Below the pieces are notes generated by a model, which saw nothing but the letters and a program-made list of their open reading frames with translations, was not told the origin of the DNA and searched no databases. The translations under genes were made by a program, and so were the position numbers. From positions 1 through 64,000 of the forward strand of contig NZ_JACXXG010000006.1 in NCBI RefSeq assembly GCF_014764705.1: a stretch of 64,000 bases of DNA. The letters are read 5' to 3'. This document shows, in pieces, positions 1-64,000 of this stretch (the first letter of the stretch is position 1; each line of letters begins with the position of its first letter). This DNA comes from Stutzerimonas kunmingensis. GTDB lineage: Bacteria; Pseudomonadota; Gammaproteobacteria; Pseudomonadales; Pseudomonadaceae.

Positions 1-127
1 CGAAGGAGTGGGGGCAACAGCAGCTGCGCTGGTAGACTTATCCACAGTTGCTGGTAACAAAATCAGCAATCCGCCCTGGGTCAAATTTCAATCGGCAGGG
101 TGGGTCAATTTTCCATCAGCGCCAACA
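1..127. mobile_element. Right end of an IS21-family-like element (partial)
   Basis: The stretch carries two imperfect tandem copies of a GGGTCAAATTTCAATCGGCA-like unit (about 78-97 and 102-121) and then stops at GCGCCAACA. IS21-family elements have several internal repeats near each end and terminal CA dinucleotides, and this layout fits. A TTATCCACAG motif upstream (39-48) also resembles the tail seen after istB in such elements, which is recollection and not a database match. No transposase coding sequence lies inside the window, so the family call rests on the end structure alone. Confidence 0.5.
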
Positions 128-147
128 CTAGTGTCGACAGTGAGTGA

Positions 148-183
148 TTCGCTTCAGGATTTTGGATTCGGAAATCCAGCGAA
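148..183. other. Long imperfect hairpin between two IS ends
   Basis: TTCGCT (148-153) pairs with AGCGAA (178-183) and GGATTT (157-162) with AAATCC (172-177), with a TCA bulge. It sits between the IS21-like end and the left end of the IS605 element. It could be a terminator or a piece of the sequence that both elements invaded; no function is assigned. Confidence 0.4.
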
Positions 184-263
184 GAAAAGATCTGACCAAA
201 ATGCGCGACAAGCCCCGTACTTTTAGTGCGGGGAAGGATAGCGCTGGAAGGCTGTAGCCTTCC

Positions 264-680
264 TTAATGGGGTCGGGTTTGCTGCTCGATGTATTGGCGT
301 ATCACTGAAATAGGCGCACCACCAACACTACCGGCGTAGTAACTGGGACTCCATAGCGCGTTCTTCATATACGCAGGCTTGATTAACTCTGGGTGCAGTT
401 GCTTGAGCCTCCGACTCGACACACCTTTCAGGCTATTAACCAGTTTCGACACAGACACCTTCGGCGGAAAGTTCACCAGCAGGTGAACATGGTCGGCTTC
501 ACCATTAAACTCCACAAGCTCCGTTTCAAAGTCCTCACACACGCTGCGAAAGATACTTTCCAGCGACCTAAGATTTTCATCAGTGAACACTACGCCTCGG
601 TACTTTGTAATAAAGACCAAATGAGCATGTAGCTCAAAAACGCAGTGCCTGCCTGTTCTGTATGGGTTGTTTTCTTTCAT
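264..680 (-). CDS. tnpA: IS200/IS605 Y1 (HUH) transposase TnpA
   Basis: Predicted 138-residue single-strand transposase, which cuts and joins the IS ends at the lagging-strand template through a tyrosine-DNA intermediate. The HUH metal motif is visible as DHVHLL in the middle of the protein and the catalytic tyrosine in YIEQQ near the C terminus; both are expected for the family, as is the length. The start at 680 (MKENNPYRTG) was chosen because upstream codons run into tnpB's leader and add 28 residues unlike the family. A hairpin at 246-263 directly behind the stop may act as its terminator. Only 21 bp separate this start from the divergent tnpB start, so the promoters overlap. Confidence 0.9.
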   Translation of the reverse strand: MKENNPYRTGRHCVFELHAHLVFITKYRGVVFTDENLRSLESIFRSVCEDFETELVEFNGEADHVHLLVNFPPKVSVSKLVNSLKGVSSRRLKQLHPELIKPAYMKNALWSPSYYAGSVGGAPISVIRQYIEQQTRPH

Positions 681-701
681 AGACCAATTATAATCGAATA
701 T

Positions 702-1763
702 ATGAAACACACCAAGACCTTGAAAGTCCGTGTCCGAGACAAGCATCGACCGCTGCTGAACCAAATGGCACGGTCAGTCAACTTTGTCTGGAACTATGTG
801 AACGAACTCAGTCACCGCTCTATCAAAGAGCAGGGTGTGTTTTTGTCTGCCTACGATATTCAGAAGTACACTCAAGGCGCACACAAAGAACTGGGGCTGC
901 ACAGCCACACGGTTCAGAAAGTGGGTGCTGAGTACGTTATCCGCCGTAAGCAGTTCAAGAAGGCGCGGCTCAACTGGCGTAAATCCGGGGGTGCTCGCCG
1001 CTCGCTGGGTTGGGTTCCAATCAATACCGGCATGGCGAAGTGGAAAAACGGGCAGGTGTACTACAACGGACACTACTTCAAGGTCTGGGACAGCTACGAC
1101 CTAGCGTTGTACACGTTCAAGTCTGCCTCGTTCAACGAGGACGCCCGTGGTCGCTGGTATTTCAATGTCGTGGTTGAAGTTGAGGCGGACATGCCCGCCG
1201 GTCAAGACAAGATCGGTATCGACCTTGGGCTGAAAGATACCGCTACCTGCTCGGACGGCACCAAGCTAGAAGCTGGCCGGTTCTACCGTGATCTGGAGTC
1301 GAAGCTGGCTGTTGCACAACGCGCCGGAAATAAAAAACGTGTCAAAAACATTCACGCCAAGATTGCCAACCGGCGCAAAGACGCCTTGCACAAGTTCAGC
1401 CGTCAATTGGTGAACCGTGCGGGGGAAGTCTACGTTGGCAATGTGAAATCATCCTCGCTGGCCAAAACCAAGATGGCCAAGTCAGTGCTGGACGCTGGCT
1501 GGTCGATGCTGAAAACAATGCTGGAATACAAATGCGATAGCGCAGGCATTGTTTTTAAAGAGGTCAGCGAGTCGTACACCACCCAAGCCTGCTCGTGCTG
1601 CGGTTGCATTTCCGACAGTAGTCCGAAGGGTAGATCAGGTTTGCGAATAAGAGAATGGACTTGCAGTGAGTGTGGTGTCACTCACGACCGCGACATCAAT
1701 GCGGCCAAGAACATTCTTGCGGTCGGGCATGGCCGTCCTGTAGAGGGAATCCCCGTCCTTTAG
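702..1763 (+). CDS. tnpB: TnpB, RNA-guided RuvC-like nuclease of the IS605 element
   Basis: 353 residues, within the usual TnpB range. RuvC motif I is GIDLGLKDTA, motif II contains the Glu in FKEVSESYTT, and motif III is HDRDINAAKN. A four-cysteine zinc finger lies between II and III (CSCC ... CSEC). All catalytic acidic residues expected of an active nuclease are present. The start MKHTKTLKVRV at 702 is preferred to an upstream ATG at 645 because it gives the normal family N terminus and lies outside tnpA. Characterised TnpB proteins use a guide RNA from the right end of the element to cut the donor-like site and keep the IS in the genome; activity here is inference. Confidence 0.92.
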   Translation: MKHTKTLKVRVRDKHRPLLNQMARSVNFVWNYVNELSHRSIKEQGVFLSAYDIQKYTQGAHKELGLHSHTVQKVGAEYVIRRKQFKKARLNWRKSGGARRSLGWVPINTGMAKWKNGQVYYNGHYFKVWDSYDLALYTFKSASFNEDARGRWYFNVVVEVEADMPAGQDKIGIDLGLKDTATCSDGTKLEAGRFYRDLESKLAVAQRAGNKKRVKNIHAKIANRRKDALHKFSRQLVNRAGEVYVGNVKSSSLAKTKMAKSVLDAGWSMLKTMLEYKCDSAGIVFKEVSESYTTQACSCCGCISDSSPKGRSGLRIREWTCSECGVTHDRDINAAKNILAVGHGRPVEGIPVL

Positions 1764-1796
1764 GGCGGGGAGGATGTCAAGATTTCCGTCCCGCTT
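1650..1796 (+). ncRNA. Predicted omega/right-end RNA (TnpB guide RNA) with guide outside the element
   Basis: In studied IS605 elements the guide RNA starts inside the 3' part of tnpB, folds through the right-end hairpin and finishes with about 16 nt of flanking DNA as guide. Here the right-end hairpin is 1751-1770 and the element ends near 1780, so the guide would begin GATTTCCGTCCCG at 1781. The 5' limit cannot be seen and is a guess. Confidence 0.4.
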
Positions 1797-2366
1797 GCTG
1801 GAAGTAGTACACGAAGTTGGTTCCGTGCTGCATCTGGCCAAAACCCGCTAACTCAAACCCACGCAACGCTGCTCAGCTTGCTGGGCCATCGTACCGAAAA
1901 AACTCAGTGAGTGAATGCATCGCTGCGGCTGTGTATTGCCGAGGGATCAGAACAGCGTCAAATTTTTATTGCTCGACGCCTGGACACCGCAACACACGCT
2001 GGGACGGCCGTGACTGCGAGGCACAAGCCTCTGCCCGCGAAAGCAGGTAGGCCAACGTTTGTGGCTCATGCCACCCCTACAACCGCAACTGCGGCTTAGT
2101 GGGAGGGAGAGTCCATGTTTTCCTAAGAGTTTTCTTAGGCACAGCAGGCAGCACTCATAATCGCCAGTGCTTCCGGCGTACCAAAAATGTCTGGGCACAG
2201 AACGGGCACGATATGGGCACGAGGCCAAATCTGCCTGTTTCCGATGGTTGAGGGCAGGTGTCATTCCAGCAAACAGCGAAAGAAGTAAGCGCAGGCGCAC
2301 GCAAGAGCCGTAGCAAACCGGCAATGGTTGCTTGGTTCTAGTAAGTTTCTGAGTTTCAAGGAGAAA
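1781..2366. other. Gene-poor scar with weak integrase-like remnants
   Basis: No intact gene is visible. A short plus-strand reading around 1856-1911 gives THATLLSLLGHRT, which recalls the last helix of tyrosine recombinases. A second fragment near 2168-2252 (NVWAQNGHDMGTRP) recalls integrase C termini next to tRNA genes. A perfect 7-bp inverted repeat CCTAAGA-GTTT-TCTTAGG lies at 2122-2139. Together with the tRNA next door this suggests the decayed end of an integrated element, but both protein similarities are short and subjective. Confidence 0.3.
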
Positions 2367-2443
2367 TGGCGCACCCGACAGGATTCGAACCTGTGACCCC
2401 CGCCTTCGGAGGGCGGTACTCTATCCAGCTGAGCTACGGGTGC
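2367..2443 (-). tRNA. tRNA-Arg (anticodon CCG)
   Basis: The minus strand folds into a complete cloverleaf. The acceptor stem GCACCCG pairs with CGGGTGC, the D-arm is AGCTCAGCTGGATAGAG, the anticodon stem CCGCC/GGCGG closes the loop CTCCGAA (anticodon CCG), and the T-arm contains GGTTCGAATCC. The CCA end is encoded. It reads codon CGG. Confidence 0.95.
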
Positions 2444-2489
2444 GTAGCGGTAAAATATCGTGCTTTGACATCTTTCTGCACCTTGGCTC

Positions 2490-2502
2490 AACTCAATGAG
2501 TT
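2490..2502. repeat. Perfect 13-bp palindrome abutting the half tRNA
   Basis: AACTCA-A-TGAGTT sits exactly where the 3' half of the truncated tRNA-Arg should begin, so it marks the rearrangement joint. Confidence 0.6.
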
Positions 2503-2546
2503 CTGCCTTCGGAGGGCAGTACTCTATCCAGCTGAGCTACGGATGC
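2503..2546 (-). pseudogene. Truncated tRNA-Arg(CCG), 5' half only
   Basis: Reading on the minus strand, the acceptor 5' strand (GCATCCG), the D-arm and the full anticodon stem-loop are present, but variable loop, T-arm and 3' acceptor strand are missing. Against the intact copy at 2367-2443 the anticodon stem differs by a compensated pair (CTGCC/GGCAG instead of CCGCC/GGCGG). It therefore came from a functional, diverged isodecoder and is not a fresh duplicate. Confidence 0.8.
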
Positions 2547-2714
2547 GTTGCGGGGCGCAATCATACGCATGTCGTTGACGGGCGTCCATGCTGGTGCGGC
2601 CGGACGGATACGGTCCAGGTGCGGCTTTTTCGCAGCTGCCCGAGGCTGGTCCGGCTGGTACCCTTGCGTGTCGCGGCCGGGGGCTGTGGGTGTTCGAATG
2701 GCGAGGGGATGGAG

Positions 2715-3410
2715 ATGTCGGGCCATATCAAACTCTGGGATGCGCCGCTGCGGCTGTTTCACTGGTTGTTCGCCGGGGCGGTGATCGCAGCCGTCGTCAC
2801 CGGCTGGGTGGGCGGCAATCTGATGCCCTGGCATGGCCGGCTCGGTCTGCTGGTGCTGGGGCTGCTGGTATTTCGTCTGGTGTGGGGCTTCGTCGGGTCG
2901 ACCTACGCACGCTGGTCGCGGATCTTCGCGGCAACCGTCGGTGTGAAGGACTATCTGCAGGGCAACTGGCGCGAGGCCGGACACAACCCGCTTGGTGCTT
3001 TTTCGGTGCTGGCCATGCTACTGCTGGTGAGCTTTCAGGTGACCAGCGGCTTGATGGCAACCGATGACATCGCCTTCCAGGGCCCGCTTTATACGTTGGT
3101 CAGCAGCGAAACCGGCAGCGCGCTGAGCGGCCTGCATCGGCAGGCAAAGTGGCTGCTGCTGGTGCTGATCGGCATGCACATCGGGGCCATCATCTATTAC
3201 ACGCTGGTGATGCGCCGTCCGCTGGTGCGCGCGATGATTGCAGGAGGAACGCAGCGCGAGCACCCGACCCAGCAGGATGCCCGCGGTGGTTCGCTGTTTG
3301 CGGCGGTGCTGGCGATTGCGCTGGGTGCGGCTTGCGTATGGGGTGTGCAAGCGGTAGGGGATTGGCTGGAGCCGGAACCCGCCGCGGTCGCACCGAGCCT
3401 GGACTGGTAA
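2715..3410 (+). CDS. Cytochrome b561 family membrane protein
   Basis: About 231 residues with four to five hydrophobic helices. The N terminus HIKLWDAPLRLFHW and the histidines in PWHGRLG, SGLHRQAKW and GMHIGAI match the haem-ligating pattern of the b561/NiFe-hydrogenase cytochrome b family (DUF4405-like, ethylbenzene dehydrogenase gamma-like). It would pass electrons between quinone and a periplasmic partner in the inner membrane. The ATG at 2715 is preferred because GAGGGG lies six bases upstream; an ATG at 2709 would overlap that Shine-Dalgarno. It converges on a cytochrome c' gene, a common pairing in which the c-type protein is a plausible partner. Confidence 0.85.
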   Translation: MSGHIKLWDAPLRLFHWLFAGAVIAAVVTGWVGGNLMPWHGRLGLLVLGLLVFRLVWGFVGSTYARWSRIFAATVGVKDYLQGNWREAGHNPLGAFSVLAMLLLVSFQVTSGLMATDDIAFQGPLYTLVSSETGSALSGLHRQAKWLLLVLIGMHIGAIIYYTLVMRRPLVRAMIAGGTQREHPTQQDARGGSLFAAVLAIALGAACVWGVQAVGDWLEPEPAAVAPSLDW

Positions 3411-3438
3411 GCCAGCCGACGGGTTGGTGTCGGCTGGC
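3411..3438. terminator. Hairpin between convergent cytochrome genes
   Basis: GCCAGCCGAC (3411-3420) and GTCGGCTGGC (3429-3438) form a perfect 10-bp stem directly after the b561 stop codon. There is no strong T-run on either side, so termination may be inefficient or Rho-assisted. Confidence 0.6.
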
Positions 3439-3447
3439 TGCGATGGG

Positions 3448-3912
3448 TCAGTCGGCGCGGAACTTGTCGTGGCAGGACTTGCAGCTGCCGCCGACGTCAC
3501 CGAAGGCCTTCTTGATCGCGGCTTGGTCGCCTTCCGCTGCGACCTTGGCGAGCTGGTTGGCGGCGGCGGTGAAGTCGCGGCCGATGCGCCCGGCTTCGTC
3601 GAGATTCTGGAAGAACTCAGGCTTCAGGCGAGTCGTCTTGCCCAGCTGTGCGGTGGTGGTGTCCGGGCTGTACAGGCTGCCCATGCCGGAGTTTGCGATG
3701 GCGGCGATGGCATTGGCAGCGGCAGCTACCTTGGCCTGGTCGTAGGGCTCCTTGCCATCGACTACCTGGGCCTTGATCTTGCCCATGTTCCACGACATGA
3801 ACTGGTAGCCGGCCTGGCGGGTTTCGACCATCTCTTCCGGTTTCATCTGCGCCTGGACGGCAGTGCTGGCCAGCAGGGCGGCGGCCATGGCGCCTGTCAT
3901 CAATGCTTTCAC
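3448..3912 (-). CDS. cycP: Cytochrome c' (periplasmic)
   Basis: About 154 residues with a cleavable signal peptide (hydrophobic run ending AVQAQ) and a single haem motif CKSCH close to the C terminus, the diagnostic arrangement of cytochromes c'. Family members bind NO or CO at a five-coordinate haem and protect against nitrosative stress, which would suit a denitrifier; the physiological role here is inferred. Translation starts at a GTG (3910-3912) preceded by AAGGAG with five-base spacing. The gene is monocistronic and convergent with the b561 gene. Confidence 0.92.
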   Translation of the reverse strand: MKALMTGAMAAALLASTAVQAQMKPEEMVETRQAGYQFMSWNMGKIKAQVVDGKEPYDQAKVAAAANAIAAIANSGMGSLYSPDTTTAQLGKTTRLKPEFFQNLDEAGRIGRDFTAAANQLAKVAAEGDQAAIKKAFGDVGGSCKSCHDKFRAD

Positions 3913-4213
3913 GGTAACTCCTTATCGATCCTTGGTTATCGGCGGCCGAGGCCGCTCGCGCGCAACTATACCCCGGCCAGTAGTAGGGTTTGGGTAACAA
4001 GTCGTGACAGGCCGTGCGATGTATCAGGCTGGTCAATGGCGCGACAACGTCATGCGTCATGAGCTTGCCGGGCCAGTGGCTGCGGTCCTAGCATGGCCGT
4101 TCGCAGTGCAATGCGGCGACAGGAACCGGGCGGCGAAGGACGGTTCAGATGATCGTCGTATCAGCCAAACTTTCCGCAGCGGGCCTGCCGCTACGATGCC
4201 CGAGGAGACTGCC
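3913..4213. other. Divergent intergenic region, no gene seen
   Basis: This 300-bp gap separates the cytochrome c' and gabD starts and must hold both promoters. No clear sigma-70 pair, Anr box or palindrome was recognised. GAGGAG at 4202-4207 is the gabD ribosome-binding site. Confidence 0.4.
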
Positions 4214-5662
4214 ATGCAACTCAAAGACACCGCTCTGTTCCGTCAGCAGGCCTATATCGATGGCGCCTGGGTCGATGCCGACAGCGGCCAGACCATCAGC
4301 GTGAACAACCCGGCCACCGGCGAAACGCTCGGCACGGTGCCGAAGATGGGCGCCGCCGAAACCCGTCGCGCCGTCGATGCCGCCGAGCGTGCGCTGCCGG
4401 CCTGGCGTGATCTGACCGCCAAGGAGCGTTCGCAGAAGCTGCGCCGCTGGTTCGAGCTTTTGATGGAGAACCAGGACGATTTGGGCCGCCTGATGACCCT
4501 GGAGCAGGGCAAGCCGCTGGCCGAGGCCAAGGGCGAGATCGCCTACGCGGCCTCCTTCATCGAGTGGTTCGCCGAGGAAGCCAAGCGCATCTACGGCGAT
4601 ACCATTCCTGGCCATCAGAAAGACAAACGCATCATCGTCATCAAGCAGCCGATCGGCGTGACCGCGGCGATCACGCCGTGGAATTTCCCGGCAGCGATGA
4701 TCACCCGCAAAGCCGGCCCGGCACTGGCTGCCGGCTGCACCATGGTGATCAAGCCTGCGTCGCAGACGCCGTTCTCGGCACTGGCGATGGTCGAGTTGGC
4801 CGAACGCGCCGGGATTCCCAAGGGCGTGCTCAGCGTGGTCACCGGCTCGGCCGGCGACATCGGCAACGAGCTGACCGCCAACCCCAAGGTCCGCAAGATT
4901 TCCTTCACCGGCTCCACCGAAGTGGGTGCCAAGCTGATGGAGCAGTGCGCGCCGGGGATCAAGAAGGTGTCCCTCGAGCTGGGCGGCAATGCGCCGTTCA
5001 TCGTCTTCGACGACGCCGATCTGGACGAGGCGGTGAAGGGTGCCGTGCAGTCCAAGTACCGCAATGCGGGGCAGACCTGCGTCTGCGTCAATCGCATCTA
5101 TGTGCAGGATGGCGTGTATGACGCCTTCGCCGAGAAGTTTCAGGCGGCGGTGGCCAGGCTGCGGGTCGGTAATGGCCTGGAGGAGGGCACGGATCTCGGC
5201 CCGCTGATCGATGATCGCGCTGCCGCCAAGGTCCGCGAGCATATCGAGGATGCCGTCGCCCAGGGCGCGCGACTGGTGGCGGGCGGCCAAGCCCATGCGC
5301 TTGGCGGCAGCTATTTCGAGCCGACCGTGCTGGTCGACGTGCCGGACAGCGCCAAGGTGGCCAAGGAAGAGACCTTCGGCCCGTTGGCGCCGCTGTTCCG
5401 CTTCAAGGACGAGGCCGATGCGATCACCAAGGCCAACGACACCGAGTTCGGTCTGGCCTCCTACTTCTACGCGCGCGATCTGGGCCGGGTGTTCCGCGTC
5501 GCTGAGGCGCTGGAGTACGGCATGGTCGGCATCAATACCGGGCTGATCTCTACCGAAGTGGCGCCGTTCGGCGGCGTGAAGTCCTCCGGTCTCGGCCGCG
5601 AGGGCTCGAAGTACGGCATCGAGGATTACCTGGAGATCAAGTATCTCTGCATGGGCATCTGA
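4214..5662 (+). CDS. gabD: Succinate-semialdehyde dehydrogenase (NADP+)
   Basis: 482 residues, the same length as E. coli GabD. It oxidises succinate semialdehyde to succinate at the end of GABA degradation. The N terminus (LFRQQAYIDGAWVDADSGQT) is typical. The cofactor-region motif TPWNFPAAMITRK, the general-base glutamate in SLELGGNAPF and the catalytic cysteine in NAGQTCVC are all present. The ATG at 4214 has GAGGAG upstream; a longer reading frame to 4004 carries no family sequence. No gabT lies next to it, so the aminotransferase must be elsewhere or the enzyme serves another semialdehyde route. Confidence 0.93.
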   Translation: MQLKDTALFRQQAYIDGAWVDADSGQTISVNNPATGETLGTVPKMGAAETRRAVDAAERALPAWRDLTAKERSQKLRRWFELLMENQDDLGRLMTLEQGKPLAEAKGEIAYAASFIEWFAEEAKRIYGDTIPGHQKDKRIIVIKQPIGVTAAITPWNFPAAMITRKAGPALAAGCTMVIKPASQTPFSALAMVELAERAGIPKGVLSVVTGSAGDIGNELTANPKVRKISFTGSTEVGAKLMEQCAPGIKKVSLELGGNAPFIVFDDADLDEAVKGAVQSKYRNAGQTCVCVNRIYVQDGVYDAFAEKFQAAVARLRVGNGLEEGTDLGPLIDDRAAAKVREHIEDAVAQGARLVAGGQAHALGGSYFEPTVLVDVPDSAKVAKEETFGPLAPLFRFKDEADAITKANDTEFGLASYFYARDLGRVFRVAEALEYGMVGINTGLISTEVAPFGGVKSSGLGREGSKYGIEDYLEIKYLCMGI

Positions 5663-5791
5663 GCCACCTGCGACAGCTGGCCTCAGGGGCCGAGGCTGGC
5701 TGTTTGCTATAGGTCCGTGCAGAATCGCGCCCCCACTGGCGCGATCCCTCATCAAGGATCTTTCGCCATCTACCTACACCGTCGCTAGGCT

Positions 5792-7060
5792 GTGGTGACA
5801 TCTCCAGCGAGCAGTGCAGTGAGCATCTCCGCCCAAGTTTCATTCGTTCTGGTTGCCTACAACGAGCCCTGGCGCGCGGATCAGCTTTGTCAGCTGGTGC
5901 GCGAACTGCGCCCCGGTATGCGCGTGCAGCCAGCGGCCGATGGGCATGCTGCGCTGGAACTGTGCAAGCGTCAGGTGCCCAGCCTGTTGATCGTCGATGG
6001 TGAGCTGGATGGCCTTGATGGCCGCCAACTGCTGCGCGAACTGCGTCGCCACGGTCCGACCCAGCGCCTGCCCTGCGTGCTGATCAGCGCGCGTACCGAT
6101 ACCGCCAGCGTACGCACCGTGCTGCCGCTGGCACCCGCCGCCTACCTGGGCAAACCCTATGATCTCGACGACCTGCGCCAGCGCCTGGACAAACTGTTGC
6201 CGCGTTCGGCCGGTCGTGCAGGGATAACGACGCCTGCATCGACAGACAGCGTGGACAGTTTTCTCGAGCGCATGCGCCCGCATAACCGCGGCGCGCCGCT
6301 GCAGGAGGGGGTGCTGGTGGCGCTGCAGCGTCTGCAGAGCGGTGATCAGGATTTCGCCGAGCTCGAAGAGCTGTTGGCCCGCGACCCGCAGGTGACCGCG
6401 CGGCTGATCAGCGTCGCCAGCAGCGGTACGCAACAGGCCGCACCATGCCTCAGCCTGGGCGAGGCACAGCGCCGACTCGGCGCTGCGCGCAGTCTCCAGC
6501 TGGTGACCGAGCTCGCGCTGCAGCACAACGCCCGGCTGATCGAGCCACGTCTGGCCGAACTGGGTGCGCAGCTTGGCGCGCAAGCGCTGCGCACCGCACG
6601 CCTGGCCAGCTGGTTGGCGCGGCAGCTGAAGCTGGACAGAGAGCTCTGCTTCAGCGCCGGCCTCCTGAGGAACATCGGAGAACTGGCGCTATTACGCAGC
6701 CTTCAGGACTGGCTCGACAGTGGCGGTGAGCTGGATGAGTCGAGTCTTCAACGCTGCCTGCGGGAACGGGCCGCAGGCTTTGGCTCGGCGTTGCGCGCGC
6801 AATGGGCGCTGCCGCTGGAGTTGCGCCAGGTGATCGCGGCCTACTACGCCCTAGGCGCCGGCGCACTCAGCCGCGAAGCGCTGGTGCTCAACCTGACGCG
6901 ACTGCTGATCGATCTGCCGGAAGGCGTCGAGCCCGCCTCCCTTTCCGGCGAGCGGACGGTGCGTTTGCTGCGTATCGACCCCGACCTGCTCGCTCGCGCC
7001 CCGCGGCACGCCGTTTCCGCTGAAGCCGCCGCGCCCGCTTTGGCGGCGACATTCCTCTGA
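5792..7060 (+). CDS. Receiver-like plus HDOD domain protein
   Basis: Up to 422 residues. Residues about 15-135 have a receiver (REC) fold: LLIVDGELDGLDG holds the usual phospho-acceptor position and YLGKPYDL the conserved lysine. The acidic pair normally near the N terminus is replaced by AYNEP, so phosphorylation may be impaired. Residues about 150-345 resemble an HDOD domain (FAELEELLARDPQVTARLI, FSAGLLRNIGELALL), a non-catalytic HD relative found in signalling proteins. Starts at 5792 (GTG) and 5819 (GTG, giving MSISAQVSF) are both possible, and neither has a strong Shine-Dalgarno. Target or partner is unknown. Confidence 0.75.
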   Translation: MVTSPASSAVSISAQVSFVLVAYNEPWRADQLCQLVRELRPGMRVQPAADGHAALELCKRQVPSLLIVDGELDGLDGRQLLRELRRHGPTQRLPCVLISARTDTASVRTVLPLAPAAYLGKPYDLDDLRQRLDKLLPRSAGRAGITTPASTDSVDSFLERMRPHNRGAPLQEGVLVALQRLQSGDQDFAELEELLARDPQVTARLISVASSGTQQAAPCLSLGEAQRRLGAARSLQLVTELALQHNARLIEPRLAELGAQLGAQALRTARLASWLARQLKLDRELCFSAGLLRNIGELALLRSLQDWLDSGGELDESSLQRCLRERAAGFGSALRAQWALPLELRQVIAAYYALGAGALSREALVLNLTRLLIDLPEGVEPASLSGERTVRLLRIDPDLLARAPRHAVSAEAAAPALAATFL

Positions 7061-7192
7061 CTGATAGTGCTGTCCGACGCCGGTCCGGCTGCCGGCAATA
7101 TCAAGCGCTGACGCGCATTACGCGCCTTTGCCCCGCCTGATTGCTGGGCAATGCCGGCCTATCGACATGCGTAACGTGACTCCTTTATTCTG

Positions 7193-7203
7193 CTGTGCGA
7201 AAC
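7193..7203 (+). promoter_or_regulatory. Shared word CTGTGCGAAAC upstream of the fadB-like gene
   Basis: CTGTGCGAAAC lies 55 bp before the ATG. The same 11 bases occur inverted 31 bp before the fadD-like gene (20391-20401). With flanks the two sites agree at 16 of 20 positions (CTGTGCGAAACNNGATNNCG). A common regulator, possibly the IclR protein encoded beside fadD, is inferred. Confidence 0.4.
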
Positions 7204-7257
7204 ATGATTCCGTGAAATTACAATTCCAATCAGCATTTCACTCAGCGGAGGCCAGTC

Positions 7258-9363
<2,106 letters not shown>

Positions 9364-9406
9364 GTGCCGCCCGCCTGCAAACCGAACGCAGCATGAGGAC
9401 TTTCCC

Positions 9407-10603
9407 ATGAACGTCAACTACACGGCCGAAGAGCTCGCCTTTCGCGATGAAGTGCGCGCCTTCCTGAAAAGCGAGCTGCCGGCGGACATCGCCGCCAAGG
9501 TCAAGCTCGGCAAGCACATGTCCAAGCAGGATCACGAGCGCTGGCAGCAGATTCTGGTCAAGCGCGGCTGGTACGCGCCGGGCTGGCCGGTGGAACTGGG
9601 CGGCACCACCTGGGGCCCGGTCGAGAAGCACATCTTCGATGAGGAGTGCTCGGCCTTCGGCGCGCCGCGTACCGTGCCCTTCGGCGTCAACATGGTCGCC
9701 CCGGTGATCATCAAGTTCGGCACGCAGCAGCAGATCGACCACTACCTGCCGCGCATTCTTTCCGGCGAGGACTGGTGGTGCCAGGGCTATTCCGAGCCCG
9801 GTGCCGGCTCCGACCTGGCCAGCCTGAAGACCCGCGCCGTGCGTGACGGCGACCATTACGTGGTCAACGGCCAGAAGACCTGGACCACCCTCGGCCAGCA
9901 CGCCAACATGATCTTCTGCCTGGTGCGCACCGACCCGGAAGCCCAGCAGCAGCGCGGCATCAGCTTCCTGCTGATCGACATGAAGAGCCCGGGCATCAGC
10001 GTGCGGCCGATCATCACCCTGGACGGCGACCACGAGGTCAACGAAGTCTTCTTCGACAACGTCCGCGTGCCGGTGCAAAACCTCGTCGGCGAGGAAAACC
10101 AGGGCTGGACCTGCGCCAAATACCTGCTGACCCACGAGCGCACGGGCCTGGCCGGCATCGGCTCGTCCAAGGCGGTGCTGGCGCATCTGAAGCGCATCGC
10201 CATGAAGGAGGTCTGCGACGGCAAGCCGATGCTCGAAGACCCGTTGTTCCGCGCCCAGGTCGCGGAAGTGGAAATGCAGCTAATGGCCATCGAGATGAGC
10301 ACCCTGCGCATCCTCGCGGCGGCGAAGGAGGGCGGCGTGCCGGGCGCGGAGTCCTCGATCCTCAAGGTCAAGGGCACCGAGATTCGCCAGGCGATTACTC
10401 ACCTCTTGCGCAAGGTCATCGGCCCCTACGCGTTGCCATTCCTCGAAGAGGAAATGCAGCTGGACTACGACGGCGATCTCTTGCACGCCGACTACAGCGC
10501 ATCGCTGGCCGGCGACTACTTCAACATGCGCAAGCTGTCGATCTTCGGCGGCTCCAACGAAATTCAGAAGAACATCGTCTCGAAGATGATTCTCGAGCTG
10601 TAA
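9407..10603 (+). CDS. Acyl-CoA dehydrogenase (large, first copy)
   Basis: 398 residues with the three-part acyl-CoA dehydrogenase layout. The N-terminal helical domain is followed by a middle beta domain (WCQGYSEPGAGSDLASL, VNGQKTWTT) and a C-terminal helical domain ending with the FAD-contact motif FGGSNEIQKNI. It introduces the first double bond of beta-oxidation, with electrons going to ETF. The start MNVNYTAEEL is preceded by ATGAGGACTTTCCC with a modest GAGG. It lies 43 bp behind the FadB-like gene and 12 bp before a second, shorter homologue. Such unlike pairs in other bacteria form heteromeric enzymes for bulky or branched acyl-CoAs, which is a possibility here. Confidence 0.92.
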   Translation: MNVNYTAEELAFRDEVRAFLKSELPADIAAKVKLGKHMSKQDHERWQQILVKRGWYAPGWPVELGGTTWGPVEKHIFDEECSAFGAPRTVPFGVNMVAPVIIKFGTQQQIDHYLPRILSGEDWWCQGYSEPGAGSDLASLKTRAVRDGDHYVVNGQKTWTTLGQHANMIFCLVRTDPEAQQQRGISFLLIDMKSPGISVRPIITLDGDHEVNEVFFDNVRVPVQNLVGEENQGWTCAKYLLTHERTGLAGIGSSKAVLAHLKRIAMKEVCDGKPMLEDPLFRAQVAEVEMQLMAIEMSTLRILAAAKEGGVPGAESSILKVKGTEIRQAITHLLRKVIGPYALPFLEEEMQLDYDGDLLHADYSASLAGDYFNMRKLSIFGGSNEIQKNIVSKMILEL

Positions 10604-10615
10604 GGGGGCACCGCA

Positions 10616-11758
10616 ATGGACTTCAAACTGACTGAAGAGCAGCAAATGCTGCAAGACACCGCGGCGCGCCTGGTGCGCGACGCCTACCCGTTCGAGCAGC
10701 GCGAGAAATTCAGTGAGTCGGAGCTGGGCTTTTCCGCCGAGTTCTGGGCGCAGCTGGGCGAGCTGGGCCTGACCGCCGTGCCGTTCTCCGAAGAGATTGG
10801 CGGCTTTGGCGGCGGTGGCGTGGAAACCATGCTGGTGATGACCGAGCTGGGCCGCGGGCTGACGCTCGAACCTTACCTGCAATCGGTGATCTTCGGTGGC
10901 GGACTGCTCACCCATTTGGGCAGTGACGCGCAGAAGGAGGAGCTGCTGCCGCAGGTGGCGGCCGGTTCGCTGCAACTGGCGGTGGCGCTCGACGAGCCGC
11001 AGAGCCACTACAACCTCAACGATGTGCAGACCAAGGCTGAGGCGGTCGACGGCGGGTATCGCCTGTCCGGACGCAAGGCAGTTGTCATCGGTGGACACAG
11101 CGCCGGGCAGATCATCGTCTCCGCGCGCACCGCTGGCGACAGTCGCGACGAAGCCGGCATCAGCCTGTTCCTGGTCGATCCGAATGCTCAAGGCATCAGT
11201 CGCCGCGTCTACCCGACCATCGACGGGCGCAAGGGCTGCGAGCTGTTCCTCGACAACGTGCAGGTCGGTGCTGACGCCGTGCTTGGCGAGATTGGTAATG
11301 CGCTGCCCGCGCTGCGTTATCAGCAGGGCCGTGCCATCGCCGCGCAGTGCGCCGATGCCCTCGGCAGCATGGACGAGGCCTGCAAGCTGACCCTCGATTA
11401 TCTGAAGACGCGCAAGCAGTTCGGCGTGCCGATCGGCAAGTTCCAGGTCCTTCAGCACCGCATGGTGGACATGCAGACCGAGCTGGAGCAGGCCACCAGC
11501 ATGGCGATCCTCGCCGCCACCTTTGCCGATGGCGAAGACAACGACGACCGCAGCCGTATCATCGCCGCCGCCAAATACATCTGCGCCCGCGCCGCACGCA
11601 AGGTGGCCGAGGAAGCCATCCAGCTGCACGGCGGCATCGGCATGACCTGGGAATACAACCTCGCCCACCACGCCAAGCGTCTGGTGATGATCGCCCACCA
11701 GTTCGGTGACGATGATCATCATTTGAAGGCTTATGCGAAGCTGATGCAGGTGGCATAA
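10616..11758 (+). CDS. Acyl-CoA dehydrogenase (second copy)
   Basis: 380 residues, clearly family (FSEEIGGFGGGGVETMLV, LGSMDEACKLTLDYLKTRKQFG, QLHGGIGMTWEYNLAHHAKR). It diverges from its upstream partner; the C-terminal motif is EYNLAHHAKR and not GGSNEIQ. The GGGGGC before the ATG is the likely ribosome site. Tight spacing after the first dehydrogenase implies co-translation and perhaps a hetero-oligomer. Substrate cannot be told from sequence. Confidence 0.9.
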   Translation: MDFKLTEEQQMLQDTAARLVRDAYPFEQREKFSESELGFSAEFWAQLGELGLTAVPFSEEIGGFGGGGVETMLVMTELGRGLTLEPYLQSVIFGGGLLTHLGSDAQKEELLPQVAAGSLQLAVALDEPQSHYNLNDVQTKAEAVDGGYRLSGRKAVVIGGHSAGQIIVSARTAGDSRDEAGISLFLVDPNAQGISRRVYPTIDGRKGCELFLDNVQVGADAVLGEIGNALPALRYQQGRAIAAQCADALGSMDEACKLTLDYLKTRKQFGVPIGKFQVLQHRMVDMQTELEQATSMAILAATFADGEDNDDRSRIIAAAKYICARAARKVAEEAIQLHGGIGMTWEYNLAHHAKRLVMIAHQFGDDDHHLKAYAKLMQVA

Positions 11759-11780
11759 CGCACCAACCGCCACACCACGA

Positions 11781-11808
11781 CCGGGCCTCATGGCCCGGTT
11801 GTGCTTTT
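11781..11808 (+). terminator. Intrinsic terminator of the beta-oxidation operon
   Basis: CCGGGCC-TCAT-GGCCCGG (11781-11798) is followed by TTGTGCTTTT, 22 bp after the last stop codon. Confidence 0.8.
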
Positions 11809-12207
11809 GCAGAGATAGGATCGTAGTTCTTAGCCGACTGCCAGCAGGTGTGGCGGAGGCGCAGTCTGCGCTTTCGCAGGGTGTTCCGCTTCAGCCCAGA
11901 TGGTTGGTTGAAGTCCACCCTGCGGCGCTGCGTCCAAGGTGACAGACCGGATAGTCGCTTTTGCATCCATGTGATAACTCGGTGTCGCGTTGCGGTGGAT
12001 CGGTAAAGCGTGATCCACCCTACGGCTTCGCAAGCAAGCTCGCGTCCCGCGGTTTCTGTGTTGCCTATCGAAAGCTGCGGCGATTCCTTGGATTTGTAGT
12101 ATCGAGTTCGCTCGTGAACAGTGGTTGCGGTGCAAATAGCGAGGTATACATCGCTTGCTAACCGCTCAGTGGTGATTGCACCGGCTGGGTGATTCGGTCC
12201 AGATACG
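11809..12207. other. Intergenic region with a repeat-like hairpin, no gene seen
   Basis: No reading frame here looks coding. GTGGATC-(GGTAAAGC)-GTGATCCAC around 11994-12018 and the related AGTCCACCC near 11914 resemble the dispersed TGGATCACCC-type repeats of P. stutzeri-like genomes. It probably represents decayed repeat DNA between two operons that converge on it. Confidence 0.4.
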
Positions 12208-12235
12208 GAAAGGCCGGGCAAATGCCCGGCCTTTC
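12208..12235 (-). terminator. Terminator hairpin of the three-gene envelope locus
   Basis: GAAAGGCCGGGCA (12208-12220) and TGCCCGGCCTTTC (12223-12235) form a 13-bp perfect stem just beyond the stop at 12253 on the minus strand. Confidence 0.75.
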
Positions 12236-12252
12236 TGTCACACACTCAGCGA

Positions 12253-13296
12253 TCAGATGCTGTCGAGTTGCGGGTTCAGGCGGTCCAGCAGGCGCTTGCT
12301 GCGGCGGCCGTTCTGCAGGTCGCTCAGATCCGTCAGGCGCACGCGATCCTTCGGCTCGACCTTCAACTCCACGCCGCTGACGTCGCCGAGTAGAGCCTTC
12401 CTGAGCAGTTCGCAACTGTCTTCCATGCCCTTTGGCAGGTCCTTGAATTCACGGCTGCAGTCCTTTTCGGTCTGTTCAACGACCTTCTCGTAATGCGCCT
12501 TGCGCTGTTTTTCGCCGCTGCCTTCGGTGGGGTTCATTGGGGTGTTGTAGCGCTGATACAGAGCAATGCTGCGCTCGGCCATGCCGCGATCCTTAACGCT
12601 GAACGAGGCGCTTTGCAATTCGGCGCGCTCGACGCTCGACGCCAAGTCACCCAGCTCGCTCATGAATGCCCGCTGCCCCCGGTCGTCGCCACCGAAGCTT
12701 TCGCTCAGGCGCTGCAGCTTGCGATTCAAATCCCGCAGGTTGCTCAGCCGGTAGCTGACACGCGAATCGAACAGTTCTGGCAGGTCGACTGCCAGCTCTG
12801 TCTCCAGGGTGCCGGCATCGTCATCGATATCCACGTAGATCTCGACGTCATAGGGCTTGAGTTCGGCCAGCCCACTGATCAGCGCGGGTTCGAACCCGCG
12901 AGCGGTCGCCATGCCTCGGCCGAAGCCGCCGCCGGCCATCGCGCCGAGGCTGCTCAGGCCACCGAGTGCGCGGGTGTCGGCCTCGACGCCGTTGAAGCGC
13001 AGGCGCAAGCGGGTCCGCTCGTCGTTAATGGAGCGGTCGCTGATGATGACTTCAGCCACCTGCAGGCTTGGCTCGCGTCCACCGGCTTCCACTTGCAGCT
13101 CGGAGATTGTCACGCGGCCGCCGAAGGGGCTGGACGAAACCGACTTCCAACGCAGGGTGTCCTCAAGCTCGTGCTCGTAAACCCAGTCTTCGATCAGCTT
13201 TTCTGCCTGGCTGCTGCTGTAGGCGCTCAGGCCAAAGTAGCCGGCCACCAGTACGGCAACGGCAGCGCCGGCGATCAGGGGTAGGCGCTTGCTCAT
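12253..13296 (-). CDS. Membrane-anchored protein of unknown function
   Basis: 347 residues: one N-terminal hydrophobic helix (about residues 5-27), then a soluble domain that should face the periplasm. It lacks a cleavage site, so it is probably a type II anchored protein. In style (anchor followed by a beta-rich region with SSPFGGRVTISELQVEAG) it resembles YdgA/DUF945-like proteins, though the match is not firm enough to name it. The ATG overlaps the stop of the upstream gene in an ATGA junction, so the two are translationally coupled. It is the last gene of a three-gene set ending in a strong hairpin. Confidence 0.7.
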   Translation of the reverse strand: MSKRLPLIAGAAVAVLVAGYFGLSAYSSSQAEKLIEDWVYEHELEDTLRWKSVSSSPFGGRVTISELQVEAGGREPSLQVAEVIISDRSINDERTRLRLRFNGVEADTRALGGLSSLGAMAGGGFGRGMATARGFEPALISGLAELKPYDVEIYVDIDDDAGTLETELAVDLPELFDSRVSYRLSNLRDLNRKLQRLSESFGGDDRGQRAFMSELGDLASSVERAELQSASFSVKDRGMAERSIALYQRYNTPMNPTEGSGEKQRKAHYEKVVEQTEKDCSREFKDLPKGMEDSCELLRKALLGDVSGVELKVEPKDRVRLTDLSDLQNGRRSKRLLDRLNPQLDSI

Positions 13297-15194
13297 TCGT
13301 CATCTCCTTGGAGTTCGGCACGTTCGGGCCAGGCTTGTTGTATCAGCGATTTGGCCTCTTCCGGCGTCCAGTCCGGGTCACCGATTTCATGGCGTGCAAG
13401 TTTCAGCGGGTCGCGCAGGTCGGCGCAGCCCTTCTCGGTACACGCCTGTAGCGTAGTGGCGCTGATCAGCGTCAGCGGCAGGTTTTGCTCATCCTTGCGC
13501 GATGCATCCAGGCGCGCCTCGCCCTTGACCAGGAACCAGCCCTCGTCGGCGTCTTGCTCGCTGTCTTTGGTATCCAATACCGCAGGGTACGGATAGTCGA
13601 CCTCCCAGCCACCATCGGTCTTGCCATCGATATGCACGATCTGGCTGTACCCCTGCGCGCGGCCTTGCATCATCGCGGCATAGCCACCGCCACTGAACGG
13701 CGAGTAGCTGGCATCGCTGAGGATGCGTCCATAGAGCTCTTCGGGTTTGCGAGTTTCACGGCGCAGTTGACGATACAGCTGCAGCTGTTGCTCTGCCTGG
13801 CGGGCCAGCAGCTCGCGCTGACGCTGGGCTTCACGCTCGCGCTCCAGCTCGGCGCGGCGCTGCAGTTCAGCTTCCTTGCGCTCGTATGCGAACAGGTGGT
13901 TATCGGCGCGGGCCGGGTCGTATTCCCACTTCTTGGTACGGTAATGACGCGAAAGCGAAATGTCGTAGAGCCAGAAATCCCGATCGCCCTCGTACAGCCC
14001 TTTTTCCAGATCCCGCATGCCGTAGAACTGGATCGCTCTGATCTTGGGCGCGCTCTTGTCGAGGTGTGCGGTGGCGAGGTCGATTGTCCGGCGAATGCTT
14101 TCCAGGTCGCGGAAAAGGTCACGGGTTTCGGTCAGAGCGATCAGCGTGACGCTACCGGCATTCCAGTGGCCGTTATAGCTATGGCCCATGCGCAGCAGGT
14201 AATGCACCTTGCTGGCAGGTTCGCTATGCAACAGCAGCAACAGGTTCTTGCGTTGGTCGATACCCACTACCGGAAGCTGCGGCGCGTCGCCGTAGATTTC
14301 CAGGCCATCCAGGAAGCTGCCTTTGAACTGATGCAGACGCACGCCATCGCGGCGGTTGAGCGTCAGCGAGCCGCTGCCCTGCGCGTAGCCGTCCGGGCCG
14401 CATGTCACGCCGCTGGATGTCGCGGAGATATTCGCTATGTCGTCCTCCGGCTTGAACCCCAGGCGGAAGCGGCAGCCGTTCTGATCGGTGATCTCTGTGA
14501 TGAAGTCGGCCTTGGCAAAAACATCCCGGGCCAGCGGCGGTTGCCAGCCGTTGACGCTGAACTCTTTGGCGATAACCGGGGCGGGGGCCACGGCCTGCTC
14601 AACCGAGGCTGGCTTTTCTGCCGGCTCAGCGGGTTGGGCGTCGGCTAAAGGTGCTGTCGGCGCTGGGGATGCGGCTGGGGGTTGTGGTGCTTCGGCTTGC
14701 GTCGGTTTGGCCGGTTCCGGCTCTGCGGTGGCCGGAGCGGTCTCGCGCGCAGCAGGTGCAGCGGAAGCGGGGGCTTCAGCAGGCGCTTGGGCGACGGTTG
14801 GCGCAGGGGCTTGCTCGGCTGCAGGCTGCGGAGCTGCCGGGGCAGTATCTGCTGCTTGCGCCAACCAGCCGGCGGCCTGGCTGGCGCTACCGCTGGCCTG
14901 GGTCTTGCCGGTGCTGTCTACACTGGTCCAGCTCAGTTGCGTGGCGCTCGAGCACTGAGTGGCGAACAGGCCGCCAAGTTTTGGTAGCAAGCGGTTGATG
15001 GAGTCCTGGTCTGCTGGGCCGGCAAATGCGAAACGCAGCTTCAGGTTGTCGCTGCACCAAGGCTGGCCATCGGCGTGGTCGACAAAGACTTCGACGTTTT
15101 CCGCCTTCGAATAGGCCAGCCGATGGCTGGCTGCCTGGGCCGAAGCCGTTACGGCCAGGCTTAAGGCCAGCAGGGAAATGTGGCGTACGTTCAT
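13293..15194 (-). CDS. Exported protein of unknown function with Ala/Pro-rich linker
   Basis: 633 residues. A signal peptide (MNVRHISLLALSLAVTASAQA) is followed by a small N-terminal domain (about 22-115). A low-complexity Ala/Pro/Glu stretch of about 100 residues (115-215) comes next, then a C-terminal domain with a charged coiled-coil-like segment rich in Glu, Arg and Gln around 430-490. The linker suggests a periplasmic protein spanning or exploring the cell wall. No enzyme motif was recognised. Its start overlaps the stop of the upstream lipoprotein gene by one base (TGATG). Confidence 0.75.
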   Translation of the reverse strand: MNVRHISLLALSLAVTASAQAASHRLAYSKAENVEVFVDHADGQPWCSDNLKLRFAFAGPADQDSINRLLPKLGGLFATQCSSATQLSWTSVDSTGKTQASGSASQAAGWLAQAADTAPAAPQPAAEQAPAPTVAQAPAEAPASAAPAARETAPATAEPEPAKPTQAEAPQPPAASPAPTAPLADAQPAEPAEKPASVEQAVAPAPVIAKEFSVNGWQPPLARDVFAKADFITEITDQNGCRFRLGFKPEDDIANISATSSGVTCGPDGYAQGSGSLTLNRRDGVRLHQFKGSFLDGLEIYGDAPQLPVVGIDQRKNLLLLLHSEPASKVHYLLRMGHSYNGHWNAGSVTLIALTETRDLFRDLESIRRTIDLATAHLDKSAPKIRAIQFYGMRDLEKGLYEGDRDFWLYDISLSRHYRTKKWEYDPARADNHLFAYERKEAELQRRAELEREREAQRQRELLARQAEQQLQLYRQLRRETRKPEELYGRILSDASYSPFSGGGYAAMMQGRAQGYSQIVHIDGKTDGGWEVDYPYPAVLDTKDSEQDADEGWFLVKGEARLDASRKDEQNLPLTLISATTLQACTEKGCADLRDPLKLARHEIGDPDWTPEEAKSLIQQAWPERAELQGDDE

Positions 15195-16078
15195 CAGATC
15201 AGCTCCCAGGCACCGTCGGCCGCCTGGCAGGCCTTGGCAGTCTGCTGCTCATTGCTGCCCTGGGCTGTCACGTCGTACTTGATTGTCCGGCAGGTGGCCT
15301 GGGCCGTCATGGCCTGCTCGACCGGAACAGCATCCAGATCGATGGCGTCCAAATCGATGCCCTTGGAGGCTGCGCTGGCGAGATCGAGGCTGTCGAGATC
15401 GGTCGCCGTTTCGGCTGCGGCGGTCTGGGTCGACTGGGCAGGCTTTTTAACCTGAGCCACCAACGGCGCGTAAACATAGCCGATGGTTACGCCGCGGCGG
15501 CCCACCATGATCCAGTCATTGTCGGTGCGGCCAATCGCGGTAAAGGTGGTACCGGTTGGCAACCCTGCAACCTTTTCGGCTTTGAGGTCAGGCGCATTGC
15601 GTACGTTCGCCGATTTAACCGCCTGGTAGGGCTGGTTGATGAGGGTCATGTTCGCTACCGGCTGCACTTTGGGAGTGCGCTTGACTGCGACTTCACGCTG
15701 TACGGTTTCGGTCTTGATCGGGGTAATGGTGGCTTTGGCATCGCTGTGGCTCGACGACCACTGAGTGGCCTGGCCATCCTGGGTGTACTGCAGCGCTTGC
15801 TGGGTCTGCAGCGCAAGCGCCTCGCGATCTCGCACGTCAAGCTTCGCGCCGATAGTCTTGCCCAGGTAACCGCCGGCCAGTGCGCCTGCGATCATCGCTG
15901 CGGTGCGACCGCTACCGTTTCCAACCTGGCTACCGATGAGAATGCCTGCTGCGGTGCCGACCAGGGTGCCGATGTTCTCTTTGTTCGCCCACTCGTTTTC
16001 GGCCATGTTGGCGCAACCGGCGCTGAACACGATGGCGCTGCTGAGCAACAGCACGCTGGTTTTTTTTGCAAAGCCCAT
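15194..16078 (-). CDS. Lipoprotein with glycine-zipper and SH3-like domain
   Basis: 294 residues. The signal peptide ends in a lipobox FSAGC, so the mature protein is probably lipid-anchored. A glycine-zipper region follows (TLVGTAAGILIGSQVGNGSG ... AGALAGGYLG). Around 165-225 an SH3b-like domain is visible (VKSANVRNAPDLKAEKVAGL, GVTIGYVYAPLV). Outer-membrane glycine-zipper lipoproteins are often linked to envelope stability. The ATG at 16078 puts the signal peptide at the N terminus; a frame reaching 16114 would prepend 12 non-signal residues. Eight consecutive T on the plus strand (A in the gene, 16060-16067) fall in the signal-peptide codons. Confidence 0.8.
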   Translation of the reverse strand: MGFAKKTSVLLLSSAIVFSAGCANMAENEWANKENIGTLVGTAAGILIGSQVGNGSGRTAAMIAGALAGGYLGKTIGAKLDVRDREALALQTQQALQYTQDGQATQWSSSHSDAKATITPIKTETVQREVAVKRTPKVQPVANMTLINQPYQAVKSANVRNAPDLKAEKVAGLPTGTTFTAIGRTDNDWIMVGRRGVTIGYVYAPLVAQVKKPAQSTQTAAAETATDLDSLDLASAASKGIDLDAIDLDAVPVEQAMTAQATCRTIKYDVTAQGSNEQQTAKACQAADGAWELI

Positions 16079-16418
16079 GAGGTAGTCCTTATCTGAATGG
16101 CTGGCAGGTAGCATTCAGGACTGACGCGACGGCCGTTGCAGTGCCGACGGGGCTGCCGTTTCAATCCCTGAAATGGCCGGCAATTACACACAAATATGGC
16201 CTGCATCACAAACTCAAAAGCGTCTAGGACGGCAATTCGAGTGCGAACGGCTGAAGCTGCAGGGGTTTGGCAGTGCCGTGGCGGTCGGCTTTCAGCTCAA
16301 CTGGCCGACAATCCGAAGGGCTGAAGTTGACGCCGTACAAGGCTTATTGGGCAGTAACGATCTGACCGCCGGCGACCAGTGCACGCAATGAATGTAGTGG
16401 CCGCCATGCGTCGATCTG
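16079..16418. other. Intergenic region, promoter of the envelope locus, no gene seen
   Basis: It must hold the promoter for the minus-strand lipoprotein gene, but no clear consensus was found. GTCGGC (16286-16291) and GCCGAC (16306-16311) could form a hairpin behind the broken transporter gene. Confidence 0.35.
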
Positions 16419-17765
16419 TCACGCCGGGGCTGGTGTGGCTACACCTTGCGGCTTCCACTCCTGCAAGCGGTCCAGGCTGCCGCGGTAATGCTTTAGCCCC
16501 ATGCCGAGCAGGATCATCGCGCCGACAAGGGCGATGCCGGTGGCGATCAGCAGCGAATAGCGCAGGGCGTTGTCGTCGCCGAAGACGAAGTCGGTGCCCA
16601 GCGCCACCGCGGTCGGGCCGATGCCCAGGCCGACCATGGTGATGACGAACAGGTACACCGCCGACGCCTGGCCGCGCATGGAGTTGGGCATGATCTCCTG
16701 GATCGCCGCCGGGCCGACGCCGAAGGGCATGGCGATGGTGAAGACGTGCAGGGCGATCAGCGCCAGTGCCAGTTCGCCGGTGCCGGCCAGGTAGGCGAGA
16801 TTGAGCGGCAGGGTCAGCGCGGCGGAGATGATGCCGACGCGCAGCGGTGCGTCGCGATAACCGCGGCGGTGCAGCAGGTCCGACAGCCGCCCGCCGGCGA
16901 TGATGCCGATCGAGCCGGCCACCGCCACCACCGAGCCGTAGAGCACGCCAACGTCGCTGGCCGACCAGCCGTAGGTGCGGATGAAGAATGTCGGAATCCA
17001 CGCCTAACTGCCGTAGGCGGCGAACGCCAGGCAGGCGAAGCCGAAGTTGTGGCAGAGCACGGTGCGCCGGTTCTGGCGAATGTATCCGGCTACCTCGCTC
17101 AACGGCACCTCGACGCCGGCGCCGACGCCCTTGCGCGACGGCTCGCGGATCAGCAAGAGCACGGCGGTGAACAGCACGCCCGCCGCGCCGAGTACGAGGA
17201 AGATCAGCTGCCAGGGGCGCACCATGCCAAGCACCGGCAACTCCACATCGCCCTGTGCCGAAGCGAACTTGACCACCAGCCCGCCGAGCAGAAAGGCCAG
17301 ACCGGAGCCGATGTAGATCCCCATCGAATAGACGCTCATCGCGGTGCCGCGCAGCTTGGGCGGGAAACTGTCGGCAATCAGCGAGTAGGCCGAAGGCGAC
17401 AGCGCGGCCTCGCCGACACCGACGCCGATGCGGAACACCAGGAACTGCCAGAAGGTGCGTGCGGTGCCGCACAGCGCGGTCATCAGGCTCCACACCAGCA
17501 CGCCGATGGCGATGATGCCGCGGCGGCTCTTGCGGTCGGCCAGGCGCCCGATGGGCACGCCGCAGATGGTGTAGAACACCGCGAAGGAGAAGCCCATGAG
17601 CAGGCTCATGTGGGTGTCGGTGATGTCCAGGTCACGGCGGATCGGCTCGACCAGCAGGTTGAGGATTTGCCGATCGACGAAGGACAGCACGTAGGCGAGC
17701 ATGAGGATGGCGACCGTGACCCAGGCGCGGGTTTGCGAGGGGTAGCCGTTATTGTTGTTGTGCAT
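16419..17765 (-). pseudogene. MFS transporter interrupted by an in-frame TAG
   Basis: Two segments in the same frame together make about 448 codons of a 12-helix major facilitator transporter. The first covers helices 1-6 (FVDRQILNLLVEPIRRDL, GRLADRKSRRGIIAIG) and ends in AYGS followed by TAG at 17004-17006. The second resumes immediately with AWIPTFFIRTYGW and runs to the normal C terminus. Spinster-like/aromatic-acid-type MFS proteins have an uninterrupted segment at this place. A single-base change would restore the frame, so it is a young pseudogene or a sequencing error; read-through is less likely. It sits next to a hydrolase/TetR pair, hinting at a lost uptake function for the same pathway. 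Confidence 0.85.
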
Positions 17766-17909
17766 GGCAAGGCTCCATTGGCGAGGAGGGCTGTAACCAG
17801 CCCATCCTCACTTTTGTCGGAGATCAGCCATCCGGCAAGGTGAATAACCCTCGCATATGTTTCGAAATATGCTAGCAGTGTTCCGCTCTGCGAAATTGAC
17901 GATTATGGG

Positions 17910-18794
17910 TCATGCCACCGTTTGTTGTTGACCCGGCATCAGCTCTGGCAACAGATGTGGTGTCCAGAGGTTGTCGGCGAAACTGCGACGGAAGAAGCCG
18001 AAGTGGCCGATCCGCGTGGCGCCGATTTCCGCGGGCGCGATGCGCTGCATGGTTTTCGGTGCCGAGCTGTAGAAGCCATGCAGGGATTCGGTGTTGCGCG
18101 CCGACATCATTTCGTCGTCGCTGAAGGACAGCGAGGTCAGGGGCGTGCGCACGGCTGCGAAGGCCTGGCGCACGGGCTCGCCCTCGACACCGACCAGGTA
18201 GTCCGGATGCAGGCACCAGCGCCGCCACTGGCGAATCACCCCGGCGGGCAGGTCGCCGACCGCCCCGATGCGACCGCCGGGGAAGTAGCCGGCCACGGCG
18301 GTCAGTACGGGCGCCAGACCATGCCAGAGCAGCCAGGCCTTGTTGCGGATCTGCGGGCTGTTCTCGCGCCAGTAGCCGCTGCCGGCGGCAATGGTGACGA
18401 TGCGGGTCAGGCGCTCATGGCCGTTGACCAGCGGCAGGGTCTGCGCGCCGACACTGTGGCCGATCCAGTACAGCGGCAGCTCACCGGCAACCTCGGCCGC
18501 CGCGGCGAGCACCGCGCTGCAGTCGTGGCGCGCCCAGTCGAGGATATCGACGTTCAACTGGCGGAGCGGCACCCGCCGCGAGCGGCCCATGCCCAGGTAA
18601 TCGAAGGTCACCGCCAAGTAGCCCTGGCCGGCCAGCCAATTGGCAAAGTCGGTGTAGAAGCGCTGCGGCACGCCCATCGCCGGCGCGATCAGCACGACGC
18701 CGCATGGCAGGCTGCTCGGCTGATACCAGTAGCTGGACAGGGCATGGCCGTTGCCGTTGTCGATGGAGCGTTCTTCAACCTGTATCGTCGCCAT
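17910..18794 (-). CDS. Alpha/beta hydrolase
   Basis: 294 residues with the alpha/beta-hydrolase fold. A nucleophile elbow GHSVG lies about residue 112 (YWIGHSVGAQTLPL), and an oxyanion-type strand VVLIAPAMGVPQRFY is near residue 35. A C-terminal histidine in TRIGHFGFFRRSF would complete the triad. The C-terminal GHFGFFR motif marks the group annotated as uncharacterised alpha/beta hydrolases near lipid genes. It is transcribed away from a TetR gene with a palindromic operator between them, so it is probably that repressor's target. Substrate unknown. Confidence 0.85.
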   Translation of the reverse strand: MATIQVEERSIDNGNGHALSSYWYQPSSLPCGVVLIAPAMGVPQRFYTDFANWLAGQGYLAVTFDYLGMGRSRRVPLRQLNVDILDWARHDCSAVLAAAAEVAGELPLYWIGHSVGAQTLPLVNGHERLTRIVTIAAGSGYWRENSPQIRNKAWLLWHGLAPVLTAVAGYFPGGRIGAVGDLPAGVIRQWRRWCLHPDYLVGVEGEPVRQAFAAVRTPLTSLSFSDDEMMSARNTESLHGFYSSAPKTMQRIAPAEIGATRIGHFGFFRRSFADNLWTPHLLPELMPGQQQTVA

Positions 18795-18860
18795 CTTGTT
18801 GTTCTCCGCGCTTCTGCGATTGCTGCGATCGGTGCAGTATACGAAGGGTAGAAGATAATT

Positions 18861-18877
18861 CTAGAAAAATATTCTAG
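18861..18877. promoter_or_regulatory. Palindromic operator between hydrolase and tetR genes
   Basis: CTAGAA-AAATA-TTCTAG is a perfect 17-bp inverted repeat in an AT-rich island. It lies 18 bp before the TetR start and 67 bp before the hydrolase start, a usual position for an autoregulating TetR-family repressor. Confidence 0.7.
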
Positions 18878-18894
18878 TTCAGACTGGAGGCCGG

Positions 18895-19473
18895 ATGGCC
18901 CGTAGTAGCCGCAAGCAGGAAATCCTTCAGGCCGCACTCGCCTGTTTCACCGAGTTCGGCGTGGAGGCGACCACCATCGAGATGATTCGTGATCGTTCCG
19001 GCGCCAGCATCGGCAGCCTCTATCACCACTTCGGCAATCGCGAGCGGATCATCGCCGCGCTGTATCTGGAAGGCATCGGAGAGTACGCCGCGCTGCTCGA
19101 AGCCGGGCTGATCGAGACGCTGGACGCGGAAGCCTGCGTCCGGCTTTTCGTCACCAGCTACATCGACTGGGTGGTGGCGAACCCGGATTGGGCCCGCTTC
19201 GTCCTGCACAACCGCGGGCGGGTCGAGGCCGGGGAGATGGGTGAACGGCTGCGCGAGGTCAATCGCACCCACGGCGAGCGGGTTGGGGCAATTCTGCGGC
19301 GCCATCGCGAAAGCGGAGCCTTTCGGCGGATGCCCGGCGACTGCTTTCTCGCGGTGGTGATCGGACCCTGCCACGACATGGCGCGCAACTGGCTGGCGGG
19401 GCGTTCCCGCACTGCGCTGGCCGACTGCCGCGAGCTGCTCGCGGACATCGCCTGGGCCAGCGTCAGGGCCTGA
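18895..19473 (+). CDS. TetR-family transcriptional regulator
   Basis: 192 residues. The N-terminal helix-turn-helix is typical (KQEILQAALACFTEFGVEAT, then GASIGSLYHHFGNRERIIAALY). The C-terminal ligand domain is unassigned. GGAGG lies six bases before the ATG. Location opposite the alpha/beta hydrolase, with a palindrome in between, suggests repression of both genes and release by an acyl or ester-like ligand; the ligand is speculation. It converges with the IclR gene, only three bases separating the stops. Confidence 0.93.
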   Translation: MARSSRKQEILQAALACFTEFGVEATTIEMIRDRSGASIGSLYHHFGNRERIIAALYLEGIGEYAALLEAGLIETLDAEACVRLFVTSYIDWVVANPDWARFVLHNRGRVEAGEMGERLREVNRTHGERVGAILRRHRESGAFRRMPGDCFLAVVIGPCHDMARNWLAGRSRTALADCRELLADIAWASVRA

Positions 19474-19476
19474 CGA

Positions 19477-20262
19477 TCAGACGCCGAGGCTTTCGATATC
19501 CCGAGCGAGCATTTCCAGCTGGTGGGCCAGCGAGTTCTTCAGGGTTTCCTCGCTGAGCTGGAATGACGGCGCGCCGCAGGTGAGCGCCATGATGCTGCCG
19601 TCGGCCAGGTGCAGTGGCACACCGGCGGCCATCACGTTGCGGTCCCAGTCGCCGAGCGACAGACAGAAGCCGTGCTGCGTGAACTCCTCGAACGAGGCGT
19701 GCAGCGAAGCCTCGATGGCGGCCCAGCCATCGCCGTACTTGCTGGCCAGAGCGGCCATCAGATGCTCGCGTTCCTTCTCCGGGGTGGCGGCGAGAAAGGC
19801 GCGGCCAGCGGCGGTGGTGGCCAGCGGCAGACGCACGCCGGCGTCCATGCGCAGGGTGGTGACCTCGGCCGGGCGGCAATTCTCCACGTAGATCATCGAC
19901 AGCCGGTCGCGGCAGGTCAGGCCCACGGTGGTGTTGGTGCGGCGGGCGAACTCGTCCATGTACGGCTTGGCCAGCTGGCGCACACGCAGGTTGGAGACGT
20001 AGGCGTAGCCGAGCGCCAGCACGCCGGAATCGAGCTGGTACTTCTCCAGCTGCTGCGAATAGCTGAGGTAGCCGAGCTTGGTCAGCGTGTAGGTCATGCG
20101 CGACACGGTGGGCTTGGGTAGCCCGGTGATGCGTGCGATGTCCTGGTTGCCCATCACCACCGAGCCATGGGTAAAGGCACGTAGCACGTCCAGCCCGCGG
20201 GCGAGGGCCTCGACGAACTTGCGATCCTTGGGGGTGCCGGTGTCTTCGATGTCGTCGCTCAT
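19477..20262 (-). CDS. IclR-family transcriptional regulator
   Basis: 261 residues. The N-terminal winged helix-turn-helix reads FVEALARGLDVLRAF ... ITGLPKPTVSRMTYTL, and the C-terminal effector domain has LPLATTAAGRAFLA, typical of the PcaR/IclR branch. The start MSDDIEDTG at 20262 was chosen because the longer frame adds sequence without family character. It is divergent from the FadD-like ligase gene and probably controls it. An 11-bp word shared with the fadB-like promoter suggests a wider catabolic regulon. Confidence 0.92.
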   Translation of the reverse strand: MSDDIEDTGTPKDRKFVEALARGLDVLRAFTHGSVVMGNQDIARITGLPKPTVSRMTYTLTKLGYLSYSQQLEKYQLDSGVLALGYAYVSNLRVRQLAKPYMDEFARRTNTTVGLTCRDRLSMIYVENCRPAEVTTLRMDAGVRLPLATTAAGRAFLAATPEKEREHLMAALASKYGDGWAAIEASLHASFEEFTQHGFCLSLGDWDRNVMAAGVPLHLADGSIMALTCGAPSFQLSEETLKNSLAHQLEMLARDIESLGV

Positions 20263-20390
20263 GGTCTCGGTCTGTCTGGCTAGTGGGCAGCGGTGGCGAA
20301 CGATAGCAGATCGCCCGACGCCGGGCAGTGCGGCCATTGGCGATCATTGCGACGGAAAAAGCGATCTACTACTATCGGATTCGACATCCA

Positions 20391-20401
20391 GTTTCGCACA
20401 G
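20391..20401 (-). promoter_or_regulatory. Shared word CTGTGCGAAAC upstream of the fadD-like gene
   Basis: Reading on the minus strand it is identical to 7193-7203 before the fadB-like gene. It overlaps the region where a promoter for the ligase should be, so a bound regulator could repress or activate. Confidence 0.4.
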
Positions 20402-20431
20402 TAAAACAATAATTCATTTTGGAGAATGTCG

Positions 20432-22057
20432 ATGTCCGCTTCCGTGCAAGGCTACGTGGCTACCGAACTCGCCCGTGGCGGCTACCAGAACGTCCATGAC
20501 CTGCTGGTTCAGGCCTGCGCGAAGCATCCGCAGCGCGCGGCATTTTCCTGTGGCGACGACCAGCTCACCTACGCCGAGCTGGGCAGTCTTGCCGACGCGT
20601 TCGCGCGCTACCTGCGGCATCACGCCGGGCTGCAACCCGGTGACCGGCTGGCGCTGCAGCTGCCCAATTCGTTGCAATATCCCATCGCCGTGTTCGGCGC
20701 ACTCAAGGCCGGGCTGGTGATCGTCAATACCAATCCGCAGTACACGGCCGCCGAAGCCCGCCATCAGTTCCGCGATTCCGGCGCCAGGGCGATCCTTGTG
20801 CTCGATCGGCTGCTGCCGCTGGTACGCGCGGTGCAGGCGGACACCGAGCTGGAGCACGTAATGCTCACCAGCGTCGATGATCTGCAGAGGCCGATTCACG
20901 AAGGCAGCGAGGCGGGAACGCAGCGCTTCATGCAGGCCCTGCGGCTGGGGGCGGAAAGCCCGCCTCTGGAACGCGAAGCAGGCCTCGACCGGCTGGCGTT
21001 GTTGCAGTACACCGGCGGTACGACCGGCGTTTCCAAGGGCGCGATGCTCAGTCACCGCAATCTGCTAGCCAACGTGCTGCAGACCATTGAGCTGTTCGAC
21101 AAGCCGGGTCTGCTGGAGCCTGAAAAGGATGTGCGCATCGCGCCGCTGCCGCTGTATCACATCATGGCGTTTGCCACGAACTGCCTGAGTTCGGTGGGTA
21201 TGGGCCTGCACACCGTATTCATCCGGGACGGGCGCAATCTGGACGAAACCATCGGTGCCATGCAGCGCTATCCGTTCAGCCTGCTCAGCGGCATCAACAC
21301 GCTGTTCGTCGGGCTGATGAATCACCCGGAGTTTCGCAGCATCGATTTCTCCAATCTGAAGTGGGCGACGTCCGGCGGCGCGCCGCTCAACAGTGAAGTC
21401 GGGCGTCGCTGGCAGGCACTGACCGGGGCGCCGATCCGCGAAGGTTTCGGCCTGACCGAGGCCTCGCCTGTTGTGGCGACCGGTACACAGCTGAGCCCTT
21501 ACCGCGAGGGCTACATCGGCCAGGCGCTGATCGAAACCGAGCTGCGCACCGTGGATGACGAGGGCAACGACGTAGCGCCGGAAATGCCGGGCGAGCTATG
21601 GCTGCGCGGCCCGCAGGTGATGCGGGGCTACTGGCAGCGACCGGACGAGACGGCCAAGGTGCTCACGCCCGAGGGATGGCTGAAGACTGGGGATATCGCC
21701 TTGCTGGATGCCGCGGGCTTCGTGAAGATCGTCGATCGCAAGAAGGACATGATCCTGGTCTCCGGCTTCAACGTCTTTCCCAACGAGATCGAGGATGTGC
21801 TGATGCAGCATCCATCCGTGCGTGAATGCGTGGCGGTCGGCGTACCGGATGCGCGCAAGGGTGAGGCAGTGAAGGTCTTCGTCAGCCTCAAGGACGATGC
21901 GGCCGACGAGCAGGCGTTGCTCGAGCATTGCCGGCAGTATCTCACCGGCTACAAGATGCCGAGCTATCTCGAGCTGCGCGACGAGCTGCCGAAGACAGCC
22001 GTGGGCAAGTTGCTGCGTCGGCAGCTGCGCGACGAGGCGCGGGGTAGCGCGGGTTGA
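20432..22057 (+). CDS. AMP-dependent acyl-CoA ligase (FadD-like)
   Basis: 541 residues. Adenylation motifs are present: the P-loop-like YTGGTTGVSKGAMLSH, the A5-type GFGLTEASP, the hinge GWLKTGDIA and the catalytic C-terminal lysine in KTAVGKLLRR. It activates a carboxylic acid to its CoA thioester using ATP, feeding beta-oxidation. The second ATG (20432) has GGAG at seven-base spacing and is preferred over 20426. The gene is divergent from an IclR regulator. Chain length cannot be read; the length is close to medium- and long-chain ligases. Confidence 0.9.
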   Translation: MSASVQGYVATELARGGYQNVHDLLVQACAKHPQRAAFSCGDDQLTYAELGSLADAFARYLRHHAGLQPGDRLALQLPNSLQYPIAVFGALKAGLVIVNTNPQYTAAEARHQFRDSGARAILVLDRLLPLVRAVQADTELEHVMLTSVDDLQRPIHEGSEAGTQRFMQALRLGAESPPLEREAGLDRLALLQYTGGTTGVSKGAMLSHRNLLANVLQTIELFDKPGLLEPEKDVRIAPLPLYHIMAFATNCLSSVGMGLHTVFIRDGRNLDETIGAMQRYPFSLLSGINTLFVGLMNHPEFRSIDFSNLKWATSGGAPLNSEVGRRWQALTGAPIREGFGLTEASPVVATGTQLSPYREGYIGQALIETELRTVDDEGNDVAPEMPGELWLRGPQVMRGYWQRPDETAKVLTPEGWLKTGDIALLDAAGFVKIVDRKKDMILVSGFNVFPNEIEDVLMQHPSVRECVAVGVPDARKGEAVKVFVSLKDDAADEQALLEHCRQYLTGYKMPSYLELRDELPKTAVGKLLRRQLRDEARGSAG

Positions 22058-22172
22058 TTGCCACCTATATATAGGTGTGAGCTGACGAACGGGCTGCAGT
22101 GCTCAGGCCCCGGTCGGCATCGAGCAGCAACTCTCGAAGGCACGGCAGTCGGGCGGAAATTTCAATCCGCGC

Positions 22173-22201
22173 TTGTTGCCCTAGGGGGTTTCTGATATAA
22201 A
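22173..22201 (+). promoter_or_regulatory. Sigma-70 promoter of rpmB-rpmG
   Basis: TTGTTG (-35, 22173-22178) and TATAAA (-10, 22196-22201) are separated by exactly 17 bp. The leader to rpmB would be about 140 nt and includes a GC-rich inverted repeat (GGCGCTGAGCGCC, near 22271), leaving room for leader-based control. Confidence 0.7.
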
Positions 22202-22350
22202 GCAGCGCTCTTTTCTAGGGGCCCGGTATCTTCGTTCGCAACGTGGCCGGTAAGACCCCCATGAAACGTGGCGCTGAGCGCCGAACTGACAAGTGAATTC
22301 AAGCGGCCAACCCATGCCGGGTTGGGCATGTGGTTTTAGAGGGCTGAGGC

Positions 22351-22587
22351 ATGTCGAGAGTCTGTCAAGTTACCGGTAAGGGTCCGGTAACCGGGAACAA
22401 CGTTTCCCACGCAATGAACAAAACCCGTCGTCGTTTCCTGCCGAACCTGCAGCATCATCGCTTCTGGGTCGAGTCGGAGAACCGCTTCGTCCGTCTGCGC
22501 CTGAGTGCCAAAGGCATGCGCATCATCGACAAGCGCGGCATTGACGTCGTTCTGTCCGAGCTGCGCGCCCGCGGCGAAAAGGTTTAA
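22351..22587 (+). CDS. rpmB: 50S ribosomal protein L28
   Basis: 78 residues, the standard L28 length, beginning [20 protein letters not shown] and containing the expected [17 protein letters not shown] component of the large ribosomal subunit. It is followed after 11 bp by rpmG, the usual operon. Confidence 0.98.
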
Positions 22588-22598
22588 GGAGAGCAATC

Positions 22599-22754
22599 AT
22601 GCGTGACCTGATCCGTTTGGTGTCCAGCGCCGGTACCGGCCACTTCTACACCACCGACAAGAACAAGCGCACCACCCCCGACAAGATCGAAATCAAGAAA
22701 TTCGATCCGGTCGTACGCAAGCACGTGATCTACAAGGAAGCCAAGATCAAGTAA
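22599..22754 (+). CDS. rpmG: 50S ribosomal protein L33
   Basis: 51 codons encode [20 protein letters not shown] and so on, a canonical L33 of the cysteine-free (zinc-independent) type. AAGGAGAG stands before the ATG. Co-transcribed with rpmB and followed by a strong terminator. Confidence 0.98.
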
Positions 22755-22775
22755 TTGATCGGCCCTTGAAGAAAG

Positions 22776-22799
22776 AACCCGCCTCTCGGCGGGTTTTTT
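22776..22799 (+). terminator. rpmB-rpmG intrinsic terminator
   Basis: AACCCGCC-TCTC-GGCGGGTT followed by TTTT, 21 bp after the rpmG stop. Confidence 0.95.
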
Positions 22800-22859
22800 C
22801 GTTTCTGGCGAACGCTTGGTGTCGATGCCTGACACCAGTCGTCGTTCGCGTTGCCTAGT

Positions 22860-22873
22860 TTGATATGCATCAT
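22860..22873 (+). promoter_or_regulatory. Anr/Dnr (FNR-type) box before nrdJa
   Basis: TTGATATGCATCAT matches the FNR-family consensus TTGAT-N4-ATCAA at nine of ten positions. If it acts at -41.5 the transcript would start near 22908, with CTATCG at 22896-22901 as a weak -10. Low-oxygen induction of the oxygen-independent reductase would be logical. Confidence 0.6.
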
Positions 22874-22947
22874 GTACGGCGCCTGTCGAATTCGCCTATC
22901 GTGCGAGCTTTCTTTTCTCCCACTTTCGACACGAGGATGCGCAGCGC

Positions 22948-25098
22948 ATGGCGAAGACGGACGGGCCCATCGCGGCAGACAGCAAGAGCACTTCCAGCAT
23001 CGCCCTGCAGGCGGCTTCCGAAGATATCTGGGCACAGAAATACCGTCTGACCAGCAAGGACGGCACGCCGATCGATGACAGCGTCGACGCCACCTGGCAG
23101 CGCGTCGCCCGCGCCCTGGCTGACGTCGAGCCGGCCAAGCAGCGTGAGCACTGGCACGAGCGTTTCCTCTGGGCGCTGCGCAACGGCGCCATCCCGGCCG
23201 GACGGATCATCTCCAACGCCGGCGCGCAGGATTACAAGCCGGCTACCTCGACCATCAACTGCACTGTCTCGGGTTCGATCACCGACTCGATGGATGACAT
23301 CCTCGGCAAGGTCCACGAGGCCGGTCTGACGCTCAAGGCCGGTTGCGGCATCGGCTACGAGTTCAGCACCCTGCGTCCGCGCGGCTCCTTCGTCTCGGGT
23401 GCCGGTGCGCACACCAGCGGCCCGCTGTCGTTCATGGATATCTTCGACAAGATGTGCTTCACCGTGAGTTCGGCCGGCGGCCGCCGCGGCGCGCAAATGG
23501 GCACCTTTGATGTCGGCCATCCGGATGTGCGCGAGTTCATCCGCGCCAAGCGCGAAGACGGCCGACTGCGCCAGTTCAACCTGAGCCTGTTGATCACCGA
23601 TGAATTCATGCAGGCGGTGGAGGTCGACGGCGAGTGGCCGCTGATCTTCCCGGTGCACGCCAAGGAAGCCGCCGAGCTCGACCTGGCGGACGCCGAGCAT
23701 GTACTCTGGCGCGAATGGCCGGTGCATGACGGCTACATCGTGCGTGACGACGGCCTGGTGGCCTGCAAGATATACGGGCGGGTCAAGGCGCGGCATCTGT
23801 GGGACATGATCATGGTCTCCACCTATGACTACGCCGAGCCGGGCTTCATCCTCATCGACCGCGTCAACCAGCTGAACAACAACTGGTGGTGCGAAGCGAT
23901 CCGTGCGACCAACCCCTGTGGTGAGCAGCCGCTGCCGCCGTACGGGTCGTGTCTACTGGGCTCGATCAACCTGACCAACTTCGTGATCGACCCGTTCGGC
24001 GTCGAAGCGCGCTTCGACTGGGACAAGTACCGCGAAGTGGTGCGCGTCTTCACCCGCATGCTGGACAACGTCGTCGAGATCAACGGCCTGCCGCTGGAGC
24101 AGCAGCGCCACGAGATCGAGAGCAAGCGCCGCCACGGCATGGGCTTCCTCGGTCTCGGCTCGACCCTGACCCTGCTCAAGCTGCGCTATGGCAGCCCGGA
24201 AGCCTGCGTGTTCACCGAGGAAGTTTCCCGCGAGATGGCGCTGGTCGGCTGGGAGCAGGCGCTGGAGCTGTCCAAGGAAAAGGGCCCGGCACCGTTGCTG
24301 AGCCAGACCTTCGAAGTTACCGCCGAAATGCTGCGCAAGCGTCCGGAAATGGCCAAGGACGGTTACAAGGTCGGCGACCAGATTGCCGGCCGTGTGCTGC
24401 ACGCCAAATACTCGCGGTATATGCAGAAGATCGCCGAATACGCGCCCGATCTGATCGAGGCACTGGCCGAGCAGGGCGCGCGCTTCACCCACCACAGCTC
24501 CATCGCGCCCACCGGCACCATCAGCCTCAGCCTGGCCAACAACGCTTCCAACGGCATCGAGCCGAGCTTCGCCCATCACTACTCGCGCAACCTGATCCGT
24601 CCGGGCCGCAAGGCCAAGGAGAAGATCGAGGTGTTCAGCTACGAGCTGCTGGCCTATCGCACGCTGATCAATGCACGCGCCAAGCCCGGCTCCGACGAGC
24701 CGGGCGAGAAGCTGCCGGACTACTTCATCACCGCCGATGACGTCAGCCCGACCCAGCATGTGGACATCCAGGCCGCGGCGCAGAAGTGGGTCGACTCATC
24801 GATCTCCAAGACCGCCAACGTGCCGACCGACTACCCGTTCGAAGCGTTCAAGGACATCTATCGCTACGCCTGGCGCCAGGGCCTCAAGGGCTGCACCACC
24901 TTCCGCTTCAACCCTGCGGCATTCCAGGGCGTGCTGGTCAAGGAGGCCGACCTGGAAAAGACCCTGTACCGCTTCACCCTTGAAGACGGCAGCGTGGTCG
25001 AGCTCAAGGGCAACCAGGAAGTCGAGTACGACGGCGAGGTGAACACCGCCGCCAACCTCTTCGACGCCCTCAAAGAAGGCTACTACGGCAAGTACTGA
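22948..25098 (+). CDS. nrdJa: Adenosylcobalamin-dependent (class II) ribonucleotide reductase, catalytic subunit
   Basis: 716 residues. It reduces ribonucleotides to deoxyribonucleotides through a cobalamin-generated thiyl radical and works with or without oxygen. The active-site set is visible: the redox cysteine in TSTINCTVSGS and NPCGEQPLPPYGSCLLGSIN with the thiyl cysteine in NPCGE. The usual C-terminal cysteine pair for re-reduction is missing and instead lies in the next gene, as in the split NrdJa/NrdJb enzymes of pseudomonads. No cobalamin riboswitch is seen in the 148-bp gap before the gene; an FNR-like box is. Confidence 0.96.
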   Translation: MAKTDGPIAADSKSTSSIALQAASEDIWAQKYRLTSKDGTPIDDSVDATWQRVARALADVEPAKQREHWHERFLWALRNGAIPAGRIISNAGAQDYKPATSTINCTVSGSITDSMDDILGKVHEAGLTLKAGCGIGYEFSTLRPRGSFVSGAGAHTSGPLSFMDIFDKMCFTVSSAGGRRGAQMGTFDVGHPDVREFIRAKREDGRLRQFNLSLLITDEFMQAVEVDGEWPLIFPVHAKEAAELDLADAEHVLWREWPVHDGYIVRDDGLVACKIYGRVKARHLWDMIMVSTYDYAEPGFILIDRVNQLNNNWWCEAIRATNPCGEQPLPPYGSCLLGSINLTNFVIDPFGVEARFDWDKYREVVRVFTRMLDNVVEINGLPLEQQRHEIESKRRHGMGFLGLGSTLTLLKLRYGSPEACVFTEEVSREMALVGWEQALELSKEKGPAPLLSQTFEVTAEMLRKRPEMAKDGYKVGDQIAGRVLHAKYSRYMQKIAEYAPDLIEALAEQGARFTHHSSIAPTGTISLSLANNASNGIEPSFAHHYSRNLIRPGRKAKEKIEVFSYELLAYRTLINARAKPGSDEPGEKLPDYFITADDVSPTQHVDIQAAAQKWVDSSISKTANVPTDYPFEAFKDIYRYAWRQGLKGCTTFRFNPAAFQGVLVKEADLEKTLYRFTLEDGSVVELKGNQEVEYDGEVNTAANLFDALKEGYYGKY

Positions 25099-25156
25099 TT
25101 CCGCCTGAACCGCTTGTACGCCGGGCCGTTCATGGCCCGGCAGGAGAGATTGCACA

Positions 25157-25864
25157 ATGACCGTAAAGATCACCCAGCGCATCAAGGGCTTCAAGGTCGT
25201 CGACGAGACCCTCGAGCGTCCCGCGACCGCCACCAGCGGCAGCGATGGCACAGCGAGCAAGGCCGTCAACGTGGTGGAGATGGACGAGAGCCTGCAGCGC
25301 CCGGAAACCCTGATCGGCATGACCTACAAGATCAAGTCGCCGCTGTTCGAACATGCGCTGTACGTCACCGTGAACGACATCGTGCTCAACGCCGGCACGC
25401 CGCACGAGCAGCGCCGGCCGTTCGAGATCTTCATCAACTCGAAGAACATGGACCACTTCCAGTGGATCGTCGCGCTGACCCGGATCATGTCCGCGGTGTT
25501 CCGCAAGGGCGGCGACTGCACCTTCCTGGTGGAGGAACTGAAGGCGGTATTCGACCCGCGTGGCGGCTACCTGAAGAAGGGCGGCGTCTACATGCCGTCG
25601 ATCGTCGCCGAGATCGGCGCAGTGCTGGAGCGCCATCTGATCGCCATCGGCATGCTCGAAGGCCATGCGCTGGACGAGACCCAGCTCAAGTACCTGGCCG
25701 AGAAGCGTGCCGCCTACGAGGCGAGCCAGGGTGCGGTGGCGGTCGAGCCGGGCGAGGGTTTCCCGGCCGGCGCGCAGCTGTGCAACAAGTGCAACACCCA
25801 GGCGGTGGTGCAGATGGACGGCTGCGCGACCTGCCTCAATTGCGGCAACTCCAAGTGTGGTTGA
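25157..25864 (+). CDS. nrdJb: Class II ribonucleotide reductase, small C-terminal subunit
   Basis: 235 residues, similar to the separated C-terminal domain of class II reductases. The N-terminal part (ITQRIKGFKVVDETLERP) and the central block are typical. The last 30 residues carry two cysteine pairs, CNKCN and CATCLNCG, ending NSKCG, which would shuttle reducing power to NrdJa. AGGAGAGATTGCACA precedes the ATG. The 58-bp gap to nrdJa includes a small GCCGGGCC...GGCCCGGC hairpin (25122-25141), perhaps an mRNA-stability element. Confidence 0.95.
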   Translation: MTVKITQRIKGFKVVDETLERPATATSGSDGTASKAVNVVEMDESLQRPETLIGMTYKIKSPLFEHALYVTVNDIVLNAGTPHEQRRPFEIFINSKNMDHFQWIVALTRIMSAVFRKGGDCTFLVEELKAVFDPRGGYLKKGGVYMPSIVAEIGAVLERHLIAIGMLEGHALDETQLKYLAEKRAAYEASQGAVAVEPGEGFPAGAQLCNKCNTQAVVQMDGCATCLNCGNSKCG

Positions 25865-26081
25865 TCCGGTTTCGCTGATTCGCGAGCCGGCTTCGTCAGG
25901 CCCCCCTTTACCAGGGCAATCGCATGAAGAGAACCGTTCTCGTTCATACGATCAAAACACAGGCTTTTGTGAAGGGAGAACCCCTCGTCGTTAGCGTTAC
26001 CACTCTCATGGAAGCTATCCAGCGTCTGGTATTGGATACGGAGGCGCGGGCTGGCACCCCTCACTCCTGCCGGCGCAGCGC
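25865..26081. other. Short convergent intergenic region
   Basis: Lies between the nrdJb stop and the 3' end of the amide/peptide transport operon. Only a small GAGAACCGTTCTC palindrome (25931-25943) stands out. It marks the left edge of the block missing between nrdJb and thrB in P. aeruginosa. Confidence 0.4.
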
Positions 26082-27818
26082 TCAGACCGCCACCAGATGA
26101 TCCTCGCCGACCGCGTCGAAGCGCTGCGGCGGCGCCCGGAAGCCCTGCGGCTTGATCGGATCGGGCGCCTCGAAGGCCTCGAGCAGCGCCTTGAAGTCGC
26201 GCCGGCGGTCGACGTCGGGCATGGGCACCGCCTCTAGCAGGCGCCGCGTGTAGGGATGCCGCGGATTGTGCAGCACCTGGTCGCGGCGACCGATCTCGAC
26301 GATCTTCCCTCCATACATCACCGCCACCCGGTGACAGATGCGCTCGACCACCGCCAGGTCGTGAGAGATGAACAGGTAGCTCAGACCATGCGTCTCGCGC
26401 AGCCGCTCGAGCAGTTCCAGCACCTGCGCCTGCACCGAGACGTCCAGCGCCGAGACCGATTCGTCGGCGATGATCAGCTTCGGGTTGAGCGACAGCGCGC
26501 GGGCGATGCAGAGGCGCTGGCGCTGGCCGCCGGAGAACTGGTGCGGGTAACGGGTCATGGCGTCGGCGGCCAGGCCGACGTCCTCGAGCAGCGCGGCGAC
26601 CCGCTCGCGGCGTTCGGCCAGCGGCAGGCGGTCGTGAATCAGCAGCGGCTCGCCGACCAGTTCCAGCACCGTCTTGCGCGGGTTGAGCGCAGCGTAGGGG
26701 TCCTGGAAGATCATCTGCACGTCGCGCCGCACGGCCTGTAGCGCCTCGCCCTGCAGGCCGTTGAGCTCGCGGCCGTCGAGCTTCACGCTGCCCTGGTAGG
26801 CGAGCATGTTCATCAGCGCCTTGCCGGTGGTGGACTTGCCGCAGCCGCTCTCTCCCACCAGCCCGAGGGTTTCGCCCTGGCGCAGGGTGAAGCTGACGTG
26901 CTCCACCGCGTGAACGTTGCGCACCGGTTCGAGCCAGCCGCCACGCACCGGAAAGCGCACGCACAGGTCGTTCACCTCCAGCAGCGGTGGGCGTTCACCG
27001 AGCGCCTCGGGCTCGCCGGCGCTGCCCAGCACCGGCACCGCGGCGAGCAACTTGCGCGTATAGGCCGCGGCGGGCGCGGCGAACAGCTGGCGCACCGGCG
27101 CCCGCTCCTCCATCCGCCCCTGGTTCATCACCACCACTTCGTCGGCCATCTCGGCGACCACGCCCATGTCGTGGGTGATCAGCAGCAGGCCGGTGCCGAA
27201 GCTCTGCTGCAGCTCGCGCATGAGTTCGAGGATCTGCGCCTGGATGGTCACGTCCAGCGCGGTGGTGGGCTCGTCGGCGATCAGCACGTCCGGTCGGCAG
27301 AGCATCGCCATGGCGATCATCACCCGCTGGCGCATGCCGCCAGACAGCTCGTGCGGGTACTGCGCCAGGCGCTTCTCGGCGTGCGGCATGCGCACCGCGT
27401 CGAGCATCTCGCGGGCGCGCCGGGCGATCTCGCGGCGCCCCAGCGGCTCGTGCCGGCGCAACGTTTCCTCGAGCTGCTGGCCGACCGTCATCAGCGGGTT
27501 CAGCGAGGTCATCGGCTCCTGGAAGATCATCCCCAGGCGCTTGCCGCGCAGCGGCTGCAGCTGCCGCTCGGGCAGGCCGAGCAGGTCGCGGCCCTCGAAG
27601 ATGATCGCCCCGCCGGGCACGCTGGCGGCGCGCGGCAGCAGGCCCATGATCGCCAGCGAGGTGAGCGACTTGCCGCTGCCCGATTCGCCGGCGATGCACA
27701 GCGTGCGGCCGCGTTGCAGGGCGAAGCTCAGCTCGTCGACCACCCGCCTGGGGCCAAAGTCGATGGTCAGGCGTTCGACGGAGAGCACGGGGCGGTCGGG
27801 GGATGTCGAGGTGTTCAC
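26082..27818 (-). CDS. Fused double ABC ATPase of a peptide/amide-type importer (DppD-DppF fusion)
   Basis: 578 residues with two complete nucleotide-binding domains in one chain. The first (about 1-270) has Walker A GESGSGKS and signature LSGGMRQRV, the second (about 290-560) GESGCGKST and FSGGQRQRL. Each is followed by an oligopeptide-transporter C-terminal motif ([12 protein letters not shown] in the second). It energises the DppB/DppC-type permease encoded upstream. Fusion of the usual DppD and DppF is known in rhizobial and pseudomonad peptide, glutathione and nickel importers. Last gene of the operon led by the amiC-like gene. Confidence 0.93.
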
Positions 27819-27906
27819 GGCGGTTCTCTGTAGATGTTCTGGCAGGAGCGAGGGACGCCAGCGCCTTTCACGAGCAAGCTCGCTCCTGCGAGGAAGGGCG
27901 TCGCCG

Positions 27907-28854
27907 TCAGGCGAACACCACCTTCGGCACGTAGAAGGACACCACCCAGTTGGGCAGGTCGACGATCTCGCTGATGCGCAGGTCGCCGCACACCGAGCAG
28001 AGCATGTAGGCCTGTTCGGCCGGCATCCTGTGCTCGCGGCAGAGCCAGTCGATGGCGCTGCTGACCGCGCCGCGGGCGGCCTGCATCAGGTCCGGGCCAA
28101 TCCCGGTGAAGGCTTCGTAGCCGGTGCCGTCGAGGTGCCGGGTGACCGGCCCGGGAGTGCTGAAGCGCGGCGCGGCGAGCTTCTCGCCCTTGATCAGGTC
28201 GAGCGTGACCACGGCGTTCATCCGGCTTTCGATGGCCGTGCCGCAGACCTCGCCGTCGCCCTGGGCGGCGTGGGTGTCGCCGATGGAGAGCAGCGCACCT
28301 TCGACCTCCACCGGCAGGTACAGGGTGGTGCCGGCGGCCAGGTCGCGGATGTCCAGGTTGCCGCCGACGCGCCGCGGCGGCACCACCGAGTGCAGGCCGG
28401 GTTCGGCCGGGGCGACGCCGATGGTGCCGGCGAAGGGCTTGAGCGGTATCCGCGCGAAGTCGCCGAAGGCGGCCGGCGCCAGGCTCTCGGTGTCGTACTG
28501 CCAGAGCGCCAGGGCCGGTTCGAGGAACTGGTCGGCGAGCAGGCCGAAGCCGGGGATGTTGGCGGTCCAGCCGAAGCCGGACGGCTTGAAGCTGTCGATG
28601 GTGACCTTGAGCACGTCGCCGGGCATGGCGCCTTCGACGAACACCGGGCCGCTGACCGGGTTGATCCGGTCGAACGGCATGCTGGTGACGTCGGCGACGA
28701 CGGAGTCCTTGGTGAAATGGCCGTTGGACGAGTCGTGGCATTCGAACTCGAGGGTAGTGCCGGGCGCCACCCGCTCCACCGGGGTGAAGCTGTTGTCCCA
28801 GCCGAAGTGGCTGTGGACGCTGTGAATCGTCTTGACCAAGCAGTTCTGACACAT
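27907..28854 (-). CDS. Acetamidase/formamidase (FmdA/AmdA family)
   Basis: 315 residues. The family core is clear ([54 protein letters not shown]). Family members hydrolyse formamide or acetamide to ammonia and the acid in the cytoplasm as metal-dependent amidohydrolases. Position between the solute-binding protein and the ATPase of an ABC importer, and under an AmiC/AmiR-type regulator, supports a role on an imported amide. The N terminus MCQNCLVK is unusual with a CxxC; a shorter start is possible. The 88 bp behind it contain a CGAGCAAGCTCG palindrome. Confidence 0.9.
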
Positions 28855-28915
28855 GGGGCGAGGCCCTCCTAGCAGGTCCGCGGCAGCGGGACGGCGAGCG
28901 CCCGCTGCCCGGCGG

Positions 28916-30523
28916 TTATTTCACCGAGATGTAGTCGTAGTTGACCGGCACGTGCACCGGGTCGACGTAGAGCGCGTCGTCGCCGGCCATGCGCGCCGAG
29001 CGCACGGTGAAGCGCTGCTCGTTGAAGATCGGTACCCAGGGCGCGTCGGCCATCGCCTCGAGGAACACCTCCTTCCACAGCGCGATGCGCTCGGCTTCCT
29101 GCGCCGGGTCGGCCATGGCATCAGCCTGCGCGGCCTTGGCATCGAGCGCCTTGTTGCAGTACAGCGCCCAGTTCCAGCCGCCATCGACCGCCCCGGCGCA
29201 ACCGAGAATCGGCCCATAGAAATTCGACGGATCCGGGAAGTCGGCGATCCACCCCATACCGCCGGACCAGACCATCGGCGCCTGGTTCGGCTCGCTGCCG
29301 GCGGCGATCACGTTGGCCTGCGCCAGCGACTTGATCTGCGCGCGGATGCCGACCTTGGCCAGGTCCTGCTGGATCGACTGGGCGATGCGCGGCTGCGGGT
29401 CGGTGTTCATTACGAACAGCTCGGTGTCGAAGCCGTCGGCGAAGCCGGCCTCGGCGAGCAGCTTCTTCGCGTCCTCGACATCGTAGGCGTAGCCCTGGTA
29501 GTCCTCGGCGTAGCCGGGCATGGCCGGCGGCAGCGGCTGGTTGGCCGGGGTGGCGCGGCCGTTGATGATGCGCACGATGCGGTCCTTACTGATGGCCATG
29601 TTCACCGCCTGGCGCACCTTGAGGTTGTCGAACGGCGGCAGCGTGGTCTTCAGCGTCAGGTAGCCGGTGTGCAGCTGGTCGCCGACCACCAGCAGGTCCT
29701 TGTACTTCGGGTCCTTGCGGAACTGCAGGAACTTGGCCGGCGGCACGCCGTCGCCGGCGATGTCGACCTCGCCCTTCTCCAGGCGCAGCAGGGCGACCAT
29801 GGGCTCCTGGCCGACCTCGAAGGTGATGCCGTCCAGACGCGGGATGCCGGCCTTGTAGTAGTCCGGATTCTTCTTGAACACCAGCTTCTGGCCCAGCTGC
29901 CAGTCGGCCAGGGTGAAGGCGCCGGTGCCGACCGGGTGCTTGCCGAAGTCGGCGCCCCATTTCTCGGCCTCTTCCCTGGGCACCACCGAGGCGAAGTTGA
30001 TCGCCATCACGTGTAGGAAGGTGGCGTTGGGCGCGCTCAGGGTGATCTTCACGGTGTAGTCGTCGAGCACCTCAATGCCGCTCAGGGTCTCGGCCTTGCC
30101 CTCGGCCATGGCGTCGAAGCCGGCGATGGAGTTGAAGAAGCCGGCGCCCGGGCTCTGGGTCTTCGGGTTGACGGTGCGCTCGAGCGAGTACTTGACGTCC
30201 GCGGCCTTCATCTCGCGGCCGTTGTGGAACTTTACGCCCTTCTTCAGGGTGAAGGTGTAGACGGTGCCGTCCTCGGAGATGTCGTAGTCCTCGGCGAGGT
30301 CCTTCTCCAGCTCGGTGGTGCCCGGCTTGTAGTCCATCAGGCCGTCGAACAGGCTCTTGATCATCGACCAGTTCTGCCAGTCGTAGCCGATCGCCGGGTC
30401 TAGCGTGGCCACGTCGTTCTGGTAGGTCACCACGATGTCGCCACCGGCCTTGGGCTCGGCGGCCAGCAGCGGGCCGGCGAACAGGGTGGCCGCGATGGCC
30501 AGGGAAATTGCCTTGCGCTTCAT
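28916..30523 (-). CDS. ABC transporter substrate-binding protein, peptide/nickel family (SBP_bac_5)
   Basis: 535 residues with a signal peptide (hydrophobic run ending LLAAEPKAGG), so periplasmic. Family motifs are seen: VTYQNDVATLDPAIGYDW near the N terminus, LAEDYDISEDGTVYTFTLKK, and ADVKYSLERTVNP. It captures the ligand for the DppBC-type permease. Ligand cannot be read; the linked amidase points to an amide or amide-containing peptide. Next upstream gene is the permease, 19 bp away. Confidence 0.92.
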   Translation of the reverse strand: MKRKAISLAIAATLFAGPLLAAEPKAGGDIVVTYQNDVATLDPAIGYDWQNWSMIKSLFDGLMDYKPGTTELEKDLAEDYDISEDGTVYTFTLKKGVKFHNGREMKAADVKYSLERTVNPKTQSPGAGFFNSIAGFDAMAEGKAETLSGIEVLDDYTVKITLSAPNATFLHVMAINFASVVPREEAEKWGADFGKHPVGTGAFTLADWQLGQKLVFKKNPDYYKAGIPRLDGITFEVGQEPMVALLRLEKGEVDIAGDGVPPAKFLQFRKDPKYKDLLVVGDQLHTGYLTLKTTLPPFDNLKVRQAVNMAISKDRIVRIINGRATPANQPLPPAMPGYAEDYQGYAYDVEDAKKLLAEAGFADGFDTELFVMNTDPQPRIAQSIQQDLAKVGIRAQIKSLAQANVIAAGSEPNQAPMVWSGGMGWIADFPDPSNFYGPILGCAGAVDGGWNWALYCNKALDAKAAQADAMADPAQEAERIALWKEVFLEAMADAPWVPIFNEQRFTVRSARMAGDDALYVDPVHVPVNYDYISVK

Positions 30524-30542
30524 GCTCCTTGCCTCTTTCTGG

Positions 30543-31469
30543 TTAGTGTTTCTTGACGTCGATGCGCGGATCGACCAGTGGAACGGTGAGGTCCGCGATC
30601 AGGTTGCCGAGGACGATGGCCAGTGCCGACACGGTGGTCACGCCGACGATCACCGGGATGTCCACCTGCTGGATGGCCTGCCAGGCGAGCTGGCCGATGC
30701 CCGGCCAGCCGAACACCGACTCGACCACCACCAGCCCGCCCATGAAAATGCCGATATCGATGCCGATCATCGGGATCACCGGGACGATGGCGTTGGGCAG
30801 CACGTGGCGGGCGATCACCCGCAGCCGGCTCAGGCCCTTGGCGCGGGCGGTGCGGATGAAGTCCTGGTGCAGCACCTCGATCATCGAGGAGCGGGTCATG
30901 CGCGCGTACCAGCCGCTGCCGAGCACGCCAAGGGTCAGCGCCGGCAGCAGCAGGTGCTCAACGCCGCCGTAGCCACCGAGCGGGAACCAGCCGAGCTTCA
31001 CCGCGAAGAAGTAGAGCGCGAGCATGGCGGCGATGAACTGCGGCGCCGACACGCCGACGAAGGAGAAGGCCATCAGCAGCTTGTCGGCGAAGCCGCCGCG
31101 GCGCAGCGCGGCGATCACCCCGAGGCCGATGCCGATCAGCAGCTCGAAGCCGATGCCGGCGGCCATCAGCTGCAGCGAAGGCTTCAGCCGTGCGCCGATC
31201 AGCTCGGCCACCTCGCTGCGCTGGATGTACGAGCGGCCCAGGTCGCCCTGTACCAGGCCGGCCAGGTAGCGCCCGTACTGCACGTAGAACGGCTGGTCGA
31301 GCCCGAGCTGGGCGCGGATGCTGGCCACCACCTCAGGGGTCGCGCTGCGCCCGGCGATTTGCCGCGCCGGGTCGGCCGGCAGCATGAACAGCAGCAGGTA
31401 GGTGATCAGGGTGACGCCGAGCAGGATCAGCAGCGAGTAGCCGAGGCGGCGCAGGATGAAAGGAGCCAT
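30543..31469 (-). CDS. ABC permease, DppB type
   Basis: 308 residues with six predicted membrane helices and the DppB N terminus (ILRRLGYSLLILLGVTLITY). The inner-membrane EAA-type loop reads RTARAKGLSRLRVIARHVLPN. Its ATG shares one base with the stop of the dppC-type gene (TGATG), so coupling is expected. Gene order here is C before B, opposite to the common BCDF order. Confidence 0.93.
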   Translation of the reverse strand: MAPFILRRLGYSLLILLGVTLITYLLLFMLPADPARQIAGRSATPEVVASIRAQLGLDQPFYVQYGRYLAGLVQGDLGRSYIQRSEVAELIGARLKPSLQLMAAGIGFELLIGIGLGVIAALRRGGFADKLLMAFSFVGVSAPQFIAAMLALYFFAVKLGWFPLGGYGGVEHLLLPALTLGVLGSGWYARMTRSSMIEVLHQDFIRTARAKGLSRLRVIARHVLPNAIVPVIPMIGIDIGIFMGGLVVVESVFGWPGIGQLAWQAIQQVDIPVIVGVTTVSALAIVLGNLIADLTVPLVDPRIDVKKH

Positions 31470-32317
31470 CAGCGTCTCCCCGACAGGGTCGGGTCGAGCT
31501 CGTCGCGCAATGCGTCGCCCACCAGGTTGAAGGCCAGCGACAGCAGCACGATGGCCGCCCCGGGAAAGAACACCAGCCAGGGCGCCTCGGTGAAGTAGGT
31601 CTGGCTCTCGAAGATGATGTTGCCCCAGCTCGGCGTCGGCGGCTGTACGCCCACGCCGAGGAACGACAGGGTCGCCTCCAGCAGCACGGTTGTGGAGATG
31701 CCCAGCGTGGCCCAGACCAGAATGGTAGGCAGCAGGTGCGGCAGCAGGTGGCTGAACAGGATGCGCCGGGCGCTGGCGCCGAGGGTGCGCTCCACCGCGA
31801 CGAAGTCGCGCGCGGCCAGGGCCACCGTCTCCGAGTAGATCACCCGGGCGATCTGCACCCAGTTCACCATGGCGATCACCAGCGCGACGATCCACACGCT
31901 CGGCTGGAAGATCGCCGCCAGCGCGATCGCCAGCAGCAGCGCCGGGAAGGCCATCATCAGGTCGGTAAAGCGCATCAGCACGCTGCCCAGCCAGCCGCGC
32001 ACGAAGCCGGCGGTGAGCCCGACCAGGGTGCCGATCAGCACCGCCAGGCCGTTGGCAACCAGGCCGATGAAGAGCGAGGTGCGCGCGCCGTAGACCAGCC
32101 GCGAGAACAGGTCGCGGCCGAGCAGGTCGGTGCCCAGCCAGTAGGTCGAATCCGGCGGCAGCGGCGCGCCTTCCAGCGACAGGCCCTCGATGTACTGCTC
32201 GGAGGGGTCGTAGGGGCTGAGCCAGGGAGCCAGCACGGCGAAGGTCACCACGGTCAGCACGAACAGCAGCGACAGCGCCACCGAGGGGCGCCGCAGCAGC
32301 GCCAGCAGGATGTTCAT
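31469..32317 (-). CDS. ABC permease, DppC type
   Basis: 282 residues with the DppC hallmark WLGTDLLGRDLFSRLVYGART and the cytoplasmic coupling loop VERTLGASARRILFSHLLPH. It pairs with the DppB-like protein to form the channel. The start overlaps the stop of the amiR-like gene in an ATGA junction, tying transporter and regulator synthesis together. Confidence 0.93.
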   Translation of the reverse strand: MNILLALLRRPSVALSLLFVLTVVTFAVLAPWLSPYDPSEQYIEGLSLEGAPLPPDSTYWLGTDLLGRDLFSRLVYGARTSLFIGLVANGLAVLIGTLVGLTAGFVRGWLGSVLMRFTDLMMAFPALLLAIALAAIFQPSVWIVALVIAMVNWVQIARVIYSETVALAARDFVAVERTLGASARRILFSHLLPHLLPTILVWATLGISTTVLLEATLSFLGVGVQPPTPSWGNIIFESQTYFTEAPWLVFFPGAAIVLLSLAFNLVGDALRDELDPTLSGRR

Positions 32318-32916
32318 CGCTGCCGCTCCTGCCGCGGATCGGCGCCCAGGCGGTCGACCTCGAATTCGGCACAGAGCGCCTCGACGCTGCGGTTGAGGCG
32401 CATCGACAGCTCGCGCAGTTGCTCGTAGGCCTGCTGCTCGGTCAGCGTCCGCTCCACCATCAGCCGCGCCAGGGTGCGCGCCAGCAAGGGCCCGGCCTCG
32501 ACCCGCCGGGCCAGCGCCGCCTGCTGCCGGTTCGCCTCGGCCAGCCGCGCGCGCAGCCCGATGGCCATCATCAGCGTGGTGTACACCGAGCCCTGGGTGA
32601 TCGGCTTGTTCAGTAGTGCGGTGACGCCGAGCTCGATGGCGCGCTGGATCTGCGACAGCGTCTCGTGGGCGGTGAGCGCGATCAGCGGCACGCCGGCGGC
32701 CTCGAGTCGGGCCAGGGTCGCCGGGCTGGCGAAATGCTCCAGTTCGACGATGGCGGCGAAGCAGCCATCGAGCGCCGGCAACGTGTCGGCGGCCACCGCC
32801 TCGGCGGTGATGCCCAGGCGCCGCAGGCTCTTATGCAGGCTGGCCAGGGTGCGCTCGTCGCAGTCGACCAGCAGCAGCCGGCCGTTCTCGAAATCGGGAC
32901 GCGACAGGGACTTCAT
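32314..32916 (-). CDS. AmiR-like antitermination regulator with ANTAR domain
   Basis: 200 residues. A pseudo-receiver domain comes first (LLLVDCDERTLASLHKSLRR ... LIALTAHETLSQIQRAIELG), then a coiled-coil (RLAEANRQQAALARRVE) and a C-terminal three-helix ANTAR RNA-binding domain (LARTLARLMVERTLTEQQAYEQLRELSMRLN). In P. aeruginosa AmiR binds leader RNA to prevent termination and is held inactive by AmiC until an amide binds; the domain order here is the same. The acceptor aspartate position reads VELEH, so it is not expected to be phosphorylated. It overlaps the amiC-like gene by four bases. Confidence 0.9.
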   Translation of the reverse strand: MKSLSRPDFENGRLLLVDCDERTLASLHKSLRRLGITAEAVAADTLPALDGCFAAIVELEHFASPATLARLEAAGVPLIALTAHETLSQIQRAIELGVTALLNKPITQGSVYTTLMMAIGLRARLAEANRQQAALARRVEAGPLLARTLARLMVERTLTEQQAYEQLRELSMRLNRSVEALCAEFEVDRLGADPRQERQR

Positions 32917-34052
32917 TTGACGATCCTCAGGTGCTGCCGGGGGACCTCGTGACGCAGCGCCTGGAAGGCGCCGAGGTCGGTGGCGGTGAGGTAGGGGTCG
33001 GCGGGCAGCGCTGCGGCCTCGCTGTGCAGCAGCTCGAAGCGGCCGGCGCGCAGCTCGGCGATGTGGCAGGGCAGGCTCGAATGGTTGTTGCGCGACGACA
33101 CCCGCAGCTCGCCGAGCACGCCGGGCAGCGGATGCCGGTAGAGGTAGTCGCAGATCACCTCGGGCGCGTCGCTGCCGGTGTGCTGCAGGGCCTCGGCGAA
33201 GGCGTGCACCGCCACGTAGGCGCCGGTGTAGTAGTGCGAGCAGCGGTCGAGCCCGTGCACCAGTTGCTGGCACCGGCTGAATTCGGCATGCACGCTCTCG
33301 AAGAACGGACCGCAGGACAGCAGGCGCAGGTTCGGCCGCTCGCCGACCTCGCCCAGCTCCGCCTCGGTGAGGTTGCAGCTGAGCACCGGCAGGCGGATGC
33401 CGGCCTGCGCGCAGGCGGCGTCCAGCTCGCGCAGGAAGGCGTAGGAGGACTCGCCCACCAGGTTGTTCAGCACGAACGAGGGCGCCTGGCCCATGAGCGT
33501 GGGAATCGCCTCGGCGAAGCCGGTGCCGCCCAGGTGCACGTACTTCTCGCCGAGCACCCGGCCGCCGGCCAGCTCCAGCACCTCGCGGGCGATCCGGTTG
33601 CTCTCCCAGCCCCACACGTAGTTCGAGCCGATCAGGTAGCCGCGCGCGCCGAAGGTGGCCAGCGCGTAGCGCAGCAGCGGCACCAGCGTCTGGTTCGGGC
33701 AGGCGCCGAGGTAGAGCACGCTCTCGCTGCTCTCGAAGCCCTCGTAGGGGCAGCCATACCAGAGCAGCCCGCCCTGCTGTTCCAGGTCGGGAATGATTTC
33801 CTTGCGGCTGGCCGAGGTGATGGTGCCGAACAGGTGCCGCACGCCCTGCTGCATCAGCGCGGCGGTTGCCTCGCCGTAGCGGCTCAGCTCGCCACGCGGG
33901 TTGCAGTGGGTGGCGGCCAGCTGGAAGTCCAGCTGCGGGTCGGCATTGATCTCGGCCAAGGCATCGCGGGCGCCAGCCAACGCATGGCGGGCCATCCGGC
34001 GGTAGGTGCCGTCGGTGGAGAGCAGCAGGCCGATGGGCAGTGTTCGACGCAT
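32913..34052 (-). CDS. AmiC-like amide-sensing periplasmic-binding-fold protein
   Basis: 379 residues without a signal peptide, so cytoplasmic, like AmiC. It follows the family along its length: PIGLLLSTDGTYRRMARHAL, GTITSASRKEIIPDLEQQGG, CPYEGFESSESVLYLGACPN, and SRNNHSSLPCHIAELRAG. AmiC binds short amides between two lobes and releases AmiR. First gene of the operon; its ATG lies only 22 bp behind the leader terminator, with a weak ACGGAA ribosome site. Confidence 0.9.
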   Translation of the reverse strand: MRRTLPIGLLLSTDGTYRRMARHALAGARDALAEINADPQLDFQLAATHCNPRGELSRYGEATAALMQQGVRHLFGTITSASRKEIIPDLEQQGGLLWYGCPYEGFESSESVLYLGACPNQTLVPLLRYALATFGARGYLIGSNYVWGWESNRIAREVLELAGGRVLGEKYVHLGGTGFAEAIPTLMGQAPSFVLNNLVGESSYAFLRELDAACAQAGIRLPVLSCNLTEAELGEVGERPNLRLLSCGPFFESVHAEFSRCQQLVHGLDRCSHYYTGAYVAVHAFAEALQHTGSDAPEVICDYLYRHPLPGVLGELRVSSRNNHSSLPCHIAELRAGRFELLHSEAAALPADPYLTATDLGAFQALRHEVPRQHLRIVK

Positions 34053-34073
34053 TTTTCCGTGTTCCCAGAAACG

Positions 34074-34113
34074 AAAAAAGCCCGATCGACCAGCAGGCTG
34101 GTGGATCGGGCTT
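34074..34113 (-). terminator. Leader terminator immediately before the amiC-like gene
   Basis: On the minus strand AAGCCCGATC (34113-34104) pairs with GATCGGGCTT (34087-34078) around an inner ACCAG/CTGGT stem, followed by six T. It is oriented into the operon and only 22 bp from its first start codon, so any upstream transcript must pass it. This is the expected place for an AmiR-controlled antitermination site. Confidence 0.85.
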
Positions 34114-34136
34114 CATTACCCGGCGCCCGGGGGCGC
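34107..34136 (-). promoter_or_regulatory. Candidate ANTAR RNA target: two adjacent hairpins, second overlapping the terminator
   Basis: On the transcript CGGGU-AAUGAA-GCCCG (34122-34107) forms a five-pair stem with a hexaloop having A at position 1 and G at position 4, the signature of ANTAR-bound loops. Its 3' arm GCCCG is also the 5' arm of the terminator, so the two folds exclude each other. Directly upstream GCGC-CCCCGG-GCGC (34136-34123) could be the partner hairpin, but its loop lacks A1 and G4. The match is therefore one strong and one weak half. Confidence 0.55.
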
Positions 34137-34149
34137 GAATGGTCACAAG

Positions 34150-34191
34150 GCTTACGAGGCAGAGCCCGGCTTGCAGTGGATGCGCTTGCCC
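34150..34191 (-). other. Possible 13-codon leader reading frame
   Basis: ATGGGCAAGCGC... encodes MGKRIHCKPGSAS and stops 37 bp before the terminator stem. It has no convincing Shine-Dalgarno and is listed only because it lies in the leader of an attenuated operon. Confidence 0.2.
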
Positions 34192-34524
34192 ATGAAAAAA
34201 GGATGCCAGATCGCCAACAACGGCCCTGGGCAGGCGGTGGGGCGACGCCCAGCCGCCCAGCCCGCACCACAACAGGTCGCACAATCGCTGTCACGCGCCA
34301 GCCTGGTGCGAAATGCATGCAGCCGCTCAAGCCTCGCCGGGCCCGCAGGGTGCGCCGTGCGCACCGCGTATCCATCAGCGCATCACGAAACGCCACTTCT
34401 CGCTGTCGAGCGACGACGAATGCCGTGAGGCGATCCTCGCAAGCGTTGCGTTGTTCGCATCGCAGTGCCGTGCAGCCCGCAGAAACTGCAATCTTCCAGG
34501 GCACCGACGCAGGGCAATCGCTTG
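34192..34524. other. Leader/upstream region of the amide operon, no gene seen
   Basis: The promoter of the operon should lie here or in the IS fragments behind it, but no clear sigma-70 or sigma-54 element was recognised. Part of it may belong to the ISAs1 remnant (GCAATCTTCCAGGGC near 34489-34503 may be close to the IS end). Confidence 0.35.
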
Positions 34525-34840
34525 AAGGCTGGCCAAGCCCGAGAAGTGCAGCGCGATAGGTATCGGAGGTGGATGCAACCAGGCGGCGGGTCTTGATACC
34601 TCCCTTCTTGCCAGTGGGGTCGAGCCGAAACAGGTTGAGGACGAGCTGTTTGAGCACGGCCAGGTTGTGTGCGGCGTATTGTGTCCTGGCACGCATCTGG
34701 CCATCGGCGAAGGCGACATCCATGCACCAGTGCAGTTGGTTCTCGACGCTCCAGTGCGCACGTATGGCTTGGGCCAGGCGTTGGGCATCGGCAGGCAACT
34801 GCTGATATAGCAACGATATTCTGTTGTCTGCCGTCCCTTG
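34525..34840 (-). mobile_element. ISAs1-family transposase fragment (C-terminal part)
   Basis: The minus strand encodes RAHWSVENQLHWCMDVAFAD, then AAHNLAVLKQLVLNLFR and GGIKTRRLVASTSDTYRAAL, the C-terminal signature of ISAs1 DDE transposases (family form HWGIENSLHWVLDVAF). The N-terminal two thirds are missing; sequence identity stops where the IS605 relic starts at about 34849. It is a dead remnant and the likely source of the broken surroundings of the amide operon promoter. Confidence 0.8.
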
Positions 34841-34848
34841 ACCCGGTG

Positions 34849-35262
34849 CGCGGCAAGCCTCGGCCTTCAGGCCGGGGAAGGATAGCGCGGGCCGCGAGGC
34901 GGCCCTATGATGTTCTGTATATCCGAACAGTGCGTGGAACGGCGGTTGGCTGATTGCCGTGCCGCCACAGACACGAGCCGCACCTGCCCGTTGCGACCAT
35001 GTGTCGGCGGACAACCGGCAGATGCAAGCGCAATTCCGCTGCGTCGAGTGCGGCTTCGAGGAAAACGCCGATGTGGTCGGCGCGATCAATGTGTTAAGGG
35101 CGGGACACGCCCGGTTCGCCCGTGAAGTGAGTGGTGCGGTAAGGCCGCCAGCAGCAGGAACCCACCGAGGTGAGTCAGCCCTCACGGGCTGAACACGGTA
35201 GGAATCCCCTTCCTTTCCGCCCCGGGCGGTGAGCGTCAGCGAGAGGGAGGGGAGGATATCAA
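34849..35262. mobile_element. Decayed IS200/IS605 element (second copy, internally deleted)
   Basis: The left end TGCGCGGCAAGCCTCGGCCTTC...GGGGAAGGATAGCGC matches the left end at 201-244 of the complete element. The right end has CCCCTTCC (35206-35213) and GGGAGGGG (35245-35252), then AGGATATCAAG, matching 1751-1781. Between them tnpA and most of tnpB are gone. The two elements are of one family but different lineages, because their TnpB tails differ. Confidence 0.8.
34953..35192 (+). pseudogene. TnpB C-terminal remnant with frameshift
   Basis: Reading TSRTCP in one frame and CDHVSADNRQ, FRCVECGFEENADVVGAINV in another reconstructs a TnpB zinc finger (CPxC ... CVEC) and RuvC III region. The frame changes near 34995. 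What remains is the last quarter of the protein, without RuvC I and II, so it cannot cut DNA. The 3' region could still supply a guide RNA scaffold. Confidence 0.8.
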
Positions 35263-36083
35263 GCTTTTCGTGCTGCTCTGGGGCAGTGCGGCCATCTTCA
35301 CCCGCTGGGGACTCGACCACGGCACTCCGTTCGCGCTGCTGGTCGTGCGCTTTTCTCTGGCCCTCGCTGCGGTTCTGCTGATTGGCTTGTGCCGCAGGCG
35401 CTGGCGGCCCGCGCCAGGTACTGCCTGGCAGACGGCGGCCACCGGGCTGCTGATGATCGGCTGTTATTCGATCTGCTATTTCCAGGCCATGGCCCATAGC
35501 GTTACGCCGGGGGTAATGGCGACGCTGCTCGGCGTCCAGCCGATCCTGACCCTGCTGCTACTGGAACGGCGCTTCTTGCCGCTGCGCCTGCTCGGGCTGC
35601 TGGTGGCGCTGGCCGGGCTGGCCGCGGTGGTGTTCCAGAGCCTGGTGCTGGCGCGCTTCTCGCTCGCCGGGATGCTGTTCGCCCTCGCTGCGCTGCTGTG
35701 CATGACCTTGGGTGCGATCCTGCAACAGCGTATCCGCCAGAGTCCGGTGGAAGTGCTGCCGGCGCAGTACGGGGTAAGCCTGCTGCTGTGTCTGGTGTTC
35801 GTGCCGTTCCAGCCGTTGCGCTTCGAGGCCGTTGTCGGCTTCGTCGCCGGTGCTCTGGCTGGGGCTGGTGATTTCGGTGGCGGCGCAGCTGCTGCTGTAC
35901 CGCATGATCCAGACCGGCAATCTGGTCAACGTCACCAGCCTGTTCTATCTGGTGCCGGTGGTCACCGTGGGGATGGATTACCTGTTGCTCGGCAACCGGC
36001 TGTCGCATCTCGGCCTGCTGGGCATGGGCGCGATCCTGCTGGGCCTGGCGCTGGTCTTCAAGGCGGCCCCGGCGCAGCGTTGA
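35263..36083 (+). pseudogene. DMT-family (EamA) transporter, N-terminally truncated and frameshifted
   Basis: From the IS605 end the frame reads LFVLLWGSAAIFTRWGLDHG, normally residues about 8-27 of an EamA/DMT exporter, so only the start codon and a few residues were lost. Eight or nine helices follow in this frame to PLRFEAVVGFV; then the sequence continues as PVLWLGLVISVAAQLLLYRM in the next frame, indicating one extra base near 35844-35846. Both lesions mean no normal protein is made. Confidence 0.85.
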
Positions 36084-36129
36084 ACGGCAGGGCCGGACGG
36101 CGCATGCGCCGTCGCGGCCCTGCACGATT

Positions 36130-37503
36130 TCAGCTCACCACCCGATAGCACGGCTCGTAGGGGGCACCGCCCGGCAACTTCATCCGGTGCTGCCGAACGA
36201 AGGCCTGCAGCAGGTCATCCAGCGGCCGCATGATCGCCGCGTCGCCGTGGATCTCGTAGCGCCCGTACTGTTCGATGCGGCGGATGCCCTTGTCCTTGAC
36301 GTTGCCGGCGACGATGCCGGAGAACGCGCGGCGCAGGTTGGCGGCCAGCTCGTGGGCCGGCAGCCCGCGCCTGAGTTGCAGGTTGGCCATGTTCTCGTGG
36401 GTGGGGTCGAACGGGCGCTGGAAGCCTTCCTCGATCTTCAGCAGCCAGTTGAAGTGGAAGGCGTCGTTGCGTTCGCGGCGGAAGCGCCTGACCGTTCTCA
36501 GCCCCTCGGTCATCTCCCTGGCCACTTCGCTGGGGTCGTCGATGATGATCTGGTAGCGCTGCTGCGCGTCCTCGCCCAGGGTCGCGCCGACGAACGCATG
36601 GATCTGCTGCAGGTAGGCCGCGGCGTCCCGCGGGCCGGTGAGGATGACCGGGAAGGGCAGCTCGCGGTTGGCCGGATGCAGCAGGATGCCGAGCAGGTAG
36701 AGGAATTCCTCGGCCGTGCCGACCCCGCCGGGGAAGATGATGATGCCGTGGCCGACACGCACGAAGGCTTCCAGGCGTTTCTCGATATCCGGCAGGATCA
36801 CCAGTTCGTTGACGATCGGGTTGGGCGCCTCGGCGGCGATGATGCCCGGCTCGGTCAGCCCCAGGTAGCGGCTGCCGACCAGCCGTTGCTTCGCATGGCC
36901 GATGGTGGCGCCCTTCATCGGGCCCTTCATCACGCCGGGGCCACAGCCGGTGCAGACGTCCAGGCTGCGCAGGCCGAGTTCGTGGCCGACGCGCTTGCTG
37001 TACTTGTATTCCTCGGTGCTGATCGAGTGCCCGCCCCAGCACACCACCATGTTCGGCTCCACGCCGGGGCGCAGGGTGCGGGCGTTGCGCAGCAGGTGGA
37101 ACACGTAGTCGGTGATGCCCTGCGAGCTGCTCAGGTCGATGCGGGCGCTGTCCAGTTCGCTCTCGGTATAGACGATGTCGCGCAGCGCGCTGAAGAGCAT
37201 TTCCCGCGTGCTGGCGATCATCTCGCCGTCGACGAAGGCGTCGGCCGGGGCGTTGAACAGTTCCAGGCGCACGCCGCGATCCTGTTGCAGGATGCGCACC
37301 TCGAAATCCTCGTAGGCTTCGAGGATGGTCTTGGCGTTGTCGATGCGCGTACCGGTGTTGACGATCGCCAGCGCGCACTGGCGGAACAGCTTGTGGGTCC
37401 TGCCCGCGCCGACTTCGCTGAGTTGCTGGACTTCGCGTTGCGAGAGGGTTTCCAGGCTGCCCTTGGGGCTTACCGAGGCGTTGATTACGTAGCGTTGGGT
37501 CAT
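36130..37503 (-). CDS. ppnN: Pyrimidine/purine nucleotide 5'-monophosphate nucleosidase
   Basis: 457 residues, the length of E. coli PpnN (YgdH). The central LOG/Rossmann domain has the signature FPGGVGTAEEFLYLL and VCTGCGPGVMKGPMKGA; N- and C-terminal extensions are those of PpnN (MTQRYVINASVSPKGSLETL, and RRAFSGIVAGNVKDKGIRRI). It splits nucleoside monophosphates into base and ribose-5-phosphate and is stimulated by (p)ppGpp in E. coli. It is transcribed alone on the minus strand. Confidence 0.93.
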   Translation of the reverse strand: MTQRYVINASVSPKGSLETLSQREVQQLSEVGAGRTHKLFRQCALAIVNTGTRIDNAKTILEAYEDFEVRILQQDRGVRLELFNAPADAFVDGEMIASTREMLFSALRDIVYTESELDSARIDLSSSQGITDYVFHLLRNARTLRPGVEPNMVVCWGGHSISTEEYKYSKRVGHELGLRSLDVCTGCGPGVMKGPMKGATIGHAKQRLVGSRYLGLTEPGIIAAEAPNPIVNELVILPDIEKRLEAFVRVGHGIIIFPGGVGTAEEFLYLLGILLHPANRELPFPVILTGPRDAAAYLQQIHAFVGATLGEDAQQRYQIIIDDPSEVAREMTEGLRTVRRFRRERNDAFHFNWLLKIEEGFQRPFDPTHENMANLQLRRGLPAHELAANLRRAFSGIVAGNVKDKGIRRIEQYGRYEIHGDAAIMRPLDDLLQAFVRQHRMKLPGGAPYEPCYRVVS

Positions 37504-37565
37504 TCGTCATTCCCTGAGGTCGATGCCGCCGCACCGCGAAGAGCGGCGCCATCGGGATGGTGAGC

Positions 37566-37590
37566 GCCCATGGTCATGGTTGCCATGGGC
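37566..37590. repeat. Inverted repeat upstream of ppnN
   Basis: GCCCATGG (37566-37573) and CCATGGGC (37583-37590) are a perfect 8-bp inverted repeat with a nine-base spacer, 63 bp before the ppnN start. It could be an operator or 5'-UTR hairpin. Confidence 0.45.
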
Positions 37591-37731
37591 TGCCGGGTTC
37601 ACGGGCCGGTATGTCGAGCGCGATGGCCTCCAGCGAGAGGCGGTGAACGGCGGCAGGGCGGCGCCATCTTACCCGCCATGTTCCGGTTGCGGGCGTGGAT
37701 TCTCGACATTCCGTTGCGCGATCGCGTAAGG

Positions 37732-37750
37732 CCCGGCGCAAGCTGCCGGG
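37732..37750 (-). terminator. Hairpin behind thrB
   Basis: CCCGGC-GCAAGCT-GCCGGG lies 16 bp after the thrB stop (minus strand). The T-run is poor, so strength is uncertain. Confidence 0.5.
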
Positions 37751-37765
37751 GTTCAGGCCGCGGCG

Positions 37766-38719
37766 TCAGAACGCAAAAGGTAAGACACTCGCGGGATGCT
37801 GGCGTGCGGCGAGCAGGTGGCGAAATTCGTCGGGGTTTTTTACCTGGATATCGGGCTGGCCGGCGAAGTGCTGTGCGGCGATCAGGCGCGACAACCAGAA
37901 GCGCACGCAGGCGACCCGCAGCATTGGCTGCCACAGTTCGGCTTCGGCCGGAGTGAAGCGGCGCAGGGCGGAATAGGCGGCCAACAGCGGTTCGCTGCGT
38001 TCGCCGTCGATCTCGCCGTTGGGGTGCGAGCACCAGTCGTTCACGGCGATGGCCAGGTCATAGAGCATCGGCCCGGAACAGGCGTTGTAGAAGTCGATCA
38101 CGCCGGTCAGGTGAGTGCCTTCGAACAGCACGTTGTCGCGGAACAGATCGGCATGCAGGTTGGCGCGCGGCAGGGCGAGGAGCTTGGGTCGCAGTTCGGC
38201 GATCTCCGCCAGCCCGTCGCGCAGCAGCGGCAGCTGCTCTTCGGGCAGGCTCAGTGCCAGGCTCGGCCCCTGTTCCTGCATCCAGTCCAGGCCACGGTCG
38301 CTCGCGCGTTCGAGGATGTGCTCGCGGGTGGCCAGGTGCAGGCGTGCCAGCAGCCGGCCGACTTCCGCGCAATGATGAGGGTTGGGCTCGATCATGTGCC
38401 GGCCCGGCAGGCGCGGCTGCAGTAGCGCGGGTTTCTGCGCCAGCTCGCGCAATGCCTCGCCCTGCCCGGTGCGCAGCGCGTAGGGCACCGGCAATCCGGC
38501 GCGCTGCAGCACGTCGAGCAGTTCGATGAAGAACGGCAGGTCCTGCGTGGGCCCACGCTCGATCAGCGTCAGTACGTATTCTCCCTGCTCCAGGCTGACG
38601 AAGAAGTTGCTGTTCTCGCTGCCGGCGGCGATGCCCTGGAAATCGCGCAGCCGCCCGAGCCCGTAGGGCGCCAGGAAGGCTTCCAGTTCGTCGCGTTGCA
38701 GGGGCGTGAATACCGACAT
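37766..38719 (-). CDS. thrB: Homoserine kinase (aminoglycoside-phosphotransferase fold)
   Basis: 317 residues. This is the APH-like homoserine kinase of pseudomonads, unrelated to the GHMP enzyme of E. coli. The catalytic loop LHADLFRDNVLF and the metal-binding VIDFYNA are present. It phosphorylates homoserine in threonine synthesis. Lies 15 bp behind the DUF2782 gene, forming the conserved Pseudomonas order thrB - DUF2782 - polA. Confidence 0.94.
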   Translation of the reverse strand: MSVFTPLQRDELEAFLAPYGLGRLRDFQGIAAGSENSNFFVSLEQGEYVLTLIERGPTQDLPFFIELLDVLQRAGLPVPYALRTGQGEALRELAQKPALLQPRLPGRHMIEPNPHHCAEVGRLLARLHLATREHILERASDRGLDWMQEQGPSLALSLPEEQLPLLRDGLAEIAELRPKLLALPRANLHADLFRDNVLFEGTHLTGVIDFYNACSGPMLYDLAIAVNDWCSHPNGEIDGERSEPLLAAYSALRRFTPAEAELWQPMLRVACVRFWLSRLIAAQHFAGQPDIQVKNPDEFRHLLAARQHPASVLPFAF

Positions 38720-38734
38720 GGCGGGCCTCCCGAA

Positions 38735-39019
38735 TTACCAGCTGAAAATCTTCCAGGAAGGAATGAGCATGTCCGGCTGGTCGGCACGGACGAAGTTGCC
38801 GTCGTTGCCATCGGCACGCACCAGGAAGTAGGGCTTGCCGTGCTTGGGGGTGACTTTCACGGCGTAGAGGAAACCGTTGACGCGGTATTCCTCGACGGTG
38901 CGATCGCCTTCCTGGCGGATGGTCACGTCGGGCTCGCCTTCGACCGATTCCTGGGCGAAACCGGCCAGGGGCACGCATGCCAGCAGGCTGGCCAGCATCA
39001 GGTGTTTTAGAGCGCGCAT
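38735..39019 (-). CDS. DUF2782 exported protein
   Basis: 94 residues with a signal peptide (MRALKHLMLASLLACVPLAGFAQ) and a compact domain (DVTIRQEGDRTVEEYRVNGF, KPYFLVRADG). The family is known from genome annotation and has no assigned function. It is divergent from polA and co-transcribed with thrB. Confidence 0.88.
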   Translation of the reverse strand: MRALKHLMLASLLACVPLAGFAQESVEGEPDVTIRQEGDRTVEEYRVNGFLYAVKVTPKHGKPYFLVRADGNDGNFVRADQPDMLIPSWKIFSW

Positions 39020-39094
39020 GATAACCTTGTCCCTTTATCGTCAAATGGTCCCAACATTCTAGCCTTGGGCCCGCCGAAAAGGTTGATTCCGCTC

Positions 39095-41839
39095 ATGAGC
39101 CAAGCTCCCCTCGTCCTGGTGGACGGTTCGTCCTACCTGTACCGCGCCTTCCACGCGCTGCCTCCGCTGACCACCTCTACCGGCAAGCCGACCGGTGCGG
39201 TCAAGGGTGTGCTGAATATGTTGCTGAGCCTGCGCAAACAGTATCCGGACAGCCCGTTCGCCGTGGTTTTCGACGCCAAGGGTCCGACCTTCCGCGACGC
39301 GCTGTTCGAGAACTACAAGTCGCACCGCCCGCCGATGCCCGATGACCTGCGCGTGCAGGTCGAGCCGCTGCATGCCAGCGTCCGTGCACTGGGGCTGCCG
39401 CTGTTGTGTGTGGAAGGGGTCGAGGCCGACGACGTCATCGGCACCCTGGCGCGGCAATGCGCGGCGCTGGGCCGTGATGTGGTGATCTCCACCGGCGACA
39501 AGGACATGGCCCAGCTGGTCTGCCCACACGTCACCCTGGTCAACACCATGACCGGCAGCGTCTATGACATCGAGGGTGTGAAAACCAAGTTCGGTGTCGG
39601 GCCCGAGCTGATCATCGACTTCCTCGCGCTGATGGGCGACAAGGTCGACAACATTCCTGGCGTGCCAGGCGTGGGCGAGAAAACGGCATGTGGCCTGCTC
39701 AACGGCATCCCGGGCGGGCTCAAGGGACTCTACGAGCACCTCGATCAGGTTGCCGGGCTGCCGATCCGCGGCGCCAAGTCACTGGGCGCCAAGCTGGAGG
39801 AGCATCGCGATGCCGCCTTCATGTCCTACGAGCTGGCGACCATCAAGATCGACGTGGCGCTGGACGTCGAGGTCGGTGACCTGATGCCCGGTGAACCGCA
39901 CCGCGAGGCGCTGATCGCCCTTTATCGCGAGCTGGAGTTCAAGCAGTGGCTGGACGACCTGCTGCGCGAGGCCAAGGCCGCGGGCGAGAACTGCGAGGTG
40001 CAGCCCGAAGGCCGCTCGATCCAGGCCGAAGCCGAGTACACCACGATCCTCGATCCGGCCGAGTTCGATGCCTGGCTCGAGCGCCTGAAGAACGCCGAGT
40101 GCTTCGCCTTCGATACCGAAACCACCAGCATCGATGCTCAGCGCGCCGAGCTGGTCGGCGTGTCCTTCGCCGTCGAGCCGGGCCAGGCGGCCTATGTGCC
40201 GCTGCGTCATTCCTATATGGGTGTGCCGCAGCAGCTCGAGCTTGATGCCGTGCTTGGCGCGCTCAAGCCGCTGCTGGAGGATCCGGCGAAGACCAAGATC
40301 TGCCAGCACGGCAAATACGACATGAACGTGCTGATGCACTACGGCATCGAGATGCGCGGCATGACCTTCGACACCATGCTCGAATCCTACGTGCTCGACG
40401 CCACCGCCACTCGCCACGACATGGATAGCCTGGCGCTGAAATATCTCGGCCGTGGCACCATCCGTTTCGAGGACATCGCCGGCAAGGGCGCCAAGCAGCT
40501 GACCTTCGACCAGATCGCCATCGAACAGGCCGGCCCCTACGCCGCCGAGGACGCCGATGTCACCATGCGCCTGCACCAGACCTTGCTCGGCAAGCTGGAG
40601 CAGACGCCATCGCTGCTCAAGGTGCTGACCGAGATCGAGATGCCGCTGGTGCCGGTGCTGGCGCGCATCGAGCGCAACGGCGCGCTGGTCGATGCGCAGT
40701 TGCTCGGCCAGCAGAGCGTCGAGCTGGGCGACAAGCTGGTGCAGCTGGAACGCGAGGCCTTCGATATTGCCGGCGAGGAGTTCAACCTCGGCTCGCCCAA
40801 GCAGCTCTGCGCGATCCTCTATGACAAGCTCGGCTGCCCGGTAATCTCCAAGACCGCCGGCGGCCAGCCGTCCACCGCGGAAAGCGTGCTTGCCGAACTG
40901 GCCGAGCAGGATTACCCGCTGCCCAAGGTGATCATGCAGCACCGCTCCTTGAGCAAGCTCAAGGGCACCTACACCGACAAGCTGCCGCAGCAGATCAACC
41001 CGCGCACCGGGCGCATCCACACCAGCTACCACCAGGCGGTGACCGCCACCGGCCGGCTGTCCTCCAGCGACCCGAACCTGCAGAACATCCCGATCCGCAC
41101 CGCCGAGGGCCGGCGCATCCGCCAGGCCTTCATCGCGGCGCCGGGCTACAAGCTGCTGGCGGCCGACTACTCGCAGATCGAGCTGCGCATCATGGCTCAT
41201 CTGGCGCAGGATGCCGGTCTGCTGCACGCTTTCCAGAACGACCTCGACGTGCACCGCGCCACGGCTGCCGAGGTGTTCGGGGTACCGCTGGAGCAGGTCA
41301 GCAGCGATCAGCGACGCAGTGCCAAAGCGATCAACTTCGGCCTGATCTACGGCATGAGCGCCTTCGGCCTGGCCAAGCAGATCGACGTCGGCCGCAAGGA
41401 AGCGCAGGAGTACATCGACCGCTATTTCGCCCGCTACCCCGGCGTGCTCGCCTATATGGAGCGCACCCGCACCCAGGCCGCCGAGCAGGGCTACGTCGAG
41501 ACGCTGTTCGGCCGGCGCCTGTACCTGCCGGAGATCAATTCGAAGAACGGCGCCATGCGCAAGGGTGCCGAACGCACCGCGATCAACGCGCCGATGCAGG
41601 GCACCGCAGCGGACATCATTAAGCGCGCCATGATCGCCGTGGACGGCTGGCTGCAGCAGAGCGGGCTGGATGCGCGGGTGATCCTGCAGGTACACGATGA
41701 ATTGGTGCTGGAAGTGCGCGAAGACCTGGTCGAGCAGGTCCGCCAGCAGATCTGTCCGTTGATGAGCGAGGCGGCCCAGCTGGACGTACCGCTGCTGGTC
41801 GAAGCGGGCGTTGGCAACAACTGGGACGAGGCGCACTGA
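39095..41839 (+). CDS. polA: DNA polymerase I
   Basis: 914 residues with all three domains: 5'-3' exonuclease (1-about 290, LVLVDGSSYLYRAFHALPPL, SPFAVVFDAKGPTFR), 3'-5' proofreading exonuclease (about 310-510, CFAFDTETTSIDAQ with its acidic residues intact) and polymerase (about 530-914, motif A DYSQIELRIMAH, motif C QVHDELVLEV). Works in Okazaki-fragment maturation and repair. The ATG at 39095 gives the standard N terminus; a frame from 39065 adds ten residues without family character. Confidence 0.98.
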   Translation: MSQAPLVLVDGSSYLYRAFHALPPLTTSTGKPTGAVKGVLNMLLSLRKQYPDSPFAVVFDAKGPTFRDALFENYKSHRPPMPDDLRVQVEPLHASVRALGLPLLCVEGVEADDVIGTLARQCAALGRDVVISTGDKDMAQLVCPHVTLVNTMTGSVYDIEGVKTKFGVGPELIIDFLALMGDKVDNIPGVPGVGEKTACGLLNGIPGGLKGLYEHLDQVAGLPIRGAKSLGAKLEEHRDAAFMSYELATIKIDVALDVEVGDLMPGEPHREALIALYRELEFKQWLDDLLREAKAAGENCEVQPEGRSIQAEAEYTTILDPAEFDAWLERLKNAECFAFDTETTSIDAQRAELVGVSFAVEPGQAAYVPLRHSYMGVPQQLELDAVLGALKPLLEDPAKTKICQHGKYDMNVLMHYGIEMRGMTFDTMLESYVLDATATRHDMDSLALKYLGRGTIRFEDIAGKGAKQLTFDQIAIEQAGPYAAEDADVTMRLHQTLLGKLEQTPSLLKVLTEIEMPLVPVLARIERNGALVDAQLLGQQSVELGDKLVQLEREAFDIAGEEFNLGSPKQLCAILYDKLGCPVISKTAGGQPSTAESVLAELAEQDYPLPKVIMQHRSLSKLKGTYTDKLPQQINPRTGRIHTSYHQAVTATGRLSSSDPNLQNIPIRTAEGRRIRQAFIAAPGYKLLAADYSQIELRIMAHLAQDAGLLHAFQNDLDVHRATAAEVFGVPLEQVSSDQRRSAKAINFGLIYGMSAFGLAKQIDVGRKEAQEYIDRYFARYPGVLAYMERTRTQAAEQGYVETLFGRRLYLPEINSKNGAMRKGAERTAINAPMQGTAADIIKRAMIAVDGWLQQSGLDARVILQVHDELVLEVREDLVEQVRQQICPLMSEAAQLDVPLLVEAGVGNNWDEAH

Positions 41840-41890
41840 CCGTGCTGCCGAAAAATGTCGCTAGTCGACGAAATTTTTTTCGTCCGCGTT

Positions 41891-41918
41891 GAACTTCCGC
41901 TGCAACCATCCGGTCAGA
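41891..41918 (+). promoter_or_regulatory. AlgU (sigma-E/sigma-22) promoter of the ErsA-like sRNA
   Basis: GAACTT (41891-41896) and TCAGA (41914-41918) are 17 bp apart, matching the GAACTT-N16/17-TCtgA consensus of AlgU. The known ErsA sRNA of P. aeruginosa is AlgU-dependent and located at the same place behind polA. Confidence 0.8.
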
Positions 41919-41923
41919 GCATG

Positions 41924-42052
41924 CGAAGGGTGTAAAAGCCCTTCGATGCTCCTTGTTGTGTTAAGTGTTGGCAGATCTCTGGACCCCGCCCTAGCGGTCC
42001 GGATTTGGACCTCGAACTTCCCCCTCCCCCAATGAAGTTCGAGGTTTTTTTT
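41924..42052 (+). ncRNA. ersA: ErsA-like small regulatory RNA (Spot 42 position)
   Basis: About 129 nt from the predicted start to the end of an eight-T terminator, close to the reported ErsA size. It opens with a hairpin (ATGCGAAGGG / CCCTTCGAT), has an unpaired centre, and closes with CCTCGAACTTC...GAAGTTCGAGG (42010-42044). The terminator loop is CCCCTCCCCC, a C-rich sequence of the kind ErsA uses against ribosome-binding sites. ErsA represses algC and other envelope genes in P. aeruginosa. Identity is inferred from location, promoter, size and structure. Confidence 0.8.
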
Positions 42053-42104
42053 GCCTGCAGAAAAGTGGATGAGGCCTCACCGGGGGCAATGGCCTGCGCA
42101 ATCT

Positions 42105-42122
42105 CTTGCGCAGCATTCTGTG
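42105..42122 (+). repeat. Direct repeat copy 1 upstream of hcp
   Basis: CTTGCGCAGCATTCTGTG; 17 of 18 bases match copy 2 (42210-42227), starts 105 bp apart, about ten helical turns. It is part of a cluster of five TGCGCA palindromes (42095, 42107, 42179, 42200, 42212). Confidence 0.6.
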
Positions 42123-42209
42123 GATAAGTTTGTGGGTAAGCTGTTCGCAGTGCGATGAGTCGCGAGCTTGGTGGGCGTTGCGCAACTTGTTGCCATGTCT
42201 GCGCAGGAA

Positions 42210-42227
42210 CTTGCGCAGCTTTCTGTG
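42210..42227 (+). repeat. Direct repeat copy 2 upstream of hcp
   Basis: CTTGCGCAGCTTTCTGTG, 17 of 18 identical to 42105-42122. Both lie 75-200 bp upstream of the sigma-54-like promoter, the usual distance for an enhancer-binding activator. Confidence 0.6.
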
Positions 42228-42302
42228 TCGGGCATCACTTCTGCTATTCGGGTTGTGTGATGAAAATTAACTATCTCTTTGACAAATAAGCATTTTTTAT
42301 TT

Positions 42303-42319
42303 TTGGCACGGCGCTTGTT
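42303..42319 (+). promoter_or_regulatory. Sigma-54-like promoter of hcp
   Basis: TTGGCACGGCGCTTGTT agrees with YTGGCACGRNNNTTGCW except for T in place of C in the -12 element. It is 48 bp before the hcp ATG. Several T6SS hcp operons in pseudomonads and vibrios are sigma-54 dependent. Confidence 0.6.
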
Positions 42320-42366
42320 GTTACGAAATGGCCATTTGGCACTCATTTCAGACAAGGAGAGCACCC

Positions 42367-42885
42367 ATGCCAACACCCGCGTATCTGTCCCTCGAAGGCA
42401 CCAAGCAAGGCCTGATCACCGCCGGCACCTTCACCGAGGACTCGGTTGGCAACATCTTCCAGGAAGGCCATGAGGACCAGATCCTGGTGCAGGCCTTCCA
42501 GCATCAGGTCATCATCCCGCGTGACCCGCAGTCCGGCCAGCCGACAGGCCAGCGCGTACACAAGCCGCTGATGATCACCAAGGTATTCGATAAGTCGTCG
42601 CCACTGATCTTCAACGCTCTGACTTCCGGCGAGCGCCTGAACAAGTGCCGTCTGGAGTGGTACCGCACCTCGTCCACCGGCACCCAGGAGCACTACTTCA
42701 CCATCGAGCTGGAAGATGCGGTGATCGTCGACGTGCAGTCGCGCATGCCCAACTGCCAGGACCCGAACATGTCCCATTTCACCCATCTGGAAGACGTGTA
42801 CTTCACCTACCGCAAGATCGTCTGGACCCACGAGGTTTCCGGCACCTCCGGCTCCGACGACTGGCGCACCCCGATCGCTGGCTGA
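42367..42885 (+). CDS. hcp: Type VI secretion tube protein Hcp
   Basis: 172 residues with Hcp features (MPTPAYLSLEGTKQGLITAG, EDQILVQAFQHQVIIP, EHYFTIELEDAVIVDV, THLEDVYFTYRKIVWTHE). Hexamer rings stack into the T6SS inner tube and carry small effectors. The AAGGAG lies eight bases before the ATG. A strong terminator directly behind separates it from vgrG, so Hcp can be made in excess. Confidence 0.95.
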   Translation: MPTPAYLSLEGTKQGLITAGTFTEDSVGNIFQEGHEDQILVQAFQHQVIIPRDPQSGQPTGQRVHKPLMITKVFDKSSPLIFNALTSGERLNKCRLEWYRTSSTGTQEHYFTIELEDAVIVDVQSRMPNCQDPNMSHFTHLEDVYFTYRKIVWTHEVSGTSGSDDWRTPIAG

Positions 42886-42901
42886 TTCGCGGCGGTCCCG
42901 C

Positions 42902-42933
42902 TTCGGCCAGGCTCGCCTGGCCGAACGCTTTTT
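42902..42933 (+). terminator. hcp intrinsic terminator
   Basis: TTCGGCCAGG-CTCG-CCTGGCCGAA followed by CGCTTTTT. Read-through would be needed for vgrG unless it has its own promoter in the 135 bp that remain. Confidence 0.85.
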
Positions 42934-43068
42934 GCGAAGCACTGAACAGATTCCGCCATCGTCGTTCTGGAATGCGCTAACCATGCATTCTAGAGCGGCC
43001 GGCCTGTGTTACACGGGGCTCCGCAAGCGCCCATGCGCTGATACATGGACTGAACAGGAGGAACATGG

Positions 43069-45180
43069 ATGTTCGCCCCAGCCAACCAGGCCCACTTCAC
43101 GCTTTCCCTCGAAGGCATCGAGCACGACTTCAAAGTGCTCGAATTCCAGGGCCGCGAGGCCATCAGCCAGCCCTATCGCTTCGACCTGGAACTGGTCAGC
43201 GAGCACCCCGATCTGGATCTGGAACGCCTGCTGCATCGCCCGGCCTTCCTCGCCTTCGCCCCGGACGGCAGCGGCATCCACGGGCTGGTGCATCAAGCCG
43301 CCCAAGGTGAATCCGGCCAGCGCCTGACCCGCTATCGCCTTACGCTCGTGCCGCAGCTGGCCTACCTTGCGCACAGGACCAACCAGCGCATCTTCCAGCA
43401 CCTCAGCGTGCCGCAGATCGTCGCCCAGGTGCTTGATGAACACGGTATCCAGGCCGATGCCTACCGCTTCGGGCTTGGCCCGATGATCTACCCGCCGCGC
43501 GAATATTGCGTGCAGTACGACGAATCGGACCTGCACTTCATCCAGCGCCTGTGCGAGGAAGAGGGCATCCACTATCACTTCCAGCACAGCGCGGCCGGTC
43601 ATGCCCTGGTCTTCGGTGATGACCAGACCGTCTTCCCCAGGCTCGCTGCCACCGCCTATCAGCAGGACAGCGGTCTGGTCGCCGACCAGCCGGTGATCAA
43701 GCGCTTCGGCCTGCGCCTGGAAACCCGTACCAGCCGGCTCACGCGCCGCGATTACGATTTCGAGAAGCCACGTCTGACCATGGAGGCCGCGTTTCATAGC
43801 GACTTCCAGCCCGACCTTGAAGACTACGATTACCCCGGCCGCTTCACCGAGCGCGCCCGCGGCAAGCACCTGTCGCAACGCGCCCTGGAGCGCCACCGCC
43901 ACGACTACGAACTGGCCGAAGGCGAAAGCGACCAGCCGCAGCTGGCGAGCGGGCACTTCCTCCCGCTCACCGAACACCCCCGCAGCGACTGGAACCAGCT
44001 CTGGCTGCTGGCCGAAGTGCTGCATGAAGGCAAGCAGCCGCAGGTGTTGGAGGAGTCAATTACCAATGTCCCAGCTCACCACGGACTGGCCCCCTCTCCC
44101 CTATGGGGAGAGGGCTGGGGTGAGGGGGCTCTTACCAGCTCCCACTTCCAACAAGGCTACCGCAACCAATTCACTGCCACCCCCTGGGACATCCCCTTCC
44201 GCCCGGCTCTGAAGCATCCGAAGCCGAAGGTTCTCGGCAGCCAGACCGCCGTGGTTACCGGCCCGGCCGGCGAAGAAATCCACTGCGACGAGTACGGCCG
44301 AGTACGCGTTCAATTTCACTGGGATCGTGAAGGCCAGGCCGACGACAAGACCAGCTGCTGGCTGCGCGTCAGCTCCAGCTGGGCCGGCGACCGCTACGGC
44401 GGCATCGCCATTCCGAGGGTCGGCATGGAAGTGCTGGTGACCTTCCTCGAAGGCGACCCCGACCAGCCGCTGGTGACCGGTTGCCTGTACCACAAGGAAC
44501 ACCAGGTCCCCTACGACCTGCCGGCCAACAAGACCCGCAGCGTCTTCAAGACCCTGAGCAGCCCGGGCGGTGGCGGCTATAACGAACTGCGCATCGAAGA
44601 CCGCAAGGGCGCCGAACAGATCTACGTCCACGCCCAGCGCGACTGGGACGAGAACATCGAGCACGACCAGAAGATCCGCGTCGGCCACGAACGTCACGAC
44701 ACGGTGGAGGCCAACAGCTACAGCGAGTTCCGCGCCGAAGAACACCGCACCACCCACGCCGACCGCAATACCGAAATCCGCGCCAACGACCACCTCACCG
44801 TGGGCAATACCCAGCACCTGAAGATCGGCACCGGGCAATTCATCGAGGCGGGCAACGAAATCCACCTCTCCAGCGGCCTCAAGGTTGTACTGGAAGCCGG
44901 AAGTGAACTGACCTTCAAGGCTGGTGGCAGCTTTATCAAGCTCGATGCCAGCAGCGTGACGATGGTCGGGCCAGTGATCAGGATGAACTCGGGAGGGAGT
45001 TCAGGCAAAGGCTCTGGTGCGGCGCCGATATTGCCTGGGAAGGCCAAGCCGGCGGATGCGGATAAGGCGGGTGTACCGCTGGAAGCCTTGCTTAAGCAAA
45101 ACCTGCTATTTCGCAGTACTCGAGCGGGCGTATGCGAACTATGCGAGGCGGCCAAAGCACAGCAGGAGACCAAGGTATGA
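43069..45180 (+). CDS. vgrG: Type VI secretion spike protein VgrG
   Basis: 703 residues. Residues 1-about 320 match the gp27-like base (FTLSLEGIEHDFKVLEFQGR, YDESDLHFIQRLCEEEGIHY), about 400-480 the gp5-like OB fold (CDEYGRVRVQFHWDREGQAD, WAGDRYGGIAIPRVGMEVLV), then the beta-helix needle (EANSYSEFRAEEHRTTHADR) and DUF2345-type tail. AGGAGG precedes the ATG. Residues about 334-358 include an insertion, LAPSPLWGEGWGEG, encoded by a palindromic repeat and foreign to the family. The C terminus has a CELC motif. It overlaps the DUF4123 gene in ATGA, so the spike, adaptor and effector are coupled. Confidence 0.95.
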   Translation: MFAPANQAHFTLSLEGIEHDFKVLEFQGREAISQPYRFDLELVSEHPDLDLERLLHRPAFLAFAPDGSGIHGLVHQAAQGESGQRLTRYRLTLVPQLAYLAHRTNQRIFQHLSVPQIVAQVLDEHGIQADAYRFGLGPMIYPPREYCVQYDESDLHFIQRLCEEEGIHYHFQHSAAGHALVFGDDQTVFPRLAATAYQQDSGLVADQPVIKRFGLRLETRTSRLTRRDYDFEKPRLTMEAAFHSDFQPDLEDYDYPGRFTERARGKHLSQRALERHRHDYELAEGESDQPQLASGHFLPLTEHPRSDWNQLWLLAEVLHEGKQPQVLEESITNVPAHHGLAPSPLWGEGWGEGALTSSHFQQGYRNQFTATPWDIPFRPALKHPKPKVLGSQTAVVTGPAGEEIHCDEYGRVRVQFHWDREGQADDKTSCWLRVSSSWAGDRYGGIAIPRVGMEVLVTFLEGDPDQPLVTGCLYHKEHQVPYDLPANKTRSVFKTLSSPGGGGYNELRIEDRKGAEQIYVHAQRDWDENIEHDQKIRVGHERHDTVEANSYSEFRAEEHRTTHADRNTEIRANDHLTVGNTQHLKIGTGQFIEAGNEIHLSSGLKVVLEAGSELTFKAGGSFIKLDASSVTMVGPVIRMNSGGSSGKGSGAAPILPGKAKPADADKAGVPLEALLKQNLLFRSTRAGVCELCEAAKAQQETKV
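44090..44129. repeat. REP-like palindromic element inserted in frame in vgrG
   Basis: CCCCTCTCCCC-TAT-GGGGAGAGGG followed by CTGGGGTGAGGGGGC is the dispersed repeat known from many proteobacterial genomes, usually intergenic. Translated it gives the familiar SPLWGEGWGEG. Its insertion kept the frame open. Confidence 0.85.
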
Positions 45181-45752
45181 GCGCGCCCACGATCACAGGC
45201 AATGGCGCCATTCTGCTAGACGGTGCGCGGTATGAAAACGCAACGGCCTGGCTCTATCAGACCTTCCCCAGCCATCAGCCCTGGCCTTTACTGCTCAACA
45301 CTCCCTATGAGGCAATCGCTGAGGCAGGGCCTATCCTGCTGGATGCCCCCATGGGTAGCCCAGCCTATGAAGCCTGGAAGCACGGCAGTGGAGTTAAGGA
45401 CAGCGTTTGGCTGGAAAGCGATGCCTCAGTGGAAGAACTACACCGCATTCTGCAGCGCCGTCTGCGCATCTTTACCCCAGAACACCGCGAGCTCTGGTTG
45501 CGCTTTGCTGACGCCCGCCCTTTGTACCAAGCGTGGCAAAGCAAGGCGCAATGGCCAGAGGGTTTCTGGCATCGCATCGCCCGTATCTGGCTCCATTACA
45601 AGGGCACAAATTTCTGTGCCTGGAACAATGAACACCCAGAAAAAGACGGCGCCCCGACCAGTCAGGGGATCGCGGCCCAACTGACACTTGACTGGCCGCT
45701 GCTGGAAGCACTTGCCAAACAGGGCGACACGGCACAGGAGGCGGCTCTATGA
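45177..45752 (+). CDS. DUF4123 T6SS effector adaptor/chaperone
   Basis: 191 residues. It has the DUF4123 pattern (TAWLYQTFPSHQPWPLLLNT, GPILLDAPMGSPAYEAW, LWLRFADARPLYQAW). These proteins load an effector onto its VgrG and stay in the cytoplasm. The start at 45177 overlaps the vgrG stop (ATGA), and the stop overlaps the effector start, a tight three-gene translation unit. Confidence 0.9.
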   Translation: MSAPTITGNGAILLDGARYENATAWLYQTFPSHQPWPLLLNTPYEAIAEAGPILLDAPMGSPAYEAWKHGSGVKDSVWLESDASVEELHRILQRRLRIFTPEHRELWLRFADARPLYQAWQSKAQWPEGFWHRIARIWLHYKGTNFCAWNNEHPEKDGAPTSQGIAAQLTLDWPLLEALAKQGDTAQEAAL

Positions 45753-48430
45753 CCGCTCAAACCACCGCACCAGCCAGCTTGACGGTAGCCGCCTGCCCAC
45801 TGCTTAGCGCCGTCCTGCCGTTGCGCTATGCGCTCGGGCCAACACTGGCGGTGGATACCGCCGCCTATGATTTGCCCGCACTGCAGGGCAACTTCCCGGC
45901 CATCGGTGATTACTTCGAGCCCCTGCAAGGCCGTCCGCTTAACTACACCGCCCGCCTTTTGCGTGATGGCTGGTTATACGTTTGGCAAAGCACCATGCAG
46001 CAATTAGTCGAGTACCGCGTCAGCCAGGCTACCTTTTCCCAGACAGCCCGTGGCGGGAAAGTCATTGACGGACGCAGCTTGCCCTACCTGCTTCTCCCTG
46101 CCGGAACACCCGCGATGTTGGTCTGGTCGCCGCAGCAATGGGTCGATGCGTCATTCGCGGCAGCCAAAAACAAACCAGAGGTGCGCCAACGCGTGATGCG
46201 TACCATCACTCCTGGCGCCGCACCCTTCAGCGGCCAGGCTCGCACTGTCCACGAACGCATCGGCGACTACATGGACGCCAACTGGTATGGCTGGAGCTGC
46301 GAACCATCCACATCCCACCGCCCAGCCTGGCCACAACTGCTGGAAGATATGCAACGCTGCGAACAACAGTCCTATGCCCTGATCGACGATCCCTGGGGCG
46401 TACTACTGGATCTGGCTGAATTGCTCCGCGCGCGCCAACAAGCTTTCAACGTCACCCGGGAAGTCCGTGGCGAAGATTGGGCCATGGCCGGTGTGCTCAA
46501 GTCTCTGGCCAAGAGCGACTCGCAAATTGGCGGTCAGCTACGCAGCATGACCAATTACCGCAAATTGCAAACCGCTTGGCAGGAGCAAGCTCAGGAAGAG
46601 AATGCATACACTGCTGATGTGCGTCGTCTCAGTGAACTCTGGTCGGCCTGGTTCAATACCCTGGCACAGCGTGGCCCCGCCAGCCTAGACACTGCCTGCG
46701 GTCACTTCGACATTACCCAACCGGCCCCACGAACGGAGCTAGAGCTGCACTTCGCCGCTGCCTGCCTTGGCCCAGCGACAACGGGTCCTGGCGCGCAGGC
46801 CATCGCCAATGCTTTTACGCTTCAGCAACAGGCAGGTAAACCCTGGTTGGTCTGGTCACTATTGGGTCTGGGTAAACGCCTGGGTATTGGCGAGATCAAC
46901 ACCATTGTCGGGCTGGCTGATGGCGCCAGAGATAATGGTGCCAGTGCCCTGGCCGAAGCACGCAAGGTGGCGGAACTGCTTAACCTAGCGGCCGAAAAAC
47001 TGGCCCGCCATATTCAGGGATCAGCACTGGAAGCGCTGTTCACCGCCCTAGCCCCAATTGCTGGGGTGGGTCTGCAACAAGCCAATGATGGCACCAAGGC
47101 TGCCGGACGCCTCTACCTGGCTGCCGCGCTGGCGCGTAGTCAGCAGCGTCTGGCTATCGAGGTCGTCAGTCGGCGCCAAGTCGGGGAGTGGATGAGCGAC
47201 CTGATGGGCACACGGCCCCAACTGCCCGCCAAACTCAGACCCACACAACTGAGCGTTGCGGTCAGTGATGCCTTGCCGTTCTTCCGACTGCTACCGGCCA
47301 AAGACCTGCCCGCGTTGACCGGGCACTTGGCAGCCGACGTCAATCTCAAGGGAATGCTCGACCTTAGCAAAGGAGCGATGGAAAAGGCTCCGGTAAAGTG
47401 TCTGGTGGCTCTAGTCGCCGGAATGAATTTTTTTTGGGGTGGGGCACAGCTGACTGAAAAACAGTCAGGTAAAAGCTGGCTGAGTTTTACAGGAGGAGCT
47501 TTTGGCGTTGCCTCTGCTACATCCGCAATAGCACAAAAAGTTGCCGAAGTAGACTGGGAAGCAACCACCAAGATTGCAGGTTCCCATTCTCTCTCGTCAC
47601 AAGCAGCTCTGACCAAAGCCCTGGGCGTCGGAGCGAGAACCGCTTTATGGCAATCCGTCACCTCAGGCTTTGATGTAATGGTCTTCAGTATTGAGGCATT
47701 GGAGTCCTATCAAGCCGGTGATATCGATACCGCGAATATTAATGCCGGACTTACCCTGGCCTCCGCCGCCAACCTGCGGCTGTACGTGCAGAGTTTTCGA
47801 GCCATACGCGCCGCCCGAGCGGCGGTGATCGCTGGCGAGACTGCGGCTATCGGACGAGGTGTTAGCGTAGTCCCGCACCTGGCCACCCGCGCACTGGGCT
47901 GGACCTTGCTGATTGTCGGCGGGGTCATCGCCCGGCAATACACGCAAGACACGCCACTGGAAACCTGGGTCAAGCGCACCCGCTTTGGCATCCGCCCTGC
48001 CGACTGGGCCGATAGTTACGAGCAATCGATGACCGAGCTTTATAGAATCGTCTTCCCCATCAGCTTCCAGGCTTATCGTCTCAACGAGCTGAACCCCTAT
48101 CGCGGCATGCAGACCATCACCTATGTACTACTGCGCCTACCGGGCAGGGATACCCTAACCGACGAGATGATCCACTTCAAAGGGCACGAAACCTGGGGCA
48201 CCTTTCTGGGCTTCGGCGGCACCCGCAAGGCCGTGGAATGGACGGGCAAAGATTTTGATCATCACGGCGGTACTCAAGTCAGAACCGAACCAGGGGTTGC
48301 AGTCTACCGCCGCGTTTACCATGAAAAAAACGGCGACGAACTCGATGCCATTCATGGCGAACTAAGCTATTCGCCCATTGAAGGCCTGACCCTGCCACCT
48401 ATTGAAATCAAGGAACTCGCGTGGCTGTAA
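45749..48430 (+). CDS. T6SS effector with MIX/VasX-type N terminus and membrane segments
   Basis: 893 residues. The N terminus (CPLLSAVLPLRYALGP) resembles the VasX N-terminal region, and LRDGWLYVW at residues 71-79 fits the MIX motif hRxGhhYhh. Hydrophobic segments lie near residues 550-567, 576-595 and 714-731, as expected for a colicin-like pore former. The C terminus (about 740-893) is soluble. It is coupled to the DUF4123 adaptor and followed by an overlapping membrane-protein gene, the usual place for immunity. Codon use and GC are more relaxed than in neighbouring core genes, which suits lateral transfer. Pore formation is inferred. Confidence 0.8.
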   Translation: MTAQTTAPASLTVAACPLLSAVLPLRYALGPTLAVDTAAYDLPALQGNFPAIGDYFEPLQGRPLNYTARLLRDGWLYVWQSTMQQLVEYRVSQATFSQTARGGKVIDGRSLPYLLLPAGTPAMLVWSPQQWVDASFAAAKNKPEVRQRVMRTITPGAAPFSGQARTVHERIGDYMDANWYGWSCEPSTSHRPAWPQLLEDMQRCEQQSYALIDDPWGVLLDLAELLRARQQAFNVTREVRGEDWAMAGVLKSLAKSDSQIGGQLRSMTNYRKLQTAWQEQAQEENAYTADVRRLSELWSAWFNTLAQRGPASLDTACGHFDITQPAPRTELELHFAAACLGPATTGPGAQAIANAFTLQQQAGKPWLVWSLLGLGKRLGIGEINTIVGLADGARDNGASALAEARKVAELLNLAAEKLARHIQGSALEALFTALAPIAGVGLQQANDGTKAAGRLYLAAALARSQQRLAIEVVSRRQVGEWMSDLMGTRPQLPAKLRPTQLSVAVSDALPFFRLLPAKDLPALTGHLAADVNLKGMLDLSKGAMEKAPVKCLVALVAGMNFFWGGAQLTEKQSGKSWLSFTGGAFGVASATSAIAQKVAEVDWEATTKIAGSHSLSSQAALTKALGVGARTALWQSVTSGFDVMVFSIEALESYQAGDIDTANINAGLTLASAANLRLYVQSFRAIRAARAAVIAGETAAIGRGVSVVPHLATRALGWTLLIVGGVIARQYTQDTPLETWVKRTRFGIRPADWADSYEQSMTELYRIVFPISFQAYRLNELNPYRGMQTITYVLLRLPGRDTLTDEMIHFKGHETWGTFLGFGGTRKAVEWTGKDFDHHGGTQVRTEPGVAVYRRVYHEKNGDELDAIHGELSYSPIEGLTLPPIEIKELAWL

Positions 48431-49380
48431 GCGACCTGATCCAGCAAGCCCGCGCCCGCTTCGGACAAGCGCCCAGTGTACTGTTGCGCGCCGACCAGTC
48501 CACGGGGGAAAAGCCTTGGGAGATGTTCGTTACCGAAGAACATACCGAACACTATCTGGCCTTAAAGGCAGGAGGCGATACTGATAGGGGAATGCTTACT
48601 GGAGTAATGGGCGGTGTTGGAGGAGTAGCCACAATTCTCATGAGTGCCATTTTGATCCTGACTGGGAAGATAGAAGGCGTTTGGATGGGACTGGCATTGG
48701 CTGTCATTTTCTTCATCGTCCCTTTTCTCTGGGAAACCCGCCGCCCTCTCCCCCTGCCAATCCTCTTCAACCGCCGTACCCGCGAGGTCTATTTCGATCA
48801 CAACGGTGAGCTCTACCACAGCCCATGGGATGGTATTCAAGCGCTGGCCGGTGAGTACGTGATGGTCGGCCCCCATACCGGCGGTATGCGTAACGCTTCG
48901 CTGGAAGTTCTGGTGCGCCGGTTGGGGGAACCGGATAAGGCGCTGCTAGTCAGTCTCGGGCTGCCCATGGGCAAGACGTTGCAAATGCAAAAAGGCTTCT
49001 GGGAATGGCTGCGTGCCTATATGGACAACGGCCCCTGGTTTGATGAAAACGGCCAACGCAGCGATTCGGATGCCTATATCAAGGAAATGCTCAAGGCCGG
49101 CACTATCAAAGGCACTGACTGGCACTCATTGACACTGGCCAAGATAGCCGAGAAGAAAGCCGCCAACGGCGGAAAGAACTACCTGGAGTGGACCGATGCT
49201 TTCATGCTGGCTTGGGAAGTGCTGTCTTACCCGACGAGCTGGCTACACGAGTACACCTATAGAATTGCCAAACGTCGCTCGCGCAATCGCTGGCCGCAGA
49301 TTGTCACCGAACGTCTGCAAGCTGATGGCCCAACTACGCGACTGATCGACCTGGAGCGAGAGCGGGGATTGGACGTGTGA
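48421..49380 (+). CDS. Two-helix membrane protein (DUF6708-like), candidate immunity protein
   Basis: 319 residues starting at GTG 48421, ten bases inside the effector gene. Two adjacent membrane helices (about residues 60-105, GVGGVATILMSAILILTG and GLALAVIFFIVPFLWE) are followed by a cytoplasmic domain with LPILFNRRTREVYFDHNGEL. Small two-helix proteins of this kind are common behind VasX/DUF4123 effectors. An inner-membrane partner would suit protection from a pore-forming toxin; the role has not been shown for this sequence. Confidence 0.7.
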   Translation: MAVSDLIQQARARFGQAPSVLLRADQSTGEKPWEMFVTEEHTEHYLALKAGGDTDRGMLTGVMGGVGGVATILMSAILILTGKIEGVWMGLALAVIFFIVPFLWETRRPLPLPILFNRRTREVYFDHNGELYHSPWDGIQALAGEYVMVGPHTGGMRNASLEVLVRRLGEPDKALLVSLGLPMGKTLQMQKGFWEWLRAYMDNGPWFDENGQRSDSDAYIKEMLKAGTIKGTDWHSLTLAKIAEKKAANGGKNYLEWTDAFMLAWEVLSYPTSWLHEYTYRIAKRRSRNRWPQIVTERLQADGPTTRLIDLERERGLDV

Positions 49381-49470
49381 ACTAACCCTCGTACCCGACG
49401 GAAGAGGTAGTTGTCCGATTACTGCAATTGAGTTGTTTGGCTAATTTGCTTACTACCGAAACGTAATTTC

Positions 49471-51426
49471 TCACGGCAACTCCAACCCACCCCCAGCCTT
49501 GTGCAACCCGCGCAGATGCTCGCCGATCTGCGCCAGGTTCACTTCGATCGCTTCGAGTTCCTCCCGCCGCTCGTCCCCCAGCAGCACCCGGACTTCCTGG
49601 TCCAGCTCTTCGCTCAGCTGATTCAGGCGCAGTTGGCGTTGTTCGCTTTCGCGTTCGAGGCGGGTCCATTCGCTGGGTTGTGGCAGGCCGTAGCCTTGGC
49701 CGTCGAGCAGTTCGGCGGGACGGCTGAGGTAGCCGCTGTTGGCGAGGATTTCCTGCAAGGCGACGTCGGCCTTGTTCAGGCTGGCGTCGCGCCCGCGGCC
49801 TCCGAGGTAGCGGTTCTTCAGTTCATCCTGGGCAAGGAGTAGCTGGCGGCGCAGGGCGGCCTGTTCGACCAACAGCAAAGCAGCAGCGGCGCGCAGGTCG
49901 GCGCGGTCGATCCACGGCTGGCGTTCGGCGGCACTGAGTTCCAGCCACTGCTCGACGCTGTCCTGCGGCAGACCGAGGCGCTCCTTGAGGATCGCGAACA
50001 TGGCCTGATAGCGGTCGCGGTAGGAGTCGAATCGATAGCCCAGGCGCAGCGCCTCGCGGGGGTCGTCGAGCACGCTGGCGTCGGCCAGGCCGCGGTGGAC
50101 CAGCACCTCCAGCAGCCCGTTGGGCATGATGCTGTCCAGGGCGACGAGTTCGTCGCGTGCGGTTCCGCTGCGCAGCAGCTTGAGGGTTTCCACCGCGCAG
50201 TTGTTGGACAGGAAGTAGTAGTCGCCGTCATAGCTCCAGTGCAATTCGGCGCTGCGCTCGACCAGTGCGCGGATCTCGTCTCGCTGCAGTTTCAGCGGCA
50301 CCGAGGCCAGCCCGCGCAGCTCCACCTTGGTGTATTCGTCAATCACCTGACCCAGCGGCAGGATGAACAGCCGCGAGGGATAGACGCCGGTGAGACCGTC
50401 CCAGCTGGACAGCTGCACATCATCGACGAAGGCGCGGAAGGACAGTACCAGGTGGTGGTCCAGATCCAGCCGACAAGCGGGACCGGGCTCCCGATCGGGC
50501 GCGCAGATCACCAGGCGCAGCATGCTGTGGCCCCAGCGGCTGACCCAGGCCTCGTTGGCTTCGGCGAACAGGTAGTCGACCTCGTAGACGCGTGACGGAT
50601 CGAGGCTCAGCAGTGGCGTGCGGCCGAACTCGCGACCGGCGTTGAGAAACGGGTAGTTATCGGTGCAATCGGCAGCGGCATCCGGTGCCCAGCCGAAGTG
50701 TTCGCTGAAGTAGCGGTGCAGGGACGGGCGACGGCAGGCGTAGCTGGGGTCAAGCAGGAAGTATTCGAGGTTCACCGCGACGAATTCCAGCGGGCTGGTC
50801 AGCTCGTACGGATCGGGACTGCGCGCCAGCTGCGCGTTTTCCTGTTCACGCAGGCCGCGCTTGCCGACGCGTTGTGGCCAGCCGGCCAGATCGAGCAGGC
50901 GCGGCTCATCGCTGAAGGTGAAGCGGCGGTCGATCTGTCCCCGGCAGTGATCCGGCAGGCCGACCTGCCCGAGGTGGCTGGCGCGCTGACGGCACTGGCC
51001 CTGCAACAGGTGCTCACTGGGCGACCACAGGCGCGCGCGGTCATAGAGATGCGCCACTTCGTGAGTGACCGTGGCGAGCAGCTCGCGGCGCACCGTGCCG
51101 TGGGGTCGATTGGTCTTTTCCTCGGCAGCGCTGCCGTTGGTGAGCGCCGGCAGCAGGCGGCGGTTGAGTTCCAGGCGATTGCCACCGGCGCGGCCATAGG
51201 CCTGTTCCGGCAGATCATCGCGCCACTGCACGCGCACCTCGCGATCGAGGCTCTGCACCAGGCGGGGTGGCAGTGCGGCCATGGCTTCGTCCAGCAGCGC
51301 CTGGCTGGCGGCGCGTTGCTCGGCGTCCAGTGTGCGTGAGTCGAGAACCAGGCGCAGGTCGGCCTGGGCTACACCTGCAGCAAGGCTCAGGCAGCCTGCC
51401 AGCAGCCAGGCGCCGGGGCGTATCAC
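49471..51426 (-). CDS. DUF4105-type exported protein with HEXXH motif
   Basis: 651 residues with a signal peptide (WLLAGCLSLAAGVAQA). An N-terminal part holds HEVAH at about 122-126, a zinc-metallopeptidase-like signature. The central part has the DUF4105/Lnb N-terminal periplasmic pattern (SRWGHSMLRLVICAP, GVYPSRLFILPLGQVIDEYT, YYFLSNNCAVETLKLLRS). The C terminus is helical. It starts with GTG overlapping the stop of a DUF2388 gene by four bases. Enzyme activity is unproven. Confidence 0.8.
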   Translation of the reverse strand: MIRPGAWLLAGCLSLAAGVAQADLRLVLDSRTLDAEQRAASQALLDEAMAALPPRLVQSLDREVRVQWRDDLPEQAYGRAGGNRLELNRRLLPALTNGSAAEEKTNRPHGTVRRELLATVTHEVAHLYDRARLWSPSEHLLQGQCRQRASHLGQVGLPDHCRGQIDRRFTFSDEPRLLDLAGWPQRVGKRGLREQENAQLARSPDPYELTSPLEFVAVNLEYFLLDPSYACRRPSLHRYFSEHFGWAPDAAADCTDNYPFLNAGREFGRTPLLSLDPSRVYEVDYLFAEANEAWVSRWGHSMLRLVICAPDREPGPACRLDLDHHLVLSFRAFVDDVQLSSWDGLTGVYPSRLFILPLGQVIDEYTKVELRGLASVPLKLQRDEIRALVERSAELHWSYDGDYYFLSNNCAVETLKLLRSGTARDELVALDSIMPNGLLEVLVHRGLADASVLDDPREALRLGYRFDSYRDRYQAMFAILKERLGLPQDSVEQWLELSAAERQPWIDRADLRAAAALLLVEQAALRRQLLLAQDELKNRYLGGRGRDASLNKADVALQEILANSGYLSRPAELLDGQGYGLPQPSEWTRLERESEQRQLRLNQLSEELDQEVRVLLGDERREELEAIEVNLAQIGEHLRGLHKAGGGLELP

Positions 51427-51743
51427 AGGGCGAGGATGGCTTCGGCCAGTTGCAGGTCGCTGGCATTGCGCGCTGCAGGGAGTTCGCTGCGCAGGGTGCC
51501 GATCGCGGCTTCCAGATGCGCACCGCGAATCTCGCCGGCGCTGGCGACGAAGCTGGCGGCGTCTTCACGCGCTTCGACGACGACCTTCATGTCACTGATG
51601 CGGCTGGTCACATCGGAGGTGAAATTGATGCTTCGGTCCAGGGCACGCACGACGATGTTGCTGGTGGCGACGAGGGTCTGTGCCTGGGCTGTGCCCGCGG
51701 CGACGGCCAGCGCCAGCGGGGCGGCGAGCAATAGCTTGTTCAT
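51423..51743 (-). CDS. DUF2388 exported protein (copy 1, coupled to DUF4105)
   Basis: 106 residues with a signal peptide (LAVAAGTAQA) and the DUF2388 pattern SDVTSRISDMKVVVEAREDA ... DLQLAEAILAL. The family is small, periplasmic and almost limited to pseudomonads; function unknown. Overlaps the DUF4105 start in a GTGA junction. Most similar to the copies at 51788 and 52197. Confidence 0.85.
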   Translation of the reverse strand: MNKLLLAAPLALAVAAGTAQAQTLVATSNIVVRALDRSINFTSDVTSRISDMKVVVEAREDAASFVASAGEIRGAHLEAAIGTLRSELPAARNASDLQLAEAILAL

Positions 51744-51787
51744 CGGTTGGAATCTCTCACGGTCGGGGCACCGGCAGGCCGGTGCGA

Positions 51788-52084
51788 TTATTGGACGAGG
51801 ATCGCTTCGGCCAGTTCCAGGTCGCTGGCGGCAAGCTCCGGGTGTTCCTGGCGCAGCCGCGCCATGGCCGCTTGCAGGCGAGCCGCGTCGAGCTGGCCTT
51901 CGCTGGCGACGAAGCCGGCCGCGTCTTCGCGGGCCTCGGCGATCAGCTTGTTGTCGAAGGGAGCACTGGTCAGCTGGCTGCTGACGTAGCTGGTCTGCAC
52001 GACACCTGCGGTGGTGACATCGAAAGCCTGGGCGGCGCCAGCTGTGAGGCCGAGAAATAAGAGAACGATTGAATACGAACGCAT
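51788..52084 (-). CDS. DUF2388 exported protein (copy 2)
   Basis: 98 residues, signal peptide ending AQAFDVT, then EAREDAAGFVASEGQLDAAR and DLELAEAILVQ. Diverged from its neighbours in the N-terminal half while the AREDAA-FVAS core is retained. Confidence 0.85.
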   Translation of the reverse strand: MRSYSIVLLFLGLTAGAAQAFDVTTAGVVQTSYVSSQLTSAPFDNKLIAEAREDAAGFVASEGQLDAARLQAAMARLRQEHPELAASDLELAEAILVQ

Positions 52085-52196
52085 GCGGAACCTGTTGCCG
52101 GGAAAAACGGCGCCAAGGCTAGCGAAACGCCGGCTGTAGAGCCAGCGCCCGGTTGCTTCCGCAGGTTGCAGCAGCGCTCATGCGCTGCTGCACGCA

Positions 52197-52514
52197 TCAG
52201 AGCGCCAGAATCGCCTGAGCCAGTTGCAGATCGCTGGCGCCCAGCTCTGGCTGCTGGCTACGAATGTGGCGCAGCGCCGCTTCGAGGTGGGCGCCGCGCA
52301 GATCGCCCTGGCTGGCAACGAAACGCGCCGCATCGTCGCGAGCATCGAGCACCAGTTTGTCGTCGCGCAGCGACGAGGTCAGGTCCGAGGTTGCGTCCAC
52401 GGTATTGATCAGGCCGCCGACCACCATGTCGGTGGTAGCGGTGAAGCTGGCAGCGGACGCGCCGCCGCTCAGCAGCAAGCCGGCAGCGAAGAAGGGGAGC
52501 AGGATTCGGGACAT
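52197..52514 (-). CDS. DUF2388 exported protein (copy 3)
   Basis: 105 residues, signal peptide (FFAAGLLLSGGASAA), then LDARDDAARFVASQGDLRGA and DLQLAQAILAL. First of the three in transcription order; a 112-bp gap to copy 2 leaves room for its own promoter or processing site. Confidence 0.85.
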   Translation of the reverse strand: MSRILLPFFAAGLLLSGGASAASFTATTDMVVGGLINTVDATSDLTSSLRDDKLVLDARDDAARFVASQGDLRGAHLEAALRHIRSQQPELGASDLQLAQAILAL

Positions 52515-52622
52515 GGCAGATCTCCAGTGGTGAGGCTCTAGACCGCGCCATGGGTGCGACGTTCCCGTTGCTGCGGCTTTGTAGCACGCAGCATAGGCTC
52601 GAATCGGTGGGCGCGGAATGCC

Positions 52623-52823
52623 TCAGCGCCAGAACGGCTTGTCCAGCTCTGCCGAGCGGTCGCTATGGCTGATGCCGACATCCGCCAGCTGGCGGTCGTC
52701 AAGCTGCGCCAGTTGCTGGCGGGTACGGTAGTTGCGTTGCCAGCGCTGCAATACTTGCAGCAGCTGTAGCCAGTTGCGGCGGGCGCGGGTGGCGACATAC
52801 GGACAAGACAGCGTGCGATCCAT
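52623..52823 (-). CDS. DUF1127 (YjiS-like) small protein
   Basis: 66 residues with the C-terminal motif RQQLAQLDDRQLADVGISHS that defines DUF1127. Such short Arg-rich proteins are linked to RNA or phosphate-stress roles in alphaproteobacteria. AGGAG lies about seven bases before the ATG. Confidence 0.88.
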   Translation of the reverse strand: MDRTLSCPYVATRARRNWLQLLQVLQRWQRNYRTRQQLAQLDDRQLADVGISHSDRSAELDKPFWR

Positions 52824-52988
52824 GCTGCGCTCCTTCCCGGTGTGACCGGGTACGGGTTATGGGAGAACAGGATCGCGCGCGTCAGCCAAGTGCAACAGCC
52901 ACAGGGATTCTCGATTGTGCCGGTGCAGTTCCAGAAATGGATGCAACTGTATTGGTCGCGAACGTGCCAACTGTTTTCGCTGCGCTGA

Positions 52989-53789
52989 TTATCGGTCCGG
53001 TGTGCGTGCCAGAGCGCCTGGTGTGGTGCCGAACTGTTGACCGAACGCGGCGATAAACGCCGAGGTGGATTCGTAGCCGCAGGCCAGCGCGACATCGGTA
53101 ACCGGCTGGCCCTGCTCCAGCAAAGGGAGCGCGCTGAGCAGGCGCAGACGCTGGCGCCAGGCGCGGAAGCTGAGGCCGGTGTCACGCTGGAACTGGCGGG
53201 TCAGGGTTTTCTCCGAGACCTGGAGGCGCTCGCTCCATTGCTTCAGGCTGAGTGAAAGATCGGGCTGCTCATAGAGCGCTTCGCACAGCTGACGAAGCCG
53301 GGCATCCCCGGGCCAGGGCAGGGAATAGCCGATTGCCGGCGCCGCCCGCAGCTGGTCCAGCAGCACCGCTGCCAGGCGGCCTTCGGCACCTTGCTCGTCA
53401 TACTCCGCCGGCAGCGCGCCAAAGGCGCGGATCAGCTCGCGCAGCAGTGGGCTGACCGCGAGCACCTGGCAATGCTCGGGCGCCCAGGCCACGGCGCGCT
53501 GGTCGATGTACAGGCTGCGCATCTCGGTGTGCGGCGAGCTGATCACCTCGTGCAGCAGGCCCGGCGGAATCAGGATGGCGCGCTGCGGCGGAGCGAGAAA
53601 GCGCCCGCGCTCGGTATGCACGCGCAGCACGCCGCTGATGGCGTAGGACAGCTGTGCCCAGGGATGGCGGTGGCGTGGCGTGGTGGTTCGTTCAGCCAGG
53701 GATTCGCTGCGGGCGAAGAGCGGGCGCGGCAGTGCATCCATGGCTGGGATGCTGCGTTGCACGAAACTGCTTTGTCCTTTTCTCGACAT
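52989..53789 (-). CDS. AraC-family regulator with cupin-type sensor
   Basis: 266 residues. N-terminal cupin (RHRHPWAQLSYAISGVLRVH, LIPPGLLHEVISSP) and C-terminal double helix-turn-helix (LSLKQWSERLQVSEKTLTRQ, TDVALACGYESTSAFIAAFG). An internal Met at residue 17 is an alternative start. Divergent from the SBF transporter gene, which it probably controls. Confidence 0.92.
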   Translation of the reverse strand: MSRKGQSSFVQRSIPAMDALPRPLFARSESLAERTTTPRHRHPWAQLSYAISGVLRVHTERGRFLAPPQRAILIPPGLLHEVISSPHTEMRSLYIDQRAVAWAPEHCQVLAVSPLLRELIRAFGALPAEYDEQGAEGRLAAVLLDQLRAAPAIGYSLPWPGDARLRQLCEALYEQPDLSLSLKQWSERLQVSEKTLTRQFQRDTGLSFRAWRQRLRLLSALPLLEQGQPVTDVALACGYESTSAFIAAFGQQFGTTPGALARTPDR

Positions 53790-53876
53790 TTGTCTGGCTT
53801 ATGGCGTTAGTCGGATATGCAGCGCGACAGTAGACTCGCTGGCAACCTGCCGCAAGCCACACAATCAGGAGCGCCC

Positions 53877-54866
53877 ATGGCCAGACCTCGCCTGTTACCG
53901 GACAACTTCACTCTGGCCCTGCTCGGTGCGGTGGCCATCGCCACGCTGCTGCCAGCGCGGGGGCAGGGCGTGGCGGTATTCGAGTGGATCACCAACCTGG
54001 CCATCGGCCTGCTGTTCTTCATGCACGGCGCCAAGCTCTCGGGCAGTGCGATCCTCGCCGGCATGGGCCATTGGCGCCTGCATCTCCTGGTGTTCAGCTG
54101 CACCTTCGTGCTGTTCCCGCTGCTCGGGCTGGCGCTGCGCCCGCTGCTGACGCCGATGATCGGCGCCGAACTGTACCTGGGCATGCTCTACCTCTGTGCC
54201 TTGCCGGCCACGGTGCAGTCGGCCATCGCCTTCACCTCGCTGGCGCGCGGCAACATCCCTGCGGCGGTATGCAGCGCGGCGGCTTCCAGCCTGATCGGCA
54301 TCTTCCTCACGCCGCTGCTGGTACTGCTGCTGATGGGCGCGCAGGGCGAAGGCGGCTCGACGCTGGATGCCATCGGCAAGATCGTCGTGCAGCTGCTGCT
54401 GCCGTTCATCGCCGGGCAGATCGTGCGGCGCTGGATTGGCGACTGGGTGGCGCGCAACAAGGGCTGGCTAAAGAACGTCGACCAGAGCTCTATCCTGCTG
54501 GTGGTCTACACCGCATTCAGCCATGCGGTGGTCGAGGGCATCTGGCAGCAGGTGCCGCTGCCGCAGCTGCTGGGTCTGGTGCTGGCCTGCTGTCTGCTGC
54601 TGGCGCTGGCCCTGCTGATTACCTGGCTAGCGGCGCGCTGGCTGGGCTTCGATCTGGAGGACCGCATCACCATTCTCTTCGCCGGCTCGAAGAAGAGCCT
54701 GGCCACCGGCATCCCCATGGCGCAGGTGCTGTTCGCCGGCGGTGCGCTGGGCACGCTGATCCTGCCATTGATGCTGTTTCACCAGATTCAGCTGATGGTA
54801 TGCGCGGTACTGGCGCAGCGCTATGCGTCGCGACCAGAAACAACAGCGGTCGCAAAAGCGGGCTGA
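53877..54866 (+). CDS. Bile acid:sodium symporter family transporter (SBF-like, YfeH type)
   Basis: 329 residues, nine to ten membrane helices. FFMHGAKLSG and CALPATVQSAIAFTSLARGN, and the C-terminal FAGSKKSLATGIPMA, are the hallmarks of the SBF-like/YfeH branch. The ATG at 53877 has CAGGAG eight bases upstream; a frame from 53817 lacks family sequence. Substrate unknown; pairing with an AraC regulator suggests export or import of a small organic anion. Confidence 0.9.
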   Translation: MARPRLLPDNFTLALLGAVAIATLLPARGQGVAVFEWITNLAIGLLFFMHGAKLSGSAILAGMGHWRLHLLVFSCTFVLFPLLGLALRPLLTPMIGAELYLGMLYLCALPATVQSAIAFTSLARGNIPAAVCSAAASSLIGIFLTPLLVLLLMGAQGEGGSTLDAIGKIVVQLLLPFIAGQIVRRWIGDWVARNKGWLKNVDQSSILLVVYTAFSHAVVEGIWQQVPLPQLLGLVLACCLLLALALLITWLAARWLGFDLEDRITILFAGSKKSLATGIPMAQVLFAGGALGTLILPLMLFHQIQLMVCAVLAQRYASRPETTAVAKAG

Positions 54867-54986
54867 CTCGAAGCCAATCAGCGGCGGATTCGTGACTGCA
54901 GCGCAAAGATCATTTGCCCGTTACGGTCTGGGAGCGGTGCGCAGGGGTGGCTAAGCTGCGCGCCATTCTGTTGCTGAGGCATTCCC

Positions 54987-55577
54987 ATGAAGAAGATTCT
55001 GCTACTCAACGGCGGCAAGGCCTTCGCCCACTCGGCCGGCCAGTACAACGCCACGCTGCATCAGGCAGCCATCGAAACCCTGACCGCGGCCGGCTTCGAG
55101 GTCCGCACCACCGAGATCGACGCCGGCTACGACGTGCAGCAGGAGGTCGAGAAGATTCTCTGGGCGGATGCGCTGATCTACCAGATGCCTGGCTGGTGGA
55201 TGGGCGCGCCCTGGACGGTGAAGAAGTACCTGGACGAGGTGTTCACCGCCGGCCACGGCAGCCTCTACGCCAACGACGGCCGCACCCGCTCCGATGCGTC
55301 GCAGAAGTACGGTAGCGGCGGTCTGCTGCAGGGCAAACGCTACATGATTTCCGCCACCTGGAACGCGCCGCAGCAGGCCTTCGACGACCCCAGCGATTTC
55401 TTCGCCGGCAAGGGCGTGGATGCCGTCTACCTGCCGTTTCACAAGGCCAACGAGTTTCTCGGCATGCAGGGCTTGCCGACCTTCCTCAGTGTCGATGTGA
55501 TGAAACGGCCGCAGATCAAGGCGGATGTCGCACGCTATCGGCGGCACCTGGGCGAGGTGTTCGGCTTCAGTGTCTGA
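54987..55577 (+). CDS. mdaB: NAD(P)H:quinone oxidoreductase MdaB
   Basis: 196 residues, flavodoxin-like fold of the MdaB/Kef ancillary family: MKKILLLNGGKAFAHSAGQY binds flavin phosphate and YQMPGWWMGAPWTVKKYLDE is diagnostic. Reduces quinones by two electrons and limits oxidative stress in the cytoplasm. It ends before a bidirectional terminator. Confidence 0.93.
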   Translation: MKKILLLNGGKAFAHSAGQYNATLHQAAIETLTAAGFEVRTTEIDAGYDVQQEVEKILWADALIYQMPGWWMGAPWTVKKYLDEVFTAGHGSLYANDGRTRSDASQKYGSGGLLQGKRYMISATWNAPQQAFDDPSDFFAGKGVDAVYLPFHKANEFLGMQGLPTFLSVDVMKRPQIKADVARYRRHLGEVFGFSV

Positions 55578-55596
55578 CCTTCGCGTCAGGCAAAGA

Positions 55597-55632
55597 AAAA
55601 ACCCCTCGCGGCAAGGGCCGGGAGGGGTTTTT
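55597..55632. terminator. Bidirectional terminator between mdaB and pntB
   Basis: AAAAACCCCTC (55597-55607) and GAGGGGTTTTT (55622-55632) form a stem with A- and T-tracts on both sides, serving both converging genes. Confidence 0.9.
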
Positions 55633-55650
55633 CGTTTCAGCGCGAGGCGA

Positions 55651-57087
55651 TCACTCCACGGCCTTGACCATATCCTCGACCACCTTCTTGGCGTCGCCGA
55701 AGACCATCATGGTCTTGTCCATGTAGAACAGCTCGTTGTCCAGGCCGGCATAGCCGCTGGCCATGGAGCGCTTGTTGACGATGACGGTCTTGGCCTTGTA
55801 CGCCTCGAGGATCGGCATGCCGGCGATCGGCGACTTCGGATCGGTCTTGGCCGCCGGGTTGACCACGTCGTTGGCGCCGAGCACCAGCACCACGTCGGCC
55901 TGGCCGAACTCGGAGTTGATGTCCTCCATTTCGAACACCTGCTCGTAAGGCACTTCGGCTTCGGCCAGCAGCACGTTCATGTGCCCCGGCATGCGGCCGG
56001 CGACCGGGTGGATCGCGTACTTCACGGTCACGCCCATGTGCGTCAGCTTCTCGGCCAGTTCCATCAGCGCGTGCTGCGCGCGGGCCACCGCCAGGCCGTA
56101 GCCAGGCACAATGATCACGGTGTCGGCGTTGGTCAGCAGGAAGGCGGCATCGTCGGCCGAACCGGACTTCACGTTGCGTTCCAGCTGGGCGCCCGCCGGG
56201 CCGCCGGCATCGGCGTCGGCACCGAAGCCGCCGAGGATCACGTTGAAGAACGAGCGGTTCATCGCCTTGCACATGATGTACGAGAGGATCGCGCCGCTCG
56301 AGCCCACCAGTGAGCCGGCGATGATCAGCATCGAGTTGTTCAGCGAGAAGCCGATACCGGCGGCCGCCCAGCCCGAATACGAGTTGAGCATCGACACCAC
56401 TACCGGCATGTCCGCACCGCCGATGGGGATGATGATCAGCACGCCGATGACGAACGCCAGCGCCACCAGGATGGCGAAGGCGGTCAGGTTGCCGGTGAAG
56501 GTGTAGACCAGGCCCAGGCCGACGATCGCCAGGCCCACGGCCAGGTTGACCATGTGCTGGCCCTTGAATACCACCGGGGCACCCTGGAACAGGCGGAACT
56601 TGTACTTGCCGGACAGCTTGCCAAAGGCGATCACCGAACCGGAGAAGGTGATGGCACCGATGGCCGCGCCGAGGAACAGCTCCAGGCGGTTACCCACCGG
56701 AATCGCGTAGCCGATCTGCTCGACGATGCCCAGCGACTGCGGCTCGACGACGGCGGCGATGGCGATGAACACCGCGGCCAGGCCGATCATGCTGTGCATG
56801 AAGGCGACCAGCTCGGGCATCTTGGTCATCTCGACGCGCTTGGCCATGACGGTGCCGACGCTGCCGCCGATCAGCAGACCGACGATCACGTAGCCGATGC
56901 CGGCGGTGGCCAGCTCGCTGCCGAGCTTGAAGATCAGGCCGACCGTGGTCAGTACCGCCAGCCCCATGCCGATCATGCCGAACAGGTTGCCGCGTCGTGA
57001 GGTGGTGGGGTGGGACAGCCCCTTCAGTGCCTGGATGAAGCACACCGAGGCGACCAGATAGAGCAGGGTGATCAGGTTCATGCTCAT
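55651..57087 (-). CDS. pntB: NAD(P) transhydrogenase subunit beta
   Basis: 478 residues. Membrane helices occupy about 1-260; the C-terminal NADP(H) domain has VPGYGLAVARAQHALMELAE and HPVAGRMPGHMNVLLAEA. With the alpha subunits it couples hydride transfer from NADH to NADP to proton entry. Three bases separate it from pntAB. Confidence 0.96.
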   Translation of the reverse strand: MSMNLITLLYLVASVCFIQALKGLSHPTTSRRGNLFGMIGMGLAVLTTVGLIFKLGSELATAGIGYVIVGLLIGGSVGTVMAKRVEMTKMPELVAFMHSMIGLAAVFIAIAAVVEPQSLGIVEQIGYAIPVGNRLELFLGAAIGAITFSGSVIAFGKLSGKYKFRLFQGAPVVFKGQHMVNLAVGLAIVGLGLVYTFTGNLTAFAILVALAFVIGVLIIIPIGGADMPVVVSMLNSYSGWAAAGIGFSLNNSMLIIAGSLVGSSGAILSYIMCKAMNRSFFNVILGGFGADADAGGPAGAQLERNVKSGSADDAAFLLTNADTVIIVPGYGLAVARAQHALMELAEKLTHMGVTVKYAIHPVAGRMPGHMNVLLAEAEVPYEQVFEMEDINSEFGQADVVLVLGANDVVNPAAKTDPKSPIAGMPILEAYKAKTVIVNKRSMASGYAGLDNELFYMDKTMMVFGDAKKVVEDMVKAVE

Positions 57088-57090
57088 GGC

Positions 57091-57408
57091 TTACTTGCCC
57101 TCCGCCTTGGCCGCACTGCGGTCCTTCTTCTTGAACATTTCCAGCATGCGGCGGGTGACCAGGAAGCCCCCGAACACGTTGACCGCGGCCAGCGCCACGG
57201 CCAGGGTGCCCATGGCCTTGCCCAGCGGGGTGACGGTGAGCGCTGCGGCCAGCATGGCGCCGACGATGACGATCGCCGAAATCGCGTTGGTGACTGCCAT
57301 CAGCGGGGTGTGCAGGGCCGGGGTGACGTTCCAGACCACGTGGTAGCCGACGTAGATCGCCAGCACGAAGATGATCAGGTTGTAGATGCCGTCCGAAATC
57401 AGATCCAT
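57091..57408 (-). CDS. pntAB: NAD(P) transhydrogenase subunit alpha part 2
   Basis: 105 residues, three to four membrane helices ([40 protein letters not shown]). It is the separate membrane part of the alpha subunit, as in other three-gene pnt operons. Confidence 0.95.
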
Positions 57409-57421
57409 GTTCGCGTCTCCC

Positions 57422-58543
57422 TTAACCGTTGGTCCGCACGACCTGGCCGTCGCGGCACATCAGGCACGCGGCGACGATGTCGTCTTCGAGGTTGAGCTGG
57501 AACTGGCCGTCCTTGTCGATGACCAGCTTGAGAAAATCCAGCAGGTTGCGGGCGTACAGCGCCGAGGCGTCGGCCGCTACCAGCGTCGCCAGGTTGGCGT
57601 GGCCGACGATGGTTACACCGTGGCGAACCACCACCTGGTCGATCTCGGTCAGCGGGCAGTTGCCGCCGTGGCCGGCTGCCAGGTCGACGATCACCGAGCC
57701 GGGCTTCATCTGCTCGACGGTGGCTTCCTGCAGCAGCGTCGGCGCCTTGCGGCCCGGGATCAGTGCGGTGGTGATGACGATGTCCGATTGCAGCGCACGT
57801 TCATGCACCGCCTGCGCCTGACGCGCCATCCACGAGGCCGGCATCGGCCGCGCATAGCCGCCGACGCCTTCGGCGCATTCGCGCTCCTCGTCGGTCTCAA
57901 GCGGCACGTCGACGAACTTGGCGCCGAGCGATTCGATCTGCTCCTTCACCGCCGGACGCACGTCCGAAGCCTCGACCACTGCACCCAGGCGCTTGGCTGT
58001 GGCGATGGCCTGCAGCCCGGCGACACCGGCACCGAGGATCAGCACACGTGCGGCCTTCACCGTACCGGCGGCGGTCATCAGCATCGGCATGAAGCGCGGG
58101 TAGTGATGGGCACCGACCAGCACCGCCTTGTAGCCGGCGATGTTGGCCTGCGACGAGAGCACGTCCAGGCTCTGTGCACGGGACGTACGCGGCGCGGCCT
58201 CCAGGGCGAAGGCGGTGACGCCGCGGGCAGCCATGCGCGCGATACAGGCGTTGTCGAACGGGTTGAGCATGCCCAGCAGCACACTGCCGGACTGCATCTG
58301 CGCCAGTTCGGTATCGTCCGGCGCATTGACCTTCAGCACCAGCTCGGCGGCAAAGGCCGCGGCCGCATCGCCGATGGTTGCGCCGACCGCTTCATAGGCG
58401 CTGTCCGGCACGCTGGAAAGCAACCCGGCGCCGCTTTGCAGCGTCACCCGGTGCCCTTGGCCGATCAGTTTCTTGACGGTTTCCGGGGTCGCGGCGACGC
58501 GCGTTTCCCCGGAGTGGGTTTCGAGAGGAACACCGATGTGCAT
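57422..58543 (-). CDS. pntAA: NAD(P) transhydrogenase subunit alpha part 1
   Basis: 373 residues, soluble NAD(H)-binding domain: [20 protein letters not shown] at the start, the Rossmann motif [20 protein letters not shown] and the mobile loop region [18 protein letters not shown]. First gene of pntAA-pntAB-pntB. A PsrA-like site lies about 170 bp upstream. Confidence 0.96.
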
Positions 58544-59064
58544 TGTTGTTGTTCTCCTGCGTGATCATGACCGGTGCTGCGCGAGCCGCGCACCGACGTG
58601 CTTTTCACCCGCCCGCTGCTCTGGCGGACGGGGTATGGAACAGGTGAAGCCAGCCGGGCGAAGCGCAAAAACGGATCGCCCGGCGCGGCATTCTGCAAGC
58701 CTTGAAAAAATCAAACAACTGTTTCAATCAAACGATTGTATTTGACGCGCCGGTCGCAGCATGACTGCCTGTTTTCCGTGCTTCGCTGCAGATTGCGTCC
58801 TGTTTGGTTCTGCGTACGACCAGTTCGTCCGCGCCAGGCACACGACACGGCCGCATCATGAATGACGCGCCATTGACAGGGTATTCGTCAGCGGTGCCAA
58901 GCATCTCCGACCTTGGTGTCGGGTTAAGTCGGGTATGCAGGAAAAACGCGCGCACGTTGAAATGTCATTCAATCCTTGTAGTCCAACTAGGCTGGTTGGA
59001 CCCGATTGGAGTGTTTCGAACGCAGTGACGTCGGGTCGCTGCGTATCGCTGGTGGAGCTGGACG
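58544..59064. other. Divergent regulatory region between pntAA and gspE, no gene seen
   Basis: 520 bp without a credible reading frame. Contains CAAAC-AACT-GTTTC (58712-58725), which fits the PsrA site pattern. Also present are GTTTGATT direct repeats on the minus strand in the same place and a perfect inverted repeat GTCCAAC-TAGGCTG-GTTGGAC (58981-59001) before gspE. Confidence 0.5.
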
Positions 59065-60579
59065 ATGCCCGAACTCGATGTAAACGAAGTCACCACGCTG
59101 CTCGAACAGCCGGCCCAGCGCCGCTTGCCGTTCGCCTTTGCGCGTCGGCACGGCGTGATCCTGCTGGAGCGTGGCGGCGAGCTGCGCCTCGGCCTGCGCG
59201 AGGGCGCCGCGCTGACGGCGGTGCAGGAGGCGCAGCGGGTCGTTGGTATGCGTCTGCCGATGCAATGGCTAGCGCAGGCTGATTTCGATCAGGCGCTCGG
59301 TGCCGCCTACCAGCACGATTCCTCGGCGGCGATGTTGATGGTCGAGGGGCTGGGCAACGACCTCGACCTGGCCAGCCTGGCCGATCAGATCCAGGAAACC
59401 GAGGACCTGTTGGAGCAGGAGGACGACGCGCCGATCATTCGCCTGATCAACGCCATCCTCGGCGAGGCGATCAACGAGAACGCCTCGGATATCCATATCG
59501 AAACCTTCGAGAAGCGCCTGGTGATCCGCTTTCGCGTCGATGGCATCCTCCGTGAAGTGGTGCAGCCCAAGCGCGAGCTGGCGGCGCTGCTGGTGTCGCG
59601 GATCAAGGTCATGGCCAAGCTGGATATCGCCGAGAAGCGTATCCCGCAGGACGGGCGCATCTCGCTGCGCGTCGGCGGCCGCGAGGTCGACATCCGTGTC
59701 TCCACGCTGCCCTCGGCCAATGGCGAGCGGGTGGTGTTGCGTCTCCTGGACAAGCAGGCCGGTCGCCTGACCCTGCGCCATTTGGGCATGAACGAGCAGG
59801 ATCGCGACCACCTGGAACGGGCGGTGAAGAAACCGCACGGCATCATTCTGGTCACCGGCCCCACCGGGTCGGGCAAGACCACCACGCTCTACGCCGCGCT
59901 GACCACGTTGAATGACCGCACGCGCAACATCCTCACCGTCGAGGACCCCATCGAGTACCACCTCGAAGGCATCGGCCAGACCCAGGTCAACACCAAGGTC
60001 GACATGACCTTCGCCCGCGGCCTGCGCGCCATCCTGCGCCAGGACCCGGACGTGGTGATGGTCGGTGAGATCCGCGACCAGGAAACCGCCGACATGGCGG
60101 TGCAGGCGTCGCTCACCGGCCACCTGGTGCTCTCCACGCTGCACACCAACAGCGCCATCGGCGCCGTCACACGGCTGGTGGACATGGGTGTCGAGCCGTT
60201 CCTGATCTCCTCTTCGCTGCTCGGCGTGCTGGCCCAGCGCCTCGTGCGGGTGTTGTGCAATGACTGCAAGCGCGCCTACGTCGCCGATGCCGCCGAGTGC
60301 GAGCTGCTCGGGGCCAGCCTGGCCGAGGCGCCGACGCTGTATCACGCCGAAGGCTGCGAGCAGTGCCGGGGCCTCGGTTACCGCGGGCGTACCGGCATCT
60401 ATGAGCTGGTGCTGTTCGACGACGCCCTGCGCACCATGGTGCACACCCGCGCCAGCGAGCAGGACATGCTGCGTCACGCTCGGGTACTGGGGCCGAGTAT
60501 CCGCGACGACGGCCTGCGCAAGGTGCGCGAGGGCGTGACCACCATCGAGGAAGTGCTGCGGGTGACGCGTGAGGAGTGA
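59065..60579 (+). CDS. gspE: Type II secretion ATPase GspE
   Basis: 504 residues. The N1E/N2E domains are followed by the ATPase: Walker [16 protein letters not shown], Asp box [16 protein letters not shown], Walker [16 protein letters not shown], His box [12 protein letters not shown], and the zinc-binding CNDC ... CEQC that marks GspE. It powers pseudopilus assembly at the inner membrane. First gene of gspE-F-G-H-I-J. Confidence 0.96.
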
Positions 60580-60648
60580 GGGGATGGGGTTGTTTCCGGC
60601 TCGCCTGGAGAGGCATCTGCAGCCTGACCGACGCTGCACGGTGGCGCC

Positions 60649-60713
60649 ATTCGCGGCCAAGGCCGCTCCCACGTGTGTGTGCTGCCTGTGTGGGAGCGGT
60701 CTTGACCGCCAAT
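60649..60713. repeat. Inverted pair of Pseudomonas REP elements between gspE and gspF
   Basis: ATTCGCGGCCAAGGCCGCTC (from 60649) and its inverted partner GAGCGGTCTTGACCGCCAAT (to 60713) enclose a short spacer. Such pairs are normally between operons; here one sits inside and may trim or stabilise the mRNA. Confidence 0.8.
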
Positions 60714-60735
60714 CGCCAGTGTTGGAGACCGCCTG

Positions 60736-61950
60736 ATGGCTGCCTTCGAATACCTTGCCCTCGACCCGCGCGGCCGTGAGCAGAAGGGCCTGATCGAAGC
60801 CGACAGCCCGCGTCAGGCGCGCCAGCTGCTGCGCGAGAAGCAATGGGCGCCGCTGGAGGTGAAGCAGGCCAAGTCCAAGGAAGACGTCAGCCGCGGCGGC
60901 CTTAGTTTCGGTCGTGGCTTGTCGGCGCGCGATCTGGCATTGGTCACCCGGCAGCTGGCGACGCTGGTACAGGCTGCGCTGCCTATCGAGGAAGCCTTGC
61001 GCGCGGCAGCGGCGCAGTCCACCTCGGCGAAGATCAAATCGATGCTGCTGGCCGTGCGTGCGCGGGTGATGGAAGGCCACAGCCTGGCTGCGGCCCTGCG
61101 CGAATATCCGTCGGCGTTTCCCGAGCTCTATCGCGCCACCGTGGCGGCGGGGGAGCATGCCGGCCATCTCGGGCTGGTGCTCGATCAGCTCGCCGACTAC
61201 ACCGATCAGCGTCAGCAGTCGCGGCAGAAGATCCAGCTGGCGCTGCTCTATCCGGTGATCCTGATGGTCGCCTCGCTGGCCATCGTCGTGCTGCTGCTCG
61301 GCTACGTGGTGCCGGACGTGGTGAAAGTCTTCGTCAACACCGGCCAGGAGTTGCCGGCGTTGACCCGCGGCTTGATCGCTACCAGCGACGTGGTGAAGAA
61401 CTGGGGCTGGCTGATCGTGCTCGGTCTCATCGGCGCCTTTCTGGCCATGCGCGCGGCTTTGCGCGACCCGGCGCTGCGCCTTCGCTGGCATGCGTTCATT
61501 CTGCGGATACCGCTGATCGGTCGACTGAGCCGGGCGACCAATACGGCGCGCTTCGCCTCGACCCTGGCGATCCTCACCAAGAGCGGCGTGCCGCTGGTGG
61601 AGGCGTTGTCCATCGCTGCCGCGGTGATCGCCAATCTGCGCATCCGCGAGCGGGTGGTGGAGGCAGCGCAGAAAGTGCGCGAAGGCAGCAGCCTGACCCG
61701 CGCCCTGGATGCCACCGGCGAATTCCCGCCGATGATGCTGCACATGATCGCCAGCGGCGAGAAATCCGGTGAACTGGATCAGATGCTGGCGCGAACCGCG
61801 CGCAATCAGGAGAACGACCTCGCCGCTCAGGTGTCTCTGCTGGTCGGCCTGTTCGAACCGTTCATGCTGGTGTTCATGGGGGCTGTGGTGCTGGTCATCG
61901 TGCTGGCGATCCTGATGCCAATCCTCTCTCTCAACCAACTGGTGGGGTAA
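60736..61950 (+). CDS. gspF: Type II secretion inner-membrane protein GspF
   Basis: 404 residues with three membrane helices and two cytoplasmic T2SSF domains (FEYLALDPRGREQKGLIEAD at the start; ATLVQAALPIEEALRAAAAQ; ILTKSGVPLVEALSIAAAVI). Forms the platform on which GspE acts. Confidence 0.95.
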   Translation: MAAFEYLALDPRGREQKGLIEADSPRQARQLLREKQWAPLEVKQAKSKEDVSRGGLSFGRGLSARDLALVTRQLATLVQAALPIEEALRAAAAQSTSAKIKSMLLAVRARVMEGHSLAAALREYPSAFPELYRATVAAGEHAGHLGLVLDQLADYTDQRQQSRQKIQLALLYPVILMVASLAIVVLLLGYVVPDVVKVFVNTGQELPALTRGLIATSDVVKNWGWLIVLGLIGAFLAMRAALRDPALRLRWHAFILRIPLIGRLSRATNTARFASTLAILTKSGVPLVEALSIAAAVIANLRIRERVVEAAQKVREGSSLTRALDATGEFPPMMLHMIASGEKSGELDQMLARTARNQENDLAAQVSLLVGLFEPFMLVFMGAVVLVIVLAILMPILSLNQLVG

Positions 61951-61955
61951 CGACA

Positions 61956-62390
61956 ATGAAGTTGCAACGACGCACGCAAGGGGGCTTCACCCTCATCGAA
62001 ATCATGGTGGTGGTGGTCATCCTCGGCATCCTCGCCGCGTTGGTGGTGCCGCAGGTGATGAGCCGCCCGGATCAGGCCAAGGTCACCGTGGCCAAGGGCG
62101 ACATCAAGGCCGTCGCCGCCGCGCTGGACATGTACAAGCTGGATAATTTCGCCTACCCGAGCACCCAGCAGGGGCTGGAGGCGCTGGTGAAGAAGCCTTC
62201 CGGCAACCCGCAGCCGAAGAACTGGAACCGCGACGGTTACCTCAAGCGCCTGCCCAAGGACCCGTGGGGCAACGACTACCAGTACCTCTCGCCAGGTACA
62301 CAGGGCCAGTTCGACCTCTACTCCTTCGGCGCCGACGGCAAGCCCGGCGGCAGCGACCTTAACGCCGACATCGGTAACTGGGACCTCTAA
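61956..62390 (+). CDS. gspG: Major pseudopilin GspG
   Basis: 144 residues with the prepilin cleavage site RTQGG/FTLIEIMVVVVILG, hydrophobic helix, and the conserved C-terminal region YPSTQQGLEALV ... DPWGNDYQYLSPGTQG with its calcium-binding loop. Main building block of the pseudopilus. Confidence 0.97.
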   Translation: MKLQRRTQGGFTLIEIMVVVVILGILAALVVPQVMSRPDQAKVTVAKGDIKAVAAALDMYKLDNFAYPSTQQGLEALVKKPSGNPQPKNWNRDGYLKRLPKDPWGNDYQYLSPGTQGQFDLYSFGADGKPGGSDLNADIGNWDL

Positions 62391-62393
62391 TCG

Positions 62394-62963
62394 ATGCGGC
62401 AGCGCGCCCGCGCTTTCACGCTGATCGAACTGCTGGTGGTGATCGTCCTGCTGGGCATTCTGGTCAGCGTGGCGGTGCTCAGCGTCGGCGGTTCGAGCAC
62501 CTCGCGCGAGCTGCGTGACGAGGCGCGGCGACTGGCTGCGCTGATCGGCGTGCTCAGCGACGAGGCGGTACTCGACAGTCGCGAATACGGCCTGCTGGTC
62601 AACAGCGAGGGTTACCGGGTGCTGCGCTACGACGAGGCGGCCACGCGCTGGCTGGAAGTCGAGCGGCGCAAGGTGCACAAGGTCCCGGACTGGATGCGCC
62701 TGGATCTGGAACTGGACGGCACGCCGCTGAAACTGGTTGCGCCGACCCAGCGCGAGGACGACCGCGCCGGGCTGTCGCGCGAAGGCGAGCGAACCGAACG
62801 TCGTGCGCCGCGGCTGGAGCCGCAGTTGCTGATTCTTTCCAGCGGCGAGCTGTCGCCGTTCAGCCTGCGCCTGTCCGAACGCAAGCCGCGCGGCAGTGGC
62901 TGGCTGGTCACCAGCGACGGCTTCCGCCTGCCTGAGGCGCAAGTCATCGAGGACAGGCGATGA
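62394..62963 (+). CDS. gspH: Minor pseudopilin GspH
   Basis: 189 residues. The N terminus is MRQRARA/FTLIELLVVIVLLG; the residue before the cut is Ala where Gly is normal. The rest fits GspH (ELRDEARRLAALIGVLSDEA, EYGLLVNSEGYRVLRYD). Overlaps gspI by four bases. Confidence 0.9.
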   Translation: MRQRARAFTLIELLVVIVLLGILVSVAVLSVGGSSTSRELRDEARRLAALIGVLSDEAVLDSREYGLLVNSEGYRVLRYDEAATRWLEVERRKVHKVPDWMRLDLELDGTPLKLVAPTQREDDRAGLSREGERTERRAPRLEPQLLILSSGELSPFSLRLSERKPRGSGWLVTSDGFRLPEAQVIEDRR

Positions 62964-63379
62964 GCGGGCGCTCGGCCAGGGCCGGCCGCGGTTTCACCCT
63001 GCTGGAAGTGCTGGTGGCACTGGCGATCTTCGCCAGTGTGTCGGCCGTGGTGCTCACTGCGGCCGGGCGTAGCCTGACCAACGCCGGGCGGCTGGAGGAA
63101 CTGACCCTGGCCGGCTGGATCGCCGACAACCGCATCAGCGAACTGCAGTTGCAGCAGACCCCGCCTGCCATCGGCCGCGAAACCCAGGCGCTGGAGTACG
63201 GCGGCCGCCAGTGGCAGACCCTCAGCGAAATCGAGGCCAGCGCCGATCCAGGCTTGCTGCGGGTGACCGTCTGGGTTGCGCTGCAGACATCGCGTGGCCG
63301 CAGCGATCCGGTACCCGAGCGCGCGGTCACCAGCCTCACCGGATTCATCGGTGTCGGCCCGGGAGCCGCGCGCCAATGA
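62960..63379 (+). CDS. gspI: Minor pseudopilin GspI
   Basis: 139 residues, cleavage site GRG/FTLLEVLVALAIFA, then the GspI pattern LTLAGWIADNRISELQLQQT. Forms the tip complex with GspJ and GspK. Overlaps gspJ (ATGA). Confidence 0.95.
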   Translation: MSGRSARAGRGFTLLEVLVALAIFASVSAVVLTAAGRSLTNAGRLEELTLAGWIADNRISELQLQQTPPAIGRETQALEYGGRQWQTLSEIEASADPGLLRVTVWVALQTSRGRSDPVPERAVTSLTGFIGVGPGAARQ

Positions 63380-64000
63380 ATGCTCACGCGCGCACCAGCG
63401 CCGGTTTCACCCTGCTCGAGCTGTTGATTGCCATTGCCCTGTTCGCGCTGCTTGGCCTCGGCACCTATCGCATGCTCGAAGCGGTGCTGCAAAGCGATGA
63501 GGCGGTGCGTGCCCAGGAGCTGCAGCTGCGCGAGCTGAGCCGCGCGGTGTGGGCCTTCGAACGTGACCTGCAGCAGGTGGTCGGGCGGCCGATCCGTGAT
63601 GAGTTTGGCGACGAGCGCAATGCCTTCATCGGTCAGCTCGATGGCGAAGACGGCGCGCCGGTGCTGGAGCTGACCCGTGCCGGCTGGCGCAATCCCACTG
63701 GGCTGCGTCGCGCCAATCTGCAGCGGGTGCGCTGGCGCCTGGCTGGCGACAATCTCGAGCGCGTCTACTGGGTGGTGCTGGACCGTGACCTCGACAGCGA
63801 GCCGCGCGTGCAGCGGGTACTGGAAGACGTGCAGGGCCTGCAATTGCGCTATCTCGACGAAGAGGTGGTATGGCACGAGGAGTGGCCGCCGTTCGATTTC
63901 GGTCGCGGCAGCCCGGAGAACGCCGCCGAGCGCCTGCCGATCGCCCTGGAATTGAATATCGAGCACGCCCGCTACGGCCGTATCACCCGTCTGCTGCGCC
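63376..64000 (+). CDS. gspJ: Minor pseudopilin GspJ (cut by window end)
   Basis: Starts MNAHARTSAG/FTLLELLIAI with a proper prepilin site, then RAVWAFERDLQQVVGRPIRD and RRANLQRVRWRLAGDNLERV, typical of GspJ. About 208 codons are visible and the frame is still open at the last base, so the stop and gspK lie beyond the window. Confidence 0.94.
   Translation, partial: MNAHARTSAGFTLLELLIAIALFALLGLGTYRMLEAVLQSDEAVRAQELQLRELSRAVWAFERDLQQVVGRPIRDEFGDERNAFIGQLDGEDGAPVLELTRAGWRNPTGLRRANLQRVRWRLAGDNLERVYWVVLDRDLDSEPRVQRVLEDVQGLQLRYLDEEVVWHEEWPPFDFGRGSPENAAERLPIALELNIEHARYGRITRLLR

Follow-up and report, generated by a model that had tools for sequence, protein, structure and literature searches.

Sequence analysis indicates that an intrinsic terminator that precedes an operon for amide uptake in the window (the whole 64,000-nucleotide stretch of DNA analysed here) very probably serves as an RNA on/off switch run by the operon's own AmiC/AmiR pair. 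Comparison of orthologous loci showed that the antiterminator hairpin P2, the terminator, the structure of a further element at the 5' end of the leader, the promoter motif, the operon and the AmiR fold are all conserved. The complete explanation, which combines the promoter, the terminator, AmiR acting at P2 and the 5' element as the upstream hairpin P1, appears probable to us. Its component in which AmiR acts through P2 is highly likely, whereas the proposal that the 5' element is the first AmiR site stands at about even chances.

The operon lies on the minus strand and begins with an amiC-like gene for a cytosolic amide sensor of the Peripla_BP_5 family (32913..34052), which matches the AmiC structure PDB 1pea with an E value of 4e-36. 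It is followed by an amiR-like gene encoding an AmiR/EutV-like ANTAR antiterminator (32314..32922), the OppC-like (31469..32317) and OppB-like (30543..31472) ABC permeases, a family-5 solute-binding protein, SBP_bac_5 (28916..30523), an acetamidase/formamidase family enzyme (27907..28854) and an ABC transporter ATPase with two ATPase halves (26082..27818). The gene order amiC-amiR-permease-permease-SBP-amidase-ATPase is kept among the loci compared: of 80 loci examined by tblastn, 49 have the seven genes complete and in order (40 of 41 gammaproteobacterial and nine of 39 alphaproteobacterial) and 30 more have all but amiR, whereas L041 differs; by motif search, 79 of the 80 encode an ANTAR-type protein. 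The gammaproteobacterial set (L009-L049) covers Pseudomonas, Stutzerimonas, enterobacteria, Halomonadaceae, Marinobacter and Vibrionaceae. An earlier note, made from the window alone, had seen here the amidase logic of Pseudomonas aeruginosa applied to a peptide-type ABC importer and a formamidase. The SBP_bac_5/OppBC-like importer and the FmdA_AmdA amidase indeed recur over the 41 gammaproteobacterial loci, but "formamidase" holds as a family assignment only, because the enzyme scores 193 bits against Pfam FmdA_AmdA yet 127.6 bits against the NCBIfam formamidase equivalog FmdA (NF045496), whose cut-off is 500.

One of these loci, L009, on a contig named Pseudomonas indoloxydans, encodes operon proteins 99-100% identical to those of the window. 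It also shares the stretch beside the operon in which, directly upstream of the regulatory region, we read decayed transposase-like and TnpB-like remnants from the translations (window positions 34400-35270). The assembly of the window falls in a genus group with genomes resembling the Stutzerimonas records L010-L012, and its relation to L009 may reflect transfer, naming or contamination.

The core of the putative switch is the P2 hairpin (34107..34122, minus strand), CGGGU-AAUGAA-GCCCG, with A1 and G4 in its hexaloop AAUGAA (34117-34112). Its 3' arm doubles as the 5' arm of the intrinsic terminator (34077..34114, minus strand), whose U-tract (34079-34074) ends 22 nt before the amiC start codon (ATG at 34052). 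The last 71 nt of the leader fold into this terminator at -36.7 kcal/mol, with a z score of -4.1 and none of 200 shuffles equal; a 141-nt fold is unremarkable (z -1.3). We counted hexaloop hairpins of at least 5 bp with A1/G4 whose 3' arm starts a terminator of at least 9 bp, a definition fixed after the site had been seen, and found a single occurrence on both strands of the 64 kb, compared to 0.05 per window in 40 first-order Markov simulations. The earlier claim of such a terminator-overlapping hexaloop 22 bp before the first open reading frame is thus confirmed on the minus strand. A simple terminator scan of the window did not list the 34114-34077 terminator. A promoter downstream of the terminator had been named beforehand as a finding that would speak against the switch; no sigma70 promoter-like site was found within 33000-37000, and the gap between U-tract and ATG is only the 22 nt given above.

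Loss of the hexaloop from orthologous leaders had likewise been named as contrary evidence, and it is kept throughout. Each of the 41 orthologous leaders retrieved from gammaproteobacteria has a hexaloop hairpin ahead of the first gene, followed by a T-tract, so that the window and all 41 share a hallmark of ANTAR-target RNAs, a second hairpin P2 whose A1/G4 hexaloop overlaps an intrinsic terminator. G4 is found in every one of the 41 loops and A1 in 40, the exception being L044 (G1), which has the stem nevertheless. The A1/G4 stem measures at least 4 bp in 33 leaders, and in the remaining seven it was read as 3-bp GGC/GCC. RNAalifold recovered the terminator from 39 aligned sequences, with compensatory changes in nine of 15 predicted pairs. 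Alignment A1 was made without L037 and L042, and alignment A2 without L029, L037, L042 and L047 (identical copies dropped).

The second gene had been taken for an AmiR-like ANTAR protein, which is borne out. Its product has the pseudo-receiver, coiled coil and ANTAR domain of the AmiR family, and its AmiR-like fold agrees with AmiR (1qo0) and with RNA-bound EutV. The positions of Glu160, Arg168 and Met172, among the RNA-contact residues described for EutV (PMC8934654), are invariant in 18 aligned AmiR sequences. With the amiC-like gene directly upstream, the protein is presumably gated by AmiC. Altogether, the conserved P2 and terminator, the conserved operon and an ANTAR protein as its second product make AmiC/AmiR antitermination well supported.

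In 79 of the 80 loci L009-L088, the position of the G in the P2 loop tracks the ANTAR residue at the position of EutV Tyr164: aromatic with G4 in 45, aromatic with G5 in four, leucine with G5 in 29 and leucine with G4 in one. Only three changes on the tree explain this pattern; the correlation is therefore largely one evolutionary transition and not independent evidence. The classical amiE locus L136, from a Pseudomonadaceae genome, combines a His at this position with a G5 loop, as read here.

Upstream of the leader lies a sigma54-like promoter (34194..34208, minus strand) with a -24 box TGGCA (34208-34204) and a -12 box TTTC (34197-34194). The TGGCA and the 12-nt spacing from GG to C are both as in sigma54 promoters, and from this spacing the predicted +1 is at about 34182, only a few nucleotides ahead of the 5' element. 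Sites matching at least 9/12 positions of the sigma54 consensus occur in 35 of the 41 gammaproteobacterial loci (2.5% in shuffles), with TTTC rather than TTGC as the -12 box in most loci and T rather than G at -13 in 33 of 40. Further upstream, the NtrC-like enhancer site CGCACCAGGCTGGCGCG (34294..34310, minus strand) deviates at three of 14 specified positions from the consensus. With up to three mismatches allowed, such a site occurs 150-330 bp ahead of the start codon in 20 of the 41 loci (0.7% in shuffles). In the four Vibrionaceae loci, neither type of site is convincing. A sigma54-like promoter accompanied by NtrC-like sites suggests that the operon may be gated by nitrogen starvation and amide together. 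In P. stutzeri A1501, however, mutation of ntrC was described to improve, not impair, the use of formamide and acetamide (PMC8443478), which would speak against NtrC control if that strain carries this operon.

The 5' element itself (34143..34176, minus strand; 31.5 bits with our model R1) has in the window, at 34173-34146, the sequence CAAG-C-C-[GGGC UCU GCCU]-CG-UAA-G-C-CUUG. It consists of an outer stem, a C-G pair with a bulged C, an asymmetric internal loop and an apical hairpin, in total 35 model positions and nine pairs, with the consensus CAAG-Y-N-[hairpin]-N(N)UAA-R-Y-CUUG, in which the UAA of the internal loop is near-invariant. The range singled out earlier, 34074..34136, had left out both this covarying element and the sigma54-like promoter. 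The structure was named from reading the sequences, and alignment A4 was fitted to it; on that structure, on which all pair counts rest, 88.1% of cells are paired over 41 distinct sequences compared to 78.2 in shuffles, and 37 pair changes are two-sided compared to 10.8, a number that none of 500 shuffles reached. The covariation score of 0.322 (0.146 in shuffles) was likewise reached by none of 500, and slid registers all stayed at or below 0.161. Below the internal loop, C-G is replaced by U-A in four Salinicola rows, and the outer stem CAAG/CUUG becomes UGAG/CUCA in Vibrio or UUGAG/CUCAA in Grimontia; an A.C mismatch interrupts the stem in seven of the 41 leaders. RNAalifold alone returned no pairs for the element from MAFFT alignments (no pairs at all with alignment A2, the terminator only with A1). 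Single-sequence folds of the element are mostly unremarkable (z -1.6 to +0.9 in ten leaders, -0.08 in the window), and in some cases the minimum-energy fold departs from the named structure.

The 5' element travels with this operon. Among 298 Pseudomonadaceae genomes, R1 matched 18 sites, of which 14 lie directly before an orthologous amiC, and these are exactly the genomes whose AmiC is at least 61% identical to the query (14 of 14). The other four (L099, L100, L107 and L108) fall within open frames 681-1458 nt long. In a set of 274 genomes from the class, R1 found the genome of the window and L110, the latter match within a 1056-nt frame. In these genome sets, credible matches occur with this operon only, and we rejected the reading as a general riboswitch. 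R1 also detected the element in L102, L103 and L106, none of which was used in building it, and we recognised it by eye in a Pseudomonas canadensis plasmid locus (L142), also outside the build. None of the 39 alphaproteobacterial loci gave a match, in a run whose filters also missed L048 and L049 (recovered later at E 0.12 and 0.033); AmiR systems in general therefore do not need the 5' element. R1 found none either in the classical amiE operon L136 or in five further loci whose AmiC relatives are more distant.

By published description, an ANTAR-target RNA has two hairpins, each with a stem of 3 bp or more and an A1/G4 hexaloop (PMC3369931, PMC8164766), and in Enterococcus faecalis deletion of P1 was described to abolish control by EutV (PMC3369931). 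Within the 75 nt upstream of P2, a canonical P1 of this kind is present in none of the 41 gammaproteobacterial leaders (1.8 in shuffles), whereas the identical test does detect an A1/G4 hairpin in the classical amiE leader of L136. In alphaproteobacterial leaders of the same operon, it is no more frequent than by chance (five of 38 against 4.2 in shuffles), and the missing canonical P1 is thus not special to leaders with the 5' element. A search for two A1/G4 hexaloops (at least 4 bp each, gap up to 25 nt) in L136 and the five loci mentioned with it above returned none; it was too strict, since L136 fails it because its P2 is read as G5.

What, then, does the 5' element do? It precedes P2 by 11-27 nt in all 41 gammaproteobacterial leaders, close to the linker range of 2-25 nt in use for ANTAR RNAs (PMC8164766). 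Tentatively, and at somewhat less than even chances, we propose a new kind of ANTAR site, in which the apical helix splits a hexaloop-like ring, Y-[N (inserted helix) N U A A]-R; a single AmiR dimer would then read two structurally different elements, this one and a classical A1/G4 hexaloop. A less likely reading keeps the switch as proposed but leaves the 5' element unbound by AmiR, as a separate input (a small-molecule aptamer or the site of another protein) or as a 5' structure that stabilises the short terminated RNA. Its dissimilarity to a hexaloop, its near-invariant UAA, its place at the very 5' end and the restriction to this operon would fit, as would the alphaproteobacterial AmiR leaders that do without it. 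However, amide sensing is already supplied by AmiC, the element is small and kept at a bounded distance from P2, and the described ANTAR mechanism calls for two binding sites; nothing else that could supply the second was seen conserved in all gammaproteobacterial leaders.

The GCGC hairpin between the two elements (34123..34136, minus strand) is a further candidate. Its sequence GCGC-CCCCGG-GCGC, at 34136-34123, lacks A1/G4, as the earlier note had stated, but the proposal that it is an imperfect partner P1 failed, because 14 of the 41 leaders have no counterpart and none has an A1/G4 hexaloop upstream of P2; elsewhere the loops are mostly 3-8 nt, and in L017 the only hairpin found at this position overlaps the 5' element. 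We therefore rejected it as a P1 shared by these leaders. That it might be a working P1 in the pseudomonads under relaxed loop rules, with the 5' element as an auxiliary, is improbable for the same reasons, even though it sits immediately before P2 as a P1 would, several loops carry G4 (CCCGAU, CUCGAU, CUCGAC) and a juxtaposed hairpin, again mostly lacking A1/G4, is present there in many alphaproteobacterial leaders. Longer linkers between the 5' element and P2 usually hold the GCGC hairpin, which would shorten the real distance; hence we read it as a spacer or relic. An ordinary terminator that shields the operon from transcription originating upstream and has its hexaloop by chance would suit the mobile-element remnants upstream but is very improbable, given a hexaloop kept in its place before amiC in 41 orthologous leaders and a conserved promoter motif upstream of the terminator.

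For AmiC/AmiR antitermination with the 5' element as P1, we infer the following course of events. Nitrogen limitation would fire the sigma54-type, probably NtrC-activated promoter, which starts a leader of ~130 nt ahead of amiC. As long as no inducer is present, AmiC would hold AmiR, and the terminator at 34114-34077 would halt RNA polymerase before the first gene. Once a short amide binds to AmiC, AmiR would be freed and dimerise, and its ANTAR domain would grip the P2 hexaloop AAUGAA, keeping the arm GCCCG in P2 and preventing the terminator, so that the amide importer and the amidase would be made. The 5' element would stand in as the first AmiR-binding hairpin, though it has no A1/G4 hexaloop, and the GCGC hairpin would be a spacer or a degenerate relic.

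The closest known relative is the amiE/AmiC/AmiR system of P. aeruginosa, represented here by L136, a Pseudomonadaceae genome with the classical operon, which has in common the AmiC/AmiR pair, whose AmiR (1qo0) matches the fold found here, a terminator that shares an arm with a hexaloop hairpin, and an enzyme for short amides. By contrast, the L136 operon comprises amiE, an AAA gene, amiC and amiR, with amiE leading; it has a sigma70-like promoter, as seen by eye, and no 5' element. We read its P2 as AGAGC-AAAUGG-GCUCU (G5), with an upstream A1/G4 hairpin GCAUC-AGCGUC-GAUGU, which differs from the description of the amiE leader as A1/G4 (PMC3369931). Compared to it, the present system has an AANGAA-type P2, a non-hexaloop P1, a sigma54-like promoter and a peptide-type transporter. 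The eut RNAs of E. faecalis share the A1/G4 P2 hexaloop that overlaps a terminator, and EutV the aromatic, Glu, Arg and Met contact positions of the ANTAR domain; they differ in having two A1/G4 hexaloops and an antiterminator phosphorylated by a kinase, whereas the upstream stem here has an asymmetric internal loop. A third relative is the nasF leader of Klebsiella oxytoca, also a hexaloop leader, which we take to combine an NtrC/sigma54 promoter with antitermination; its NasR differs in sensing nitrate by a domain of its own. Two hexaloops are described for the nasF leader (PMC3369931).

AmiC/AmiR antitermination is already known. By its description, a plasmid of Klebsiella sp. KOS9 carries an amiC-amiR-ABC-amidase operon of the same gene set, with acetamidase activity measured in lysate after growth on acetamide (PMC13209695). 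The amiE of that report is probably the gene called acetamidase/formamidase here. Its section on genes and activity cites AmiR antitermination from earlier work and describes no leader RNA or promoter (PMC13209695). At gathering score, Rfam gave no match in the leader of the window or in nine orthologous loci; at a relaxed threshold, the best E value was 0.013, far under gathering scores, and the matches lie mostly over the terminator. A literature search outside subscription papers and supplements found no published description of the leader or its 5' element. With neither an Rfam match nor a description found, we read the leader as a novel form of ANTAR leader in which one defining trait, the canonical P1, is missing. 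In the structure of EutV with RNA, the two loops point towards each other, so that a single dimer cannot bind both of them on the same RNA (PMC8934654). A natural family in which another conserved structure takes the place of the upstream loop offers a direct way to study the simultaneous use of two hexaloops by an ANTAR dimer.

Leaders of this kind are common: 752 plasmid records carry the enterobacterial version, in 746 cases with at least 99% identity, and 721 of the records are from Klebsiella and 602 are predicted to be conjugative. Elsewhere in the window, an ErsA/Pseudomon-1 sRNA (RF01719, 130.7 bits) lies at 41946-42060 on the plus strand, followed on the same strand (42328-45180) by Hcp-like and VgrG-like type VI secretion genes, as read from the translations.
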